From Methanothermobacter sp. (GTDB taxonomy: Archaea > Methanobacteriota > Methanobacteria > Methanobacteriales > DSM-23052): a stretch of DNA of 64,000 bases. Made by a program: the position numbers and the translations under genes. Under the pieces are notes generated by a model. It saw only the letters and a program-made list of their open reading frames with translations, had not been told where the DNA came from and did not search any database. The stretch lies in NCBI GenBank assembly GCA_030055615.1, contig JASFYN010000002.1:313245-377244 (forward strand). Reading direction: 5' to 3'. Within the stretch, counting starts at the first letter, position 1, and the number at the start of each line of letters is the position of its first letter. Positions 1 through 64,000 of the stretch are shown here, in pieces.

Positions 1-1
1 A

Positions 2-580
2 ACAGTAGACAAGTGCTTCAAATTTCTAAAAAAGTTGAGAAAATCCACACCAATACCTATAGGATTACTTGTTTATTATAATCTCATCTACCAACATGGC
101 GTGGAAAAATTCTACGAAGATGCCATGAAAGCCGGTGTTAACAGCATACTAATCGCAGATTTACCCCCAGAAGAAGCAAAAGAAGCCCTTAAAGCCTCAA
201 AAGAATATGGTATTAATCAAATATTCATCATAGCCCCCACCACCTCAAATGAGAGACTGAAGATGATTTCAAAACATGCATCAGGATTCCACTACCTAGT
301 ATCGGTCATGGGAGTCACAGGCGCGAGAAAAAAAGTTAAAAAAAGCACCCTCACCTTCATAGAAAGAGTCAAAAAAAATGGGAAACTTCCAATAATGGTT
401 GGTTTCGGAATCTCCAAACCATCACATATAAAGGAAATAATCAAAGCAGGAGCTGATGGAGCCATCGTAGGAAGCGCAATAATAGATATAATAGCAAAAA
501 ATTTGGATAACCGGGAAAAAATCCTCAATGAAATCGCAAAATTCACCAAAAAGATGAAAAAAGCTACAAGGAGGCCATAG
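2..580 (+). CDS. trpA: Tryptophan synthase alpha subunit (5' truncated by window)
   Basis: Cleaves indole-3-glycerol phosphate to indole and glyceraldehyde 3-phosphate; indole passes to TrpB. The reading frame is already open at base 2, so the start lies outside the window and only about 190 C-terminal residues of a usual ~270 are present. Visible TrpA features are the IADLPPEEA segment, [19 protein letters not shown] and the phosphate-binding GFGISKP ... [10 protein letters not shown] region of a TIM barrel. The stop TAG directly abuts the trpD start, so the two are co-transcribed as the end of a trp operon. Family identity is secure; only the N-terminus is unseen. Confidence 0.95.
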
Positions 581-1721
<1,141 letters not shown>

Positions 1722-1755
1722 TACCTAATGACTTTTTTGCATTCTAGTATTTTCT

Positions 1756-1764
1756 CTTATAAAT
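1756..1764 (-). promoter_or_regulatory. TATA box of tRNA-Ile
   Basis: On the minus strand the sequence reads ATTTATAAG, 35-43 bases before the first base of tRNA-Ile. This is the normal place for an archaeal box A when transcription starts a few bases before the tRNA. It lies just beyond the 3' end of adkA. Confidence 0.6.
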
Positions 1765-1770
1765 CTTTTA

Positions 1771-2331
1771 CTATGAAGTGCGTTGATGGAGTATTAATAG
1801 CTTTTTCATCTCATTTAGTGTTTCTTTAAACTCTATGTTTTGGATTATGTATAGTGTGCATCCTATTATGGCAGCGGATATCATCATTGATATCCTTAAC
1901 ATTTCTATGTGTTCATTTAAAGTTTTTATTGTATCTTTTATCCTCTTTTTCGCGTCAAGTTTTCTTCTCAATAATATAAGTTCTGGGGGCGATTCTATAA
2001 GTATTATGAGGGAAGGTTTTATGATTTTAACGGGTAAAGATAATATGTACCCTATAGGTGATTGGTCAAGGCCATGTAAGTCTACTATGGCTCTTTTTTG
2101 CTTTTTTATTTGTAGTGCGGTTTCTCTCCATATTTGATGTTGTATCTTTATCGGGAGTGAGAATAGTTCATCTTCTGTCTCTGCGAGGTTTTTTTCCCTT
2201 GCAATTTTTAACATGAGATCTCCATAATTTATATGGGGATAGTCTACTTTCTCTGATAGTTTTTTACATAGACTGGTTTTACCCACGCCTGGTACTCCAA
2301 CCACGCTTATGAGGTCTTTTCTCCTTGGCAT
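1771..2331 (-). CDS. adkA: Archaeal-type adenylate kinase
   Basis: Interconverts ATP + AMP and 2 ADP. The 186-residue product starts with a P-loop (GVPGVGKTS, about residues 12-20), followed by a NYGDLMLKIA segment and the arrangement RREKLD/EHIEMLRISMMISAAIIGC seen in archaeal AdkA proteins rather than bacterial Adk. Its ATG follows the TAA of the DUF59 gene with no gap, so it is the last gene of the tfe-HD-gltB-arcS-DUF59 run. It could be a related nucleoside monophosphate kinase; the overall resemblance to archaeal AdkA favours adenylate kinase. Confidence 0.8.
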   Translation of the reverse strand: MPRRKDLISVVGVPGVGKTSLCKKLSEKVDYPHINYGDLMLKIAREKNLAETEDELFSLPIKIQHQIWRETALQIKKQKRAIVDLHGLDQSPIGYILSLPVKIIKPSLIILIESPPELILLRRKLDAKKRIKDTIKTLNEHIEMLRISMMISAAIIGCTLYIIQNIEFKETLNEMKKLLILHQRTS

Positions 2332-2628
2332 TTATAACTTGTTTACCATTTCTGTGATCGCATCTGCCATTAGATGTCCTGCTATGATAATCTCGGCCCT
2401 GTCGATCCCTTCAACTTCTTCTACCATGTTCTTCGCATCCATGGCCATTCTAGCTGCGCTCATGCAACCTGGATTGGTTGGTCTTATGGTTATCTTTGCT
2501 ATTGTCTGGTCTCTCTGTTCTATTTCAATGTTCTCGACAAGTCCCATGTCCATTATACTTATACCCATGTGTGGATCTGTAACTTTTGCTAAAGCTTTCT
2601 TTATTTTCTCCATAAGATCATCTGCCAT
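2332..2628 (-). CDS. MIP18/DUF59 family protein (Fe-S assembly-type)
   Basis: A 98-residue single-domain DUF59 protein. The DP-x-x-G start (VTDPHMGISIMDMGLVENI) and the single conserved Cys in PTNPGCMSAARMA match the MIP18/SufT family, whose members help place Fe-S clusters. No other Fe-S assembly gene is adjacent. AGAGGTAA lies at a suitable distance before the ATG. It sits directly upstream of adkA. Physiological role here is inferred from family only. Confidence 0.85.
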   Translation of the reverse strand: MADDLMEKIKKALAKVTDPHMGISIMDMGLVENIEIEQRDQTIAKITIRPTNPGCMSAARMAMDAKNMVEEVEGIDRAEIIIAGHLMADAITEMVNKL

Positions 2629-2708
2629 TATATTACCTCTAATTATGATTTGATGATAGGGTTGATTTTTTTCTAATCTTTATCATAGTTTGGCATTTAA
2701 ATAGTTTA

Positions 2709-3623
2709 TTATTTGGTTCTGTGACGTATTTTAACGGCTACCCCATATTCTGCTTTTGTCATTTCTTCTCCGTTTAGGATGGCTTTACCGACTCCGACGA
2801 GTTCTTCTTTTCGTGTTATTATAACTTCATCCCCTGGTATTATACTAGGATCCGCATCCACCACTCCTGGTGCGAATAGTGTGTTTGAATCTAATCTGAA
2901 ATCTATTTCAACCCATTTAATCTTTAAATCTGCTAGTAGGCGCCCTCCATGGAGCGTAGGCACATATAATCCTCTGTCCATCATTAAAGTGTGGAGATGG
3001 TTATTATCTTTGTCTAGGATCATTTTGTTATATCTTCCCTTTATCTTGAAATCTTCGGGTATTATGTTAGCTCCCTTTTTGCCAAATTGATACTTTGCTA
3101 TGGATTTTAACCCGTTTAAAAATTTTATACGTTGAGGTATTTTTTTATAATCTCTTATACTTTTTTTAAGGTTTTCCATGGACTTTTTAGATGTTGGTTT
3201 ACCGTCGATGCAAGTGAACTTACATTCATCAAGATACTCTTCACAGACTTCCCTGTAACCGTCTGTTACATGAGCTATAACATCCTTATCCTCAACATAG
3301 TCCCTCAAAACCTCCCCTGTAATCTTTTTTTCTTCCCAGGACCATTTACCTGTTGTTGAAACATCATAGGATGAAATAGGATATGTATTTTCCATCTCCC
3401 TTGGACAGATAGCAAAGGGTGATGTTAATATCACTTCTTGGATTCTGCGAGTAACCCTCCTGAATATCTGATGAGACTTAGAAGTTGAATAAGGTTTCTT
3501 CATACTACAAGGTAATATTACCACTGCTTCCCCAATAGGTTTGAGGAGTTTCATTCTTTCCCGCCAACGGACGGCTTCAGGACGATAAAGGGACTCTTCA
3601 ATGGAACATTGCACTCTCATCAT
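2709..3623 (-). CDS. arcS: Archaeosine synthase ArcS (short form, DUF5591 + PUA)
   Basis: ArcS acts on preQ0 at position 15 of tRNA on the route to archaeosine; with the radical-SAM partner RaSEA it forms the synthase. The motif LPCSMKKPYSTSKSH (around residue 45) is the hallmark of the ArcS core. A PUA RNA-binding domain occupies about the last 80 residues (LLADLKIKWVEIDF ... VDADPSIIPGDEVIIT). Start: the frame is open to 3650, but GGGGGT lies a good distance before the ATGATG at 3623, which also removes an overlap with the upstream gene. At about 304 residues it lacks the N-terminal TGT-like half of long ArcS proteins. RaSEA is encoded at 37.8 kb. Confidence 0.82.
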   Translation of the reverse strand: MMRVQCSIEESLYRPEAVRWRERMKLLKPIGEAVVILPCSMKKPYSTSKSHQIFRRVTRRIQEVILTSPFAICPREMENTYPISSYDVSTTGKWSWEEKKITGEVLRDYVEDKDVIAHVTDGYREVCEEYLDECKFTCIDGKPTSKKSMENLKKSIRDYKKIPQRIKFLNGLKSIAKYQFGKKGANIIPEDFKIKGRYNKMILDKDNNHLHTLMMDRGLYVPTLHGGRLLADLKIKWVEIDFRLDSNTLFAPGVVDADPSIIPGDEVIITRKEELVGVGKAILNGEEMTKAEYGVAVKIRHRTK

Positions 3624-3624
3624 C

Positions 3625-5070
3625 CTATGAACCCCCAGGTATTGAACCATCCAACCATTTTATACCTGCAAGCTCTGCAAGTCCCTTCTTAAAGGAGAAT
3701 AGATCAGAACCATCTAACAATTTAATATCATCTTTACCAGTTATCCGTGCGAAATCTGCAATTTCACCAGTAGCAACCTTTATAAAGTTTTCCAGCCTCG
3801 TGACTGCCTTTTCAAGGTCAAACTGTTTCATTAAATGGGGATCATGTGTTGTTATGCCAGTAGGGCACATTCCAGTATGACATAAACGGTGTTGTTCACA
3901 ATTAAGGGCTATGAGGGCCGCAGTACCAATATAGATGGCGTCAGCGCCCAATGCTAAACATTTTGCCATGTCAGCTGAAGTTCTAATACCGCCACCAGCT
4001 ATAAGAGAAACTTTTCCCCTTTCTTCTTTGATTATTTGAGCCGCCCTTGGAAGCGCGCTAATGAGCGGAAAACCTACGTTATCCCTTATATGCGTGAAAA
4101 CTGTGCTAGTACCCCCACCAAAACCGTCAATACTTATGAAATCAACGCCACAATCAAGGAGTAACCTAATATCCTCTTCTATATCCCCACATCCTATTTT
4201 AGCCCCAATCGGGGCGCTAGGATTAACTTCACGGAGCCATTCAATCTTCTCCTCTAGTTCTTTAACATTTTTTATATCAGGATGCCGAGCCGGTGAATAC
4301 GCTCCCTCACCCCTTTTTATCCCCCTTATCCGCGCCACATCCGAACTTATCTTTTCAGGGGGCAGATAACTCCCTTTACCAGGATATGCCCCCTGCCCAA
4401 ATCTTATTTCTATGGCAGCAGCATTCTTTATAATATCCTTGTTTAATCCGAATCTTCCAGTTGAATATTGTAGAATGAGCTGGGATGATGCAACTTTCAA
4501 CTCATATTGGAGTACTCCCCCTTCACCTGTATTATAGGCTATCCCTGTTCTTTTAGCTGCAAGTGCAATGGCCTTTTTGGCCTTTTCTGATATTGCACCA
4601 TAGCTCATACCACTTATTATGATGGGTGAATTGACTTTAAGCGGTTTTTTAGCCCTTGGACCAACTGTAACCTTTGTGTTAACTTTTTCATCCCCATTTA
4701 ATGGCATTCTATGAATTTGTGCTGGTATGAAATTTATATCATCGAATGTATAAGGTGGTTTTTTTGGCGAGCCCATTGAACCTATGACGTTTTTTCCCTT
4801 TGACATTATTTTAATCTGGATGATCTTTTCATAGTCACTTGGATCTTCCCCTTTTTTCTTCCGACGCATGAAAATGCGCTCATCACCTATAAGATCCTTA
4901 TTACAGAAATAAAGACCTTCTAAGTTTTTCTCATAGTATACTGGGCATGATGCGCAAAGGCATCCCCTTTCATGTACCTCGAATTGGCTGTTACCCTCAA
5001 GGCAATATAATGATTCTCCATGTAAAGGATAACTTGGACAGTGTGGGCAAAGACAATCCTTATTTGACAA
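3625..5070 (-). CDS. Glutamate synthase-like FMN-binding protein with Cys-rich N-terminus
   Basis: Resembles the central FMN/Fe-S domain of glutamate synthase (archaeal GltB-type). Seen: SPIIISGMSYGAIS, NTGEGGVLQYE, RFGQGAYPGKG, FISIDGFGGGTSTVF, AGGGIRTSADMAKCLALGADAIYIGTAAL, and the three-Cys cluster region CEQHRLCHTGMCPTGI. The first ~60 residues hold a paired Cys pattern (CLCPHCPSYP ... CLCASCPVYY) like DUF2769, possibly a metal site. There is no glutaminase domain; in archaea that is often a separate gene and none is next to it. Start at TTG 5070 is preferred because GGGGG lies 6 bases before it; GTG at 5076 is the alternative. True substrate unproven. Confidence 0.8.
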   Translation of the reverse strand: MSNKDCLCPHCPSYPLHGESLYCLEGNSQFEVHERGCLCASCPVYYEKNLEGLYFCNKDLIGDERIFMRRKKKGEDPSDYEKIIQIKIMSKGKNVIGSMGSPKKPPYTFDDINFIPAQIHRMPLNGDEKVNTKVTVGPRAKKPLKVNSPIIISGMSYGAISEKAKKAIALAAKRTGIAYNTGEGGVLQYELKVASSQLILQYSTGRFGLNKDIIKNAAAIEIRFGQGAYPGKGSYLPPEKISSDVARIRGIKRGEGAYSPARHPDIKNVKELEEKIEWLREVNPSAPIGAKIGCGDIEEDIRLLLDCGVDFISIDGFGGGTSTVFTHIRDNVGFPLISALPRAAQIIKEERGKVSLIAGGGIRTSADMAKCLALGADAIYIGTAALIALNCEQHRLCHTGMCPTGITTHDPHLMKQFDLEKAVTRLENFIKVATGEIADFARITGKDDIKLLDGSDLFSFKKGLAELAGIKWLDGSIPGGS

Positions 5071-5094
5071 TTTCACCCCCCCACTAGGGAGAAT

Positions 5095-5571
5095 TTAAAG
5101 TTTAAGTTCCCTGTGCAATTTTTTAAGCCTTTCTATTGCGGGATGATTTTCTCCTAGCTTACTTTTCCATTTTTTTAATACAAATGATATGTCTACTTCT
5201 TCCTCCCCATTTATAAGATTATCAGCATGTGCAACTATCTTTTCTTCTAGGGTAATGGGAATATAATCCTTTGGGGGTAGGCCTAATAATATTGCTTCAT
5301 CCTTTGGTATGCCTGCCCCTATATGCCTTTCAACTATCTTTATTATATTCTCGGGGTATCCTCTCTCTTTGAGGATTTTAGCCCCTATTATCCCATGTTG
5401 AATGCTGTTGGTTTTGCATCTTCCTATGTCGTGTAAAAGGGCGGCTTCTCTGATTAGAGTTCTGTCAACTTTAAAATTCTTGGATATTTCAAGCGCTTTT
5501 TCAGCCACTTTTTTAGAATGGTTTATAACCCAGTGGGGGCAGCCGACTTCTTTAAGTAGGCGGATACTCAA
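5095..5571 (-). CDS. HD-domain protein (TIGR00295 type)
   Basis: A 158-residue HD-superfamily metal-dependent phosphohydrolase. The metal ligands are visible: H18 in VINHSKKV, the HD pair in AALLHDIGR, H in QHGIIGAKIL, H in VERHIGAGI, and a distal Asp in IVAHADNLINGE. Starts at TTG with AGGTGA just upstream. It lies between tfe and the glutamate-synthase-like gene, all on one strand. Substrate unknown; a nucleotide or tRNA-linked phosphodiester is typical for the superfamily. Confidence 0.8.
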   Translation of the reverse strand: MSIRLLKEVGCPHWVINHSKKVAEKALEISKNFKVDRTLIREAALLHDIGRCKTNSIQHGIIGAKILKERGYPENIIKIVERHIGAGIPKDEAILLGLPPKDYIPITLEEKIVAHADNLINGEEEVDISFVLKKWKSKLGENHPAIERLKKLHRELKL

Positions 5572-5592
5572 AAAGTCACCTAAAAATCCGTT

Positions 5593-6120
5593 TTAAGAAT
5601 AAGATCTGAAATTGAAGGGCACTTCAGAACCGTTATTTTCATATAGTCTCAGTTCTTTTTTGATTTCTTGTATTATCTCTGAATTGTCCATATATTCAAG
5701 TTTCTCATGGCATTCTGGGCATCTGAAATTGTTTTCAACAGCTTCATCAAAGGTGTACCTGTAATGGCCGTTTTTGCATGCGAAAAACATATTATTTTCT
5801 TCGAATGCTAGGAGTTCTCTCAAGTTTTCTACGATCTCACGGTTTCTTTTCTTCATTATCTTCTCGAGCTTCTCTGATTCGAATTTCCAAGTGTAAGTGT
5901 ACCATTGAGTTTCGGGGTCCTTACTCCTTTTGTAACTTGCTATCCCAGCATCATAGAGTTTATATAATATTCTGCGGACTGTGTTCAATTTTAGGTGGGT
6001 TTTCTCGGCTATCTCCTCATCAGTTATACTACCCCTCATCAGACACTCAACTACTGGCACACCCTCCTCTTCATTGACTATTTCATGGATCAACTCTTGT
6101 ATTAATGTATTATTAATCAA
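5593..6120 (-). CDS. tfe: Transcription factor E (TFE, TFIIE-alpha homologue)
   Basis: Assists promoter opening by RNA polymerase. The ~175-residue protein has an N-terminal winged helix ([38 protein letters not shown]), a basic linker helix region, and a C-terminal zinc ribbon with [15 protein letters not shown] ... [10 protein letters not shown]. Start chosen at TTG 6120 because GGGGGAG lies 5 bases upstream; a GTG at 6138 would overlap that site. First gene of the minus-strand run down to adkA; a TATA-rich promoter lies about 120 bases upstream. Confidence 0.93.
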
Positions 6121-6244
6121 GCAAACTCCCCCTGGCACTTTGAAAATAACCTAGTAAAAAAATTTACGCTGCTATTTTTCTTGTAATCTGGCAGTACTAC
6201 TCTTAGGATTTGTATGTAATCTTATGAAACTAATATTATATAAA

Positions 6245-6257
6245 CTTATATATAAAA
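6245..6257 (-). promoter_or_regulatory. Likely promoter of the tfe run
   Basis: Minus strand reads TTTTATATATAAG, with a second A+T-rich stretch directly after it. The distance to the TTG start of tfe implies a 5' leader near 90 bases. The rest of the 310-base gap (6121-6430) contains no coding frame I believe; it has a 7-bp inverted repeat (6285-6291 / 6318-6324) and a palindrome CCCCTAGGGG (6420-6429) right behind the CofE-like gene, which may act as its transcript end. Confidence 0.45.
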
Positions 6258-6430
6258 GAAAAATGGAAGTTTTTAAATATTGGTATCCTCTACCGGAATA
6301 AGTCTACCAATAGCATCAGAGGATTGAACCCTTACCCCCCCCACATTGCTAAAATTAAAAATGAGTTTCCATGTTTAATAGGGTTTTACAACGGTATTCA
6401 AACATCACCGAAAATAGCCCCCCTAGGGGA

Positions 6431-7264
6431 TTAAATTTCTCTGATTATAAGTGCAGGCACATGTTCAATTGATTCAAGACTTCTAATAGTTATTTTATCT
6501 TTTTCCTCTTTAAATATTCTCTCCATATCATAAACTGTTTCAATATGTTCTTCACGGTTTTTATGATAATTTTCTGCAACTTTAGCTATCTCAAGTATCA
6601 TATCTATGCTAATCCTTTTTGAAGCTGCAATTGGTGTTGGTAATATTGTATTTGAGAATCTTCCAAGAAGATAACCCCAAAATCCAGTATCAGACTTTAT
6701 ACCATCGACAGCACAAGGCAAAGGAGTGAAATAACATCCCATCAACTTATAAGTAGCATCAGTATCGATTATAATAACGGTAACATCCTTCCCATAACCA
6801 TCCTGTATGTTTCTGGCAATATCCTCCGAGACGCCCCTAGGATTCTCTGGTAAAAGAGCTACCAAAGTCCCTGGAAGATTACTCAAATCAATACCAGCCT
6901 CAGAACCAGGCTTCAAAGCATGCTTAATACCATAATATCTGAGCACAACCTCCTTATGAGCCCTAGCTTCCTTTGGAAGTCTTCTCAAATTTCTTATCGT
7001 CCTCTTTTTCACCCCAAACAATGGCCCCAGAAGATAACCCCAAATATATTTAGACCATACCTCTGCAAGTAAAAAAGCTAAAAAAGATGGTTCATACTTT
7101 GATTCGTCAACTATACGCCCCTGTGATATGGCAACTGGCGTCTCAGAAATTACAAGATAATCCCCATCCTCAACCATCGGACCAGCCTTATCTATAAGCT
7201 CATCCAAACCCTCATTAGGCCTTATATACCCAGTTTTCACTGGAATTACCTTATATTTACCCAT
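6431..7264 (-). CDS. CofE-like protein (F420-0:gamma-glutamyl ligase family)
   Basis: A 277-residue relative of coenzyme F420-0:L-glutamate ligase. Recognisable parts: VIPVKTGYIRPNE at the N-terminus, EDGDYLVISETPVAISQGR, NPRGVSEDIARNI, VTVIIIDTDATYK, and TPIAASKRISID. It is longer and diverged from true CofE (about 250 residues) and carries an inserted KYIWGYLLGPLFGVKKRTIRN-type segment, so it is probably a paralogue rather than the F420 enzyme itself. It is last in the comA-ABC-GTPase-FeS run, only 6 bases after the Fe-S gene. Ligation of an amino acid to a phosphorylated or carboxylated cofactor is an inference. Confidence 0.7.
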   Translation of the reverse strand: MGKYKVIPVKTGYIRPNEGLDELIDKAGPMVEDGDYLVISETPVAISQGRIVDESKYEPSFLAFLLAEVWSKYIWGYLLGPLFGVKKRTIRNLRRLPKEARAHKEVVLRYYGIKHALKPGSEAGIDLSNLPGTLVALLPENPRGVSEDIARNIQDGYGKDVTVIIIDTDATYKLMGCYFTPLPCAVDGIKSDTGFWGYLLGRFSNTILPTPIAASKRISIDMILEIAKVAENYHKNREEHIETVYDMERIFKEEKDKITIRSLESIEHVPALIIREI

Positions 7265-7270
7265 GGAGGA

Positions 7271-7951
7271 TCATCTTCCCAATTTTATAGGGGGAGCCCA
7301 TACTTTCAAATCAATCCCCTCTATAAGGGCCCTTTCACCCTCCAACTGCACTATGACCCCAGAATGTACCTTCTGCATCATACAATGATGGGGTATGAAA
7401 CGGACAGTATCACCCACAGAAGGTAATCTACCCTCTATTATACCCTCAAATCCGCTAACAAGACATATTCCAATCTCTTTGAATTCAAAATCTTTATCAA
7501 GCCTATGACATGGACCCACTATATGAACAGTGATAAGTCCATGACTTTCATCTATTATCTTCGCAAAATGGGTTATAGGACAACCAAGGGGCCTGTAACG
7601 GATCACTTCCCCACTTTTAAGTCTTTCATTTGTAAAGGGGTAAAGTATTTCACGGCAAGAACTTTCACCTGGGAGCGGTTTCAATATAAAATCGGCCTCA
7701 TAACCATCTAGTAGACCGATTATCACCTTCTCTTCAGGTGTTATTTTCTCCTCTTTGAGTAATCTTTGAAGCTCTTCAAGGTTTTTTGCGAAAATCTCCT
7801 GGTATAAGAATCTGCAGTCTTCGAGTTTAGCATATCCTCTTATTAGGGCTCCTCCAAATTCATCACATCTGGCATAGCCACATATACCACAATTAAAACC
7901 GGGAAGGAGTGAAATAATTTCTTCTTTAATCGAATTTTTCTCCATCATCAT
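7271..7951 (-). CDS. Fe-S domain protein of the comA cluster
   Basis: A 226-residue protein whose N-terminus ([19 protein letters not shown] ... LEDCRF) matches the four-Cys Fe-S domain (PF04060 type) also found in RnfB and in the corrinoid Fe-S protein of CO dehydrogenase complexes. The rest has two further Cys/His-containing stretches ([21 protein letters not shown]) and no domain I can name. GAGAGG lies just before the ATG triplet. It probably holds one [4Fe-4S] cluster and transfers electrons or serves as a scaffold for the neighbouring GTPase and ABC ATPase. Function unknown. Confidence 0.75.
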
Positions 7952-8021
7952 AGAAACCTCTCACAAAAGATATAACTATCTTTTCGAAAACCTTGGAATG
8001 AAATTTTGAGAATTTTCGACT

Positions 8022-8729
8022 CTATTCTCCTTGGTATGTTTGGAATCCATCTATCCTTCGGAGTATTCCCCTATGATGTTTCTTGTTAACCCTTGTTTCA
8101 CCCACACATAACGTGCATACCGCAAGTGGGGCGGAGTGCCTGAGTTTTTCGCTTTCAAGGGAAACTTCTGGACTTTTAACCATCTCCTCTGCCAATTCTA
8201 AGCATCCCTGGCCGCTTAGCCCATTAGCCTCTATTATCTTAGCATTAGGGTTTACTTCGAGTATCCTTTCCCTGAATATTTCACGTTCAGCCTGTGATAT
8301 CATATCCCCTTTAGTTACCACTACAATATCCGCTGTTGAAAGGAATGGACCAACCTTTAATGGCGTGTTAGGCCCACTCGTAGCATCTATGACGCATACA
8401 CCTAAACAGTTCTTTGTATATGGTGCGCATCTATGACATAAACCAGCAGTTTCTATTATAAGAAAATCTGAATTGTTCCCTTGCGCCCAGTCTATCATAT
8501 CCTCTATGTTGTATATCGCATAATGGTCTGGGCACATGTCCATTGATAGGCCTACAAGGGTTGGTACGCCTATTTTTTTAAATTTTTTATCATCGTCAGT
8601 GTAAAGGCAGTCAATTTTAACAACTGATGCTGTGAAATTATCCCTCATAAGACTTTTTAAAACATGAACTAGGACTGCTGTCTTCCCGGAACCAGGAGTC
8701 CCCGCCACTATAACCATTCTCATCCTCAT
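8022..8729 (-). CDS. SIMIBI/G3E-like GTPase with Cys clusters
   Basis: A 235-residue P-loop GTPase of the HypB/UreG/CobW kind. Seen: Walker A GTPGSGKT (about residues 10-17), Asp in [10 protein letters not shown], the ETAG element in [12 protein letters not shown], and the TKGD guanine-specificity motif. Cysteines cluster as CHRC ... CLGVC and CTLCVGE near the C-terminus, suggesting a metal or Fe-S site. Such GTPases commonly load metals or cofactors into enzymes. GGAGGG lies before the first of three closely spaced ATGs, so the start is uncertain by up to four residues. The next gene upstream is an ABC ATPase. Confidence 0.72.
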
Positions 8730-8740
8730 TTAACCCTCCA

Positions 8741-9517
8741 CTAGCTGGTTAAACCCCTAAGTTGTATATCTTCTATGATCTCACCGTGTCTTACCTTGTC
8801 CCTTAAGTTGAGGAGTAGATCGTCTATCTTGCTAAGTTCCTTTGAGAGTTCCTTTTCATGAGGTGTAGTTGTAACTATTTTTTGCATGCCACCATTTTTC
8901 ATGACGATCCTTTTATCTGTCATAAGGGCAAGGATAGGATCATGAGTGACTACCATAACAATCTTACCATGCCCCGAGAGAACCTCCAACGCCTCATGTT
9001 TCCTTATACCAGCATTTTCTATCTCGTCGATGAGTACTATCGGAGAATCACTTATTATAGCCACGTCAGCCACCATAAGGGCCCTTGATTGGCCTCCACT
9101 TAATATTGTCAAGTCATGGCTCTTTTTTATGGGTTCGCCTGTTAATGTGTTAGCCAATTCTATAACCTTGTTTACGCAGGATTTGTGGGCACCTCTACAT
9201 TTAGCATGAAGTGTCAAAAATTCGCCTACTGTCATGTCGGCCAAAAAGTTCATATTCTGTGATAATTGAGCTACCATCTTCTTACGTGGGTTGGTACGAT
9301 CTTCGTACGTTGGTTCCTTATCATTTACTAGTATTTTCCTCCTGGAGAATGTATCCCTTTGGGCTAATTGTTCAATATCAGCTATTAGTGAACTTTTACC
9401 GCTGCCTGTGGGGCCTACTACACCGAATATTTCGCCCCTATTTATATCGACTCTTCTGACGGGTTCTTTTTTCCCAAATTTATCATAGCCGCCTAATATT
9501 GTCACCTTTTTTATCAT
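8741..9517 (-). CDS. Stand-alone ABC-type ATPase
   Basis: A 258-residue ABC ATPase with Walker A (GPTGSGKSS), Q-loop region, signature [10 protein letters not shown], Walker [13 protein letters not shown] and H-loop VVTHD. It has a Cys-bearing insert ([13 protein letters not shown]) between Q-loop and signature. No permease or binding protein gene is near, so it is unlikely to be a transporter subunit; it pairs instead with the GTPase. The ATG overlaps the comA stop as TAATG, so translation is coupled. A role in ATP-driven activation or repair of a methanogen enzyme is speculation. Confidence 0.75.
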
Positions 9518-10293
9518 TAGAGCTTCACCTTTCCTAGAGTATCCCCTCTAAGCCCTCTTCGCATGCTTTCAAGGGAAATAACATCCTCTGGTGGTATGTT
9601 ACCAAGGTTAGCATTGGGCCCTATCTTTAGAATGAAGTAGACTTGTTGATTTTTTTGTGGAGCTTCCCATATCAACTTTTCCACTGGTAAATGTGCTATA
9701 AGATAGTCAACTTCATCTTCTTTAACCTCACCTCTTTCATCATATACTCCAATGTTCTGGCCACTTTCTCTGGCTTCTATCAAAACCTTTTCAGCACCTG
9801 CTTTAAGATCATCTTTCACAGATTTTACCCTTTCCTTGAGACTTATTATTTTATCCTTCTTTGGATCTTTTTTACCAACCTCTGAAATCACTTTGAATCC
9901 GTGATCTATTGTATCCTCTATTATCTTGGTTTTCTCTTCCCTTGGCAAGTCTATTGAACCATCTGATATTTCAAGGTATTTGAAGCCGAGTTCTTCAGCT
10001 TCATGGAGATATTCCTCGAATTTACCCTGGATATATGCTATTTCAAAGAGTGTACCTCCAGGGTGTGCTTCAACCTCATGATCTCTATAAATCCTGATTT
10101 TTTCTTTTATAATATCTTTATCACATAAGCTTATAATACCCCATCCAAATTTTACAAAATCTAAATGTTCACCAGCTATCTTCAAAAAATCTTCTACCAT
10201 GCGGGGGCCTAAACCCTTATCTAACATCATGGTAATACCTCTATTATATTGTTCTCTTATCCTGGCTGGTGCTAAAAAATTAAAAGCGTGCAT
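9517..10293 (-). CDS. comA: Phosphosulfolactate synthase
   Basis: Adds sulfite to phosphoenolpyruvate giving (R)-2-phospho-3-sulfolactate, the first step of coenzyme M synthesis. The 258-residue TIM-barrel protein shows [60 protein letters not shown] and [18 protein letters not shown] lies a few bases before the ATG. It heads a minus-strand run of five tightly packed genes whose other members are not known coenzyme M enzymes. Confidence 0.95.
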
Positions 10294-10387
10294 TATACTT
10301 CACCTTATCTTCATGGGTCAGGGGGGTGATATTGGCCTAGTGGATTAAATAATATAGCTTGTCTAATATAAAGTTATGGTGATTTCT

Positions 10388-10951
10388 ATGATAAAGAGTA
10401 TATGTTATTTTGAGACTCCAGGCCCGGAAAATACTGATAAACTATTAAAACTTGTTAAAGAGAGATCAGAGGAACTTGGCATAAATAATATAATTGTTGC
10501 ATCCGTTTCTGGTAGAACAGCCCTCAAATTATCGGATATATTAACTAATGCGGATATTGTGTGCATCACCCACCATGCAGGTTTCAAAGAAAAGGGAAAA
10601 CTAGAAATGGATCCTAAAATAAAGGATAAATTGACAAAAAAGGGTATAAAAGTGTACGCAGGATCCCATGCATTAAGTGGTGTTGGCAGGGGGATTTCCA
10701 ACAGATTCGGTGGTGTCACACCAGTTGAAATAATGGCAGAAACCCTCCGCATGGTCTCCCAAGGATTCAAAGTTTGCGTCGAAATTACTATAATGGCTGC
10801 TGATGCAGGCCTCATACCCATGGACAGAGAGATCATAGCAATCGGTGGCACCGCACAGGGGGTTGACACAGCCCTAGTCATTTCACCAGCACATATGAAC
10901 AATGTCTTCGACCTCAGAATACATGAAATAATCGCAATGCCCCGCCCCTGA
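10388..10951 (+). CDS. Pyruvate kinase C-terminal-domain-like protein
   Basis: A ~187-residue single-domain protein resembling the alpha/beta C-terminal (allosteric) domain of pyruvate kinase: [30 protein letters not shown], and the tail [32 protein letters not shown]. There is no catalytic barrel, so it is not a pyruvate kinase. Start at ATG 10388, with GGTGAT six bases upstream; an ATG at 10376 overlaps that site. It is divergent from comA. Ligand and function unknown; a regulatory or binding role is inferred. Confidence 0.75.
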
Positions 10952-11065
10952 ACCATCCCTTTAACTTCCAAAGTGGATAATAAAAACCTTTACTCATGAA
11001 AACTCATAATATAGAGCATAATTGGGAATCATCAAATTAGATGGAAAAAATAGAATAACGTTAAA

Positions 11066-11246
11066 CTTATATATACCTACATCGAATAATAGACAACTAT
11101 AATCAAAATCAATGATAAAAGCTCCACTAAAAAGTAGGGCAAATACCATAACATTCACTTACATTCAAAAATTCCAAAATTTGGGTTGAAACCCTATAAT
11201 CCTCCTCATCCCGTCTTGGGCGAATGGGCATCCCCATGATCAAGAC
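11066..11246 (+). promoter_or_regulatory. ftsZ promoter and leader with nested hairpin
   Basis: The 330-base gap before ftsZ contains a TATA-like CTTATATATAC at 11066-11076, implying a leader near 180 bases. Within that leader GTCTTG (11213-11218) pairs with CAAGAC (11241-11246), and inside it ATGGG (11224-11228) pairs with CCCAT (11233-11237), giving a two-part hairpin ending about 35 bases before the start codon. No open frame I believe lies in the gap. A role in controlling ftsZ translation is possible but unproven. Confidence 0.4.
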
Positions 11247-11281
11247 AGGATTTCCAAAAAAACCTTATGTGGGGGTAACAA

Positions 11282-12412
11282 TTGAAATTTATTAACGAGG
11301 CCATAAAAGAGGATATTATAAAAAATAGAAAGCCAGCTCCTACACCAATAGACGAAGATCTCAAGGAGCTAATAAAAGAAAGTCGGGCGAAAATATATGT
11401 CGTAGGAACTGGTGGAGCAGGGAATAACACCATAACCCGTTTAAACGAGATAGGAATAGAGGGAGCGGAGACCATAGCCATCAACACTGATGCACAGGAC
11501 CTCTATTACACTATTTCTTCCCGTAAACTTCTAATAGGGAGAAGTATATGCAATGGTCTTGGAGCTGGTGGCATTCCAGAAATTGGGGAAGAATGTGCAG
11601 AGGAAAGCGAAGACGAGATAAGAAGAGAACTTGAAGGAGCAGACATGGTATTTGTGACCTGCGGACTGGGTGGGGGTACAGGCACTGGTTCCGCACCAGT
11701 AATATGTAAGTTATCAAAGAAGATAGGAGCCCTGACAATTGCAGTAGTAACATTACCATTCAGTGCAGAAGGGCTTAAAAGAAGGGAAAACGCGGAGATG
11801 GGCTTGGAAAAGCTCCAAAACGCTGCTGACACCGTTATTGTTATCCCCAATGATAAACTCCTAGAAGTTGCACCCAACCTACCTATCAACAAAGCATTTA
11901 TGGTAGCTGACGAAATCCTAGGCCGAGCAGTTAAAGGTATAACAGAATTAATTACGAAACCAGCCCTTGTCAGCCTAGACCTCTCAGATGTTAAAAGTAT
12001 AATGAAAGGTTCAGGAATGGCGATAATAGGAATGGGCGAATCAGAATCAGGAGACAGGGCACTAGAATCAGTCCATGAAGCCCTTAACAGTCCACTACTC
12101 GATATCGACATATCCAATGGTAAAGGCGCCCTTATAAACATAGCAGGAAGCTCAGACCTCACATTACAGGAAGCCGAGAACATAGTCCAAGTAGTCGCCG
12201 AGGAATTAGACCCAGATGCGAACATAATCTGGGGAGCTCAAATACAGGATGAACTCCAAAACATGATAAGAACAACCATAATAGTCGCAGGAGTAAAATC
12301 CCCATACATTTACGGTTCTCCAACCGAAAAGGAGACCATAAGCGAAAAGAAAAAAGAGAAGAAGTCTATCGACGATTCGGCACTAGAAGAATTTATAGAT
12401 GGTGTATTCTAA
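11282..12412 (+). CDS. ftsZ: Cell division GTPase FtsZ
   Basis: Tubulin-like GTPase that polymerises at the division site. The 376-residue sequence shows [24 protein letters not shown], the tubulin signature [14 protein letters not shown], and [25 protein letters not shown] ~40-residue N-terminal extension and an acidic/basic C-terminal tail ending [10 protein letters not shown] flank the core. TTG start with GGGGGT upstream. It precedes secE-spt5 and the ribosomal stalk genes, but its own promoter and a 110-base gap to secE suggest separate control. Confidence 0.96.
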
Positions 12413-12436
12413 ACCACTATTTTAAATTGGTAGCGA

Positions 12437-12446
12437 AGAATTTATA
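12437..12446 (+). promoter_or_regulatory. Likely promoter of the secE-spt5-ribosomal operon
   Basis: AATTTATAAG-like TATA box in the 110-base gap between ftsZ and secE, about 80 bases before the secE ATG. It would drive the co-oriented run secE, spt5, rpl11, rpl1, rplP0, rpl12. Confidence 0.45.
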
Positions 12447-12522
12447 AGTCCCCCAAAATATACTAAGTAATATCATAGAATTTTAATCCTCTTTTTTAAC
12501 AATTTACGGAGTAGGGATAATC

Positions 12523-12702
12523 ATGGGTTATAAAGAATCTATTCTAGAGTTTATAGAAAAATCAAGGAGAGTCCTAAAGGTTTCAAAGAAACCAGAGAGA
12601 GAAGAATACTTCACCGTAGCTAAGGTCACAGGAATAGGCATAATAATAATCGGAGTAATAGGCCTTATAATCACGCTCCTGACACAAATTTTAGGTAGAT
12701 AA
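12523..12702 (+). CDS. secE: Protein translocase subunit SecE (Sec61-gamma)
   Basis: A 59-residue protein with an amphipathic N-terminal helix ([26 protein letters not shown]) and one C-terminal membrane span (about residues 33-55, rich in Ile/Gly). This is the Sec61-gamma/SecE layout, including the conserved RVLKVSKKP region. GGAGTAGGGAT lies before the ATG. It immediately precedes spt5, the classic secE-nusG neighbour pair conserved in bacteria and archaea. Confidence 0.9.
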
Positions 12703-12725
12703 AACATATTAGGTTGTGTATCCCA

Positions 12726-13190
12726 ATGGAAAATAAAAATGCCATCTATGCCCTGAAAACTTCAGTGGGCCAAGAAAAAAACGTGGCAAGGATGCTAGCA
12801 AGAAAAGTTAAAACAAGTGGGATGGAAATAAACGCCATCCTAGCACCAGAATCCCTGAAAGGATACATACTAGTGGAAGTATCGGGTAAACTGGATATCA
12901 GGAACCCTGCATTAAGGGTGCCCCACCTAAGGGGTATAGTAGATGGTGAAAAACCCATAGACTTTGATGAGATAAGAAAGTTCCTCAAACCAGAACCTAT
13001 AATATCATCCATCAAAAAGGGTAGTATAGTCGAACTTATATCAGGACCCTTCAAAGGAGAAAGGGCAAAGGTTATACGCATAGATGAATCAAGGGAAGAA
13101 GTAGTCCTAGAATTAATAGAAGCAGCCGTGCCAATACCTGTAACAGTTAAAGCTGACCAGATACGTATAATACAAAAGGAGGCTGATTAA
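12726..13190 (+). CDS. spt5: Transcription elongation factor Spt5 (NusG)
   Basis: Binds the RNA polymerase clamp with Spt4 to raise processivity. The ~154-residue protein has an NGN domain ([22 protein letters not shown] ... GYILVEV ... [10 protein letters not shown]) followed by a C-terminal KOW domain ([24 protein letters not shown]). ATG 12726 is preferred over an in-frame TTG at 12714, because AGGT lies between them. Its stop touches the rpl11 start. Confidence 0.95.
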
Positions 13191-13682
13191 TTGGCTAAAG
13201 AGACAATTGAGATCCTCATAGATGGTGGTAAAGCCACACCAGGACCGCCATTAGGCCCTGCCCTCGGACCATATGGCGTCAACATGATGCAAATTGTCGA
13301 TGAAATCAACAAAAAAACAGCAGACTTCAAAGGGATGAAAGTCCCCGTGAAAATCACCATAGACACTGAAACCAAAGAATTTGAAATCCAAGTAGGAACA
13401 CCACCCACAACAGCTCTAATAATGGCAGAACTAGGCATTGAAAAAGGATCAGAGGATCCTGGGATGGACAAAGTCGCGGACCTAACTATTGAACAAGTCT
13501 TGAAAGTAGCTAAAATGAAATTCGATTCACTACTTGCAAAAGACTACAAGGGCGCTGTTAAAGAAATATTAGGGACTTGTGTGAGCATGGGTATAACAGT
13601 AGAGGGCAAAGACCCCAGAGAAGTCCAGAAAGAAATCGACAAAGGAACCTATGATAAACTACTAGAAGAATCCACACCATAA
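13191..13682 (+). CDS. rpl11: Ribosomal protein L11 (uL11)
   Basis: Large-subunit protein at the GTPase-associated centre. The 163-residue product shows the N-terminal [20 protein letters not shown] signature and [25 protein letters not shown] start with GGAGGCTGA upstream, directly after the spt5 stop. Confidence 0.97.
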
Positions 13683-13751
13683 ATATAATATACTATAAAA
13701 AGCAAAACTTTAGATTTACAATAACTTTTATTTTCTCGGGAGGATAATAAA

Positions 13752-14390
13752 ATGAAACAAGAGATACTAGAAGCGGTGAAGAAGGCTAAGGAACAATCCA
13801 AGCCGCGGAACTTCACACAGTCAATCGACATAGTCATAAACATCAAAGACCTAGATGTGAACAAACCAGAGAACAGATTTGAGGAAGAAGTTTCACTACC
13901 ACACGGCCGCGGCAAAGAAGTTAAAATAGCAGTCATCGCAGATGGAGAATTAGCCCTACAAGCAAAAAAAGCCGGCGCAGACCTCATAATAACAAGAGAT
14001 GACCTGGAAGAACTTGGAAAAAACCGTAAAAAGGCGAAAAGATTAGCTAACGAATATGAATTCTTCATAGCACAGGCAGACCTCATGCCACTCGTAGGCC
14101 GATTCCTAGGACCAGTACTAGGACCCAGAAAAAAAATGCCTAAACCAATACCAGCAACAGCAAATCCAGCACCACTCATAAAAAAACTCAGAGACACCGT
14201 CAGAGTAAGGGTAAAGGACCAGCCATTAATACACACAACCGTGGGGACAGAAAAAATGGACGATGAAAAAATAACAGAAAACATTGAATCCATACTTGAT
14301 GTACTTGACCGTAACCTCGAAAAAGGCAGAAAACAAGTAAAATCCATGTACATAAAGACAACCATGGGGCCGGCAGTAAAGGTGATCTAA
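13752..14390 (+). CDS. rpl1: Ribosomal protein L1 (uL1)
   Basis: L1-stalk protein of 212 residues with [33 protein letters not shown] and [12 protein letters not shown] 69-base A+T-rich gap precedes it and GGGAGGATAATAAA lies before the ATG. In other methanogens L1 represses its own operon by binding mRNA that mimics 23S rRNA; I did not identify a convincing mimic here, so regulation is inference only. One base separates it from rplP0. Confidence 0.97.
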
Positions 14391-14391
14391 A

Positions 14392-15399
14392 ATGGCTCAT
14401 GTAGCTGAATGGAAAAAACAAGAAGTTAAAGACCTTACAGAACTAATAAAAGGTCATGAGGTTATAGGTATAGTTGACCTTTCAGATATACCCGCAAAAC
14501 AGTTACAAAAAATGAGACAGAACCTCCGTGAAAAAGCAAAAATTAGAATGTCCAGAAAAACCCTAATCTCACTAGCACTGGACAGAGCAAACAAAGAAAA
14601 GAAAAACATAAAAGAATTGAACAATACCCTAGAAGGCCAACCAGCCCTCATAGTCAGCAACATGAATCCTTTCAAATTATTCAAAATACTTGAAAAGAGT
14701 AAAACTCCATCCCCTGCAAAACCAGGGGCAATAGCACCCCAAGATGTTATAATACCCAAGGGAGATACCGGTTTCGCCCCGGGGCCAATCCTTGGGGAAT
14801 TACAACAACTAGGAATACCCGCAAGGATAGAGAAGGGTAAAATAGTTATAACAGAAGATCACACCATATTAAAAGCAGGGGATGAAATATCCCCAAAAGT
14901 TGCTGAAATTTTAAACCGTTTGGATATACAACCATTGGAGGTTGGTATAGACCTTAAAGCCGCATATGAAAACGAAACAATTTATACATCCGATATTTTA
15001 ACAATTGATGAAAACAAGACAATAGCTGATATTAAAAAGGCATTTTCACAAGCCTTCAATTTGTCAATTAACGCACTAATCTACACCAGAGAAACAATAC
15101 CATACATCATACAAAATGCAGCTTCAAAAGCTTTCAACCTAGCCTATAATGCTGCAATACTCACACCAGAAACAGCCGAACCATTAATGGCCAGAGCATA
15201 TGCACAGATGCTTTCATTAGCAGCGAAAATCGCCCAAAATAATAAAGAAGCCCTTGATGAAGAGTTACTAGAAAAGATAACAACCAAAACCAGACCCAAA
15301 ACCGAAAAAGAAAAAGAAGAAGAGGAAGAGGAAGAAGAAGAGGAAGAAGAGGAGGAAGAAGAGGAAGCAGCCGCTGGTCTAGGCGCCCTCTTCGGCTAA
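14392..15399 (+). CDS. rplP0: Ribosomal stalk protein P0 (L10, uL10)
   Basis: Stalk base that binds 23S rRNA and carries P1 dimers. The 335-residue archaeal P0 has an N-terminal L10 domain ([25 protein letters not shown]), the long archaeal insertion, helical P1-binding segments toward the end, then an uninterrupted Glu run and the factor-binding tail [10 protein letters not shown]. The last ~60 coding bases are identical to the end of rpl12. Confidence 0.96.
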
Positions 15400-15401
15400 A
15401 A
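15340..15401 (+). repeat. 62-bp exact repeat, copy 1 (rplP0 tail)
   Basis: Bases 15340-15401 are identical to 15692-15753. The unit spans the Glu run, the [10 protein letters not shown] tail, the stop codon and two following bases. Spacing is 352 bases, direct orientation. Confidence 0.95.
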
Positions 15402-15439
15402 TTTACCAATATAATATAAAATAATTCTGAGGTGATCAT

Positions 15440-15751
15440 ATGGAATATATATATGCAGCAATGCTATTACACACTACAGGCAAAGAAATAAACGAAGAGA
15501 ACGTGAAAAAAGTGCTAGAGGCAGCTGGAGCAGAAGTCGATGATGCCAGGGTAAAAGCTCTGATAGCAGCATTAGAAGAAGTCGACATCGAAGAAGCAAT
15601 GGAAACAGCAGCTGTAACCCCATCAGCAGGAGCACCAGCAACCGAAGCTGCAGAAGAAAAAGAGGAAGAGAAAGAGGAAGAGGAAGAAGAGGAGGAAGAA
15701 GAGGAGGAAGAAGAGGAAGCAGCCGCTGGTCTAGGCGCCCTCTTCGGCTAA
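15440..15751 (+). CDS. rpl12: Ribosomal stalk protein P1 (L12)
   Basis: A 103-residue acidic stalk protein that recruits translational GTPases. [30 protein letters not shown] forms the dimerisation helices, followed by an Ala/Pro hinge, a Glu-rich stretch and the [10 protein letters not shown] tail. GAGGTGATC ribosome-binding site before the ATG. Ends with a hairpin-T-run terminator. Confidence 0.96.
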
Positions 15752-15753
15752 AA
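15692..15753 (+). repeat. 62-bp exact repeat, copy 2 (rpl12 tail)
   Basis: Second copy of the repeat at 15340-15401. Synonymous positions are also identical, so the match goes beyond protein conservation. Confidence 0.95.
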
Positions 15754-15785
15754 GGTTCTTCTTCCCCCCCTCAAAACCTTTTTTT
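15751..15785 (+). terminator. Terminator after rpl12
   Basis: AAAGGTT (15751-15757) can pair with AACCTTT (15775-15781), followed by a T run to 15785. The position immediately after the rpl12 stop fits the end of the ribosomal operon. The T/A-rich stretch may also serve as the alaS promoter. Confidence 0.5.
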
Positions 15786-15832
15786 AAATTCACACACTAC
15801 TTTTTCTAAAATGAAAAACATTAAAGATTACC

Positions 15833-18535
15833 ATGTCCCACCAATTAAAAAAACTCGGATATGAAAAAAAGAAATGTAAATCGTGTGGGAAATACTTTTG
15901 GTCTATAGATGAGCGTGAAACATGCGGAGACGCCCCCTGCGACCCATATACTTTCATCGGGGACCCGCCAACGAAGAAAAAATACGACCTATACAAGATT
16001 CAGAACACCTTCATCCAATTCTTCAAAGAAAGAGGCCACGAACCCATCAAAAGATACCCAGTACTTGCAAAACGTTGGAGAGACGACGTATTCCTAGTAG
16101 GAGCATCCATCTACAACTTCCAACCATGGGTAACATCAGGGATGGTTAAACCACCAGCAAACCCACTAGTAGTCGCCCAACCCTCAATAAGATTAAACGA
16201 CATAGACAACGTAGGAAGAACAGGAAGACACTTAACCTGCTTCACCATGGGAGGCCATCACGCATTCAACTCCCCAGAAAACCAGATCTACTGGGAAAAT
16301 GAAACAATAAAATACTGTCACGATTTCCTAAAGCACATTGGCATAAACCCCAAAGAGGCGACATTCATAGAATCATGGTGGGAAGGTGGAGGAAACGCAG
16401 GACCTTGCTATGAAGTCTGCGTAAGGGGTGTTGAACTCGCAACTCTCGTATTCATACAATACGAGATCCTACCAGATTCCAAGAAAAAGGAGATCCCATT
16501 AAAGATCGTTGACACAGGCTACGGACTCGAAAGATTCGCATGGATATCTCAAGGAACCCCAACAGCATACGACGCATCATTCGGCCCAGTAATCCAGAGA
16601 CTAAAAGAACTAGCATCAATAGAAGTCAACGAGGAAATACTAAAAGAAAACGCCCAAGTCGCGGGTATGATGGACATACAAACATACGCAGACCTTAAAA
16701 CCCTCAGAAGGAGGGTGGCAGATAAACTAGGCATCCCGGTGAAAGAATTAGAAGCATCAGCAAAGCCAATGGAATCCATTTATGCAATAGCAGACCATAC
16801 AAGGTGTTTAGCATTCATGCTAGCAGATGGCGTGATCCCATCAAACGTTAAGGAAGGATACCTAGCACGTCTAATAATAAGACGCGCCATCAGACTACTG
16901 GACGAACTACACTTGAAAGAATCATTAAAAGACATAATGGAAATCCAAATAGACTTCCTAGAACCACAATACCCCGAAATAAGAGAACACCATCAACACA
17001 TAATAGACATAATAGAATTAGAGGAAAAAAGATACAAAAAGACCATCCAAAAGGGTGAAAGGATAGTTAAAAAGACAATAAAACACTTCAAAAAAGAAGG
17101 AAAAAAGGAAATACCAGTCAAAACCCTCATAAAACTCTACGACTCCCATGGCATACCCCCAGAGATAGTGAAAGAAATATCAAACGCCCAAAATTTCAAA
17201 TTAAGAATCCCAGACAATTTCTACACACTCGTAGCCCAAAAACATGAAAAAGAAGAAGAAACAGAAACAACCCCTATAAAATTAGATTATCCCCAGACAA
17301 AACTATTATTCTACGAAAACCCAAACGAAACAAAATTCAAGGCCAAAATAATAGGAATACATGAAAACGGGATAATACTAGACCAAACACTATTCTATCC
17401 AGAAGGTGGCGGCCAACCATCAGACAAAGGAATGCTAAAAATAGGAAAAAGCAAATTAAAAGTTGAATATGCAGAGAAAATCGGGGACATAGTACTCCAC
17501 AGAACAAACGCAGATAAAATTCCAAGAAAACTCATAGGCAAAACAGTCGAGGGAACTATCGACTGGGAAAGAAGAATGGCACTAACCAGAAACCATACAG
17601 GAACACACCTTATAGTAGCCGCGGCACGCCAAGTCCTCGGAGACCACATTTGGCAGACAGGAGCCCAGAAAGGCATCAAACAATCAAGAATAGACCTATC
17701 ACACTATAAGCGGATCAAAATAGATGAAATCGAAAAAATAGAAGAACTAGCCAACAAGTACGTGATGGAGAACATCCCAGTCAAAACCAAATGGATTGAA
17801 AGAAACCTAGCCGAAAAAAAATACGGTTTCATATTATACCAAGGTGGAGTAGTACCCGGCAACAAGATAAGAATAGTTAAAATAGGCGAAATTGACGTGC
17901 AAGCATGTGGAGGCACACACGTACCCCAGACAGGAGACATAGGACCCATAAAAATCAACCGCACAGAAAGAATACAAGACGGAGTTGAAAGAATCGAATT
18001 TTCAGTAGGAGAAGCCGCAATAAAACAAATACAAAATATCAACCGCCTACTAATTGAAACCTCAAAAATATTCAAAGTACCAGTAGAACAACTCCCCAGA
18101 GTCTCTGAAAGATTCTTCAAAGAATGGAAAGCATTCAAAAACGAAATAAAACGTCTAAAAGAGGAAATAGCACTCCTAAAAATAGAAAAACTCACAGAAA
18201 AAACCCAGAAAATCGACAACCTATTATTCATAGGCGAAATTGTCGACGCAAAAATGGATGAAATGCAAGAAATGGCACTAAAACTCACAGAAGACAAAAA
18301 AATAGACATAACCATACTCCTAAACAATGATGGGAAAATCGTAGGAGCATCATCTTCAAAAGCTATCAAAAAAGGCATCAAAATAAACGAACTCATAAAA
18401 AAACTAGCAAAAATCCTCGGCGGAGGAGGAGGGGGAAGACCAAACCTCGCCCAAGGAGCCGGGCCCAAAACCCACAAAATAAATGAAGTCCTAGAAGAAG
18501 CTCAAAGACTAATAGAAGCAACCCTAGAGGGTTGA
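15833..18535 (+). CDS. alaS: Alanyl-tRNA synthetase
   Basis: Charges tRNA-Ala. The 900-residue archaeal form starts with a Cys-rich segment (CKSCGKYFWSIDERETCGDAPC) followed by the class II core (RTGRHLTCFTMGGHHAFNSPENQIYW, FIESWWEGGGNAGPCYEV), the editing domain with metal motif RNHTGTHLI and CGGTHV, then a C-terminal Gly-rich domain (GGGGGGRPNLAQGAG). No Shine-Dalgarno-like sequence is evident before ATG 15833; a TATA-like TTTTTTTAAATT lies about 45 bases upstream, so the leader is short. The end overlaps or abuts the next gene. Confidence 0.97.
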   Translation: MSHQLKKLGYEKKKCKSCGKYFWSIDERETCGDAPCDPYTFIGDPPTKKKYDLYKIQNTFIQFFKERGHEPIKRYPVLAKRWRDDVFLVGASIYNFQPWVTSGMVKPPANPLVVAQPSIRLNDIDNVGRTGRHLTCFTMGGHHAFNSPENQIYWENETIKYCHDFLKHIGINPKEATFIESWWEGGGNAGPCYEVCVRGVELATLVFIQYEILPDSKKKEIPLKIVDTGYGLERFAWISQGTPTAYDASFGPVIQRLKELASIEVNEEILKENAQVAGMMDIQTYADLKTLRRRVADKLGIPVKELEASAKPMESIYAIADHTRCLAFMLADGVIPSNVKEGYLARLIIRRAIRLLDELHLKESLKDIMEIQIDFLEPQYPEIREHHQHIIDIIELEEKRYKKTIQKGERIVKKTIKHFKKEGKKEIPVKTLIKLYDSHGIPPEIVKEISNAQNFKLRIPDNFYTLVAQKHEKEEETETTPIKLDYPQTKLLFYENPNETKFKAKIIGIHENGIILDQTLFYPEGGGQPSDKGMLKIGKSKLKVEYAEKIGDIVLHRTNADKIPRKLIGKTVEGTIDWERRMALTRNHTGTHLIVAAARQVLGDHIWQTGAQKGIKQSRIDLSHYKRIKIDEIEKIEELANKYVMENIPVKTKWIERNLAEKKYGFILYQGGVVPGNKIRIVKIGEIDVQACGGTHVPQTGDIGPIKINRTERIQDGVERIEFSVGEAAIKQIQNINRLLIETSKIFKVPVEQLPRVSERFFKEWKAFKNEIKRLKEEIALLKIEKLTEKTQKIDNLLFIGEIVDAKMDEMQEMALKLTEDKKIDITILLNNDGKIVGASSSKAIKKGIKINELIKKLAKILGGGGGGRPNLAQGAGPKTHKINEVLEEAQRLIEATLEG

Positions 18536-18537
18536 AC

Positions 18538-19779
18538 TTGGAAAAGACAATCCATAGTATAAAAGAAAAGGTAGAAAGAGGAGAAGCCCAAATATTCACA
18601 GCCCAACAAATAAAGGAGATGCTCCAAGACGAAGAAAAAATAACAATCGATGACGTGGACATCATAACCACAGCCACTTGTGGGATAATGTCAGGCACCG
18701 CCGCCATCATGCATTTTAAAGTTTCAGAACCTGGAAAATTCAAAAAAGCAAAAAAAGTTTACCTAAACGGAGTACCAGCATTCCCAGGACCATGCCCAAA
18801 CGAAAGCCTAGGACTCGTCGACATCATATTATATGGAACATCAACAAGCACAAAAAACCCAGATTACGGAGGAGGATTCCTACTAAACGACATCTTAAAC
18901 AGAAAAGAAATAGAAGTAATCATAGAATCAACAGACTCCAAAACCATAAAAACAAGCCTAACCCTAGACAAGATCAAAACTGCTAGGATAATCGGCACAA
19001 GAATGGCATACAAAAATTATATGGCTTTCATAAACCCCGGAAATGAACCAATAGCATCCATATTCAATCCAATACCAATGGAAGGCCCCTTTAAAGGCCT
19101 CTCATTTTCAGGATGCGGTGAACTCAACCCACTCCAAAACGATCCCCACATGAAAACAATGAAAAAGGGATCTCCAGTATTATTAAACGGCGCCATTGGG
19201 ATGATAATAGGGGAAGGTACAAGGAGCACGCCAGAAAAACCAAATCTCATGATAGTCGGCGACCTCCATGAGATGAAACCATACTATATTGGAGGTTTCA
19301 GGACAGCAGCAGGTCCAGAGGTATTCAATACAATCGCGATCCCAATACCAATCCTAAACCAGGAAATACTCACAAATACCTTTGTAACGAATGACATTAT
19401 ACCATTACCAATAGCCGATATAAGAGACAGGAGCATAATAGACAAAACCAATTATGAGACCGCTTGGATGGGAGATGAAAGACCATCATATCACCCAGAA
19501 AGATGTGCTGATTGTGAAAAATGTCTCGTAGCTGAAAGATGCCCTACCCTAGCCTTCAAGGATACACTAGACCTTAAAAAGTGTTTTGGATGCGGAATGT
19601 GCGCAAATTCCTGTCCAAATAATGTATTCGAGATGAGAACAGGGAAAGTCACATTCCAACTTAACAGTAAAAGCATAGAAGTTCCTGTAGTATGCAGACA
19701 ATCAGATATAAGACGGGCAAAAAAATTGGCAGAAGAATTAAAATGCAAAATAGAATCTGGTGAATTCCCCATCAAATAA
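18538..19779 (+). CDS. Methanogenesis marker 16 metalloprotein (DUF39 + ferredoxin)
   Basis: A ~413-residue protein: N-terminal DUF39 domain (TTATCGIMSGTAAIMHFKVSEPGKF ... SFSGCGELNPL ... GEGTRSTPEKPNLMIVGDLHEM) and a C-terminal 2x[4Fe-4S] ferredoxin domain (CADCEKCLVAERCPT, CFGCGMCANSCPNN). DUF39-ferredoxin proteins are implicated in homocysteine formation from aspartate semialdehyde, and this architecture matches the conserved marker-16 family. TTG 18538 has GAGGGT suitably upstream; a TTG at 18532 overlapping the alaS stop is the alternative. Exact reaction of marker 16 not settled to my knowledge. Confidence 0.85.
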   Translation: MEKTIHSIKEKVERGEAQIFTAQQIKEMLQDEEKITIDDVDIITTATCGIMSGTAAIMHFKVSEPGKFKKAKKVYLNGVPAFPGPCPNESLGLVDIILYGTSTSTKNPDYGGGFLLNDILNRKEIEVIIESTDSKTIKTSLTLDKIKTARIIGTRMAYKNYMAFINPGNEPIASIFNPIPMEGPFKGLSFSGCGELNPLQNDPHMKTMKKGSPVLLNGAIGMIIGEGTRSTPEKPNLMIVGDLHEMKPYYIGGFRTAAGPEVFNTIAIPIPILNQEILTNTFVTNDIIPLPIADIRDRSIIDKTNYETAWMGDERPSYHPERCADCEKCLVAERCPTLAFKDTLDLKKCFGCGMCANSCPNNVFEMRTGKVTFQLNSKSIEVPVVCRQSDIRRAKKLAEELKCKIESGEFPIK

Positions 19780-19794
19780 ACTTGGGTGTAACAG

Positions 19795-20946
19795 ATGGAC
19801 TATGATCTCATACTTGGGCGCTACAGTGAAATAGCCCTTAAAAGTCCGCGGGTTAGGAGAAAATTTGAATCACAACTCATCCATAACATAAAAAGCGCAT
19901 TTAAAACAAAAGCCCACATAAGAGGGGGTAGAATATTCATTTATCCAGCAGATTTCGAAGAAGCTTTAAACAAGCTAGCCAAGATTTTCGGGATAATATC
20001 ATTTTCACCAGCAATCGCAATGAAAACAGACAAAAAAATTATTTCAACCAAACTCAAAGAATACGTGGAAAAATTAAACTCAGAAGGTCTATTTAACGAT
20101 AAAAAATCCTTTGCAATAAGATGTAAAAGAACAGGAAACCATGATTTCACAAGCCAAGAACTTGCAGCATACGCAGGCTCAATAGTCGCTAATAAAATAG
20201 GGGCCAGAGTAAACCTCACAGAACCTGACATAGAAATATTCCTAGACGTCCGAGGTGGGAGAACATACCTATTCCATGAAGTCCTACCAGGCCCTGGGGG
20301 TCTTCCAATCGGCACAAGTGGAAAAGTAATATCCCTACTCTCAGGTGGTATAGATTCTGCTGTTGCAACTTATCTAATAATGAAAAGAGGATGTAAAATA
20401 GTGGCCTTGCACTTTGATACATACCCTTATACAAGCGAAAAAACTAACATAAAAGTCAAAAAGTTGGTAGATAAATTAAAAGAATACTCCTCAGGTGTGA
20501 AATTTGAACTATTAACAGTAGAATATGGTGAATACCTAAATTATTGCATTTCAAAAGCCCCAAGAAACCTTACTTGTATATTGTGTAAATTCGGAATGTA
20601 CCAAATTGCAGAGAAAATAGCCGAAAAGATAGGCGCCCTAGCTATTGTAGATGGTAACAGCATCGGACAAGTTGCATCCCAAACCCTATCAAACATCTTC
20701 GCAACTAGATATGATGTGAAAATCCCTATTTTAAGTCCCTTAATAGGTTTTGACAAGATAGAAATAGAAAACCTTGCAAAAAAAATAGGAACTTATGAAA
20801 TCTCCATATTACCAAATGGTGAATGTTCCGCGGCCCCAGCACGCCCAGCAACAAAAATAGAACCAAAAAAACTATTGAAGATAAAACAGAGCTTGGACTT
20901 AGATTCAAAATTAGAAAAAATCATTGAAACAAAAATAAAATACTAA
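19795..20946 (+). CDS. thiI: tRNA 4-thiouridine synthetase ThiI
   Basis: Adenylates U8 of tRNA and inserts sulfur; also linked to thiamine thiazole synthesis in some organisms. The 383-residue protein has an N-terminal ferredoxin-like region, a THUMP domain (about residues 60-165), then a PP-loop ATP pyrophosphatase domain with SLLSGGIDSAVATYL and ILPNGECSAAPARPATK. No C-terminal rhodanese domain is present, as usual in archaea; CILCKFGM provides a Cys pair that may take over sulfur handling. Confidence 0.92.
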   Translation: MDYDLILGRYSEIALKSPRVRRKFESQLIHNIKSAFKTKAHIRGGRIFIYPADFEEALNKLAKIFGIISFSPAIAMKTDKKIISTKLKEYVEKLNSEGLFNDKKSFAIRCKRTGNHDFTSQELAAYAGSIVANKIGARVNLTEPDIEIFLDVRGGRTYLFHEVLPGPGGLPIGTSGKVISLLSGGIDSAVATYLIMKRGCKIVALHFDTYPYTSEKTNIKVKKLVDKLKEYSSGVKFELLTVEYGEYLNYCISKAPRNLTCILCKFGMYQIAEKIAEKIGALAIVDGNSIGQVASQTLSNIFATRYDVKIPILSPLIGFDKIEIENLAKKIGTYEISILPNGECSAAPARPATKIEPKKLLKIKQSLDLDSKLEKIIETKIKY

Positions 20947-21016
20947 CTTTAATATATAAACCCCTCATATTTTACTAGTGTTCATAATTGTATATTTGCT
21001 TGGAGGTGCATCCATA

Positions 21017-22114
21017 ATGAAAACAACAATTAGTGTGATTAAAGCTGATGTCGGGAGCCTAGCAGGTCACGTGCGCGCTCACGAGGCCTTGAAAGAAAAA
21101 TGCGATGAAATACTTTCAGAGGCCAAGGATACGGGGATCCTAGAAGACTATTATATAACCAATTGTGGAGATGACATCGACCTTATAATGACGCATCAAA
21201 GAGGCGAAGAAGACGAAGAAGTGCACGAAACAGCATGGAAAGCCTTTAAAGAAGCAACAAAAATTGCAAGGAAAATGAAACTATACGGTGCAGGCCAAGA
21301 CCTGCTCTCAGACACATTCTCTGGTAACATTAAAGGGCTCGGCCCTGGTTGTGCTGAAATGGAGTTCAAGGAAAGGCCAAGCGACCCGGTTATCATATTC
21401 TGTTGCGATAAGACAGAACCAGGAGCCTTCAACCTTCCACTCTTTAGGATATTTGCAGACCCCTTCAACACGGCAGGACTTGTAATAGACCCCAGCCTAC
21501 ATAACGGCTACAAATTCGAAATCTTCGACGTCATAGAACACAAAAAGGTAATAATGTCATGTCCAGAAGAAATGTATGATTTATTAGCTCTCCTAGGTGC
21601 TATCAGCCGCTATGTGATCAAAAAGATATACAGAAAAGATGATGGGGAAATAGCCGCTTCTGTAAGCACAGAAAGACTAAATATCATGGCAGGAAAATAC
21701 ATTGGAAAAGACGACCCAGTAGCTATAGTAAGATCCCAATCAGGCTTCCCAGCAGCTGGAGAAGTGTTAGAACCGTTCTCAGTCCCACATCTTGTAGGTG
21801 GGTGGATGAGAGGCTCGCACAACGGTCCACTAATGCCAGTATCCCAAAAGAACGCCACGCCAGTCCGATTCGATGGTCCGCCTAGGGTTATTGGCTTAGG
21901 CTTCCAAATTGCAAACTGCAAATTAATCGGACCAATAGACTTATTTGATGACCCAGCATTCGACCGTTCAAGGGCACTAGCATCTGAAATAGCAGAGTAC
22001 ATGCGAAGACACGGTCCATTCGAACCACACAGACTCCCAAGCGATGAAATGGAATACACAACATTACCAGAGATCCTTGAAAAATTAAAAGGAAGGTTTG
22101 AAGACATAGAATAA
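21017..22114 (+). CDS. fbp: Fructose-1,6-bisphosphate aldolase/phosphatase (FBPase class V)
   Basis: Bifunctional gluconeogenic enzyme that condenses triose phosphates and removes phosphate to yield fructose 6-phosphate. The 365-residue sequence starts MKTTISVIKADVGSLAGH (metal-binding Asp/His near the N-terminus) and includes YITNCGDDIDLIMTH, GPGCAEMEF, FADPFNTAGLVIDPSLH and SGFPAAGEVLEPFSVPHLVGGWMRGSHNGPLMP. ATG 21017 is preceded by TGGAGGTGC; the frame is open further upstream but without such a site. A TATA-like AATATATAAA lies at about 20951-20960. Confidence 0.96.
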   Translation: MKTTISVIKADVGSLAGHVRAHEALKEKCDEILSEAKDTGILEDYYITNCGDDIDLIMTHQRGEEDEEVHETAWKAFKEATKIARKMKLYGAGQDLLSDTFSGNIKGLGPGCAEMEFKERPSDPVIIFCCDKTEPGAFNLPLFRIFADPFNTAGLVIDPSLHNGYKFEIFDVIEHKKVIMSCPEEMYDLLALLGAISRYVIKKIYRKDDGEIAASVSTERLNIMAGKYIGKDDPVAIVRSQSGFPAAGEVLEPFSVPHLVGGWMRGSHNGPLMPVSQKNATPVRFDGPPRVIGLGFQIANCKLIGPIDLFDDPAFDRSRALASEIAEYMRRHGPFEPHRLPSDEMEYTTLPEILEKLKGRFEDIE

Positions 22115-22126
22115 AATATTCCCCTT

Positions 22127-22780
22127 TTATTGTTTTTTAGATTCTACTGAGCCGCCGATTAAATATTTCCATATAAAAAGTGGAATGTCAAACACTTTAT
22201 TAGCCTTATCTATAATAGCACTGTCACTTGTAGCAACTACAGAATCTTCAACTTCATTTTTAATACTATAATCGACATGTGGTGATAATTCCACTTCACC
22301 AGGGATTCCATACTCTTTTAATAATCTTCTTACAATGGATGCTAATTCCCCACTAAAACTGACAGCCTTATCAAAATAAAACTTCACAAATCCCACCTTC
22401 AGAGCCTTTAATGCTTCAAAGACGAGTCTGAGAGCCTTGAAGGTTTCATCATTCAACTTGTATTTTCCGAAAACCCCCCTTGAATCTCTCAAGAACCCAT
22501 CCTGGGCTATGAAAAAATCCCCTTGAAGTATACTCTCCACAGTTATGAGAACATTATAACCATCTAAAATAATCCTGGATCCTCTCAAGGATTCCGGGCT
22601 TGCTAGTTTCTCCTTCCTACTTTTTATGGTGGACTTTGAAAATACAAACCTTGCAAGGTAATTTCTATCCTTTCTTTTCAGCTTGTAATGGTTCGCGACA
22701 AAATCAAGTGCAACCCTCTTCCTATATCCTCTGTCTAAAAGATACTGAAGATCTTCCTGGGCTTCTCTGAGGCTCATCAC
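22127..22780 (-). CDS. DUF434-family protein
   Basis: A 217-residue protein of the DUF434 type: an N-terminal helical part (LREAQEDLQYLLDRGYRKRVALDFVANHYKL) and a Rossmann-like part containing SRIILDGYNVLITVESILQG and SVVATSDSAIIDKA. The DGYN and D-S-V-V/TSDSAI elements look like a NYN/PIN nuclease-type acidic site, so an RNA-related nuclease is possible. Its start overlaps the DUF47 stop by four bases, so the two are coupled. No experimental function known to me. Confidence 0.7.
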   Translation of the reverse strand: MMSLREAQEDLQYLLDRGYRKRVALDFVANHYKLKRKDRNYLARFVFSKSTIKSRKEKLASPESLRGSRIILDGYNVLITVESILQGDFFIAQDGFLRDSRGVFGKYKLNDETFKALRLVFEALKALKVGFVKFYFDKAVSFSGELASIVRRLLKEYGIPGEVELSPHVDYSIKNEVEDSVVATSDSAIIDKANKVFDIPLFIWKYLIGGSVESKKQ

Positions 22781-23433
22781 CCCCTCCTCTTAGCAGCTAT
22801 AATAAGCACACGATCTGATGCATCCTCAGCCCTGTCCGCTATATTCCCAAGGTGTATTACAACTTCTTTCATCTCTAGGAGTTTAACCACCCCAATCTCT
22901 TCATGCCTATAGGACTTGTAAAGTTCAGCTAATATCCTTCTTTCGATATCATCGGCCTTTTCTTCAAGTTTTTCTATCTCATGGGCTTTCCGGATAGCCT
23001 CTGTAAGATCCTCCTCCAAGCAGTCGATACAATCCCTTAATGCCTCCACAATTTGCCCTATAATATCCACGAAGGTCTCAAAATCTTTTTTAAAAGTCGG
23101 TGGGAATTCAACTTTACTCAAGGATATTGTGAATGCTGTTGATTCGATTGTGTCAGCCACCTTATCAACATTTTCTGTTAACATTATCCTATCTTCCCTA
23201 TCAAATGGCAAAAATGCCCCCTCATAGAATCCCATTTCCATCTTTCGGCGTATTTCATCCGCCTCATGTTCTAAGGCAGATATTTTCCTTGTTAATATAT
23301 CCACTTTCTCATAGTCTCCTTTATAAAAATGGGGCATCATCTTCTCAAATTCCTTGTAACACTCATAAACTTTTTTTACATGCTCTTTCGCATATAATTC
23401 AACTTTACTTTCTTTCAGAAAAAACTTCTTCAT
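22777..23433 (-). CDS. DUF47/PhoU-like helical protein (TIGR00153 type)
   Basis: A 218-residue all-helical protein with internal PhoU-like pseudo-repeats: KISALEHEADEIRRKMEMGFYEGAFLPFDREDRIMLTENVDKVADTIE and IEKLEEKADDIERRILAELY ... LGNIADRAEDASDRV. The E-x-x-x-D/H pairs are the likely metal-cluster ligands. Family members often accompany Pit-type phosphate permeases, but no such transporter is adjacent here. Starts one base inside the DUF357 stop. Confidence 0.85.
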   Translation of the reverse strand: MKKFFLKESKVELYAKEHVKKVYECYKEFEKMMPHFYKGDYEKVDILTRKISALEHEADEIRRKMEMGFYEGAFLPFDREDRIMLTENVDKVADTIESTAFTISLSKVEFPPTFKKDFETFVDIIGQIVEALRDCIDCLEEDLTEAIRKAHEIEKLEEKADDIERRILAELYKSYRHEEIGVVKLLEMKEVVIHLGNIADRAEDASDRVLIIAAKRRG

Positions 23434-23669
23434 TATTTAACCCCTATCCCGTGTAGAATACGTAAAGAGTCTATTAGACCATGTGCATAATTTATGCAAC
23501 CAAAGGATGTTATATAATCACCCTTCTCTAGATAATATATAGAGTCTTCTTTATAATTTTCAGCCCTCTGAATAATATCCTTCTCCTCCCTACTAAAATC
23601 TAAATGTAACATTTCCTTTATATTTTTCTCTAGAAGTTCAATATCCTTTCTGATCCTTTCACTTGCCAA
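23433..23669 (-). CDS. DUF357 protein
   Basis: A 78-residue helical protein (MASERIRKDIELLEKNIKEM ... NYKEDSIYYLEKGDYITSFGCINYAHGLIDSLRILHGI) typical of DUF357, a small archaeal family of unknown role with a TPR-like or HEPN-like helical hairpin. It is translationally coupled to DUF47 downstream and lies 12 bases after the archaetidylinositol-phosphate-synthase-like gene. Confidence 0.75.
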   Translation of the reverse strand: MASERIRKDIELLEKNIKEMLHLDFSREEKDIIQRAENYKEDSIYYLEKGDYITSFGCINYAHGLIDSLRILHGIGVK

Positions 23670-23681
23670 GGCTAATCACCT

Positions 23682-24248
23682 TCAAGACATCATCTTCCAA
23701 GAATAATGAATCCTTTGAATCACAGTAAAATATCCAAGGACCATAACTAAGATAACGGCAATTTCCATGATGAAATCTCCAAAAAAAGAACCTAAAAAAG
23801 CCCCCAACATTAATATTAGTAATCTTTCAGCCCTTTCAGCGACTCCTATACTACAGGGTATGCCCTCACCCTCTGCACGGGCCCTAACATAACTAACACT
23901 TAAAGAGGCGTGAATTGCCAACATCCCAATTAACCAATCTACAAAACCGCCATATGTTATACCTATCAGGATAAACGCGTCGGAAAACCTATCTAGAGTA
24001 GAATCTAGGAAACCTCCGAATTTTGTCGCCTTAGAATTTTCCCTTGCAATAGCCCCATCAATAATATCCATAAAACCGCTCAAGGCCATTAAAACTCCCC
24101 CAAAGAACAAGTCTTTCATGACAAAAGTGTAAGCAGCCGCTAAAGCTATGATAAAACCTGCTAAAGTAACATAATTTGGGTTTATCCTAATCCTTGATGC
24201 AATGGGGCCCGTTATCCTCTCAATATAGGGTCTAAGATTATTTAGCAT
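23682..24248 (-). CDS. Archaetidylinositol phosphate synthase-like CDP-alcohol phosphatidyltransferase
   Basis: A 188-residue membrane enzyme. The CDP-alcohol motif is visible as DIIDGAIARENSKATKFGGFLDSTLDR (D-x2-D-G-x2-A-R-x8-G-x3-D-x3-D), with about five or six hydrophobic spans. It joins CDP-archaeol to a polar alcohol; in Methanobacteriales the enzyme of this size makes archaetidylinositol phosphate from inositol 3-phosphate. Serine or glycerol phosphate as acceptor cannot be excluded from sequence. First gene of the minus run AIPS-DUF357-DUF47-DUF434. Confidence 0.8.
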   Translation of the reverse strand: MLNNLRPYIERITGPIASRIRINPNYVTLAGFIIALAAAYTFVMKDLFFGGVLMALSGFMDIIDGAIARENSKATKFGGFLDSTLDRFSDAFILIGITYGGFVDWLIGMLAIHASLSVSYVRARAEGEGIPCSIGVAERAERLLILMLGAFLGSFFGDFIMEIAVILVMVLGYFTVIQRIHYSWKMMS

Positions 24249-24317
24249 AAAATATTCTTATAAAATTCAATTTATATATAACCATAGGAGTATAATCGAA
24301 CTTAAAAAGGATTTAAA

Positions 24318-24935
24318 ATGAAGATCATAAAAATAAATAAAAATTTAAAGGACCATCTAAAGGTGGCGAGAGCTATCCTAAAGGATGGTGGCATCGTATT
24401 GTATCCCACAGACACATTATATGGTCTTGGTGTCAACGCATTTGACGAAGAAGCTGTAAAAAGACTCTACAGATTAAAGAGAAGACCCCTCAATAAACCA
24501 ATATCCATATGCCTACATGACACAAAATGGATCGGAAGAATCGCTTACCTTAACCCTAAAATTGAAAGATTAATCAAAAAACTTTTACCAGGGCCATTCA
24601 CAATCATACTCAAAAAGAAGAACACAATCTCTCAAATTTTAACAGGAAGTTCTGAAAAAATTGGTATAAGAATCCCAGATAATATTATCTCCAGGGAACT
24701 GTCAAAAGAATTCCCGATAACAAGTACAAGTGCAAATATATCCGGGATGAAAACCCATAATAACATCAAAGACATAATTCAACAAATAGGTGAAGTTGAC
24801 ATGGCCATTGATGCAGGCCCACTTAAAGGTGTACCATCAACTGTAATAGATCTTACACTGGATCCTCCAAAAATTTTAAGAAAAGGAGAAAGTATTGAAA
24901 AAGTCAAAAAAATTATAGTAGGTTTAAGAGCATGA
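24318..24935 (+). CDS. sua5: L-threonylcarbamoyladenylate synthase (Sua5/YrdC)
   Basis: Makes threonylcarbamoyl-AMP from threonine, bicarbonate and ATP for t6A at tRNA position 37. The 205-residue YrdC domain shows [57 protein letters not shown] and SANISG. It lacks the extra C-terminal Sua5 domain. Overlaps radB by four bases (ATGA). Confidence 0.93.
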
Positions 24936-25639
24936 AACTCCTCTCAAACTTTAAAAAACCGGCCAAGATACCTACAGGTTGTTCCCTGGACAAAATACTT
25001 GGTGGAGGCGTGGAAAAAAGAAACCTAACACAATTCTATGGACCCCCAGGATCTGGGAAGACAAACATAGCCATCAAACTAGCAGTTGAAACAGCGAAAA
25101 ACCATGGTAAAGTAATATTCATAGACACAGAAGGTGGAATATCAATAGAAAGGATAAAACAAGTGGCTGGTAAAGACTTCGACAAAATAGCTAAGAAAAT
25201 AATATTATTTGAACCTGGAACATTTCATGAACAAGGAGAAACAATAAGAAAAATATGGTCACTCCTACAAAGACACCCAAAAGAATTCGATCTCATAATC
25301 CTAGATTCAGCCGTAGCATTATACAGATTAAAAGATGGGAGCTCCCCACGGATACACAGCGAACTGGGCAACCAAATGGCCCTACTTTTAAGGATGGCGA
25401 AAAAGTATGATCTCGCCGTTGTAATCACAAACCAAATATATTCCCTCTTTGACGCAGAGGGTAGAAACGCCATCGAACCTGTGGGGGGTACCATACTTAA
25501 ATATTGGAGTAAAATAATCATCGAACTACAAAAGGGAGACGTGATCGGTGAACGCCGGGCAATTTTAAAAAGACATAAAAACAAACAAGAAGGACTTGAA
25601 ACAACATTTAGGATAGTTGAAAACGGCCTTGAAGGATAA
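24932..25639 (+). CDS. radB: DNA repair and recombination protein RadB
   Basis: Archaeal RecA/Rad51 paralogue of 235 residues that modulates RadA. Walker A is GPPGSGKTN (about residues 37-45) and Walker B is [37 protein letters not shown] is typical. No N-terminal HhH domain, which separates it from RadA. Translationally coupled to sua5. Confidence 0.94.
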
Positions 25640-25795
25640 ATCATACAAAAACTCTTATTAGACCCCATATTAGTAAAAACTTTTATTAACCTTTAACTAA
25701 TAATAATCTAAAAAAATCATGACAAATTTGCTGCCGGTAAAAATGTAACACATCCCCCCATGATTTCATATTAATAAAAATTTGTAGTGATATGC

Positions 25796-26947
25796 ATGAT
25801 TTCCCCTAAATATCATAAAACCGTTAAAATACCACCCAATGGTTTTAAAAATATTAATGAATTTTTTAATCATGTTTTTAAGGACAAAGAAATGATATGG
25901 ATGGGTCAAAATACAAACCATCTTAATGATCATGATGAAATAAAGGAAGCAATGATAGAATTCATAAAAAGTAACGAATATTGTAAATATCCTCCACCAG
26001 AAGGCTTCCCAGAACTCCAAGAATTAATACTAAAAGACCTAGGATTAAAAAATGGCTTCGAATCCCTCATAACCGCAGGGGGGACAGAATCCCTCTACCT
26101 ATCCATGCACAGCTACATAGAATTAGGCGACGGTATCATAACATCAGACCCAGGATACCTAATAATTGAAAACTTCGCCAGGAGATTCGGGGCAAAGGTA
26201 ACAAGCGTACACATATACAACAAAGAATGTTCCTATAAACTCACCCCAAAACTCGCAATAGATAACATAGATGAGAAAACAAAGATGATATCACTCATAG
26301 ATCCCCTCAACCCCCTAGGATCATCCTATACAAAAGACGAAATAAAAGAATTCGCAGAAATAGCCGAGGAAAGAGACTTATACCTTTTACATGATGTAAC
26401 ATATAGAGACTTCGCGAAAAAACACTATTTAGCAGCCAAATACGCCCCAGAGAGGACACTGACAATCTATAGTTTCTCAAAAATCTGTGGAATGGCCGGT
26501 CTCAGGATCGGAGGTATTATAACAACACCAGAAATGATGGAACCCCTCAAAGCCGTCATAATAAACGACCTCGGAACAAACGTCCTATCACAAATCGGCG
26601 CTATAAAAGCCCTGAAAACAAAGAAAAAATGGATCAAAAGAGTGCGTGAACGCACATACAAAAACCAGAAGATCATAAAAAGGGCTGTTGACGAAGTCGA
26701 AGGCACATTCATACCAGTATACCCATCAAACGCCAACATGATGGCCATAGACATATACAACACAGGAGTATCCCCAGATGATCTAACAGAGTACCTCCTG
26801 AAAAGAAAAATCTTCGTAAGACAAGGATCATACACCAGCAAATTCTACGGTGACAGATACATCCGTCTAAGCTTCTCAATCCCAAAAGAACAAGTCAAAA
26901 TATTCGCAGAAAACTTCATAGATCTAATGGATTTCCTAAGAAGCTAA
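25796..26947 (+). CDS. PLP-dependent aminotransferase class I/II
   Basis: A ~383-residue fold-type I aminotransferase. PLP elements: AGGTESLYLSMH (phosphate-binding turn), DPLNPLGSSY (Asn/Pro/Leu motif), HDVTYRDFA (Asp for pyridine N) and YSFSKICGMAGLRIGG (Schiff-base Lys). C-terminal RLSFSIPKE holds the carboxylate-binding Arg. It resembles histidinol-phosphate/aspartate aminotransferases, but the donor is not determined. ATG 25796 is chosen because GTGA lies five bases upstream. Confidence 0.85.
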   Translation: MISPKYHKTVKIPPNGFKNINEFFNHVFKDKEMIWMGQNTNHLNDHDEIKEAMIEFIKSNEYCKYPPPEGFPELQELILKDLGLKNGFESLITAGGTESLYLSMHSYIELGDGIITSDPGYLIIENFARRFGAKVTSVHIYNKECSYKLTPKLAIDNIDEKTKMISLIDPLNPLGSSYTKDEIKEFAEIAEERDLYLLHDVTYRDFAKKHYLAAKYAPERTLTIYSFSKICGMAGLRIGGIITTPEMMEPLKAVIINDLGTNVLSQIGAIKALKTKKKWIKRVRERTYKNQKIIKRAVDEVEGTFIPVYPSNANMMAIDIYNTGVSPDDLTEYLLKRKIFVRQGSYTSKFYGDRYIRLSFSIPKEQVKIFAENFIDLMDFLRS

Positions 26948-27393
26948 AAAAATATCTATATCTTCCCTCTTTATATATAAAATGAACATAAAAAGCCACT
27001 AAAAAAGTAATCCGGATAAAGTTAACAATCCTTTTTATAGCTATACTTGGAGTTGCGTCTATGTTATCATTTATCAGAAAAATAAAAACCAGATCCCGAA
27101 ATAAACCGCAATAGCAGAAAAAATGACAACACCTACGTTAATATCAAGGATTTGAAAGCACTCCCCCCAAAAAAATGTCTAAAATTAAATTTTTTTTTTT
27201 GGAAGCTCTTTTTGGCATGCCAACCCTTTGAAAATATGCATTTAGGGCTTATTTGCCGAAAAATCTTCCACCCATCCGACGAGTATAAGCTACCCTTTGG
27301 GAAGTTGCCCCCACATATACATTTCACCATTAATTCTCTTTTTGGAAATGTTACACCTTATTTTACGAATAAACCTCTATCAGAAGTGTTTCA
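26948..27393 (+). other. 446-base non-coding spacer between convergent genes
   Basis: No convincing gene. It has a TATA-like CTTTATATATAAAA near 26968-26981, an 11-base T run ending at 27200 that could terminate plus-strand transcription, and a 12-bp palindrome TTGGCATGCCAA at 27212-27223. A short hydrophobic frame at about 27014-27115 lacks a normal start codon. The spacer is unusually long for this compact region, so an unannotated RNA is possible. Confidence 0.4.
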
Positions 27394-29169
27394 TTAGCTT
27401 TTGAGGTAGTAATATTCTCCAATTTCTTTCTGCTTACGGTCAAGGAAACTATTGAGCTTGTTTACCCTAGGTCTTTTTGTTTCTTTATCTCTTCTGAATG
27501 TTATCCCCACCTGGGAAAGGAAACTGTTCATCGCCTTTCGAAGTTCTGTTGGACTTGTCGCATATCCCTCTATACTAGGTTTACCATGGAACACCATAGC
27601 CCTGTCTGATATATAATCAAGGAAGATTATATCATGATCTATTATAATCGCTGAAGAATCCCTACCCTCTATTATCTTCCTCATAGCCTTAGCCGCCATT
27701 AGCCTCTGTTCAACATCTAAAAAGGCCGTGGGTTCATCAAAAACGTAAAGATCCGCCTCCATAGATAATGTTGTTGCGATAGCTAACCTTTGCAATTCTC
27801 CTCCACTAAGCTCTTCAACCCTTTTATCCTCTAATTCCTCAAGGGAAAACGGCCTTGCAATCTCGCTTTTAAATATTTTAGTACCATATCCTTGCGCTTT
27901 TAAGTGTAGAAATTCTCTAACAGTCCCCTTAAAATCTGATTTTAAGTATTGTGGTTTATAGGCCACTTTAAGTTTCTTTTTAACTTTACCTTTATCCGGT
28001 TTCTCAACTCCCGCGAGGATTTTTGCAAAGGTTGTTTTACCTATACCATTGGGTCCAAAGGCCGTTACAATCTCTTTCAAATATATTTTACCTTCCTCAA
28101 CATTTAATTGGAAACCATTATAATTTTTAGTTAAATTTGAGTATTCAGTGAGTGTTTCACCTTCTTCTTCTGGTGTGGGTGGTTTTATCTCGAATTGAAT
28201 TTCACTTTTCCTGAATCTAACATTTTCTTCCCTTAAGAAACCTTTTATGTAAGCGTTTATACCAACCCTCACACCTCTCCTTTTTGATACAACACCATAA
28301 GCTCCAGGCTTACCATAAAGTACATGAACATAATCTGATAGCGCGTCAAGGGCTGCAAGATCATGTTCTATTACCATGACCGCTTTACCATCCTCTTGGA
28401 GGGATCTTATCACCTTAACCGCGTTTAGCCTCTGTTTAACGTCTAACCAGGATGTTGGCTCGTCAAAATAATAAAAGTCAGCATCTCTAAGGGCGGCTGC
28501 GGCTATAGCTATGCTTTGGAGTTCTCCTCCGCTCAATTTTTTAATATCCCTTTTTAATATAGGTTCAAGTTCAAGGGTTTCAATTATAAAATCTAGTTTA
28601 CCACGTTCATCAACCTTTGTTAAGAGTTCATCTACTCTACCTTCCACATATTCTGGGATAAGGTCTATTAGCTGGGGTTTATGAACTGTCTTTAACTTCC
28701 CTGTGGAAAGTTTTTTAAAGTATTCTTGTAATTGGGATCCTCTGAAGAAGCTTATTATCTCATCCCATTCCGGAGGATTTTCATAATCTCCAAGGTTGGG
28801 TTTTAATTCACCTGAAAGTATACGGCTTATAGTTGATTTACCAATCCCATTTGGCCCTATAAGCCCAACTACATTTCCTTGACTGATTACTGGTAAACCG
28901 AAAAGTTCGAACATGTTCTCCCCATAACGATGAACAGGATCTTCAAGGGCCTCTGGCAAGTTTATTATACTTATAGCATTAAAAGGGCACCTATTGGTAC
29001 ATATACCACAACCTGAGCATAATTCCTCTGATATGATAGGCTTTTTAGTTTTTTCATTGATTATTATTGTGTCTTCGCCCATTCTAACACCTGGGCAATA
29101 CTCGATACAGAGGTAATTACACTTTTTTGGCTGGCAACGGTCATGATCCAAAATGGCAATTCTAGTCAC
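27394..29169 (-). CDS. rli: Ribosome recycling/initiation ATPase RLI (ABCE1)
   Basis: Splits ribosomes after termination. The 591-residue protein starts with two Fe-S motifs ([32 protein letters not shown]), then ABC1 ([39 protein letters not shown]) and ABC2 ([40 protein letters not shown]). GTG start with GGGTGAT upstream. A hairpin lies in its 5' region. Confidence 0.97.
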
Positions 29170-29221
29170 TCATATCACCCTAAAAAAACAATATCACCTT
29201 ATAATAAAGGTTTATTCCTAT

Positions 29222-29242
29222 AAACTCCCATATGTGGAGTTT
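29222..29242. other. Hairpin in the RLI 5' region / histone 3' region
   Basis: AAACTCC (29222-29228) and GGAGTTT (29236-29242) form a perfect 7-bp stem with loop CATATGT. It lies between the histone gene end and the RLI start, on the same transcriptional direction. It may be the histone terminator or part of the RLI leader. Confidence 0.45.
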
Positions 29243-29317
29243 CCCCCCTTGGATTTCTTCTAAATTTCATCCTATAAAAAAGTTAAAATAAAAAGGGGGA
29301 AAATAAAATTGGAAAAA

Positions 29318-29527
29318 TTAGTACAACTTTTTAAATGCTAAATCTATGTCCTCTGCTTTAACAGTTTTTCTACCGGCGTGTTTTGCAAGTTTAACAGCTG
29401 CTGCTGCAACCTCTTCCCCTATTTCTTCTAGGGCTTTTGCTAGTGCTTCTCTTGCATCATCACTTATTCTTTGAGCACCGGCATTTTTTATGATTCTTCC
29501 AACTGGTGCTATTGGTAATTCACCCAT
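29318..29527 (-). CDS. Archaeal histone
   Basis: A 69-residue histone-fold protein of the HMf type: [33 protein letters not shown], then a [30 protein letters not shown] tail. It wraps and compacts DNA as dimers or longer hypernucleosomes. No N- or C-terminal tails. A+T-rich TATA region (TTTAAATA on minus) lies about 35 bases upstream. Confidence 0.97.
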
Positions 29528-29763
29528 AATATCACCTCAATTTTATCTTCAAATCCATACTATTTAAATTTAACGCTTTTTCTGCCATCTTTGTGACTAA
29601 TATCCCATTTGTAAATATAAGGATGACACTAAATACACCAATAGAATTTTGAAAAACTTTTTACACTATCAAGATAATCCCATAAAGTTTTCACACAAAA
29701 AAATATCATATACCTCACAATAATATCAATATAATAAGAATACAAAGGGAGTGAAAGTTCTAG

Positions 29764-30102
29764 ATGAAACAAGTCATTATAATCCGCTCAGACCTTAAAA
29801 TGGGGAAAGGCAAACTCGCAGCCCAAGCATGCCACGCATCCATAGAATCATACAAGAGAACAACCCCAGACAAAGTGAAAAAATGGGAAAAAGAAGGCTC
29901 AAAAAAGATAATCCTAAAAGTGGAAAACCTAGAAGAACTCATGAAAATATACGAGGCACTGAAAAAAACAAAAATCCCACACTATCTCGTAAGAGACGCA
30001 GGACACACACAACTACCCCCAGGAACAATAACAGCCCTAGGCATAGGCCCAGACGACGATGAAAAAATAGATAAAATAACAAAACACTTAAAACTACTAT
30101 AA
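29764..30102 (+). CDS. pth2: Peptidyl-tRNA hydrolase (Pth2)
   Basis: Releases peptides from prematurely dropped peptidyl-tRNA. The 112-residue archaeal Pth2 shows KQVIIIRSDLKMGKGKLAAQACHAS, LVRDAGHTQLPPGTITALGIGPDDDEKID. GGGAGTGA lies before the ATG. Followed by mfnE after a short gap that contains its own TATA-like sequence. Confidence 0.96.
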   Translation: MKQVIIIRSDLKMGKGKLAAQACHASIESYKRTTPDKVKKWEKEGSKKIILKVENLEELMKIYEALKKTKIPHYLVRDAGHTQLPPGTITALGIGPDDDEKIDKITKHLKLL

Positions 30103-30166
30103 ACCGATGAAGAAGGTTTACAATTCCTTTTATAACCCCCCAGTAAGTACCATGGAGGGGCGAACA

Positions 30167-30811
30167 TTGAAATGGGTTGTGAAAATAGGGGGCAGCCTAT
30201 TCCCCCACCATGCAAAAAAGTTATTAAAAAACCTTCTAGGCGAAGATACCATCATCATAGCCGGAGGCGGAGAATTCGCAAATAAAATAAGAAAATACGA
30301 TCATGAACTCGGATTTTCAGACACCGCAAACCATGAAGCCGCCATACTATCCATGGACATAATGGGCATACTCCTAGCAGACCTTGTAAAAGGAGCTGAA
30401 GCAACCCACACCATAAAAGAAGCAAAAAAAATAAAAAAGGATGGTAAAATACCAGTACTCCTACCATCAAGGATCCTACATTACCTAGATCCCCTAAAAC
30501 ATTCATGGAAAGTAACTTCAGATTCCATTGCCTTTTATATATCAAAACTCATAAATGCAAAACTATTAATAGCAACAGACGTAGATGGTATATATACAAC
30601 AGATCCCAACAAAAGCGAAGCTAAACTTATAAATGAAATAACCGCTAAAAAGTTACTAACTTTTGGCGAAACTTCAGTGGATGAAGAACTACCAAAACTC
30701 CTACTAAAATACAAATCTGATTGTTACATAGCCAACGGAAAACACCCCCAGAGGATCCTTTCCATCATAAAATCCACTGAAACAATATATACAAGGATAA
30801 GAGGTGACTAA
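30167..30811 (+). CDS. mfnE: Amino acid kinase-family protein, probable MfnE
   Basis: A 214-residue amino acid kinase-fold protein. VVKIGGSLF at the N-terminus, [60 protein letters not shown] are seen. The layout and the HSW-x-VTSDS motif match methanogen MfnE, which phosphorylates 5-(aminomethyl)furan-3-ylmethyl phosphate in methanofuran synthesis; other kinases of this fold use UMP or isopentenyl phosphate. TTG 30167 is preferred since GGAGGGG lies seven bases upstream. It is three bases from the zinc-ribbon gene. Confidence 0.65.
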
Positions 30812-30813
30812 AA

Positions 30814-30975
30814 TTGGCAAAGATAAAATGCACATCCTGTAGACAAGAAATACCCCTAGTCGAAAGTTATGTGAAATTTGAATGCCCATTCTGCGAAGAA
30901 ATAATATACAGATGCGAAAAATGCCGAACCTTCGGCCACCCATACAAATGTAAATGCGGATTTGAAGGCCCATAA
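30814..30975 (+). CDS. Small zinc-ribbon protein (53 residues)
   Basis: Begins [16 protein letters not shown] and carries four Cys pairs: CTSC, CPFC, CEKC and CKC, giving two treble-clef or ribbon zinc sites. Such 50-60-residue proteins occur next to aEF-1beta in many archaea and are thought to bind RNA. TTG start with GAGGTGA upstream, read directly after the mfnE stop. Confidence 0.85.
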
Positions 30976-31182
30976 GCCTAGTTTCATGAAAATTTTATTA
31001 TATTTCAGCCCCTTAAAGGATGAATTCGAAATTTTCCACCATCCTTTTGGGCTACCAATTTACCTTCTTCAAAAATGCTAATAAATACACCCGGCCTCGG
31101 GTGGTTTTGCAAACAACAAAAAAAGATATATAAATAATAATAATGAATCCAATATTATTAAAAATTCGGGAGGGAAATACTG

Positions 31183-31452
31183 ATGGGAGAAGTTGTCGCT
31201 ACCATAAAATTAATGCCAGAAAGTCCTGATGTAGACATGAAAAAAATAAAAGCTAAAATCCAATCATCAATACCAAAAGACGCTGAATTATATAAGATCG
31301 AAGAGGAACCAGTCGCATTCGGACTCATAGCCCTTAATGTAATGGTTATCGTAGATGACGCGGCTGGGGGGACAGAGAACGTTGAAAAAAAATTATCAAA
31401 AATTGAAGGTATAAGTAACATAGAAGTAACCGACTTACGACGTTTAATTTAA
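31183..31452 (+). CDS. ef1b: Elongation factor 1-beta (aEF-1beta)
   Basis: Nucleotide exchange factor for aEF-1alpha. An 89-residue ferredoxin-like domain: MGEVVATIKLMPESPDVDMKKIK ... EEEPVAFGLIALNVMVIVDDAAGGTENVE. GGGAGGGAAAT precedes the ATG. A separate promoter (AGATATATAAATA near 31126-31138) lies in the 207-base gap before it. Confidence 0.95.
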   Translation: MGEVVATIKLMPESPDVDMKKIKAKIQSSIPKDAELYKIEEEPVAFGLIALNVMVIVDDAAGGTENVEKKLSKIEGISNIEVTDLRRLI

Positions 31453-31460
31453 ACAGCAGG

Positions 31461-32702
31461 GTGGTTGAGATTTTTGATCTCATCCTCACCTGTCTTCTAG
31501 GGATACTATGCGGCACCATAACAGGTATCATACCAGGCATCCATGTCAACACCGTGGGTGCCTTCACATTCGCCGCCTCGCCCATACTTTTCAAGTTCTT
31601 CTCCCCGGAATCCTTAGCTGTTTTTCTACTTTCAATGTCCATTACCCACGCGCTCCTAGAATTCATACCATCCATGTTAGTGGGCGTCCCAGATGAAGCA
31701 ACAGCATTATCTGTACTACCAGGCCATAGCATGGTCTTAGAAGGACAGGGCAAAAGGGCTATAAGATTAATAGCCATCGGCGGAATTGGGGGTATAATAT
31801 TCACAATATTATCCATGCCATTATTTTTAGTTTTCCTTCCCCCAGCACATGAACTCTTAAAGCCATATATAGGATTATTACTCCTTATAATGTCAATTTA
31901 CCTTATAATAAGTTTAAATAGAAACCTAGAAACTATTGGCTGGTCATTGATAATATTCATACTATCTGGGATCATGGGATGGGTTATTTTAAACACTCCA
32001 CTTTCACCCAACATTTTACTCTTATCCACTTTCAGCGGCCTCTTTGGCGTGAGCACACTACTTTACGGTCTCGGTGAAAATTCAATCCTACCCAGACAGC
32101 GTACAGTGAATGAAATCAGAATTGATACTAGGCTCTTAAGAGGGATTTTCGGAGGCGGGATTGCAGGGGCCCTACTAGGATTTCTCCCAGGCTTTGGACC
32201 GGCACAAGGTAGCATATTAGCCCAGGAAATCAGTGGAGGAGATGATAACAAAGTTGAAAATCTTTTAACATCTCTCAGCGCTTTGAACACTTCAGATGCC
32301 CTTTTTTCTCTTATCACTATCTATATTATAGGCAATGCGCGCAGCGGAATAGCAGTATACATCTCGAAGATAATAGAAAATTTCAGTTTAAATCATCTCA
32401 TATTCTTCAGCTTCACATCTATAATATCAGCAGCCGCATCATTTATCCTATGCATAAAAATAGGGGATTTTCTAATCGATCGCATCCAATACATGGACTA
32501 TAATAGACTTTCAAGGTTATTAATATATTTTATAAGCTTTCTTGTGATAATCTTTTCTATATTGGAAAATGCACCATTACATTTTATTTTACTCGCTTAT
32601 ATAACATCCATAGCCCTCGGCCTCATACCACATTATGTAGGTGTTAGCAAATCCCATCTCATGGGAATTCTCATAATACCAGCACTAGCCATATACCTCT
32701 AA
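31461..32702 (+). CDS. TctA-family membrane protein (tripartite tricarboxylate transporter permease-like)
   Basis: A 413-residue integral membrane protein with about ten to twelve spans. The GIIPGIHVNTVGAF repeat near the N-terminus and its pseudo-repeat GFLPGFGPAQGSILAQ in the middle are the TctA signature. Bacterial TctA works with TctB and a binding protein, but neither is nearby, as is usual for this archaeal group (COG1784). Substrate unknown. Starts at GTG shortly after aEF-1beta and its 3' end overlaps the convergent methyltransferase by four bases. Confidence 0.8.
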   Translation: MVEIFDLILTCLLGILCGTITGIIPGIHVNTVGAFTFAASPILFKFFSPESLAVFLLSMSITHALLEFIPSMLVGVPDEATALSVLPGHSMVLEGQGKRAIRLIAIGGIGGIIFTILSMPLFLVFLPPAHELLKPYIGLLLLIMSIYLIISLNRNLETIGWSLIIFILSGIMGWVILNTPLSPNILLLSTFSGLFGVSTLLYGLGENSILPRQRTVNEIRIDTRLLRGIFGGGIAGALLGFLPGFGPAQGSILAQEISGGDDNKVENLLTSLSALNTSDALFSLITIYIIGNARSGIAVYISKIIENFSLNHLIFFSFTSIISAAASFILCIKIGDFLIDRIQYMDYNRLSRLLIYFISFLVIIFSILENAPLHFILLAYITSIALGLIPHYVGVSKSHLMGILIIPALAIYL

Positions 32703-33679
32703 CAAATAAGGAGTACCTCCTTAGCAAGCTCCCTAGAAGCTCTAAGAAAAGGAGAAACATCAACACCTGGGAAAGGATCAACAATACAAAGATCATACTT
32801 CTCATCAATGAGTGAAGGAAGATCCCTTATATCCTCATTATACAATTCGAAATCCCCATATTTATCCTTGAACTGGTTTACTTCCAAATTTATAAGGGTC
32901 ATTTTCAAACTTTCATTCCATATATCATTAAATATTACTTTACTGGCTCCTGCAAAGAGTGAGAACAATCCTAGAGTCCCAGGGCCACATGTTGCATCTA
33001 TAACTTTAAATGAACCTTTAAATTTTCTCAAGATATTATAGAGGTTCATCAGTTTCAGATATGAAGACCTTGGAGATTCTATGTGCATTTTACTCTGTCT
33101 TTTATAAATGCACAAGGCGCCTATTTGACTCTTTATTATATCACAGCGCATATCACATCCAGCTAATCTCTTATATACAATAGGTTTATAATTTGAGTCA
33201 AGAACGCCCACCGTCCTCCTAGGATCGCCTTTTATAACCCCTTTAACTTCCGGTACCTCCTCAATTATGCGTTTAGCGGTTTTTTTATCCAATTTAGTTG
33301 ATACTAGGATTAAAGATTTTGGTGATAAAAATGGTGCTTTCGAGAGCAGATAACCTATGCTCATAAGTGGTGTGCCAACACTTCTCAGACTCGATTTTTT
33401 ATCTAATAGTCCCTCTTCAACCATTATAATTAGTATATGTCCCATTGTAGTGTCAAGGTGCCTTTTACCACACTCACATTTACCCCAATCCTTATCAATA
33501 GCTTCTAAATTCACTTGATCCTTGAGAGGGATTCTCTTATCTAGGTGGGGATTATAACAATGCTTACACCCATTATAAAAACCTTGAATCTTTTTTAATA
33601 AGGATGTCCTATCTAGTATGCATTCCCCCCCACATTCACACTTTAATTCCATATAAGGTTTAAATATGATACTCATCAT
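32699..33679 (-). CDS. SAM-dependent methyltransferase with Cys-rich N-terminal domain
   Basis: A 326-residue protein. The first ~80 residues carry Cys/His pairs (KCECGGEC, GCKHCYNPH, KCECGKRHLD), probably a zinc domain. The last ~130 are a class I methyltransferase: VIDATCGPGTLGLFSLFAGA (motif I), FNDI (acidic loop end), YNEDIRDL, and IVDPFPGVD in the motif IV position. Target unknown; RNA modification is plausible. The divergent pilus ATPase starts 17 bases away, so both promoters would overlap coding sequence and an internal start (M10) is possible. Confidence 0.7.
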   Translation of the reverse strand: MMSIIFKPYMELKCECGGECILDRTSLLKKIQGFYNGCKHCYNPHLDKRIPLKDQVNLEAIDKDWGKCECGKRHLDTTMGHILIIMVEEGLLDKKSSLRSVGTPLMSIGYLLSKAPFLSPKSLILVSTKLDKKTAKRIIEEVPEVKGVIKGDPRRTVGVLDSNYKPIVYKRLAGCDMRCDIIKSQIGALCIYKRQSKMHIESPRSSYLKLMNLYNILRKFKGSFKVIDATCGPGTLGLFSLFAGASKVIFNDIWNESLKMTLINLEVNQFKDKYGDFELYNEDIRDLPSLIDEKYDLCIVDPFPGVDVSPFLRASRELAKEVLLIC

Positions 33680-33696
33680 ATTAAAAAGTGATTCTC

Positions 33697-35259
33697 ATGA
33701 AGGATAAAAGGAAAGAGATCTTAAGAGAAATCCTTGGAGAATTCGCTGATGACAGCCTAGATGTGGAAAATGGAAAAGTTAAATCAGAAAAGGAAAGCAC
33801 TTTTGACATTGATAAGATAATCCAGCGAAAACCTTCAAAACCTAGAATGACAGATGTTAAAGAAGTTGAAATCATCGAAGAGGAACTAATACCATTTTAC
33901 AAGGTTTCCCTGCCAAAGTTTTCCGAGAAAGAAAGAGAACTTATAAATGAAATAAGGGCAAAAGTGGTAGAAGCCGCTGTAACTGCCGGCGGTGAATTCC
34001 AAATCGACAAAAAAACCCTCATGAAGGAGATCAAGGACTTCCTCAGAGTGAAGGGGATTCGAGACATTGACAGACTCGCCAACCAAATCATCCAGGAAAT
34101 GCTAGGCTATGGTGAAATAGACCCCCTCATACGGGATGACAACCTCGAAGAGATAATGATAATCGGCGTGAAAAAACCTGTTTTCGTTTACCATAGAGAC
34201 AAAGGTATGATGATAACAAACCTCATATTCGATGATGCTAACAATATTAAAGCCTTAATTGATCTGATCGCAAGACAAGTAGGCAGACGCATAGACCAAC
34301 AAACACCAATCCTAGATGCAAGATTACCCGACGGTTCAAGAGTCAATGCAACCATACCCCCAGTATCTCCAGATGGGCCCACATTAACTGTCCGTAAATT
34401 CAAAAAAGACCCCTACACCGTCATAGACCTCATAAACTTCAAGACATTATCATCTTATCTCGCAGCCTTCCTATGGGTATGTACAGATGGCCTTGGAGTC
34501 AAACCATGCAATGCAATAATTGCAGGTGGCACAAGCTCAGGTAAAACAACAACCTTGAATACGATAGCAGCATTCATACCACCCCGCGAAAGGGTTATCA
34601 CTATAGAGGACACCTTGGAACTCCAACTACCACACCCACATGTCCTAAGATTGGAAACAAGACCACCAAACATAGAAGGAAAAGGAGAAATCGACATGGA
34701 CACCCTCGTCAAAAACTCCCTCCGACAAAGACCAGACAGGATAATAGTAGGAGAAGTAAGGGGCCCCGAGGCTATAACATTATTCACAGCCTTAAACACT
34801 GGCCATTCAGGGTTTGGAACATTACACTCCAACACAGCACGGGAAACTATCACTAGGCTCACGAACAGGCCCATGAACGTCCCGAATATTATGATACCAG
34901 CATTGGATTTCATAATAATGCAAAATAGGATGTACAGTTCATCTGGTCGTTCAGTAAGGCGGATAACCGAAGTAGCCGAAGTTGTGGGCATGGAAGAGGA
35001 TAGAGTCCAATTAAACAGGATATTTGAATGGGATAATGTCACGGACAAAGTCGAATACGTAGGTATAGCAAGCCAAACCCTAAGAGAAATATCAGAACTA
35101 AGAGGCATGAGTATAACTGAAATAGAAGAAGAAATCGAGAGAAGAAGATTAGTCCTAGAATACATGGCTGAAGAGAATATAAGATCCATAGACGAGGTGG
35201 CCAAATATATCCACGGATATTATAAGAATCCCGAGGAGATTCTAGAGAAAGTACTCTAG
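33697..35259 (+). CDS. Type II/IV secretion ATPase of an archaeal pilus system (TadA/GspE-like)
   Basis: A ~520-residue hexameric assembly ATPase. The N-terminal ~180 residues form the recognition domain; Walker A is [12 protein letters not shown], Asp box [11 protein letters not shown], Walker B region [15 protein letters not shown], His box [10 protein letters not shown]. It powers pilin or archaellin-like filament assembly at the membrane. ATG 33697 is preferred with GTGAT upstream. Paired with the membrane platform gene 36 bases downstream; no pilin or prepilin peptidase lies nearby. Confidence 0.9.
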
Positions 35260-35295
35260 GAGAAACCCCCACCACCCCATCTGGGGGCGTTTAAA

Positions 35296-36330
35296 ATGGC
35301 TTTTAAAAAAATTTTGGAAAAACTCGGTGGTATAACAATAGAGGCGGGTAAAAGGGTGGAAGAAGGGTTTAAAGCCCCCGCCGCGAAACTGACCAGTATC
35401 GGGCAGCCTTTCACAGGTAGACGTGATTTCAGGGGGACCATAAGGCGTAGAAGCACTTCAATGATAATGGAAAGAATGAGAATGACCCCTGCTGAAGTGG
35501 AAATATTTAAAGAACTCATAGAAGCCGACAAACACCGTGAAGAGGAGAAAAAAGAAAGTGAAAAGAAGTATATGGAAGCTTCACTTGAAGAATTGTTAAA
35601 AGAAGAAGAAAAGAAGTTCGACCCAAAAATACTACTAATGCTTGGAAGCATCTCCGGCCTCATATTATTACTGGTAACAATCACACTAGGACTTGGCCTG
35701 GATATTGGCATAATATTAATGTTCGCAGTAACTTCTTTATCAGTGATTTTGACAGTTGCACCAAAATTGCAAAAGGGTAAGAAATCCACGGAAGCATCAC
35801 GCCAATTACCATTCGCCTTAAGACAGATGGCAACAGAACTTAGAGCAGGATTAGGACTCCATGATAGCATGCGTTCAGTGGCACTTTCAGGGTATGGAGC
35901 ATTATCCGAAGAATTTGCAAGGACACTCGAAGAGATAAGATATGGTGAAAGTACTGAGAATGCTCTACGGGAAATGTGTAATCGAGTGGACTCAGAGGGC
36001 CTAGATAGAGCTATTTATCAAATTACAAGGACACTTGAAAGCGGAGGTGACCTAGCCAAGACCCTTGAAATTATAGCAGATGATGTAGCATATGAGATGA
36101 GGATGAAGCTTAGGGATTATTCCCAAAAGCTTAACTCATTCACCATGATATACATGTTCATAGCCATCCTTGGACCCGTGATATTCCTAGTAATGTTACT
36201 AGCAGCCTCCACAATAATGGAAGGCTCAGTTTTACCTCCAGTTGCAATATTATTGTTATACCTATTCCTATTCCCAATGATAGTGGGATTCATGGCTTTC
36301 ATGATAAAAAGGCTTGAACCAAAATTATAA
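35296..36330 (+). CDS. Type II secretion system F/TadC-like membrane platform protein
   Basis: A 344-residue partner of the preceding ATPase. A basic cytoplasmic N-terminus with a Glu/Lys-rich coiled coil (about residues 75-110) is followed by two membrane spans, the T2SSF domain (LPFALRQMATELRAGLGLHDSMRSVALSGYGALSEE), and two to three C-terminal spans. Anchors the assembly ATPase in the membrane. Pilus, adhesin or secretion use cannot be distinguished. Confidence 0.88.
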   Translation: MAFKKILEKLGGITIEAGKRVEEGFKAPAAKLTSIGQPFTGRRDFRGTIRRRSTSMIMERMRMTPAEVEIFKELIEADKHREEEKKESEKKYMEASLEELLKEEEKKFDPKILLMLGSISGLILLLVTITLGLGLDIGIILMFAVTSLSVILTVAPKLQKGKKSTEASRQLPFALRQMATELRAGLGLHDSMRSVALSGYGALSEEFARTLEEIRYGESTENALREMCNRVDSEGLDRAIYQITRTLESGGDLAKTLEIIADDVAYEMRMKLRDYSQKLNSFTMIYMFIAILGPVIFLVMLLAASTIMEGSVLPPVAILLLYLFLFPMIVGFMAFMIKRLEPKL

Positions 36331-36500
36331 TAGAAGATTTCACAACCAATCTAGTTCTCATCCTTCCATTGATAAAAGGGCGCCCATATAATTTAATATG
36401 ATGAACAGTTCAACTAATAATATTTAAAACTTTCGATTACCTTTAAATCATAAATTATTTCTATTTTGCAGATAAACCCATATATTAGTTGCTGCACAAC

Positions 36501-37651
<1,151 letters not shown>

Positions 37652-37653
<2 letters not shown>

Positions 37654-37717
37654 AAAAAGGGGGAGAGAGTAACAATTCACCCCACACAATAATCTTTTTT
37701 TATATCCCCCTTTTTTT
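37652..37717 (+). terminator. Terminator after mer
   Basis: AAAAAAAGGGGG (37652-37663, starting inside the stop codon) is perfectly complementary to CCCCCTTTTTTT (37706-37717). A second T-rich stretch lies at 37694-37701. Long loop of about 42 bases. Either the hairpin or the T tracts alone could stop transcription. Confidence 0.55.
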
Positions 37718-37788
37718 ACTTCCTTTTCCATATATTTAAATAATAAAAACCATACTACTAATTACAAAAACTTCTTTTTCTAGGAATA

Positions 37789-38859
37789 ATGATGAGAGAG
37801 TTAGCACTGAAAACCAGAAAAAAGGCTATTAAAAGGATTAGAAGAAAATCGCCAGAAGAACTAGCAACCACTTGGTGCCAAGAAGACTTGCTCTATTCAG
37901 GAAAAGGTAAAGCTATTTTCATGATACTCCCCACTAGAGGATGTTCATGGGCACTATCCAAAAGTGGCGGTTGTACAATGTGCAGCTACCTTTCAGATTC
38001 ACTCCTCAAAGACATCAAAGCCGAAAAATTAAACAAGATATTCACAGATCTAATATCCCAGTATAAGATAAAAGAAAAAACTGCAGTTAAAATATTCATC
38101 TCTGGCAGCTTCTTAAACCCAGAAGAATTCCCAAAAGAATCAAGGAAATTCATACTAAAATACCTCAATAAGATAGACAACATAGAAGAGATAATAATAG
38201 AATCCCGTCCAGAATATGTAAACAGAGAGATACTCATTGAATGTTGCAATCACACACCAAACAAAATATTGGAAGTTAGCATAGGACTCGAAACAGCAGA
38301 CGATCACACCCGTAAATACAAAATAAACAAGGGCTTCACAAAAAAAGATTTCGAAAGAGCCATCAGGACCATAAAAAGTCTAAAAGAGGATTTCAATATA
38401 AAATCAAAGGCATATATACTTATAAAACCCATCCTAACAAGCGAAAAAGAAGCCATCCAAGACGCCATCAACTCCGCAGTCTACGCAGAAAAAATAGGTG
38501 TTGACAGAATATCATTCTGCCCATCAACCATACACAAAGGCACAGTAATGGAAGAACTCTGGAAAAAAGGCTCATATAAGCCCCCATGGATATGGAGCCT
38601 CATCGAAATCATAAACAACACCCGAAAAAACCTCAAAATACCCACAATAATGGACACCTCAGGACTCGGAACACCAAGAGGCCCATACAACTGCAAAAAA
38701 TGTAACACAAAACTCAAAAAAATGATCATAGAATCCAACCTAACCCAAAAAACCATACCAACAGTAAAATGCAACTGCTACAACAGATGGATCGCTGAAA
38801 AAGAACTCGGAGACTTCACAAGATCAACAAACAACATCAAATACCAAGTCTATGGATAA
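37789..38859 (+). CDS. Archaeosine biosynthesis radical SAM protein RaSEA
   Basis: Radical SAM partner of ArcS that turns the Lys adduct of preQ0 in tRNA into archaeosine. The 356-residue protein has the radical SAM cluster region RGCSWALSKSGGCTMCSYLSD, with the Cys spacing typical of Elp3/RaSEA-like members rather than CX3CX2C, GLETADDHTRKYKINKGFT, and a C-terminal CKKC/CNC zinc-like site (YNCKKCNTKLKK ... KCNCYNRW). Separated from mer by a terminator. ArcS is encoded 34 kb away in this window. Confidence 0.82.
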   Translation: MMRELALKTRKKAIKRIRRKSPEELATTWCQEDLLYSGKGKAIFMILPTRGCSWALSKSGGCTMCSYLSDSLLKDIKAEKLNKIFTDLISQYKIKEKTAVKIFISGSFLNPEEFPKESRKFILKYLNKIDNIEEIIIESRPEYVNREILIECCNHTPNKILEVSIGLETADDHTRKYKINKGFTKKDFERAIRTIKSLKEDFNIKSKAYILIKPILTSEKEAIQDAINSAVYAEKIGVDRISFCPSTIHKGTVMEELWKKGSYKPPWIWSLIEIINNTRKNLKIPTIMDTSGLGTPRGPYNCKKCNTKLKKMIIESNLTQKTIPTVKCNCYNRWIAEKELGDFTRSTNNIKYQVYG

Positions 38860-39116
38860 TCTACCTAATTTTATCCCTATACAAGACTCAACACCAAAGG
38901 AAAAATACAAGAAATTGATTTTGTCAAATAACAAAAATCAAAAAATTAGCCCCCAACGAACACCTCCACGATAATCCTACCCAAAAAAAGTTGAACACAT
39001 ATGATCTATATCATAGACATAAAATAAAAGCTTAACCCCCCCAAGAGTCAATGGAAATGAAAAAAATACTGGGAAGCACCCCATCAGAGCGTGACAGTCC
39101 ACAAAAGGAGGATTCT

Positions 39117-40403
39117 ATGATCGGGATAAGCGCAGATTTCGACCCACTACATAAAGGACACGCAAAACTTATAGAAAAAGGACGTGAAATAGCAGAAAAA
39201 ATTGGAAGCGAACTCGTCATCTACCTTAACAAGGATTATAGCGCCAATCACGCCCCATTCTTCGCATCATATGAAGCTCGTGAAAAAATGGCCCTTAAAG
39301 CAGGGGCTGATAAAGTCATACCCATTGAAGGTCTACACCACAGGCTAACACTAGCATACACTGTACCTATAAGAATAGCTATGATGATAGAGGATGGTGT
39401 TACAGATTACGTGGACGCCGCTAATGTCCCCCCAAAAATCATAAGAAAAGAGGCAGAATATTTCGCCAAAAGAGGCATATTCAGTGGAATACCCGCAAAA
39501 CTTCCGAATAGGAATGTTATCAGATGGTTCGCCGTCAACGAATTCTTCCAGAAAAAATACAACCGGAAAATGAAATTTCACATCATCCCAGAACTTACAG
39601 AAAATGGTTCAAAAATTTCAGGAAGAGAAATAAGAAAAAAAATAATAAAAAATAACCTAAAAATAACTGAAGACGTGGCCAAACTTTTACCAGAAACAAC
39701 CATAAAAATCCTTGAAAAAGAGCTGAAAAAAAGAAAAGCCCCAGGTAAAAGGAACTTTAATTTGATAAAGGAAAAAATGAACAAGCTTTCACGGGCAGAC
39801 CTCCTAGAGATAGCTTACCTTAACGCCAAGCTTATAAATTCCATCATCAAATGGAGACCATATAATACAGAAAACCAAGTATGGGCAACATTTAGAAGGG
39901 CCGGATATGGCCCGGTGCTCACAAGACTAGCCTTAAGCTCAATGGAGATGAATGTAACAAGGAGAGAAGTTTATAACCTCATAGGATATTATGAGAAGAA
40001 GGGGTGGATACCACCAGACCAGAAAAGAAAAAGGATAATTCAAAGAGCCTGGTTCGTATCAAAGAGCGTAGAAAAAGGCTACACTTCAAAAAAAGCCCAT
40101 GAAAGATTCCTAGAACATCCAGGTCCCTTGAATGAGCCTGAAAGATCCTTCAAAGTTGGTATAAGTTTAAAAAAGTTTGAAGTTAGAAAATTAAAGGAAG
40201 GAACAGAAGCCAAAATATATGTAAAGGAAAATGATACTATTTCTTGCCAGATAAGGGATGGGATGAAAATTAAAAGTTCGCTAATTCTCCCAGGTGTAAT
40301 GGCAACCTATCTCCGGTTAATCATAGATTCGCATTTCATACCATTTAATGGTAAGCTTATCAAAGAAAATGAGAGTTTCAGAATCAAAATAAATATTGGA
40401 TGA
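39117..40403 (+). CDS. Nucleotidyltransferase, TmcAL-like
   Basis: A ~428-residue HIGH-superfamily protein: GISADFDPLHKGHAKLI with H-x-G-H, then PETTIK and a helical middle. It resembles COG1323 (bacterial TmcAL, which activates acetate with ATP to acetylate the wobble C of tRNA-Met), but the GRIGR/KMSKS-like C-terminal loop and cysteines are not obvious. The C-terminal ~120 residues (FKVGISLKKFEVRKLKEGTEAKIYV) look like an added beta domain. ATG 39117 follows GGAGG by five bases; the frame is open to 39051 without a site. The 257-base gap before it shows no gene. Confidence 0.6.
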   Translation: MIGISADFDPLHKGHAKLIEKGREIAEKIGSELVIYLNKDYSANHAPFFASYEAREKMALKAGADKVIPIEGLHHRLTLAYTVPIRIAMMIEDGVTDYVDAANVPPKIIRKEAEYFAKRGIFSGIPAKLPNRNVIRWFAVNEFFQKKYNRKMKFHIIPELTENGSKISGREIRKKIIKNNLKITEDVAKLLPETTIKILEKELKKRKAPGKRNFNLIKEKMNKLSRADLLEIAYLNAKLINSIIKWRPYNTENQVWATFRRAGYGPVLTRLALSSMEMNVTRREVYNLIGYYEKKGWIPPDQKRKRIIQRAWFVSKSVEKGYTSKKAHERFLEHPGPLNEPERSFKVGISLKKFEVRKLKEGTEAKIYVKENDTISCQIRDGMKIKSSLILPGVMATYLRLIIDSHFIPFNGKLIKENESFRIKINIG

Positions 40404-40407
40404 TAGC

Positions 40408-40602
40408 CTATTTTTTTCCTCTGTGTTCCACTATAGGACATGTCCAAGATTTACAAAATGTCATGACAAACTTACCATTATCAGTATCTAAATGGATCCT
40501 CCAGCACTTATCATCATAAAATTTGAATTCAACATCAAGGATCCTTTTACCAACAAGCTTTTTAAGATTCTTTCTACAATCCTCTATAATATCTTCTCCC
40601 AA
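40408..40602 (-). CDS. Conserved-looking 64-residue hypothetical protein
   Basis: MGEDIIEDCRKNLKKLVGKRILDVEF followed by YDDKCWRIHLDTDNGKFVMTFCKSWTCP. GGTGAT lies four bases before the TTG start, which supports translation. Three Cys in the C-terminal half may bind metal. The 3' end is convergent with the nucleotidyltransferase at a four-base gap. Family not recognised. Confidence 0.6.
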   Translation of the reverse strand: MGEDIIEDCRKNLKKLVGKRILDVEFKFYDDKCWRIHLDTDNGKFVMTFCKSWTCPIVEHRGKK

Positions 40603-40640
40603 CTAAATCACCCTTTCAATACTATTTATCTATTTAGCAA

Positions 40641-41465
40641 TTATAAACTTTTTATATGATCAAAAATCATACTATAATCTTCAAATACCATTTCAAGACC
40701 ATATAGTTCTCTAATTATCCCCTTGAAGGTTTTAGATGTGCACTTTGACATTGTAGGGGTTATATTCTCGGATAAAAATGATTCAACGTCCTTCATCTCT
40801 TCGTATCTCCTCTTTGAATGTAAAGCCGAACTTATAACCCTTGAAATTGCACGCTCCTTAAAACCTTCACCTTCTGTTTCTTCAAGTATTTCCAATAAAT
40901 CCTCATCAAGGCCCATACGATATGCTGCCAAAAGAGTCTCCCATAAAAGTGCCGAAACACCTTTGGTATAAGAACTCCTCAACATTTTAAGTGCAGACGC
41001 ATCACCAACCCTATCACCCCTAACTTCTATATTGAACCCATAATCATTTAACTTGGCAAAATCATGAGCAGAAGCCCCCGATGCTAAAATTTTAACCCTT
41101 AAATCCTTAGTTATACGTCCCATGATGGCAGCATCAACTACCCTACCATTCCTTATATAACCGAGGGCCTTTTTCACAGTAGAAGGTGCAACGTTATTTA
41201 TATCCACATAGACTCCTCTAACATGATCACCAACTTCCTTGGCGACTTTCACAGCCACACTAGGGGTGACAGCAGATATTAAAATATCAGATCTTCTAGA
41301 AACCTCTAAGATGTCACTGCATTCGTTAACTCCAAGATCATGTGCCCGTTTTCTGGTACGTTCACTTCGGCCCTTCGTAGCGGTCAAAACCTCAATACCT
41401 TCATCTAGGAGTTTTGAGGCCATGGTAGATGCTACTTCTCCAAATCCTATAAAACCGACTCTAAT
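40641..41465 (-). CDS. NAD(P)-binding oxidoreductase (6PGDH-like, DUF1932), non-canonical start
   Basis: A Rossmann oxidoreductase similar to the 6-phosphogluconate/3-hydroxyisobutyrate dehydrogenase group with a DUF1932 C-terminal half. The first ATG (41423) would cut off the nucleotide-binding strand; the frame upstream reads RVGFIGFGEVAST, the conserved G-x-G-x-x-A turn. No ATG, GTG or TTG occurs between that motif and an upstream in-frame TAA. The likeliest start is ATT at 41465, with GGGGGG about 10 bases before it. Other motifs: DILISAVTPSVAVKVAKEV, DINNVAPSTVKKAL, AIMGRITKDLRVKILASG. Substrate unknown. Confidence 0.7.
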   Translation of the reverse strand: MRVGFIGFGEVASTMASKLLDEGIEVLTATKGRSERTRKRAHDLGVNECSDILEVSRRSDILISAVTPSVAVKVAKEVGDHVRGVYVDINNVAPSTVKKALGYIRNGRVVDAAIMGRITKDLRVKILASGASAHDFAKLNDYGFNIEVRGDRVGDASALKMLRSSYTKGVSALLWETLLAAYRMGLDEDLLEILEETEGEGFKERAISRVISSALHSKRRYEEMKDVESFLSENITPTMSKCTSKTFKGIIRELYGLEMVFEDYSMIFDHIKSL

Positions 41466-41511
41466 ATTATCAAACCCCCCAAAAAATAGACCCCTTACTA
41501 GGATGGGTTTA

Positions 41512-42375
41512 TTAATTGATCTTTATCATCACATTAGACCCTATCTTCACCCCTATATCCTTTGCAATGGCTGTGCATTTAGCATTTAATAGGCAAAATA
41601 CTGATTTATTATCAAGTGGAGCTTCTGTTAGGCCCTCATAGTTGCCAAGGCCCTTGGCTATTATAATCTGGGAATTGTCAAATATTTCTTTGAATTCATT
41701 TGAAAATTCATGGTAGATTACACCTACTGAATCTGTTCCAGTTGTAACAATATCTGCGAGTTTATTGAGTCCCGCTTTCAATGCATCTTCTTTGCAAGCA
41801 TCATTGAGTATGGGTTTGTCTTTAACTGCCACTGTGACATTCACGTCATAATCTAGGAGTTTTTCTATGAGTAGTCTGTCAAATATTATTTCACCAGTAT
41901 TATCCGCAAGGTAAAGTACTTCCTTAAATTTTTTTAAATCATCTTCGAGGATATTGGTATGGTTAATTTGCAAGGGGGAGTTGAGGGATTCTATAACAAC
42001 TTTTTCATGGTTGAAGTCGAGTCCAAGGGCTCCGAAGTCTATTATGTTACCTGTTATCGCCACTTTCACGAAATCTTCGAGGTTTTCATTATCTTCTAGG
42101 AATTTTCTGGCTATTGGCAGAAAATCGCGAGCGATTTTGTTACATCTTTTCTTTTCATGTGCATAGGGGTCTTTGTTACCTGTCATCTTTTTGATGAGCC
42201 TATGGACAGCGGTGCCTATTTCATTGGATATTGCACCTTCCCTGAATTTGGAATCGAGTAAACTTATTATTTTTTTCATTACTTTGAGTTTTAGTTTTTC
42301 ATCATCTGTTGCGAGATCTAATGCTTCTTTTGCTTGCCTGAGAAAACAGGGAGCGCATTCATAGTACACTCTCAT
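41512..42375 (-). CDS. DUF89 damage-control phosphatase-like protein
   Basis: A ~287-residue ARMT1/DUF89 protein: N-terminal YECAPCFLRQAKEALDLA Cys motif, metal-site region LYLADNTGEIIFDRLLIEKL and later IAKGLGNYEGLTE, which hold the catalytic Asp/Asn residues in the family. Archaeal DUF89 proteins are metal-dependent phosphatases proposed to remove damaged phosphometabolites. ATG 42375 follows GGTGGA. Its start lies just beyond the stop of the ThiS-like gene, suggesting co-transcription with the thiolation genes. Confidence 0.85.
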   Translation of the reverse strand: MRVYYECAPCFLRQAKEALDLATDDEKLKLKVMKKIISLLDSKFREGAISNEIGTAVHRLIKKMTGNKDPYAHEKKRCNKIARDFLPIARKFLEDNENLEDFVKVAITGNIIDFGALGLDFNHEKVVIESLNSPLQINHTNILEDDLKKFKEVLYLADNTGEIIFDRLLIEKLLDYDVNVTVAVKDKPILNDACKEDALKAGLNKLADIVTTGTDSVGVIYHEFSNEFKEIFDNSQIIIAKGLGNYEGLTEAPLDNKSVFCLLNAKCTAIAKDIGVKIGSNVMIKIN

Positions 42376-42379
42376 GATA

Positions 42380-42580
42380 TTATCCACCATATATGACCTT
42401 AATAACCTCTATAATGTCACCATCATTTACTTGTTCTTCTTCAACTACTATCTCACCGTTCTTTTTAACTACAACAGCTTCTAGGGGGATTTTAAAATCT
42501 TTGAGAACATCTTTGATGGTTAATTTTTCCCTGATTTTCATTGTTTTTTTCTCGTCATCTATTATGAGAGTGAATTTCAT
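42380..42580 (-). CDS. ThiS/MoaD-like sulfur carrier protein
   Basis: A 66-residue beta-grasp protein with MKFTLIIDDEKKTMKIREKLTIKDVLKDF ... VVEEEQVNDGDIIEVIKVIYGG. The C-terminal Gly-Gly is the site for adenylation and thiocarboxylate formation. It overlaps the end of ttuA by 26 bases, with GGAGGTTAAAAG before its ATG. The pairing with TtuA implies it donates sulfur for tRNA 2-thiolation (TtuB/SAMP role). Confidence 0.85.
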   Translation of the reverse strand: MKFTLIIDDEKKTMKIREKLTIKDVLKDFKIPLEAVVVKKNGEIVVEEEQVNDGDIIEVIKVIYGG

Positions 42581-43496
42581 CTTTTAACCTCCTTATCTCC
42601 TTGAGGAGGGTGCAAGTTTTGCATAGTTCCCGGGCAGCTGGCTGACCACACCTTATACACTCCCTTAGTATGGATTCCTTTTCGAGTTCTTTTTTAAGGG
42701 CCTTTCTGATTTTTGCATGACCTCTTAGGGTGGAGTATAGGATGGTAGGATGATCTTCTGATAGTCCTGTTAGAATTGTGCCTATTTTTTTCCTGAAAGA
42801 AGTTTTTCGATATGGGCACTCTTCTAGGTGAACTTTTAAGCCCTTTGCCATTACATATGCTGTGACTTCTTTTTCTGGGATTTCCCTGAGTGGTTTGATT
42901 TTAGTTACAAATTTTTGTGAGTAGGTTGCGGGGCCTATTCTTGTGAGGTTTTCTATGTTTCCTTCTAGGTAGTTCATTACTATTGCCTGGACTTCGTCGT
43001 CGAGATTATGTCCGGTTGCTATTTTATCTGCTCCAAGTTTTTTGGCTTCCTTGTTAAGTATCCATCTCCTAAACACTCCGCAGTATGTGCATGCTTTTCT
43101 TGGAGGGTTTGATGCCATTATTTCGTCTATTGTTATTTTGAAATGTTCTTTGAATGAAAATATGTGTTGTGGTATTCCAAGTTTTTTGCAAGTTTCTGAC
43201 GCGTATTCTATTCCTTTTTCGCGGTAGTCTATTATGCCCTCGTCTATTGTTATTGCCTCGAGTTCTATTATGTTTCTTTCTGCGAGTATTGATAATATAT
43301 CCAATACTGTTGTACTGTCTTTTCCACCTGAAAGGGCGACCAGTACTTTATCACCTTTTTTTATTAGTTTGTATTTTTTTATGTCTTTGAGGACTTTTTT
43401 TTGGATTGTTTTAATGAAGCATTCTTTGCATAGGTGTTGTCCTGAATATCTTCTATGGATGATAACATTCTCTGAGCCACATTTTGTACATAACAT
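42555..43496 (-). CDS. ttuA: tRNA 2-thiolation enzyme TtuA/Ncs6 family
   Basis: A ~313-residue PP-loop tRNA thiolase. N-terminal zinc finger CTKCGSENVIIHRRYSGQHLCKECF, PP-loop LVALSGGKDSTTVLDIL, catalytic Cys region KACTYCGVFRRWILNKEAKKLGADKIATGHNLDDE, and a C-terminal zinc site CIRCGQPAARELCKTC. Thiolates U in tRNA (U54 or U34), probably with a [4Fe-4S] cluster. ATG 43496 follows GGGGAG; the frame is open upstream but overlaps the neighbour. Confidence 0.9.
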   Translation of the reverse strand: MLCTKCGSENVIIHRRYSGQHLCKECFIKTIQKKVLKDIKKYKLIKKGDKVLVALSGGKDSTTVLDILSILAERNIIELEAITIDEGIIDYREKGIEYASETCKKLGIPQHIFSFKEHFKITIDEIMASNPPRKACTYCGVFRRWILNKEAKKLGADKIATGHNLDDEVQAIVMNYLEGNIENLTRIGPATYSQKFVTKIKPLREIPEKEVTAYVMAKGLKVHLEECPYRKTSFRKKIGTILTGLSEDHPTILYSTLRGHAKIRKALKKELEKESILRECIRCGQPAARELCKTCTLLKEIRRLKDEIHSHNR

Positions 43497-43518
43497 TATC
43501 TTTGCTCCCCATGATAGT

Positions 43519-45090
43519 TCATAGTTTGAATGGTTTTCTGAAAAGTTCAAGATCTTGTCTGTAGTCTTTTCCCGTGATGAGCGCTATTTCAGCTTTTTGT
43601 AGTTCGGCTCCCAGGTATGCTGCATGTTCTAGGCGGGTTACAAGGTTCTTTTTTATTATTTCTTCATAGAGTTTTTTGGCATTATCTGATACTAGTGCAA
43701 TTTGTGGTTCCATGTTTTTGTAGTGTATCACTTTTATTTTACCATCTTCTACTAGTATTTTGAAACTTCCTGCTTTATCTTGTGTGAATTTGATCCCGCC
43801 TTGTGCTTCTAATATGGGAACTTTTATTTTTTCTTTTATTTTTTCATGTTTTCTTTTGTCCTTGAAGAGTATGAGGTCTATACCTAGGTTTTTGGGGATT
43901 GATTTTCTATTTTTTGCAAGAAACATCATGCGTGATGCTACTGCGAGTTCGTATGTGCTGCCTTTATTTTTACTGCTTACTTCCGGTGTGAAGAGTATGC
44001 CAGCGCCTAATTCCATGCCCATGCCCGCGAGTAAGGCGTTCACTCCTGTTGAATCCACATCTATGAGTTCCGCGACATTACCCGCGCCAAAGAATATTGG
44101 CTCCGGGTTTCTTGAAGTATATTCTCTGCAAGCTTTTATTGAATCTACGATACTTTTACTGTTGACAGGATCCAGTATAGGGTCTGGGATAACATTTATA
44201 CCTTTACATTTTTTCTTTAGGGATTCTAAAGATTCCACTCTTTCCTTGGCCGTTTCAGGTATCCAACCTCTAGTATAATCTGTGGGGAGTATGACTGCTG
44301 GTATGTTTTTTTCTTTTAACAGTGGTAATAGTTCTTCGTAGTTTCCGTGATCAAGGCTTAGAACTAACTGTGCACCGGCTTTGACAGCTGCTTCTATTTC
44401 CTCAGGGTTTAGGGTGTCAATACTCACTGGGAGGTTGCCAGCCACTTTTTTCACTGTTTTTATAATTTCTGGTATTCTTTTTGATAAGTTTTCGCCAGGT
44501 ATTGTCCTGATGTCTATTATGTCAGCCCCATTTTTCACGAGATATTTAACTTGTTTTATTAATTCTTCTTTTTTTAGGAATGGTGCCTTCGCGACTTCTG
44601 CCAAGACTCTCATTGGAAAGTCCCTTCCAACTGGGAGATCACCTACAAGGATGTTTTCTTCTTTTTTAAGTAGTTTCTCACGTTTTTCTTCATCTTCTTC
44701 AAAATCTTTTATAAACTTAAGGGCCCTTTTTCGCTGTTCTTCCTCTATGAGCCTGTCAGCAGCTTTCTTGGGTGACAACTTCAATTTATCCAAAAGATCA
44801 AGTACTATTGGAAGGTCAGCAGCATCCGTGGGGCCCTTATAAGCGGGTATTCCTGTCTCCTTTGTTATTATACTGGCATCCCTGGGTATTAAGCCTGGTA
44901 TAAGTATAAGGTCCAATTCTGAGATTATAGAATCATCTAATTTTTTTATTTCATTTATTATTTGACGGGGGGTTAGAAAAGCTGCTATGAGTATGTCTGC
45001 GATATGGACGTGTACATCATGCTTTGTAGTAGATGAAGCTTTTATTACGAGGTCTCCTGCGAGCTTTCCTGTGATTATAAGAACTTTCAT
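43519..45090 (-). CDS. Dihydropteroate synthase-like protein (TIGR00284 type)
   Basis: A 523-residue protein in three parts: N-terminal ~150 residues (KVLIITGKLAGDLVIKASSTTKHDVHVHIADILIAAFLTP), a pterin-binding TIM-barrel-like middle (GADIIDIRTIPGENLSKRIPEIIKTV, PVSIDTLNPEEIEAAVKAGAQLVLSLD, GAGNVAELIDVDSTGVNALLA), and a C-terminal extension. It resembles DHPS but methanogens use H4MPT rather than folate, so it is thought to serve a pterin-linked step; the actual reaction is not established to my knowledge. It faces the por operon divergently across an 87-base A+T-rich gap. Confidence 0.82.
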   Translation of the reverse strand: MKVLIITGKLAGDLVIKASSTTKHDVHVHIADILIAAFLTPRQIINEIKKLDDSIISELDLILIPGLIPRDASIITKETGIPAYKGPTDAADLPIVLDLLDKLKLSPKKAADRLIEEEQRKRALKFIKDFEEDEEKREKLLKKEENILVGDLPVGRDFPMRVLAEVAKAPFLKKEELIKQVKYLVKNGADIIDIRTIPGENLSKRIPEIIKTVKKVAGNLPVSIDTLNPEEIEAAVKAGAQLVLSLDHGNYEELLPLLKEKNIPAVILPTDYTRGWIPETAKERVESLESLKKKCKGINVIPDPILDPVNSKSIVDSIKACREYTSRNPEPIFFGAGNVAELIDVDSTGVNALLAGMGMELGAGILFTPEVSSKNKGSTYELAVASRMMFLAKNRKSIPKNLGIDLILFKDKRKHEKIKEKIKVPILEAQGGIKFTQDKAGSFKILVEDGKIKVIHYKNMEPQIALVSDNAKKLYEEIIKKNLVTRLEHAAYLGAELQKAEIALITGKDYRQDLELFRKPFKL

Positions 45091-45177
45091 TTTATCCCTC
45101 TTTGATTTTATAGAAGACCATCATGTATATATACTAAAATTTTATAATGATTAACAATGAAAAATTGGAGGTAGACC

Positions 45178-45708
45178 ATGATCGAAATCCGATTTCATGG
45201 ACGCGGCGGACAAGGTGCCGTAACAGCAGCAGAAATCCTCGCAAAAGCCGCATTCGAGGATGGAAAGTACTCACAGGCCTTCCCATTTTTTGGCGTGGAA
45301 CGAAGAGGCGCCCCTGTCATGGCCTTCACAAGACTAGATGAAAAACCCATAAGAAGAAGACATCAAATTTACAACCCCGATTACGTTGTCGTACTAGATG
45401 ACGGCCTCCTAGAAGTCGTTGACGTATTCGCAGGACTAAAAACCAACGGCGCAGTCATAATAAACACAAGAGAAGAACCCCAAACACCTCCAGAAGCCAA
45501 AAAATATACCATCGATGCCACAGGCATAGCATTAGAAATCCTAGGCCGACCCATTGTAAACACAACAATGCTCGGAGCATTCGCAGGGGCAACAGAAGAA
45601 GTAACAATAGACGCCATCATAAAGATAATCAAAGAAACATTCCCCGGCAAAATCGGAGAAAAGAACGCAGAGGCTGCTAAGAAAGCCTATGAAAACATAA
45701 AAAGGTGA
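45178..45708 (+). CDS. porC: Pyruvate:ferredoxin oxidoreductase gamma subunit
   Basis: PorC, 176 residues: [50 protein letters not shown]. Part of the four-subunit enzyme that makes pyruvate from acetyl-CoA and CO2 with reduced ferredoxin during autotrophic growth. TTGGAGGTAGACC before the ATG. First gene of porCDABEF. Confidence 0.97.
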
Positions 45709-45714
45709 ATATAA

Positions 45715-45957
<243 letters not shown>

Positions 45958-45973
45958 CCCGGAGTGAGGAAAA

Positions 45974-47125
45974 ATGACACTAAAAGTAATATCAACAAAT
46001 CGGGCGGTCGCAGAAGCCGTGAAACTCGCCAAACCAGAAGTCATACCCGTTTATCCAATAACACCACAAACATCAATATCAGAGTACCTAGCACAATTCG
46101 TAGCCAACGGAGAACTAGAAGCAGAATACATACGGGTAGAATCAGAACACAGCGCCATGAGCGCATGCATAGGAGCATCAGCAGCCGGTGCAAGAGTATT
46201 CACAGCAACATCATCCCAAGGACTAGCACTAATGCACGAAATGCTATTTGTAGCAGCAGGACTCAGAAACCCAATCGTAATGGCAAACGCCAACAGATCA
46301 CTCTCAGCCCCCCTAAGCATATGGAACGACCACCAAGACTCCATAGCAGAAAGAGATTCAGGCTGGATACAAGTATACGTCGAAAGCGCACAAGAAGCCT
46401 TTGACTCCATACTCATATCCTATAAAGTATCAGAAAACAAAAAGGTACTCCTACCCAGCATGGTCTGCCTAGACGGGTTCATATTAACACACACAGTAGA
46501 ACCAGTTGAAATACTCCCAGAAGAAGAAGTAGACAACTTCTTGCCAGAGTATAAACCAGAACATGCAATATTAGACCCAGAAAATCCAATGTCCCTCGGA
46601 ACATTCACAGACCCAAACTACTACATGGAAGCAAGATACCAAATCGAAGAAGCCACACAAAGATCCAAAAAAATCATAGAAAAAGTCAACAAAGAATTCA
46701 ACGAAACATTCAACCGCAAATACAACTTCATCGAAGAATACCAATGCGAAGACGCCGATATCGTGCTCGTGGCAATGGGATCACTCTGCAGTACCCTAAA
46801 AGAATTAGTCGATGAATTCAGAAAAGAAGGTAAAAAAGTCGGCCTACTCAAGGTAAGAGTCTACAGACCATTCCCAGCAAAAGAAATTTATAAAGCAATC
46901 AAAGACGCTGATAAAATAGCAGTCCTCGACAAAAACATCACATTTAGCATGGGAGGAGCACTCTACACAGATATGATGGCGAAAATACGCGACAAAGAAA
47001 TCTACAATTTCATCCTAGGATTAGGAGGACGCGACGTAACACCCCAAAATGTTAAGGAAATTGTGGAGAAAACAGAAAAACCAGAAAAGGACATCACATG
47101 GATCGGATTAAAGGAGGGATCCTAA
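45974..47125 (+). CDS. porA: Pyruvate:ferredoxin oxidoreductase alpha subunit
   Basis: 383 residues; [69 protein letters not shown] is the alpha-subunit substrate/TPP-contact region. GGAGTGAGG before the ATG; stop abuts the porB ATG. Confidence 0.97.
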
Positions 47126-47992
47126 ATGGAAATCCCAAAAGAAGAACTCCTCGCCCCAGGTCACCGTGCTTGCGCAGGATGCGGCGCAACCCTAGGTGTA
47201 AGATTAGCATTAAAAGTACTAGGCAAAAATACAATAGCAGTTTCATCAACCGGCTGCTTAGAAGTTATCACAACACCCTACCCAGAGACAGCATGGGAAA
47301 TACCATGGATACACGTAGCATTTGAAAATGCAGCTGCAGTTGCCGCAGGCATAGAAAGAGCCTTGAAAGCCAAGGGCAAAAAGGATATAAATGTGGTCGC
47401 ATTCGCAGGTGACGGTGGAACAGCAGACATAGGCATGCAAGCCCTTTCAGGGGCCATGGAACGAGGCCATAACATCATCTACATTTGTTACGATAACGAA
47501 GCATACATGAACACAGGAATACAAAGAAGTGGAGCAACACCCTATGGTGCATCAACCACAACATCACCACCAGGCAGAAAGAGCTTCGGCGAAGACAGGC
47601 CAAAAAAGAACATGCCATTCATCATGGCAGCCCATGGAGTACCATATGTAGCAACAGCATCAATATCATACCCAGAAGATTTCATGAAAAAAGTTAAAAA
47701 AGCCAAGGAGATAGAAGGACCAGCATACATACACTTACATCAACCATGCACAACAGGATGGGGATTCGACCCATCAAAGACGATAGAGATCGGAAGACTC
47801 GCAGTAGAAACAGGTGCCTGGCTATTATACGAGATAGAAGAAGGAGAATTCAGGGTCACTTATAGGCCAATACAGCGTAAGCCAGTCACCGAATACCTAG
47901 ATGCCCAGAGAAGATTCAAACATTTAAAAGAGAAAGAGAAGGCCAAAATACAAGAGTATATAGACAAGATATGTGCAGAGCTTAGAATATAG
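47126..47992 (+). CDS. porB: Pyruvate:ferredoxin oxidoreductase beta subunit
   Basis: 288-residue TPP-binding subunit: [19 protein letters not shown] (Cys ligands of the proximal cluster), [39 protein letters not shown] (GDG-NxxN TPP/Mg motif). GGAGGGATCCTAA before ATG. Confidence 0.97.
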
Positions 47993-48007
47993 AGTGGAGG
48001 ATAAAAG

Positions 48008-48490
48008 TTGAAAAAGATCTTGAGCCAACCAGAATTATGTGACGGTTGCGGAGATTGCGAAGAGGCCTGTGAAGAGCTCTATGGGGCTCCTAGGATAATA
48101 ATACGTGAAATAAACGGGACATACTATCCTATAATATGTCAACAGTGCGAAGACGCCCCATGCAAGGCGATATGTCCCACTGAAGCAATCGATGAAACCA
48201 TAGACCTTGAAAGATGTATAGGCTGCGGACTCTGCATGATAGTATGCCCATTCGGTGCCATAGTATTATCAGAAAGAAAAGCCCACAAATGTAACCAATG
48301 CCCAAAACTAGACACACCAGCTTGCATAAAAGCCTGCTCCAAAAGGGCCTTGTCCATAGTAGACGCTGAAAAACTAAAACTCGAAAAACAAGAAAAATAC
48401 ATAGCAAAAATGGCAGGAACCGCAAAACCAAGATTCGACATACTAGAATTGGTCTCAAAAAGCAAAAAGGCCGAGGAGAAACTAAAATAG
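48008..48490 (+). CDS. porE: Por-associated polyferredoxin PorE
   Basis: A 160-residue Fe-S protein with CDGCGDCEEACEELY, CQQCEDAPCKAICPTEAI, CIGCGLCMIVCPFGAI and CNQCPKLDTPACIKAC, enough for about four [4Fe-4S] clusters. PorE and PorF are needed for in vivo anabolic Por activity in other methanogens. TTG start after GTGGAGGAT. Confidence 0.92.
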   Translation: MKKILSQPELCDGCGDCEEACEELYGAPRIIIREINGTYYPIICQQCEDAPCKAICPTEAIDETIDLERCIGCGLCMIVCPFGAIVLSERKAHKCNQCPKLDTPACIKACSKRALSIVDAEKLKLEKQEKYIAKMAGTAKPRFDILELVSKSKKAEEKLK

Positions 48491-48502
48491 GGGGGGCTAA
48501 CA

Positions 48503-48934
48503 TTGCGAGAGTTAATTTTAAGTCCAGAATTGTGTGATGAATGCATGAAATGTGAAAGAATATGCCCCAGGAACGCTATCCGCCTATTAAATGGTGTGCC
48601 AATTTTTTGCATGCACTGCGCTCCAGAAAAAGCCCCCTGTCTAAACATCTGCCCAGAAAATGCCATAATAGAAAAAGAGGGAGCCATAATAATCGATGAA
48701 GAAAAATGTGCAGGTTGCGGTTTATGCCAGGAAGCTTGTCCAATCGGCGCAATTTACATGGATGAACATGGAACTCCACGTAAATGTGACCTATGCATAG
48801 AATACAATAAACCACTCTGTATTTCAGTCTGTCCCACAAGAGCTTTAATAGAAAGTTCAGAGGATTTATTATCCACCAAGAGGGATAAACTAGCAACTGA
48901 ACTTAAAAAGATCAAAGACTTAATCCAATTATAG
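48503..48934 (+). CDS. porF: Por-associated polyferredoxin PorF
   Basis: A 143-residue homologue of PorE with CDECMKCERICPRNAI, CMHCAPEKAPCLNICPENAI, CAGCGLCQEACPIGAI and CDLCIEYNKPLCISVCPTRAL. Probably hands electrons from the hydrogenase-linked ferredoxin pool to Por. TTG start after GGGGGG. Confidence 0.92.
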   Translation: MRELILSPELCDECMKCERICPRNAIRLLNGVPIFCMHCAPEKAPCLNICPENAIIEKEGAIIIDEEKCAGCGLCQEACPIGAIYMDEHGTPRKCDLCIEYNKPLCISVCPTRALIESSEDLLSTKRDKLATELKKIKDLIQL

Positions 48935-48950
48935 ACGCTAGGAGGATCCC

Positions 48951-49787
48951 ATGATCGGCCAAGAAAAAGTCAAGGAAACAGTATGCCAACTTTTCAAAAA
49001 AGCCACCACAACACTGCCTAAAGATGTTGAATCAGCCCTAAAAAAGGCTTTCAGAGAAGAAGAGGATGAAATAGCATTATTAAATTTGAAGGCCATCCTA
49101 GACAATATAAAGATCGCCAAGGAAAAAAAGATACCAATATGCCAAGATACAGGACTCCCAATAGTATTCGTGAAAATGGGTAATGTTAAAGTTGAAAGAC
49201 TCTATGATGGGATCATAGAAGGAGTTAGAATGGCAACATCCCAGGTTCCATTAAGGCCTAATGTCGTGGATCCTATTTCAAGGGAGAATACTGGGGATAA
49301 CACTGGTAAAATGATCCCACAGATAGACTTAGAACTAGTAGATACTGATTTTCTTGAAATAACTGTCATGCCAAAGGGTTTTGGTTCAGAGAATAATAAC
49401 AGGCTAAGAATGGGACTTCCCAGTGAAGGCCTTGAAGGTGTTAAGGATTTCGTGATTGAAACAGTGATGAAAGCAGGTGGTAAACCATGCCCACCTATAA
49501 TAGTAGGGGTGGGTGTTGGTGGATCTTCTGAGCTCGCATTAAAACTGGCCAAAAAAGCTTTACTTAAAAAAATTGGAGAACGAAACGAAAACAAGAAAAT
49601 AGCAGAACTAGAAGAGAGCATACTCAATGAAATAAATAGGAGTGGTATAGGTCCAATGGGGCTCGGTGGTAAAACAACCGCATTAGATGTTAAGATAGAA
49701 ACTGCTCACACACATACTGCAGGGTTACCTATCGGAGTCTGCATACAATGTTGGGCTTCAAGACATGCCACCGCCATCCTAAAATAA
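48951..49787 (+). CDS. fumA: Fumarate hydratase class I, alpha subunit
   Basis: 278 residues: [17 protein letters not shown] (Cys cluster ligand), [84 protein letters not shown]. Fe-S hydratase interconverting fumarate and malate in the incomplete reductive TCA branch; the tartrate dehydratase alpha reading is possible from sequence alone, but the beta subunit is not here. GGAGGATCCC before ATG, 16 bases after porF. Confidence 0.9.
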
Positions 49788-49830
49788 AACCCCTAAAAAA
49801 AAAATACAATTTAGAGGGGGGGTAACAGTC
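49788..49830. terminator. Convergent terminator between fumA and phoU
   Basis: CCCCTAAA (49790-49797) pairs with TTTA and GGGG in 49810-49819 across a poly-A stretch, forming an imperfect hairpin whose arms are flanked by A/T runs, so it could work in both directions. Confidence 0.4.
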
Positions 49831-49849
49831 TCCCTCCCTTTTCTAATTT

Positions 49850-50509
49850 TTATGGTTTTTCACATGTTATCATGAATATTGTCCTGTCAGCTATGCTCAC
49901 AGCCCTGTCAGCCACTCTTTCAAGGAATCTTGCTATGAACAATAGGTTCACAAGATAATTTATGGATTCTTTATCTTTGAACATGCTAATCGTTACATGT
50001 TCTAGTGTTTGGTCAAATAAGTCATCCACTTTATCATCGTCATGTCTGAGTTCCTTTGCCATTTCTATGTTTTGATCAAGGAATGAATATATTCCCTTAG
50101 AGAGCATCATCTGGACAAAATCTGCCATGTGAATGAGATCCTCCATAGGTTTTTTGGGTATTTCCTCATCTTTTATGTTCTCGGAATATTCTGCTATATC
50201 AGCTGCAAGGTATCCTATCCTTTTAAGATGGCTTCCAACCTTTATACAAGCTTCTATAAATCTCAGATCCTTTGCAACTGGCTGTTCAGCGGCTATTAAA
50301 CTTATACATTTCCTTTCAAGGTTAAATACCATATCATCTATCTCTTTACTGGCTGATATTACCTCTTCCTTTTTCTTTTTGTCGAAATCGAATAAAAGTT
50401 TTGTAGACTTTTTATGTGTTTCAAGGGTTTTCTGGGCTATTTTTTCCACATCTTTCCTCAAATCTTTTAACCTTTTTCTGAAGAGTATTCTTGGATATTT
50501 TTTCTCCAT
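49850..50509 (-). CDS. phoU: Phosphate transport regulator PhoU
   Basis: A ~219-residue two-bundle PhoU: DDMVFNLERKCISLIAAEQPVAKDLRFIEACIKVGSHLKRIGYLAADIAE and DDKVDDLFDQTLEHV ... FIARFLERVADRAVSIADRTIF show the two E/D-x3-D-type metal motifs. Normally restrains Pst transport and signalling. ATG 50509 follows AGGAGGAATG; the frame is open to 50542 but that part overlaps pstB. Last gene of the pst operon. Confidence 0.93.
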   Translation of the reverse strand: MEKKYPRILFRKRLKDLRKDVEKIAQKTLETHKKSTKLLFDFDKKKKEEVISASKEIDDMVFNLERKCISLIAAEQPVAKDLRFIEACIKVGSHLKRIGYLAADIAEYSENIKDEEIPKKPMEDLIHMADFVQMMLSKGIYSFLDQNIEMAKELRHDDDKVDDLFDQTLEHVTISMFKDKESINYLVNLLFIARFLERVADRAVSIADRTIFMITCEKP

Positions 50510-50534
50510 AACATTCCTCCTAGAAACCGAAAAA

Positions 50535-51293
50535 TTATCCAAATCTACCAGTTATATATTCTTCTGTCCTTTTGTCCTGTGGTTCTACGAAAATCTTCTC
50601 TGTCAAACCGCTTTCGACGATTTCACCGTTTAAAAAGAATGCAGTGTACTTTGAAACTCTTGTAGCCTGTTGCATATTGTGTGTCACTATTATTATTGTG
50701 AACTTGCGCTTTAGTTTGTGTATTAGATCTTCAATTTTAGTGGTTGAAATAGGATCTAACGCAGAACATGGTTCATCCATTAATATTACCTCTGGTTCTA
50801 TAGCTATCGTCCTTGCAATACACAGACGCTGTTGCTGTCCCCCTGAAAGGCTAAGAGCTGTCTGATCTAATTTGTCTTTAACTTCATCCCAGAGTGCAGC
50901 TGCCTTCAAACTTTCTATAACTCTATTCTCTATCACTTCCTTGTCAGTTATCCCATGGACACGGAGACCATATGCAACATTTTCAAATACGGATTTTGGG
51001 AAAGGATTCGGCTTTTGGAAAACCATACCAACTTTTTTTCTCAACTCAACTACATCTACGTCGGGATCATAGATGTCCTTCCCATCTAAGTAAACATGAC
51101 CTTCATGTCGGAAACCAGGTATAACATCATTCATCCTATTAAGTGTCCTTATAAAAGTTGATTTACCACAACCAGATGGGCCTATAAGCGCTGTCACGGT
51201 ATTCTTAGGTATCTTCAAATTTACATCCTTTAAAATGTGGTCTTCACCAAAGTAAACGTTTAAATCTTCAACTTCAATCCTGTACATGGTCAT
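50535..51293 (-). CDS. pstB: Phosphate ABC transporter ATPase PstB
   Basis: 252 residues with Walker [10 protein letters not shown], signature [36 protein letters not shown] and H-loop [18 protein letters not shown] overlaps the pstA stop by four bases; the second ATG (51287) is better spaced from GGGGCGATG and may be used. Confidence 0.97.
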
Positions 51294-52141
51294 CGCCCCA
51301 TCATCTTCCTCCTGTACCTTTCAACAAGAGTATTGGTAGTGATTGTAATAATAAGAACTATTATCACAAGGACAGCTGCAGTCCCATAAGCGTTTTTAAG
51401 TGAAAGACCCTCTGTGGCAAGCACATATAAATGTAATGGAAGAGGTCTTCCAGGATCGAAGATAGAAATTGGCATTGAAAGGGCTGATCCAACGACAAAC
51501 ATTACCGCAGCAGCCTCTGATATGGCTCTAGCCATCCCCAATATTATCCCCGTGACTATTCCTGGCATTGCTGCTGGTATCACAACCCTGTAGATTGTTT
51601 CCCAGTTAGTAGCGCCTAATGCCCAGCTTGCTTCCCTGTAAGATCTTGGCACGCTTTCAATAGATACTACGGCCACCTGGAATATTGTGGGTAAAGCCAT
51701 GAGCGCAAGTACAAGACCCCCTGAAAGGAGGGACCATCCAAGTCCAAGGAATATAACAAAGAATGACAATCCAAATAATCCGAAGACTATTGAAGGTATT
51801 GATGCTAATGTTTCAGCGCCAAATTTTATGAGCTTAACTATCTGCGTTTCACCAGCATATTCCGCCATGTAAACTGCAGCTCCAACACCAAGGGGTGTTG
51901 CGATTAAAACCGCTAATAGCGTCACATAAATGCTTGATACTATCATCGGGGCTATACCACCAGCTCTACCAGAATCTATTGGCTCTGACAATAAGAATTC
52001 GAGGTTAACTGCTGGCAAACCCTTGAAGAGTATGTAGCCTATGATCACTATCAATATTACTATTGTGAATATCCCAGAAGCCCATAGTACTCCATTCATT
52101 ATTTTCTGGGCGGTTTTAGGTGAAATAAGCTTAAATGACAT
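51290..52141 (-). CDS. pstA: Phosphate ABC transporter permease PstA
   Basis: A ~283-residue six-span permease with [39 protein letters not shown] and the EAA loop [48 protein letters not shown] 52141 follows GGGTGAT; an upstream GTG lies within that site. Confidence 0.96.
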
Positions 52142-52151
52142 TTTAATCACC

Positions 52152-53027
52152 CTATAGGTAGCCTCCTCCGACTACTATCTTTTTCTTGTAGTGGAAGTAG
52201 TTGGCGATTACCAGCAATATCATGATGACTATGAATAATATTACAGCCGTCCCAAAAAGTGCGCTGTAATGTAATCCTGTTGCATATCCCATCTCAAGGG
52301 CTATGTTTGATGTTAATGCTCTCACAGGGTCTAATATTGAACTTGGGATTTGTGCTACGTTACCTGCTACCATGATAACTGCTAATGTTTCACCGATGGC
52401 TCTTCCCATCGCGAGGATAATAGATGTAATTATACCAGGTATTGCAGCTGGGACTATTACATGCCTTATTGTCTGCCAATGGGTTGCTCCTAGGGCGAGT
52501 GACGCCTCCTTGTATTCCAATGGGACTGATTTGATCGCATCTTCTGATACGCTTATTATCGTGGGCATTATCATGATGGCCAGTATTAATGATGCTGTAA
52601 GTATGCCGAAACCTGTGCCCCCGATATGTGTTCTTACAAGGGGTACTAAGACTATGAGGCCAAAGAATCCGTATACAACAGATGGTATGGCTGCTAGTGT
52701 TTCAATGACTGGTTTGAGGATTCTTCTCATGAATTGTGGTGCTATTTCTGCCATGAAAATTGCGCATAAAAAGGAGAAGGGAACTGCAATGGCAAGTGAA
52801 AGGAAAGTAATACATAATGATCCTACTATCATTGTAAATACGCCATATTCTCCATCTGAAGGGGCCCATTCCCAACCGAATATGAAATGTATAAAACCAT
52901 ATTCTTGGAATATTGGTATGGCTTCTCTGAAGATGAAAAGTACTATTAGTAGTATGATTATTATTGAGAATATTGCGGTTAGGAAAAGTCCCTTTTCAAT
53001 TAGCATTTCCCTTGTCCTACTTATCAT
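52152..53027 (-). CDS. pstC: Phosphate ABC transporter permease PstC
   Basis: 291 residues, six spans. [48 protein letters not shown] and the EAA loop [44 protein letters not shown]. Partners PstA. Confidence 0.96.
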
Positions 53028-53045
53028 GGTATAACCCCCACAATT

Positions 53046-53870
53046 TTAGTCATCATCTGAAACATTTGCTATTGCGGGCACAACTCTTTCACTTCTTATT
53101 ATGTTTTGTCCTTCTGGTGAAAAAACCCACTTTATGAAGTCCTTCACAACACCGGTTGGTTCGCCCTTTGTGAGGAATATGAACGGAACAACAAGTGGAT
53201 ATGACCCATCAGCGACTGTCCTCTCAGATGGTTGGACACCATCAATTTTGAGGGCTTTTACATCATCACTCATATGGGACATTGAAACAAAACCAATAGC
53301 ATAAGGGTCTTGTTTAACTGATTGTTTAACTGATTCTGTGGATCCTTGAACTATCGCATCAGAACGTATTTTAGCATCCTTCATTACTAAGCTCTGGAAT
53401 GAACTTCTAGTCCCTGATCCCTCTTCTCGGACTATGACATGTATTTCAGCGTCTGGGCCTCCTACTTCCTTCCAGTTTCGTATTTTTCCACTGAATATGT
53501 CTCTAAGTTGTTCTTTTGTCAGGTCGTCTATGGGGTTTTCTTTGTTCACTGCTATCACTATACCATCTTTTCCGATAACATATTCTTTTAAACCATCCTT
53601 TTCTTCGGGTTTAAGTGATTTTGAACTTGTGCCTATGTCTACAACGCCTTGTTGGGCTGTTCGGATGCCCATACCAGATCCTCCGCCTTGTACGTTTATT
53701 TTAACATCTGGATGTTTTTTCATGTACTCGGCTGCAAGTTTTTCAGCCACCGGCTGTACAGATGTTGAACCTGCTATCTCGATCCTCTCATAATGGACGC
53801 CTGGTCTGAATAATAGGTAGAGTACGATGACAAATATGAGTAGTATCCCCCCTTTCCATTTTATCTCCAA
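53046..53870 (-). CDS. pstS1: Phosphate-binding protein PstS, copy 1
   Basis: A ~274-residue phosphate-binding protein with an N-terminal membrane anchor (about 18 hydrophobic residues, no lipobox). [51 protein letters not shown] and [14 protein letters not shown] are the phosphate-contact loops. TTG 53870 has AAGGTGAT four bases before it and is preferred to GTG 53879. Shares exact DNA blocks with copy 2. Confidence 0.94.
53452..53504. repeat. 53-bp exact repeat within pstS1 (partner 54372-54424)
   Basis: Identical to 54372-54424 in pstS2, including third codon positions. It covers the segment encoding the [18 protein letters not shown] region. Confidence 0.9.
53677..53772. repeat. 96-bp exact repeat within pstS1 (partner 54597-54692)
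   Basis: Identical over 96 bases to 54597-54692 in pstS2. It encodes the GSTSVQ ... NVQGGGS segment next to the N-terminal anchor. Same orientation, offset 920 bases, equal to the offset of the 53-bp block. Confidence 0.95.
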
Positions 53871-53980
53871 ATGTATCACCTTGAAAATATTATTCCCCTA
53901 AAAAATAGTTTTCCTTAATTAATATATAATATATTTCATTTCAGGAGGTTCTAAAAAAGAGAAAATAGGGGGTTTGGATT

Positions 53981-54796
53981 CTATTGTTTGGCTGGGACTA
54001 TTTTCTCGGATCTTATTATTTCTTGTCCTTCTGGGCTTAGGACCCAATCAATGAAGTCTTTTACCACGCCAGTCGGTTCGCCCTTTGTAAGGAACAAGAA
54101 TGGTCTCTGGAGTTTGTATGACCCATCGGCTACTGTCTTCTCTGATGGTATTATACCATCGATTTCAAGTGCTTTAACGGTGTCATCGAGGTTAGCAAGT
54201 GATATAAAGCCGATGGCATTGGGGTCTTGCTTAACAGCTTGTTTAACTGCCTCTGTGGAACTTTCTACGATTGCATCTTTTCTTATTTTAGCTTCTTTCT
54301 TCATCACAATTTCTTCAAATGCTTTACGCGTTCCTGAACCTTCTTCCCTTGTTATAACTGTTATCGGGGCATCTGGGCCTCCTACTTCCTTCCAGTTTCG
54401 TATTTTTCCACTGAATATGTCTCTGACTTGTTCTGTTGTAAGGCCTTGGATGTTGTTTTGTTTATTCACGATTACGACTATACCATCTTTACCTATGAGG
54501 TATACTTTAAGGCCTTTCTTTTCGTCTTCTTTTAGTTCTTTGGAGGATGTGCCTATGTCTGCTGTTCCTTGTTGTGCTTGTGTAATGCCTACACTTGATC
54601 CTCCGCCTTGTACGTTTATTTTAACATCTGGATGTTTTTTCATGTACTCGGCTGCAAGTTTTTCAGCCACCGGCTGTACAGATGTTGAACCTACTATATC
54701 GATCCTTTTTTCTTCACCCTGGCCGCCTAGGACTACTATGGCTCCTATTATTATAATTATGGCGACTATTATCCCTAAAATTGTTTTGGTGTCCAT
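53981..54796 (-). CDS. pstS2: Phosphate-binding protein PstS, copy 2
   Basis: 271 residues with a hydrophobic N-terminal anchor (residues ~5-25) and the same phosphate-binding elements ([42 protein letters not shown]). First gene of the pst operon; GGTGAT before the ATG and a TATA-like AATTTAAATA at 54831-54840 (minus). An operator-like site lies just upstream of that. 101 bases separate it from copy 1. Confidence 0.95.
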
Positions 54797-54830
54797 TTTT
54801 TATCACCAATTTTTAAGTTGGCTGTAAACT

Positions 54831-54840
54831 TATTTAAATT
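54831..54840 (-). promoter_or_regulatory. Likely promoter of the pst operon
   Basis: Minus strand AATTTAAATA, 35-44 bases before the pstS2 ATG, giving a short leader. The operator-like site at 54856-54880 lies 16 bases further upstream. Confidence 0.5.
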
Positions 54841-54855
54841 TTACTATTAGTGAAT

Positions 54856-54880
54856 TATATTTCGTATTTTATGAACAAAA
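54856..54880. promoter_or_regulatory. Operator-like site 1 (pst side)
   Basis: A 25-base element matching site 2 at 19 of 25 positions and exactly in its right half (TATGAACAAAA). Its left half is degenerate. It sits just upstream of the pstS2 TATA box. Centre-to-centre distance to site 2 is 41 bases, about four helical turns. Confidence 0.55.
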
Positions 54881-54896
54881 ATATTTGATGATAGGA

Positions 54897-54921
54897 TTTT
54901 GTTCATATTATATGAACAAAA
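54897..54921. promoter_or_regulatory. Operator-like site 2 (perfect palindrome)
   Basis: Arms TTTTGTTCATA and TATGAACAAAA are perfect inverted complements around a 3-base centre (TTA), 25 bases in all. It ends nine bases before the TATA-like AAGTATAAATAT (54931-54942) of the citrate-synthase-like gene. Probable binding site of a dimeric regulator; the HTH-PhoU protein downstream is the best local candidate. Confidence 0.6.
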
Positions 54922-54974
54922 CTACACTAAAAGTATAAATATGATGACATATAAGCCTGGTATGGTGAATAGTT

Positions 54975-55841
54975 ATGATAACAGAAAAATCCTTAAAAGA
55001 AATTTTTAAGTTTAATATTTGTCGTTGGAGGACATCCATAACCCTCATTGAAAAAAATTGTATAATTACACGTGGTTATTTAATAGAAGATTTAATTGAA
55101 AATCTTTCCTTCCCCGAAGTCATATTTTTACTATTAATGGGCGATTTGCCCTCTAAAAATAAATCCAAAATGCTTAATGCCATACTAGTATCCTTCTGCG
55201 ACCATGGTGTTACACCACCAAGCACACAAGTCGCCCGTCTCACCAGATCAACAGGTTCATCTTTAAACGCCTCTCTAGCCGCCGGTTTATTAGCCTTCGG
55301 CGAAAACCATGCTGGCGCTATAGAAAAAGCCATGAAATTATTCCAAGAAACCATAAGTATTTGTAAATCCCAAAAAGATATACCAGTATTAGCAGAGAAA
55401 ATCGTGGAAGAACACCTACAAATGGGAAAGAAAATACCTGGTTATGGTCACAGATACCACCAAAAAGACCCCAGAGCAACAAAAATACTAAAAATAGCAA
55501 AAGAACTAAAATGCACAGGACCACACACACAATTAGCAAAAGAAATAGAAAAAATACTATACAACTCCAAAAAAATACACCTAAATATCGACGGAGCTAA
55601 CGCAGCAATATTATCAGACATAGGATTCCACTGGAGCACAGGAACCGGAATATTCATGATAGGAAGATTACCAGGATTAATAGCCCACATAAACGAAGAA
55701 TCACAAGAAGAACCATTCAGAAAAACCTTAAAACTCGAAGAAATACAATATCACGGAAAAAAACCAAATAAAAAAATGCAAAATTCAAAAACTCCATTTA
55801 ATGCACTTTCTGTTATATCAACCCAACAATCTCTGAAATAA
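54975..55841 (+). CDS. Citrate synthase/citryl-CoA lyase family protein
   Basis: 288 residues, shorter than a normal citrate synthase (about 370-430) and close to a citryl-CoA lyase-type domain. Catalytic elements: FGENHAGAIEKA (first His), PGYGHRYHQKDPRATKI (second His in the citrate synthase signature), and GTGIFMIGRLPGLIAHINEE. C-terminal ~40 residues are basic and low complexity. It may make citrate for glutamate synthesis or cleave citryl-CoA; sequence does not decide. GGTGAAT before the ATG. Divergent from pst. Confidence 0.75.
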   Translation: MITEKSLKEIFKFNICRWRTSITLIEKNCIITRGYLIEDLIENLSFPEVIFLLLMGDLPSKNKSKMLNAILVSFCDHGVTPPSTQVARLTRSTGSSLNASLAAGLLAFGENHAGAIEKAMKLFQETISICKSQKDIPVLAEKIVEEHLQMGKKIPGYGHRYHQKDPRATKILKIAKELKCTGPHTQLAKEIEKILYNSKKIHLNIDGANAAILSDIGFHWSTGTGIFMIGRLPGLIAHINEESQEEPFRKTLKLEEIQYHGKKPNKKMQNSKTPFNALSVISTQQSLK

Positions 55842-55880
55842 ATGTTGGGAACGCCTTCCATTTTTTCATAACCAAAAAAT

Positions 55881-56786
55881 CTACAACTTTCTGAACCTCT
55901 CAGGAGTAATTGTACGTGGAATATTCATATAAAACTCACCCGCAGTATCCACAATCTCCACAGAAATATCCCCTATTCTCTCAAAGGTCTTAACTACCCT
56001 TGAAAGCGAAATATAGTATGTTGAACGCTCTTTCTCATCAAAAGACGTTTCAGCCATTTGAGTAGCAATACAATTAAGCGCTTTTCTCTGTATCCTATGC
56101 ATCTTCTTCTCAAGTTTCATAACATCATCTTTAAGTTCCAATCTTTCATTAAGGAAAGCTTTCATAGCCTTTTTAACCATGCTAATAGCAGTTTCATACA
56201 TCCAACGAAGATAATCCATAATCTCAGGATCCACAGGATACGCTTCCTTAACCGTGAAATTAGCTATTATACCTGAATGATCACCTATACGTTCAAGATC
56301 ATAGGCTATTTCAGTGAATACCACAGCCCTCCCAAACTCAGAATATGGATTCATAGCAATTGCAGTATCAACTGAAGACCTGATCTTTTCATGCATATGA
56401 TTAGTAACATAATCCATCCTAAGAGCTTCATCTGCAAGCTCTTTATCATAAGTGGCAAAAGCTTTAAATGACTTTTCAAGCTGCTTACACACATGCCTCG
56501 CCATATCCTTCAAAAGCTCCTTGATGAAAAAACTCCCAGCATACTCCCTCGAAGTCACTTCCTCACCAAAAACATCCGCAAATTCCTCAAATTTCTGAAG
56601 ATCAACCATATAAGCCCTCTTAACAACACCCTTCTTTATAAGCGGCCTAAGTAACTTAGTAACATAACGCCGCGTAATTCCCAACTTTTCAGCGATCTCA
56701 TCCTGCGTAGAAGGATTTTCATATAATATCACATCAATTATAGCCTTAAGAGTGGCGTTCCTCCGGGACATTTCCATCGCATCCAT
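55881..56786 (-). CDS. HTH-PhoU domain regulator
   Basis: A 301-residue protein: N-terminal winged helix (NATLKAIIDVILYENPSTQDEIAEKLGITRRYVTKLLRPLIKKGVVKRAYMVDL, about residues 10-65), then a PhoU two-bundle domain (TEIAYDLERIGDHSGIIANF and SRVVKTFERIGDISVEIVDTAGEF metal motifs). The DNA-binding plus PhoU layout is typical of archaeal phosphate regulators. Its own promoter is not obvious, since the upstream membrane gene overlaps it, so the two are probably co-transcribed. Confidence 0.88.
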   Translation of the reverse strand: MDAMEMSRRNATLKAIIDVILYENPSTQDEIAEKLGITRRYVTKLLRPLIKKGVVKRAYMVDLQKFEEFADVFGEEVTSREYAGSFFIKELLKDMARHVCKQLEKSFKAFATYDKELADEALRMDYVTNHMHEKIRSSVDTAIAMNPYSEFGRAVVFTEIAYDLERIGDHSGIIANFTVKEAYPVDPEIMDYLRWMYETAISMVKKAMKAFLNERLELKDDVMKLEKKMHRIQRKALNCIATQMAETSFDEKERSTYYISLSRVVKTFERIGDISVEIVDTAGEFYMNIPRTITPERFRKL

Positions 56787-57376
56787 TACAATTGCTTATT
56801 TCCAGTTATTATAATTATAGACTCATTAAGTATAATAGCTATCACATAAAGTAGGATAGTAATAATAATAACAGAGATCAAAGCATCAAACTGATAAAAT
56901 AATAGACTATAAAATTTCACAATAGAAGAATTCACATCCACAAATCCCCTTAAAAGGAGCAATAAACCTGCGAATACAAGCAAGTAACCATGAAATTTCT
57001 TTATCTCATCTGGCTTCAAGAAAGGGTATAACCCCATTATAAGAAGTCCAAGACCCATTGACTTGAAAAGATTCCAATGGGTTACACCTTCTAAAAGATA
57101 AATTATACTCTCAGATCTCCAATAAAAATTGGCCAAGAAATTTATAACTTCTATTATGAGTATAATCATAAGCGGGATTGTAAAAACTATCTTATCCTCC
57201 ACTATCTGCGTTTTAACATCCTCTAGGGGCTCTCTAAGGTAATGAGATAAGAGTTGATAGAGCATTGACCCTAAAACAGCGCCTAATGCAGTTCCACCCA
57301 CTCCAAGCTTTTGGGTAGTGAACGCTACTATACCCGATATTACACCTGCCATTATTATATCAAACGCCTTAGACAA
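56786..57376 (-). CDS. Membrane protein of unknown function, coupled to HTH-PhoU
   Basis: About 196 residues with an N-terminal Gly-rich span (IIMAGVISGIVAFTTQKLGVGGTALGAVLGSMLYQLLSHYL) and four further hydrophobic spans. The cytoplasmic-looking loop REPLEDVKTQIVEDK lies between the first and second spans. TTG 57376 follows AGGTGAT and is preferred to the GTG inside that site. Stop overlaps the HTH-PhoU start by one base. Not recognised; a sensor or anchor role for the regulator is a guess. Confidence 0.6.
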   Translation of the reverse strand: MSKAFDIIMAGVISGIVAFTTQKLGVGGTALGAVLGSMLYQLLSHYLREPLEDVKTQIVEDKIVFTIPLMIILIIEVINFLANFYWRSESIIYLLEGVTHWNLFKSMGLGLLIMGLYPFLKPDEIKKFHGYLLVFAGLLLLLRGFVDVNSSIVKFYSLLFYQFDALISVIIITILLYVIAIILNESIIIITGNKQL

Positions 57377-57443
57377 TTCCATCACCTAAAAAAACATTAC
57401 TTCTCATAAAATCATATCTATGAAAGAATCAAATCACCTACAA

Positions 57444-57515
57444 AGCCTTAGGGGGGATTTGAACCCCCGACCTCTGCCTTACCAAGGCAGCGCTCTACCA
57501 CTGAGCTACTAAGGC
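57444..57515 (-). tRNA. tRNA-Thr (anticodon GGT)
   Basis: Minus strand: acceptor GCCTTAG/CTAAGGC, D arm GCTC-AGTGGTA-GAGC, anticodon stem CTGCC/GGCAG with loop TTGGTAA (anticodon GGT), T arm GGGGG TTCAAAT CCCCC, discriminator T. No encoded CCA, no intron. 72 bases. Confidence 0.96.
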
Positions 57516-57535
57516 CAGAATAAGTATGGGTCTAG

Positions 57536-57619
<84 letters not shown>

Positions 57620-57812
57620 TGGTAATTAATAAATAATAAAAAACTGGTATATTAAGTTAACGGTTAAGTTAATGATTAGAATGATTATAAACCCATCTCA
57701 CCCTTAACAGTTCTAATAAAAGGTCTTTTATAGGTAAAATTAGACATAATTCCCATCAATTCATCTGATTAAAATCTTCGCTCTGCACACTCTAAAAAAA
57801 TAGGGTGGTTAA

Positions 57813-57989
57813 TTGAGGCTATTAGATAAATGTGGGTGTTGCGGCGCTTGTGTAAATGTATGCCCATATGAAGTCTTAGAAATGGAAAAGATTGTCATGA
57901 TAAATGGAGAATGTAGGGAATGCGGTACCTGCAGTATAGTATGTCCAGTGAACGCTATACAAATAAAGGGTGCAAATCATGAAATATGA
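57813..57989 (+). CDS. Small 2x[4Fe-4S] ferredoxin
   Basis: 58 residues: MRLLDKCGCCGACVNVCPYEVLEME then GECRECGTCSIVCPVNAIQIKG. Two complete CX2CX2CX3CP motifs. TTG start after GGGTGGTT. Its 3' end overlaps the geranylgeranyl reductase start by 11 bases, so it is the likely electron donor to that reductase. Upstream gap contains a direct repeat TTAAGTTAA (57652-57660, 57664-57672) and a TATA-like ATTATAAA. Confidence 0.9.
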   Translation: MRLLDKCGCCGACVNVCPYEVLEMEKIVMINGECRECGTCSIVCPVNAIQIKGANHEI

Positions 57990-59136
57990 CCTCATAGTAG
58001 TAGGAGGCAGAGTATCCGGATCTATATCCTCGTTTTACGCCTCGAAGAAGGGTCTCAAGGTCCTTATGATAGAAAAAAACCCTGAAATAGGCACACCAGT
58101 ACAATGTGCCGGGGGTGTGAGTGACACCTTCTTCAAATCCATGAAAATAAACCCATCACCAAAATTCACTTGCACTAGGATTAAAGGTGCATGCATTCAT
58201 GCACCTTCTGGTGCAAGTTTCCTAACCAGGGACCCTATGATAACAGGTTATATTGTTGAAAGAAAAATATTTGACAAACACCTTGCCATTTTAGCAGCTG
58301 AACAAGGAACCGATATAATGGTTAATACAACAGCAAAAGATCTGATAATCAAAGATGGTAAAATTAATGGTGTGATAGTTAAAAAAAATGGTCAAAGATT
58401 TGATATCAGTTCAGAGATCGTTATAGCTGCGGATGGGATACAATCAAAAATCGCCAGAAAAGCAGGCCTAGATACAAGGTTTAAAGTAGATGAAATCTGT
58501 TCATGCGCCCAGTCAGAGATGGTGGGCGTTAATGTTAAAAATGAAATAATGGAATTCTATCTCGGAAATAAAATAGCACCCGGCGGTTACTTCTGGATAT
58601 TCCCAAAAGGCGAAAAAAGGGCGAACATTGGCGTTGGAATACGTAGAAAAGAATGGAACATGAAAAGTGCACAATATTATCTTAAAAAATTCACATCAAA
58701 ATTAAATGCGACCGAAATAGAATTCAATATAGGAGCCGTACCTATTGGAGGGCCTGTTAAAAGAACCTATACTGATGGTCTGCTCGTAGTAGGTGACGCT
58801 GCAGGACAAGTAGACCCATTAACCGGTGGGGGCATACACATAGCCGCAGAATGCGCGAAAATAGCCGCTGAAACAGCTTCAGATGCCATAGAAGAAGGTA
58901 GAACCGATGCAGGCTTTTTAAAAGTGTATGAGAAAAGGTGGTATAAAAAAGTTGGAGTTAATATTATGAAATCCCTTAAGTATCGGAAAATACTTAATAA
59001 ACTAACTGACGAAGATCTAAATAACTTGATAGAATCATTAAAAGGAAAAAAATTAAATTTAGATTCCAAGGTTTCAATTTTCAGACTGGTGAAAGATTAC
59101 CCTAATATCCTCAAAATCCTCAAAGAAATACTATAG
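57979..59136 (+). CDS. Geranylgeranyl reductase family flavoprotein
   Basis: A ~385-residue FAD enzyme that saturates the isoprenoid chains of archaeal lipids (digeranylgeranylglycerophospholipid reductase type) or other polyprenyls. FAD elements: YDLIVVGGRVSGSISSFYASKKGLKVLMIEKN (a GGRVSGS variant of the usual GGGPAGS loop), PVQCAGGVS, and VVGDAAGQVDPLTGGGIHIAAECAKIAAE. Partner ferredoxin overlaps it at the 5' end. ATG 57979 with GGGTGC upstream. Confidence 0.88.
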   Translation: MKYDLIVVGGRVSGSISSFYASKKGLKVLMIEKNPEIGTPVQCAGGVSDTFFKSMKINPSPKFTCTRIKGACIHAPSGASFLTRDPMITGYIVERKIFDKHLAILAAEQGTDIMVNTTAKDLIIKDGKINGVIVKKNGQRFDISSEIVIAADGIQSKIARKAGLDTRFKVDEICSCAQSEMVGVNVKNEIMEFYLGNKIAPGGYFWIFPKGEKRANIGVGIRRKEWNMKSAQYYLKKFTSKLNATEIEFNIGAVPIGGPVKRTYTDGLLVVGDAAGQVDPLTGGGIHIAAECAKIAAETASDAIEEGRTDAGFLKVYEKRWYKKVGVNIMKSLKYRKILNKLTDEDLNNLIESLKGKKLNLDSKVSIFRLVKDYPNILKILKEIL

Positions 59137-59147
59137 TGGTGATAAAG

Positions 59148-61631
59148 TTGCCAAGAAAGAAGTCTATTATATTAGTATGTATTCTAGCCTTTATCATAAG
59201 ACTCATACCAAGTAGGAATTTTGCATTCCCTGGTAACGATGCATACATCCACCATGACATTGTAATGAGACTAGCCACAAAAGGCATAGGCATAATTTCA
59301 AAAAACCCCACTTCACTACTAGGACTTAAACCATACGCTTATCCACCACTTTATCATATGTTAGGACTCCTCATGTATAAGATATTTAACAGCCAACTTG
59401 TATTCTTTCTTTTACCACCGGTTCTTGCAATATTAACTATACTCGTATTTTATAAGATCGCATGGGAAATCTTCCAAAATGAGAGGGATTCAATTTTCTC
59501 AGCCTTTTTATTTTCAATGGTACCATCATTTGTGGCCAGGACATCGGTATTCATACCAGAATCCTTAGGAATCCTATTATTCACAATAATACTCTACATC
59601 CTCGTAAAATATGTTAAGAGCATGCCAGAATACTCTGATATTGATAGTTTCAGTCTAGGAGGATTCTTCAAGATATTCAAAGGCAATCTTAAATATATTA
59701 TAATAGCTCTTCTGATATTTTCAATATACTTATTCACCCATAGGGGATGGGTATTCCTCACCATAACTGTCCTAATATTAATTTTAACATTCCTGATACC
59801 CTCCTTTAAAAAAAGGCCAATAGAAGTTTCTATCTTATTCTTCTTCGCAGTCGCCGGTATTCTAGAATTCACATTACTCGCCACCCGTTTACAAACACAA
59901 CCAGTTACAATACTCGGATTCCCAAAATGGATGGGTCTAATCCAGCTCATATTCGGATTATATGGTGCACTATTTTTCATAAAATCGAAGAATCCACTCT
60001 ACAAGTTTATATTTTTATGGTTCACTATATTTGCGATAATGGGAACATATTCCTTCAGATTCCGGGACCCTTATGCTGCGATACCATTATCCTTAATGGC
60101 CGGTTACGGGCTCTCACAAGCCATTATAAGATTGAATAAGCTCAGAATACCAGATTATAGGATACTAAAGAAAAATCTCACACCATATATAAGATTATTT
60201 GTTATTTCACTTCTTTTGATCATCCCAATCGCACAAGGGGGTGTGATAGCTTATCTAAATGTTATAAGTCCCACACCAGAGCAGATAGAGGCCTTTGAAT
60301 GGATAGAGAAAAACACGCCACCCAATTCTGTGTTTTTGGCGACAATGGAAGATGCCTACCTCCTTATAGGTAACACGCACAGAAGGGACGTTCTATTATG
60401 GAAGACGATCTACCAGGGTATGATGGGAAACCCCCCCACATTAAAAGAGAAAGAGATGAGCGAAATAGAAGTAAAGACAATATTTACCACTTCACAGATC
60501 AATGAAGCATACTATTTCCTCGAAAAAAATAACATAACATACATTTACATTAGAAAACCCATGCATCAGCAAGGTTTGGGATTATATCTCCCCACAGACA
60601 CCCACTTCAAAACTCTTATTGTCACGGGAGATGCTGCAGTATATCAATACATTCCAAAACCCCCCATAGAAGGGAATAAATCCAAAATAAACTTTACTGG
60701 AGACCCAAAATATGAAAAAATAACTGATTTCATAGAAAAGTTTTGGAACGGATATTCTTATTCAGAAATCGGTGGATACACTCCAATGGAATATGATCCC
60801 GCTAGAGACTTAGAATTCGGAAGCACATTTAAAGGCTGCTACGACTCCAACGCCATGATAGCAGTTTTATATGACAAACTAGCTGCTAAAACAGGAAACA
60901 CACAATTTAAAGAAAGATCTGATTATCTAATCACATGGTTAGAATATAAACAGATGGAAAATGGGTCATTCCCTGGTGGAATGCCACCAGCAGAATACAC
61001 CATAACAACGGCCCAGACAATTTATCCCCTAAAAGACCTAAAAACAAATGAAACTGAAAAAATAACAAATAAAGGATTACAATTTATTGAAAACCAGATA
61101 AAAAATGGGGAGATCAGAATAGCAGCCAACAAAGAGTCATCACAACTTATAGGATCAGATTACCTGAAGCTTAAAACAGAATCCCAAGTAGGTGGAATGA
61201 ACCCAAACAAAGAAATCATATATAATGTAATTGAAAAACAAAGAAGAGACGGATCTTGGACCTCCATAGCATATGAAAACATCGAAATACTTAAAGGATT
61301 AACCCTATACTACCTCGCAACAAATGATACAAAGGCCCTAAAATCAATCCAAGAAGGCTCAAAATGGCTTAAAGCTAACCAAGAAGACAATGGCCAATTC
61401 AAAGGTGATGGAGATCCAGAAATATATTCCATAGGACATTACGCCGATGCACTCCTAGTATATTACGTGGCAGGGGACAAAGGAGCCATGGAAAAAACTC
61501 TCAATTACACCTTAAAAAAGAACATTAAAAATGACCCAACACCACTAAAATCCTACCTAACACTATTCTGGGACCTTAAAATAATATACAACGAGGATAA
61601 AGCCCTAGAATTATCATCAAAGATACTATAA
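59148..61631 (+). CDS. STT3-like membrane protein fused to a C-terminal alpha/alpha-barrel-like domain
   Basis: A ~827-residue protein. The N-terminal ~380 residues have about 11-12 spans and a GT-C-type first-loop motif (FPGNDAYIHHDIVMR, near residue 30) like oligosaccharyltransferase AglB/STT3. At residues ~384-410 the sequence WIEKNTPPNSVFLATMEDAYLLIG aligns in position with the STT3 soluble-domain start, but the WWDYG catalytic motif is replaced by TMEDA. From ~560 onward, repeated helical units with N/DG-S/Q-F/W turns (MENGSFPGG, RRDGSWTS, EDNGQFKGDGD) resemble a prenyltransferase/squalene-cyclase toroid. TTG 59148 follows GGTGAT. Read from the same operon as the lipid reductase. Function unknown. 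Confidence 0.6.
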   Translation: MPRKKSIILVCILAFIIRLIPSRNFAFPGNDAYIHHDIVMRLATKGIGIISKNPTSLLGLKPYAYPPLYHMLGLLMYKIFNSQLVFFLLPPVLAILTILVFYKIAWEIFQNERDSIFSAFLFSMVPSFVARTSVFIPESLGILLFTIILYILVKYVKSMPEYSDIDSFSLGGFFKIFKGNLKYIIIALLIFSIYLFTHRGWVFLTITVLILILTFLIPSFKKRPIEVSILFFFAVAGILEFTLLATRLQTQPVTILGFPKWMGLIQLIFGLYGALFFIKSKNPLYKFIFLWFTIFAIMGTYSFRFRDPYAAIPLSLMAGYGLSQAIIRLNKLRIPDYRILKKNLTPYIRLFVISLLLIIPIAQGGVIAYLNVISPTPEQIEAFEWIEKNTPPNSVFLATMEDAYLLIGNTHRRDVLLWKTIYQGMMGNPPTLKEKEMSEIEVKTIFTTSQINEAYYFLEKNNITYIYIRKPMHQQGLGLYLPTDTHFKTLIVTGDAAVYQYIPKPPIEGNKSKINFTGDPKYEKITDFIEKFWNGYSYSEIGGYTPMEYDPARDLEFGSTFKGCYDSNAMIAVLYDKLAAKTGNTQFKERSDYLITWLEYKQMENGSFPGGMPPAEYTITTAQTIYPLKDLKTNETEKITNKGLQFIENQIKNGEIRIAANKESSQLIGSDYLKLKTESQVGGMNPNKEIIYNVIEKQRRDGSWTSIAYENIEILKGLTLYYLATNDTKALKSIQEGSKWLKANQEDNGQFKGDGDPEIYSIGHYADALLVYYVAGDKGAMEKTLNYTLKKNIKNDPTPLKSYLTLFWDLKIIYNEDKALELSSKIL

Positions 61632-62035
61632 AAAAACACTGAGATACAATTTATTTACCCAATATCTTAAATTTCCCACACTTTTTTTACTCTTTTTAAA
61701 TTTGGACAAGAAACCGGGAAAATAACAAAAATTTATAAAATATTCATATCCTAGGGCAAAACAAAACATATTTATATGTTTTAAGAGAAGAATTAAGGTG
61801 AAGTATAAAGGGATAATACGGGTATGAGGTGCAAAAGAAATGTTTAATATACTATTATCCGCACTCCAAGATTTTTTGAAAAAAACATTAAACATCTAAA
61901 TGTCCATCCAAATTTCATGACCTCACAAAGCTTCTTTGGATCATCCATGGAATCTAAGAATATTAAATACAAACATATAAACTGGGACAAGTCTAATATT
62001 ACTTCTAGGGAAACTAACACCTGGGGTGGATACCT
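61632..62035 (+). other. 404-base spacer with palindromic promoter region
   Basis: No standard gene. A palindrome with arms AAAACATAT (61763-61771) and ATATGTTTT (61774-61782) contains a TATA-like core. A 19-codon frame with a good ribosome-binding site follows (listed separately). Another TATA-like ACATATAAAC lies at about 61973-61982, upstream of the hydrogenase operon. Confidence 0.5.
61840..61899 (+). CDS. Possible 19-residue peptide
   Basis: The frame reads MFNILLSALQDFLKKTLNI then stop. GAGGTG lies eight bases upstream of the ATG and a TATA-bearing palindrome about 65 bases before that. The peptide would be an amphipathic helix with hydrophobic residues at i, i+3/4. It could be a leader peptide of the hydrogenase operon, a membrane-active small protein, or chance. 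Too short for statistical support. Confidence 0.3.
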   Translation: MFNILLSALQDFLKKTLNI

Positions 62036-62536
62036 TTGAATGAAATCATAGCAATCCCAATCGCCGCAATCTTAGCATGGCTAAACTTCGTTATAATAGA
62101 CATATGGATGGGCCTACCCGAAGCCCCAGGTGTCAGAGGCGCGAGGGCAATCGGCAAATCCATAGAGAAAAGAGGAGGAGATCTAGGCGGAGGCTACTTT
62201 AAGGGGAATATCGTATGCTCTCCAGACGCCTCAGCCGGCACTCTACTAGCATCCTGTGGCTACTATGGATTCGGGGGCCCTGAGGGTGGTCTGATCGCCG
62301 CATTATTCGTTTACTTCGGGAATAGAATGTGCGCAGATCCCGGATACGCCGGGACAACAGGAGCCCTAACCATAACTTCTATAATATGGATCGCCTCCCA
62401 TTTTGGTATCACAGCAAATTACTTTATAGTAGGTATAGTCATCGCCATATTAACCATCCAAGGCTTATATCATCCACTATCATCCAAACTAATCGGTAAA
62501 ATAGCCAGAAAAATGAATAGAAAGGTCATCAAATAG
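62036..62536 (+). CDS. ehaB: Energy-converting hydrogenase subunit, probable EhaB
   Basis: A 166-residue membrane protein: about four spans and a Gly-rich central part ([47 protein letters not shown]). First gene of a six-gene run of small membrane proteins with overlapping starts. Sizes and order (about 166-84-85-93-162-...) fit ehaB-ehaC-ehaD-ehaE-ehaF-ehaG of the ferredoxin-reducing [NiFe]-hydrogenase Eha. TTG start with GGTGGA five bases before. An ehaA gene is not upstream. The parallel Ehb operon is the alternative reading. Confidence 0.6.
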
Positions 62537-62790
62537 TGGTAGAAATGATAGAAGAAACAATCATCTCATGTATAATAATATATATGGTTTTAAGACTCTT
62601 CATAACCCAGAATAGGTTAGAAAGGATGCCATACCTCAATGTCATAAATTTTGGGGTTGCGGCGATTATAACACTCAAAAATCCATCACCACTAGGTGCA
62701 ATAACATCAATGGTATATTTCATACTCGCAACTGTAGGCGCCAATGCAATAGCATTCACCATAAGCAAAGTAAAGGAGATAGAAGGATGA
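62536..62790 (+). CDS. ehaC: Energy-converting hydrogenase subunit, probable EhaC
   Basis: 84 residues, three spans (EETIISCIIIYMVLRLFITQNRLERMPYLNVINFGVAAIITL). GTG start shares its first base with the previous stop; AGGTCATC lies five bases before it. Typical small membrane arm subunit. Confidence 0.6.
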   Translation: MVEMIEETIISCIIIYMVLRLFITQNRLERMPYLNVINFGVAAIITLKNPSPLGAITSMVYFILATVGANAIAFTISKVKEIEG

Positions 62791-63044
62791 ACATTGAATT
62801 CATATATGCTGCGGCCATCCTCATGATAGTCGGGGCCCTAGGAGGCGTGCTTCAAACAAGGCCCATAGACAAGTTCCTCATGTTAGCAGTGCTAGGTGAT
62901 GGGCTAATTAGTATCGTGGCAACCTTCGGCTACCTTGACGTGGCCATGGCATCCTCATTCATGACCTTCGTAGGAATAATCATAATGATGATAGGATTAG
63001 TTAGAGTACTTGAAATCAGAAAAATGCGAGGCGAAATAGGATGA
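62787..63044 (+). CDS. ehaD: Energy-converting hydrogenase subunit, probable EhaD
   Basis: 85 residues, three spans: EFIYAAAILMIVGALGGVLQTRPIDKFLMLAVLGDGLISIVATFGYLDVAMA. ATGA overlap with ehaC; GGAGATAGAAGG before ATG. Confidence 0.6.
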   Translation: MNIEFIYAAAILMIVGALGGVLQTRPIDKFLMLAVLGDGLISIVATFGYLDVAMASSFMTFVGIIIMMIGLVRVLEIRKMRGEIG

Positions 63045-63322
63045 TCTCAGCCACTGGGACACTTCCATTAATATCATTCTACCTAGGGTTAACCTTAGTA
63101 TTAATTGGGAGCTTAGGTGTTGTATTCGGGCCTAAAACTTCCAAAGAGCCCATAGTTAGGATAATAAACCTTACAGTCCCTTCTACAGGCGTGGCATTGA
63201 TCTTTTTAAGTTATAATTATACCCTTGCAATGTTAACATTTCTAAGTGTGAATCCAATCCTCTATATCATAATGATAAGGGCTATTATAAGATTGGAAGA
63301 AATGGGAGGCCCCATAAGTTGA
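63041..63322 (+). CDS. ehaE: Energy-converting hydrogenase subunit, probable EhaE
   Basis: 93 residues, three spans: ISFYLGLTLVLIGSLGVVFGPKTSKEPIVRIINLTVPSTGVALIFLSYNYTLAMLTFLSVNPILYIIMIRAIIRLEE. Coupled by ATGA overlap to ehaD. Confidence 0.6.
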   Translation: MISATGTLPLISFYLGLTLVLIGSLGVVFGPKTSKEPIVRIINLTVPSTGVALIFLSYNYTLAMLTFLSVNPILYIIMIRAIIRLEEMGGPIS

Positions 63323-63807
63323 TAGGGAGAATCTTAAATCTTTTAGCCGAGCCCAGGGTGGTCCCTAAAATATTCGCATTCGCAATAGCAGTAGTATTAG
63401 TTTTTAGTTTGCCTCTTCCATTTCATCTCAACCCTGAACAAGTCTATCCTAAACCTCCACCCCAACTCCAGATAGAGCTGGCCAAGAAAAATGTTGATGT
63501 GAGTTATAATCTTGCACCCTATAATCGTGGCGGATTGCCAGTAGACCCCCATAATAGGGGTATAGTGAAGTCACAGTACAAAAGCCCATATGAAGGTTGG
63601 ATAACGGCCTATCTAACTCCATTCTCCCAGTGGCTGAGAGATGTTTCATACCACTTAGGCACCACTATCGTAGCGCATCCAGGGGGGATCCTAGATGAAA
63701 TCTTATACTACACAAGGGGATTAGACACGATACTCGAATCATCCATACTATTCACAGCATTTACCATAGCCTCTTGGGTTATATTAAATAGGACAAGAAA
63801 AATATGA
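63319..63807 (+). CDS. ehaF: Energy-converting hydrogenase subunit, probable EhaF
   Basis: 162 residues with an N-terminal span, a periplasm-type loop (YNLAPYNRGGLPVDPHNRGIVKSQYKSPYEGWITAYLTPFSQWL) and a C-terminal span after HPGGILDEILYYTRGLDTILESSILFTAF. TTGA overlap with ehaE; GGAGG upstream. Confidence 0.6.
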   Translation: MIGRILNLLAEPRVVPKIFAFAIAVVLVFSLPLPFHLNPEQVYPKPPPQLQIELAKKNVDVSYNLAPYNRGGLPVDPHNRGIVKSQYKSPYEGWITAYLTPFSQWLRDVSYHLGTTIVAHPGGILDEILYYTRGLDTILESSILFTAFTIASWVILNRTRKI

Positions 63808-63822
63808 TGGGAGAATAATAAA

Positions 63823-64000
63823 ATGGACCCTGTTTCAATAGTCCCTAATGTCGTGCCCCAAATAATCGTAAACTTTTATCCCATAGCAATCACAATCGCC
63901 ATCGTAACAGCCGCCATAGGACTCTCAGGGGTTATAATAGAAAAAAATGACTTCCAAAAGATTCTAATAATCCAGATAGTCACTTATGCCATGCTGATAA
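63823..64000 (+). CDS. ehaG: Energy-converting hydrogenase subunit, probable EhaG (3' cut by window)
   Basis: Only the first 59 residues are visible: MDPVSIVPNVVPQIIVNFYPI then a span and GVIIEKNDFQKILIIQ, a MnhC/NuoK-like feel. GGGAG before the ATG. The rest, and the proton-pumping and hydrogenase catalytic subunits, lie beyond the window. Confidence 0.55.
   Translation, partial: MDPVSIVPNVVPQIIVNFYPIAITIAIVTAAIGLSGVIIEKNDFQKILIIQIVTYAMLI

Follow-up and report, generated by a model that had tools for sequence, protein, structure and literature searches.

A mobile three-gene cassette of ABC ATPase, GTPase and Fe-S protein recurs in coenzyme M operons of methanogens and may supply sulfur

Coenzyme M (CoM) is required for biological methane formation. 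In the window, the whole 64,000-nucleotide stretch of Methanothermobacter DNA analysed here, the ComA gene is followed by genes for an ABC ATPase, a GTPase, an Fe-S protein and a CofE-like protein, which raises the question of which of these genes belong together and what they contribute to CoM. A first-pass annotation had described a five-gene unit and inferred that four genes form a cofactor-loading or enzyme-activation device used by methanogens and tied to CoM synthesis. An open reading frame check of the window confirmed their positions, families and common strand (Table 1). The comA product passes the curated TIGR03849 cut-off for ComA, the enzyme that uses sulfite in the first, sulfite-fixing step of CoM synthesis. 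The order comA-ATPase-GTPase-Fe-S protein, with overlap of the comA stop and the ATPase start, was found in 13/13 Methanobacteriales loci examined (as TAATG or GAATGA, and including the Methanothermus-like L033), so the overlap is not due to chance; the AAGGTGA inside the end of comA is likely a ribosome-binding site. As the annotation had also observed, no transporter permease occurs among the flanking open reading frames, and none of the recurrent neighbours at other loci is a cognate permease gene. The MMP16 match in the source genome lies at C2:331836-333017 (E 2.5e-165).

Table 1. Features of the comA locus (positions are those of the window)
Feature	Positions	Strand	Evidence
comA, phosphosulfolactate synthase	9517-10293	-	TIGR03849 332 bits (cut-off 280); PF02679 318 bits
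comA stop/ABC ATPase start overlap, TAATG	9515-9519	-	AAGGTGA within comA end
Stand-alone ABC ATPase, cassette gene 1	8741-9517	-	PF00005 57 bits
UreG/HypB-like G3E GTPase, cassette gene 2	8022-8729	-	PF02492 (cobW/HypB/UreG) 51 bits
GTPase C66-P-D-H69 motif	8523-8534	-	Invariant in 83/83 homologues; aligned to UreG Ni-binding Cys-Pro-His
GTPase C98-x-R-C101 motif (EtAGLCxRC)	8427-8438	-	Invariant in 83/83
GTPase C205-x-x-C208 motif	8106-8117	-	Invariant in 83/83
COG2000-type Fe-S protein, cassette gene 3	7271-7951	-	PF04060
4Fe-4S domain (predicted), Cys21/24/29/46	7808-7906	-	PF04060, residues 16-48; four Cys in 82/82 homologues
Beta-rich C-terminal domain, residues about 82-219	7295-7708	-	Not in Pfam
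C124-P-x-x-H128, first half of putative second site	7568-7582	-	Invariant in 82/82
C190-M-x4-H196, second half of putative second site	7364-7384	-	Invariant in 82/82
CofE-like paralogue, outside cassette	6431-7264	-	PF01996 (F420_ligase) 83 bits
MMP16/ComF, coenzyme M synthase	18532-19779	+	TIGR03287; 9 kb away

The conserved unit is a cassette of three genes, not five: the ABC ATPase, the UreG/HypB-like GTPase and the COG2000-type Fe-S protein (hereafter the trio). comA and the CofE-like gene form a stable backbone, and the trio between them is separable. The CofE-like gene is present in 144/153 Methanobacteriota and the full-length Fe-S protein in 16/153; comA still adjoins the CofE-like gene in several genomes that lack the trio, and the CofE-like gene can lie 6 kb from the trio (L041). 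Its product shares PF01996 with CofE, the F420-0:gamma-glutamyl ligase, but reaches 56.9 bits against the CofE model TIGR01916, whose cut-off is 180.65, and similarity to solved CofE stops near residue 168-176. A separate CofE (MTH1019) is listed for Methanothermobacter, far from comA (MTH1674). Distribution and synteny led us to exclude the CofE-like gene from the device; it is possibly co-transcribed with the cassette. The five genes are adjacent with small spacers in the window, as a methanogen-specific device for F430, MCR or an F420-like cofactor, the CofE-like protein included, would have them. We regard such a device as very improbable: the CofE-like gene is far commoner than the trio and occurs independently, bacteria also have the trio, and elsewhere the trio shares its operons with genes of CoM synthesis. 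An F430 or MCR role was not supported. The annotation had counted scattered genes, or occurrence in non-methanogens without CoM, against a joint role; of these two, relatives outside the methanogens were found, in 13/246 Bacteroidales (scored by the Fe-S protein) and in a Fusobacterium.

The co-localisation itself has already been published. Genes for an ATPase, a 'Ni2+ binding GTPase' and a COG2000 Fe-S protein were reported beside CoM genes, with their role stated as unknown (PMC12068725, PLoS Genet 2025, Fig. 2 legend). These are the same three kinds of gene in several methanogen orders, matched here by kind and not by accession. That legend treats co-localisation only; new here are the cassette boundaries, the comA overlap, two clades, a truncated form with its co-losses, bacterial versions with a cysteine desulfurase, an invariant second site and the independence of the CofE-like gene. 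A literature search covering the locus tags of Methanothermobacter, as well as operons that combine ABC ATPase, GTPase and desulfurase, returned nothing.

The motifs of the ABC ATPase and GTPase fit an NTP-driven metal or cofactor role of the kind first proposed. In the ATPase, Walker A, signature, Walker B and H-loop are intact and invariant in 76 homologues. It has a single ABC domain (258 aa); among the best 25 of 161 NCBIfam matches no equivalog exceeds its cut-off, and TIGR03269, the tandem MCR activation component A2, does not appear. The best solved relatives of the GTPase are UreG (5xkt, 4hi0) and HypB (4lps), and like these metallochaperones, which bind nickel as GTP-dependent dimers, it has a P-loop, PF02492 and a CP(D)H motif at the position of the UreG Cys-Pro-His, which binds Ni (PMC3792862). 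Unlike them it has additional invariant CxRC and CxxC motifs and falls far below the curated cut-offs (TIGR00101, 33.6 vs 204.2 bits; TIGR00073, 55.2 vs 121.2 bits), and its operons were seen without urease or hydrogenase partners. To judge by its motifs, the GTPase probably binds metal. A search for viral contigs carrying the GTPase found none.

The Fe-S protein is predicted to carry a 4Fe-4S cluster because of its four invariant cysteines, and its PF04060 score (44.1 bits, Pfam gathering score 23) represents the only Pfam family over cut-off in 16/16 members. An AlphaFold2 model has a mean pLDDT of 85.9, and the modelled N-terminal domain is similar to the Fe-S domain in structures of corrinoid Fe-S proteins (4c1n, 4djd, 2ycl). 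Likeness to corrinoid Fe-S proteins and RnfB is found in the sequence and predicted fold of this domain. The beta-rich remainder of the protein is unrelated to them, and the cassette operons lack corrinoid or Rnf partners. A fold search of the PDB with two AlphaFold models gave no hit for the C-terminal domain at E <= 0.001. Its CPxxH/CMx4H signature, common to archaeal and bacterial homologues, is a candidate for a new metal, sulfur or catalytic site. At L018-L021, L036 and L186 the ATPase, the GTPase and this C-terminal domain are absent together and the four-Cys domain is kept.

Outside the Methanobacteriales the trio recurs in other CoM operons. Methanosarcinia and Methanomassiliicoccales have CysS-trio-comD-comE with a convergent mmp16, or CysS-trio, and further archaeal gene arrangements are trio-mmp16-CysS-comD-comE and trio-mmp16. 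These CoM-associated trios split into two deep GTPase clades, and the gene immediately upstream of clade I trios is comA or cysteate synthase. The trio's occurrence in comA operons as well as in operons of cysteate synthase/comDE and of MMP16, across two deep clades, supports the link to CoM for both CoM routes. Of the tie first proposed, the part concerning the trio stands, and the part that made the CofE-like protein a member does not. Among 298 Halobacteriota the trio and MMP16 co-occur, MMP16 being present in 68/76 genomes that carry the trio (odds ratio 22, Fisher p 4e-22, uncorrected for descent). CoM synthesis can do without the trio, since the Fe-S protein is missing from 61/129 MMP16-bearing Halobacteriota and most Methanobacteriota, at least 112 of the latter bearing MMP16, and the trio is not the general methanogen device that had been suggested. 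Likewise, MA3297-3299, the CoM genes of M. acetivorans, are described without it.

The trio is a mobile cassette that recurs inside CoM operons of unrelated methanogens. Its patchy distribution, horizontal transfer and additional copies remote from any CoM operon (L113, L116, L123, L159) are what would be expected had a mobile or relic cassette settled in CoM operons by chance. We give such functionless co-location hardly any credence, as the association is repeated and independently ordered in two clades, and mean column identity within Methanobacteriales is 89% for the GTPase and 87% for the ATPase against 71-77% for the neighbours.

MMP16 is the CoM pathway's Fe-S enzyme, and the GTPase and ATPase might use the COG2000 protein to load it, or a COG1900 relative, with a metal or Fe-S cluster; no substrate sulfur would then be delivered. 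This would suit the GTPase's kinship with UreG/HypB and its CP(D)H motif, the trios beside mmp16 without CysS (L105, L106, L110, L121), and three genomes in which a clade II trio-MMP16 cassette is present as an extra copy; the MMP16 of this copy falls in clade II, the resident one outside it. We nevertheless consider it unlikely. The window trio is coupled to comA and not to mmp16. MMP16 without the trio is common, and two such MMP16s (L203, L204) nest within the trio-adjacent clade. Eight archaeal trio genomes lack MMP16, three of them keeping trio-CysS-comD-comE, and a PF01837 protein is absent from 13/13 trio-bearing Bacteroidales and from 5 + 12 trio-bearing Bacteroidota genomes; MMP16 therefore cannot be the sole recipient, and a role for the trio as an MMP16-only factor was rejected.

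The bacterial relatives point to sulfur. A NifS-type cysteine desulfurase lies inside the operon at 10/10 clade II bacterial loci and also at the archaeal L116; none was found in the archaeal CoM operons examined. Because the trio recurs in CoM operons and, in some bacteria, beside this cysteine-sulfur enzyme, the reading we favour, with somewhat less than even confidence, is that the trio is one module performing NTP-driven metal/sulfur work and supplying sulfur to CoM synthesis. Also in its favour are the several CoM gene orders, the co-occurrence with MMP16, the joint losses at the truncated loci, which speak for a single module, the UreG metal motif of the GTPase, the extra clade II trio-MMP16 cassettes and the other sulfur-related genes near bacterial and archaeal trios. 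The UreG/HypB-like GTPase and the soluble ATPase would form a complex with, and act on, the Fe-S protein, which would hold a 4Fe-4S cluster and the second invariant Cys2His2 site of the C-terminal domain. The module would take up reduced sulfur. In bacteria the NifS-type enzyme would provide it as cysteine persulfide, and in archaea the donor would be sulfide or a different compound. The enzymes forming the C-S bonds of CoM would then receive from the module either sulfur itself or a metal-sulfur group; the recipient may be ComA or cysteate synthase (as sulfite) or MMP16 (as thiol). That these parts amount to a previously undescribed delivery system extending from Bacteroidota to methanogens, in which an Fe-S protein bearing a new Cys2His2 domain is charged by the GTPase and ATPase and, in methanogens, CoM sulfur is supplied, possibly as sulfite, is a more doubtful proposition. 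If true, sulfur delivery would answer where CoM sulfur originates. A defined three-gene cassette that is found in both CoM routes and can be separated from its neighbourhood makes the matter directly accessible to genetics and biochemistry.

ComA and cysteate synthase both consume sulfite, and a narrower possibility is that the module provides one of them with sulfite by oxidising or mobilising reduced sulfur. Sulfite is essential for CoM synthesis (PMC6286981), and the literature gives its source, and the hand-over of sulfur for CoM in sulfide-grown methanogens, as an open question (PMC6286981, PMC12068725). The placement of clade I trios directly downstream of comA, with the overlap, or of cysteate synthase, and the retention of trio-CysS-comD-comE where MMP16 is absent, agree with sulfite provision, as does the trio-bearing Labilibaculum euxinus A4, which makes capnine sulfonolipids derived from cysteate. 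The trio, however, contains no oxidoreductase of a type known for multi-electron oxidation, some trios accompany mmp16 but lack CysS, and among 246 Bacteroidales CapB occurs in 10/13 trio genomes against 166/233 others (p 0.76); the absence of enrichment led us to reject a link to capnine, and we regard sulfite provision as improbable. The CysK-like gene of L147 was likewise rejected as the capnine cysteate synthase CapA (180 bits, cut-off 600).

The favoured sulfur-supply reading can also be set beside SUF/NIF Fe-S assembly, in which a soluble ABC ATPase (SufC) also works without a permease. The bacterial trio loci add a desulfurase comparable to NifS/SufS, and Rrf2 regulators, related to CymR/IscR, at six loci. 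In contrast, SufB/SufD and NifU are not among the recurrent trio neighbours, and a GTPase and a COG2000-type protein are present instead. SAMP1/MoaD-like, MoeB/UbaA-like and CysK-like genes also occur near trios.

The five ORFs of the first-pass annotation lie where it had placed them in the window, and none of the flanking genes there was seen to encode a permease, as it had also claimed. Downstream come genes for transcription factor E (TFE) and an HD-domain protein; the upstream neighbour is a divergent gene with a PK_C domain. The source genome is 1.49 Mb, with a completeness of 99%.

Genes of the comA locus in the window
Gene	Strand	Basis
comA	minus	ORF and family search
Stand-alone ABC ATPase	minus	ORF and family search
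GTPase, CobW/HypB/UreG type	minus	ORF and family search
Fe-S protein with PF04060 domain at N-terminus	minus	ORF and family search
CofE-like protein, PF01996	minus	ORF and family search

The reading of all five genes as one conserved unit is contradicted by gene content in Methanobacteriota, where 16 of 153 genomes encode the Fe-S protein at full length and 144 of 153 the CofE-like protein (absence counts, here and below, include incomplete genomes). MMP16 (ComF, coenzyme M synthase) is found in 128/153. The ABC, GTPase and Fe-S genes (the trio) are a separable cassette, because the PK_C-comA-CofE-like-TFE-HD backbone is retained in trio-less genomes and one trio (L041) has its CofE-like gene 6 kb away. 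comA immediately adjoins the CofE-like gene in trio-less L168, L169, L175, L176, L181, L182 and L183, and is absent from the stretch in other trio-less genomes. In a profile search the CofE-like protein reaches 57 bits, where the CofE cut-off is 181, and its likeness to solved CofE stops near residue 168-176; Methanothermobacter has a separately listed CofE (MTH1019), comA being MTH1674.

A 2025 figure legend (PMC12068725) states that ATPase, Ni2+ binding GTPase and COG2000 Fe-S genes of unknown role are often colocalised with coenzyme M (CoM) biosynthesis. Co-localisation of trio-type genes with CoM genes is therefore already known. The label COG2000 is used for our Fe-S protein by likeness of kind and position to that legend, not from a COG search.

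Exact peptide patterns, in a non-exhaustive scan of one genome per species (100 candidate stretches), found the GTPase in Methanobacteriales, Methanotrichaceae, Methanosarcinaceae, Methanomassiliicoccales and Labilibaculum/Marinifilaceae bacteria. In whole-genome searches, 76/298 Halobacteriota (E < 1e-15), 13/246 Bacteroidales and 5/147 Thermoplasmatota had a match to the Fe-S protein. The gene orders, which cover both CoM entry routes, are comA-ABC-GTPase-FeS; cysteate synthase (CysS)-ABC-GTPase-FeS with convergent mmp16, either with comD-comE after FeS or without comDE; ABC-GTPase-FeS-mmp16-CysS-comD-comE; and ABC-GTPase-FeS with mmp16 as the only CoM gene. The GTPase tree, in which long branches were flagged and fine placement is unsure, splits into two deep clades: trios of the comA, cysteate-synthase and Labilibaculum types fall in clade I, the mmp16-type and bacterial desulfurase-type trios in clade II. 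Fusobacterium vincentii carries GTPase and ABC genes (L140:7823-10807), and a whole-genome search found no Fe-S match; the gene directly upstream encodes a protein of 392 aa that matches no NCBIfam model, zinc-uptake-like genes come after the pair, and the record is filed as a plasmid yet 2.1 Mb long.

In 13/13 Methanobacteriales loci the comA stop and the ABC start overlap, and AAGGTGA lies within the 3' end of comA. Among the four proteins aligned across Methanobacteriales, the GTPase and ABC ATPase are best conserved (mean column identity 89% and 87%; Fe-S 77%, CofE-like 71%). At L018-L021, L036 and L186 there is neither an ABC nor a GTPase gene; comA is followed by an Fe-S remnant of 74-94 residues that keeps all four Cys and has lost the C-terminal domain. 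This joint loss suggests that the C-terminal domain is the client of the ABC ATPase and GTPase. A partial second copy of that domain lies directly 3' of the trio at L044:2305-2642, on a contig that may be mis-binned, since it is labelled Methanosaeta and its GTPase groups with Methanobacteriales.

Across 82 archaeal and bacterial Fe-S homologues, C21, C24, C29 and C46 are invariant, as are D82, R120, C124, H128, C190, M191, H196 and E211, of which C124, H128, C190 and H196 form a putative second site. As modelled, the N-terminal part looks like the 4Fe-4S domain found in corrinoid Fe-S proteins. The C-terminal domain matched no Pfam family; it is beta-rich in two AlphaFold models (pLDDT 82 and 86), neither of which had a PDB match at E <= 0.001. 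In the GTPase, C66-P-D-H69, CxRC and CxxC are invariant (83/83 homologues), the first aligning where UreG carries its Ni-binding Cys-Pro-His.

A NifS-type cysteine desulfurase gene separates the GTPase and Fe-S genes in all ten clade II Bacteroidales loci fetched, and likewise in archaeal L116. Rrf2 regulators, whose closest NCBIfam models (IscR and CymR) stayed under the cut-off, flank six bacterial loci, and Crp/Fnr-type regulators flank nine. SAMP1/MoaD-like, MoeB/UbaA-like, CysK-like and SsuA-family genes occur near L113, L116, L143, L147 or L156. Beyond the gene association, gene order, joint loss and motifs observed here, we infer, at somewhat short of an even chance, that the trio is an NTP-driven metal/sulfur module that would bind metal and transfer sulfur to a recipient in CoM synthesis.

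The two main rival readings are MMP16 maturation and sulfite provision. The trio might instead mature MMP16, as clade II trios stand upstream of mmp16, and G392, G456 and G412 have, besides an MMP16 that groups elsewhere, an additional clade II trio whose accompanying MMP16 falls with those of clade II. This grouping suggests that trio and MMP16 were transferred together (L191, L193, L200). Against MMP16 as sole client, eight trio-bearing Halobacteriota lack it, three of them with trio-CysS-comD-comE (L156-L158), and 17 trio-bearing Bacteroidota genomes encode no PF01837 protein. The eight archaea without an MMP16 match (G219, G427, G457, G348, G452, G202, G407 and G210) do have a PF01837 protein. 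Sulfite provision for the ComA or cysteate synthase step would fit clade I, where comA or cysteate synthase lies directly upstream; a paper on anaerobic methanotrophs (PMC6286981) describes sulfite as indispensable for making CoM and an in situ source of it as unclear. Labilibaculum euxinus A4 produces capnine lipids derived from cysteate, but genomes with the trio show no enrichment of CapB (10/13 versus 166/233, p 0.76, uncorrected for shared descent), so capnine lends the sulfite reading no support.

The SsuA-family substrate-binding-like protein lies near clade II trios L113, L116 and L156 and has no obvious signal peptide; MoeB/UbaA-like genes accompany it at L113 and L116, and a SAMP1/MoaD-like gene at L113. 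A cysteine-dioxygenase-like ORF (recognised by eye; no NCBIfam match) lies at L144:5277-5825, two genes 3' of a bacterial desulfurase-type trio.

Follow-up and report, generated by a model that had tools for sequence, protein, structure and literature searches.

The 64,000-nucleotide stretch of Methanothermobacter sp. DNA analysed here (the window) encodes an STT3-like protein of about 830 residues, in which a multi-span GT-C membrane half ends near residue 379, a short alpha/beta unit reaches ~507, and the part from ~522 to the end is all-helical, an alpha/alpha toroid (Table 1). STT3-line enzymes are the textbook sequon oligosaccharyltransferases. Judged by its sequence, this protein is a descendant of the STT3/AglB line, and on balance it probably works at the outer face of the membrane as a polyprenyl-phosphate-dependent GT-C glycosyltransferase that serves a pathway for surface glycans or glycolipids, rather than as a sequon oligosaccharyltransferase, a reading we hold with moderate confidence. 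If true, this is a branch that has kept its donor side, changed its acceptor side and added a toroid, implying that acceptor choice can shift while the GT-C core remains constant.

Table 1. Positions in the window of the STT3-like gene, its parts and motifs, and the two genes preceding it.
Feature	Position	Strand	Basis
STT3-like GT-C protein with C-terminal alpha/alpha toroid	59148..61631	+	Probable TTG start; conserved GGTGAT box; dN/dS 0.11–0.14
Shine-Dalgarno-like box GGTGAT	59138..59143	+	4 nt upstream of TTG 59148; read in sequence
Multi-span GT-C membrane half (residues 5–379)	59148..60272	+	hhalign to STT3; Foldseek; hydropathy
First DXD-type motif Gly33-Asn34-Asp35, external loop 1	59232..59240	+	D35 invariant in 21 sequences
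External loop 2 Rx6E (R135...E142), counterpart of STT3 Rx6D, one acid left	59538..59561	+	Invariant in 21 sequences
RFRDPYAAIP: R308/R310 and Rx6P before last membrane spans, counterpart of PglB R375	60057..60086	+	Invariant in 21 sequences
Short alpha/beta unit (residues 381–507), positional match to start of STT3 C-terminal unit	60276..60656	+	Model secondary structure; dN/dS
TMEDA in WWDYG column (residues 403–407)	60342..60356	+	Alignments; WWD[MLV]G in Thermococcales orthologs
Alpha/alpha toroid domain (residues 522–831)	60699..61628	+	AlphaFold model; Foldseek
Geranylgeranyl reductase paralog (MTH_1718 type)	57970..59136	+	TIGR02032, E = 2.8e-69; upstream, same gene run
Small 2x[4Fe-4S] ferredoxin	57813..57989	+	Fer4; upstream of reductase in related genomes too

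The mechanically called open reading frame runs on the forward strand from a GTG at 59136 to a stop at 61631 and is translated into 831 residues; residue numbers count from this GTG, not from the TTG at 59148. The TTG, already taken as the start in the preliminary description, is the better of the two, since the window's genome and the three others of the genus all retain the GGTGAT box a few nucleotides ahead of it. With this start, the gene does not overlap the unit of the preceding reductase, as had been supposed, but follows it after an 11-nt gap, and plainly belongs to the same gene run. Consensus promoter and terminator scans at the gene were uninformative for an archaeon. Conservation across genera under purifying selection (Table 1) means that the architecture is no chance pattern, and the low dN/dS led to the rejection of pseudogene status for the gene in its own genome. 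By region, dN/dS was 0.04–0.10 for the alpha/beta unit (three comparisons) and 0.15–0.20 for the membrane half, the alpha/beta unit being the lowest of the three regions in two of the three comparisons.

The relationship of the membrane half to STT3 and other GT-C enzymes, part of the preliminary description, was confirmed both by profiles and by structure. When 14 family members were aligned by hhalign with eight STT3-type proteins of related methanogens, a probability of 98% (E = 1.1e-13) was obtained over residues 31–418, and the best Foldseek matches of the model are all GT-C enzymes (human and yeast STT3, A. fulgidus AglB, DPY19, PglB and ArnT), the full-length model itself being only moderate (pLDDT 73, pTM 0.59). 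The NCBIfam archaeal STT3 profile TIGR04154 is matched with E = 3.7e-10 at 38.8 bits, far under the family cut-off of 450 bits, and the Pfam PMT_2 profile PF13231 is matched just over its cut-off by the window protein (27.8 vs 26.1 bits) and at 41.7 bits by a Thermococcus-type member. A sequence search of the PDB returned weak matches only. With the DPY19 C-mannosyltransferases and the PMT/ArnT-type families the protein thus shares the fold, the PMT_2 match and a GT-C core without TIXE, although those families have no toroid.

On the donor side, the residues expected of a GT-C enzyme are present. What GT-C families share is an acid in external loop 1, an Arg–acid pair in loop 2 and, ahead of the last spans, an Arg...Pro arrangement (PMC6801728); here these are D35, R135 with E142, and R308/R310 with P317, all invariant in an alignment of 21 sequences, ten from Methanobacteria and 11 from Thermococcales. 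The first DXD appears as Gly-Asn-Asp, the form found in A. fulgidus AglB, where it holds the metal ligand Asp47 and is accompanied by a second DXD of Asp-His-His (PMC8342417, PMC3703281). This second motif, in external loop 2, is reduced in the family to a single acid, with IPE[SN]L instead of DXD or DHH. Its register carries an uncertainty of two residues, owing to a gap of that length at this point in the profile alignments. Such a reduction may have altered the metal site.

It is on the acceptor side that the family departs from STT3. WWDYG and the DK/MI motif form the pocket for the Ser/Thr of the sequon, and TIXE in loop 5 runs along the sequon (PMC8342417, PMC3703281). TMEDA aligns to the STT3 WWDYG column, in agreement with the replacement noted earlier, and WWDYG is absent from all ten aligned Methanobacteria sequences, which follow or closely resemble the consensus x-T-x-[DE]-[DE]-[AS]. 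Each of the 11 aligned Thermococcales sequences has WWD[MLV]G in the same column. Because both these orthologs and AglB carry a WWD-type motif, the toroid-bearing ancestor would have had WWDxG and the Methanobacteria would have lost it, the simplest reading of the alignments being that the loss is confined to this branch. Residue 256 is a second clade-specific site, with Glu (E-V-S/T) in all 11 Thermococcales and Pro, Ala or Thr in the Methanobacteria. External loop 5 carries [PAT]-V-[TSA] or E-V-[ST], and no member has a TIXE- or SVSE-like match there, the handful of matches to these patterns sitting elsewhere. DGGK is absent from the family alignment as inspected by eye, and sequence patterns gave no DK in either clade and one stray MI-like match in one member; variant DK motifs can need structure to be recognised (PMC3703281).

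Taken as a site of acceptor recognition, the changed WWDYG column points to an altered acceptor, not to lost catalysis as the preliminary description had it, the GT-C core residues being invariant. Nor does the site appear to be decaying: the surrounding alpha/beta unit is the most constrained region in two of three comparisons, which argues that the change is under selection. The suggestion that the protein is not a sequon oligosaccharyltransferase is reasonable, given the absence of TIXE and DGGK, the lack of a DK pattern and the replacement of WWDYG. The use of a polyprenyl-type lipid is likewise a reasonable and likely proposal with the GT-C core kept, and the kept core and missing sequon motifs together fit an enzyme that uses a polyprenyl-phosphate-linked sugar and not the sequon. 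For the phospholipid reaction also raised earlier, no evidence was found.

Set against STT3, AglB and PglB (GT66, PF02516; TIGR04154) as a whole, the family shares the membrane fold, the Rx6-acid of loop 2, the Rx6P before the last spans and the start of the C-terminal alpha/beta unit that holds the WWDxG column; it differs in the acceptor motifs and second DXD just described, and in having a toroid in place of the usual peripheral units. The C-terminal part is therefore not the usual STT3 domain, as had been claimed, except that a short STT3-like alpha/beta unit (~381–507) remains before the toroid. An enzyme that still transfers lipid-linked glycans to proteins, at a different sequon or O-linked, is an unlikely alternative, under which the Thermococcales members with WWDxG may N-glycosylate and only the Methanobacteria have changed acceptor. 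It would account for STT3 being the closest profile and for the fixation of WWD[MLV]G and the acidic column 256 throughout the aligned Thermococcales; against it, neither clade has TIXE at external loop 5, DGGK or a DK pattern, the second DXD is reduced, and the window's own genome already carries an ordinary AglB with WWDFG and two further STT3 copies with WSYG. Two adjacent STT3 family genes of that genome (G000:C2:85697-88986; L001, L003) have EWSYG and DWSYG in place of WWDYG, and in the one at L003 the open frame stops shortly past the motif.

The C-terminal toroid proposed in the preliminary description was recovered by structure prediction: modelled alone in AlphaFold, the domain reaches a pLDDT of 83.2 and a pTM of 0.84, and its Foldseek matches are to toroid folds, namely drimenyl diphosphate synthase (SsDMS; E 2e-4, TMq 0.56), a GH76 mannanase, squalene-hopene cyclase, complement C3d and sugar epimerases. 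Single family members reach E = 3.9e-5 with SQHop_cyclase_C. The alpha/alpha toroid fold is common to many functions, and the likeness to squalene cyclases extends to the fold but not to catalysis, as no DXDD acid motif is conserved. None was found in the window protein or in the other Methanobacteria members; some Thermococcales members do have a D-x-D-D string, but it is unconserved and placed right where the domain begins. An Asp pair of the kind that is catalytic in GH76 (DD) and CGEQ were also not found to be conserved in the toroid across members. Activity of the toroid as a class II terpene cyclase or a glycosidase was consequently rejected. Drimenyl diphosphate synthase, squalene-hopene cyclase, GH76, GH127 and the AGE epimerases thus resemble this domain in fold, but here the toroid has no conserved DXDD or Asp pair and lies outside a GT-C membrane domain. 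Its invariant columns include the aromatic residues W537, Y540, Y542, Y579, W601, Y725, Y726, W744, Y764, Y769 and Y818, and it is probably a binding domain for a glycan or a lipid-linked acceptor.

The converse arrangement, in which the GT-C part is a catalytically dead scaffold and the toroid the working part, for example as a membrane-anchored domain binding or processing surface glycans, is very unlikely. WWDxG has indeed been lost in the Methanobacteria, the second DXD partly lost in both clades, and the toroid fold is common to glycosidases and epimerases; yet no core GT-C residue varies across the two phyla, purifying selection acts on the membrane half, and it is the toroid that lacks conserved catalytic acid pairs.

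For the glycosyltransferase reading favoured here, we infer the donor type, the reaction, an acceptor-binding toroid and the role of the reductase as follows. The membrane half would bind a polyprenyl- (dolichyl-) phosphate-linked sugar outside the membrane through Asp35, Arg135/Glu142 and Arg308/310, and transfer of the sugar would follow the inverting mechanism usual for GT-C enzymes. An acceptor other than the Asn-X-Ser/Thr sequon is expected, since TIXE and DGGK are missing, sequence patterns gave no DK and one stray MI-like match, and WWDxG is gone from the Methanobacteria; the outer toroid probably holds this acceptor, a surface glycan or a glycolipid being the likeliest candidate. Methanobacteria probably devote a geranylgeranyl reductase to saturating the lipid that serves as carrier or acceptor in the pathway, and in the Thermococcales the enzyme would work beside an O-antigen-polymerase-like partner. 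By analogy, the proposed reaction type resembles that of Haloferax AglS, which, on the outside of the cell, adds mannose carried by dolichol phosphate to a glycan bound to protein (PMC3871713), AglS differing in that it belongs to a known N-glycan pathway.

Of the phylum's 152 genomes, 15 (the window's own among them) carry a full-length relative (46–90% identity); these comprise several Methanobacteriales genera and one genome of another order (G150), which we take to be Methanothermus fervidus; a single close relative was found in one protein scan of genome contigs. In another archaeal phylum, 40 of 115 genomes have a full-length ortholog, 34–39% identical to the window protein over the whole length, and all 40 fall in one family, presumably Thermococcus and its relatives (Thermococcales). 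A joint profile applied with strict cut-offs and without a positive control found none in three other archaeal phyla, one of them represented by a sample; a tblastn search of plasmids gave no match, and relatives were not found in the viral contigs searched. No paper on an STT3-toroid fusion was found in literature coverage from which subscription journals were mostly absent.

Close relatives of the window's genome show that the gene is dispensable, being missing or broken in four of them. In G006 and G018 it has been cleanly lost from between the reductase and a HEAT-repeat gene, and in G014 a remnant of about its last 73 codons is left. The copy of G016, presumably Methanothermobacter thermautotrophicus Delta-H, is split into two frames (L064 8266-10649) by a deletion of ~42 codons with a frame change; the deletion lies exactly between the membrane and alpha/beta part and the toroid, and both halves are still open frames.

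In the Thermococcales, the gene is accompanied by a PF01901 (O-antigen-polymerase-like) gene; wherever the two share a contig (36 cases) it is divergent at a distance of 64–109 bp, and it occurs in 37 of 40 genomes with the STT3-like gene vs two of 75 without it (115 genomes). No reductase neighbour, flippase or other polymer gene was found linked in the Thermococcales loci read. With just one copy and one conserved partner gene next to it in many Thermococcus-type genomes, the function is open to testing in genetically tractable Thermococcus strains. In two such genomes a second GT-C gene lies directly behind the STT3-like gene (L110 11077-12498, L111 6853-8274), the L110 copy matching PMT_2 with E = 1e-12. 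PF01901 proteins are reported to be Wzy-like neighbours of PMT-family transferases in archaea, and the arCOG00563/arCOG00566 transferases, linked there to arCOG03206 (PF01901), likewise place a GT-C enzyme beside a Wzy-like gene; compared by description, they differ in that no toroid was found in the descriptions consulted (PMC5898192).

This pairing raises the alternative of a polysaccharide ligase or late-step transferase, in which the PF01901 protein polymerises lipid-linked repeats and the STT3-like protein joins the polymer, or the sugar that caps it, to a lipid of the membrane or a protein at the surface. We regard this as quite unlikely. Besides the constant divergent pairing and the reported link of Wzy-like proteins to PMT-family transferases (PMC5898192), it draws on one Methanobacteria genome, G038, in which a DUF4330-like gene and a PF01901 gene (L139 7564-9697) take the place of the STT3-like gene, with the reductase paralog on one side and the HEAT-repeat gene on the other. 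PF01901 is, however, present in 145 of the 152 genomes of the phylum of the Methanobacteria and, being nearly universal, gives no signal there; as the STT3-like gene is rare, the pairing is not general, and the loci read link no flippase or other polymer genes.

In the Methanobacteria the recurring gene order is phosphoesterase, ferredoxin, reductase, STT3-like gene and HEAT-repeat gene, and the ferredoxin is likely the electron donor of the adjoining reductase. The linked reductase is a distinct paralog, 43% identical to the second copy of its own genome (G000:C4:47370-48527), and by gene order presumably corresponds to MTH_1718. In a review of archaeal reductases, MTH_1718 is the reductase that carries the PxxYxWxFP motif (PMC10821996). 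Called at E<1e-80, the paralog occurs in 17 of 152 genomes, in 13 of 16 with the STT3-like gene vs four of 136 without it. These genome counts are phylogenetically clustered, so that p-values overstate independence; at genus level (n = 20) four genera have both, three the gene only, one the reductase only and 12 neither (p = 0.03), a weak to modest link. The association with a lipid saturase pointed out earlier is thus real in the Methanobacteria but does not define the family: no reductase of this type adjoins the STT3-like gene in Methanothermus or in one further genome, and in the Thermococcales the neighbour is the O-antigen-polymerase-like gene, which places the reductase link outside the family core.

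That the reductase saturates the lipid carrier of the STT3-like enzyme may be so, and is offered as a lead, not a result; it could give a role to an archaeal geranylgeranyl-reductase paralog whose substrate is an open question (PMC10821996). There is a minor though appreciable chance that the reductase instead serves ordinary membrane lipids and that its adjacency is inherited gene order, which is compatible with the glycosyltransferase reading and runs against the lipid link alone. This would explain why the reductase persists where the STT3-like gene is lost (G006, G018 and G014) and why the Thermococcales and Methanothermus have no reductase neighbour of this type; it sits less well with the linked reductase being a rare second paralog whose presence tracks the STT3-like gene. 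A broader scenario, speculative and of low probability, is that an enzyme of protein N-glycosylation, in an STT3 branch common to the Thermococcales and Methanobacteria, gained the toroid and thereby became a transferase for surface glycans or glycolipids, in two stages, the Thermococcales keeping WWDxG and the Methanobacteria losing it and gaining a lipid-saturating reductase, with the Wzy-like PF01901 protein completing a polymerase/ligase-type pair.

The surroundings of the gene differ among genera. Outside the window's genus, the recurring order adjoins what looks to us like a CODH/ACS cluster, whereas only the window's genus has a run of Eha-type hydrogenase genes (DUF2106/DUF2107; 62036-64000, forward strand) downstream, indicating a rearrangement breakpoint just after the STT3-like gene. 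On the upstream side, a gene on the reverse strand (56786-57385) encodes a 199-aa membrane protein with no significant Pfam or NCBIfam match, and nearly every related locus examined retains it next to the gene of a PhoU-type regulator. Further upstream, a stand-alone citryl-CoA-lyase/citrate-synthase-like gene (54975-55841, forward strand; NF004866, E = 4e-116) lies between the PstS and PhoU genes, and holds the same position in other genera.
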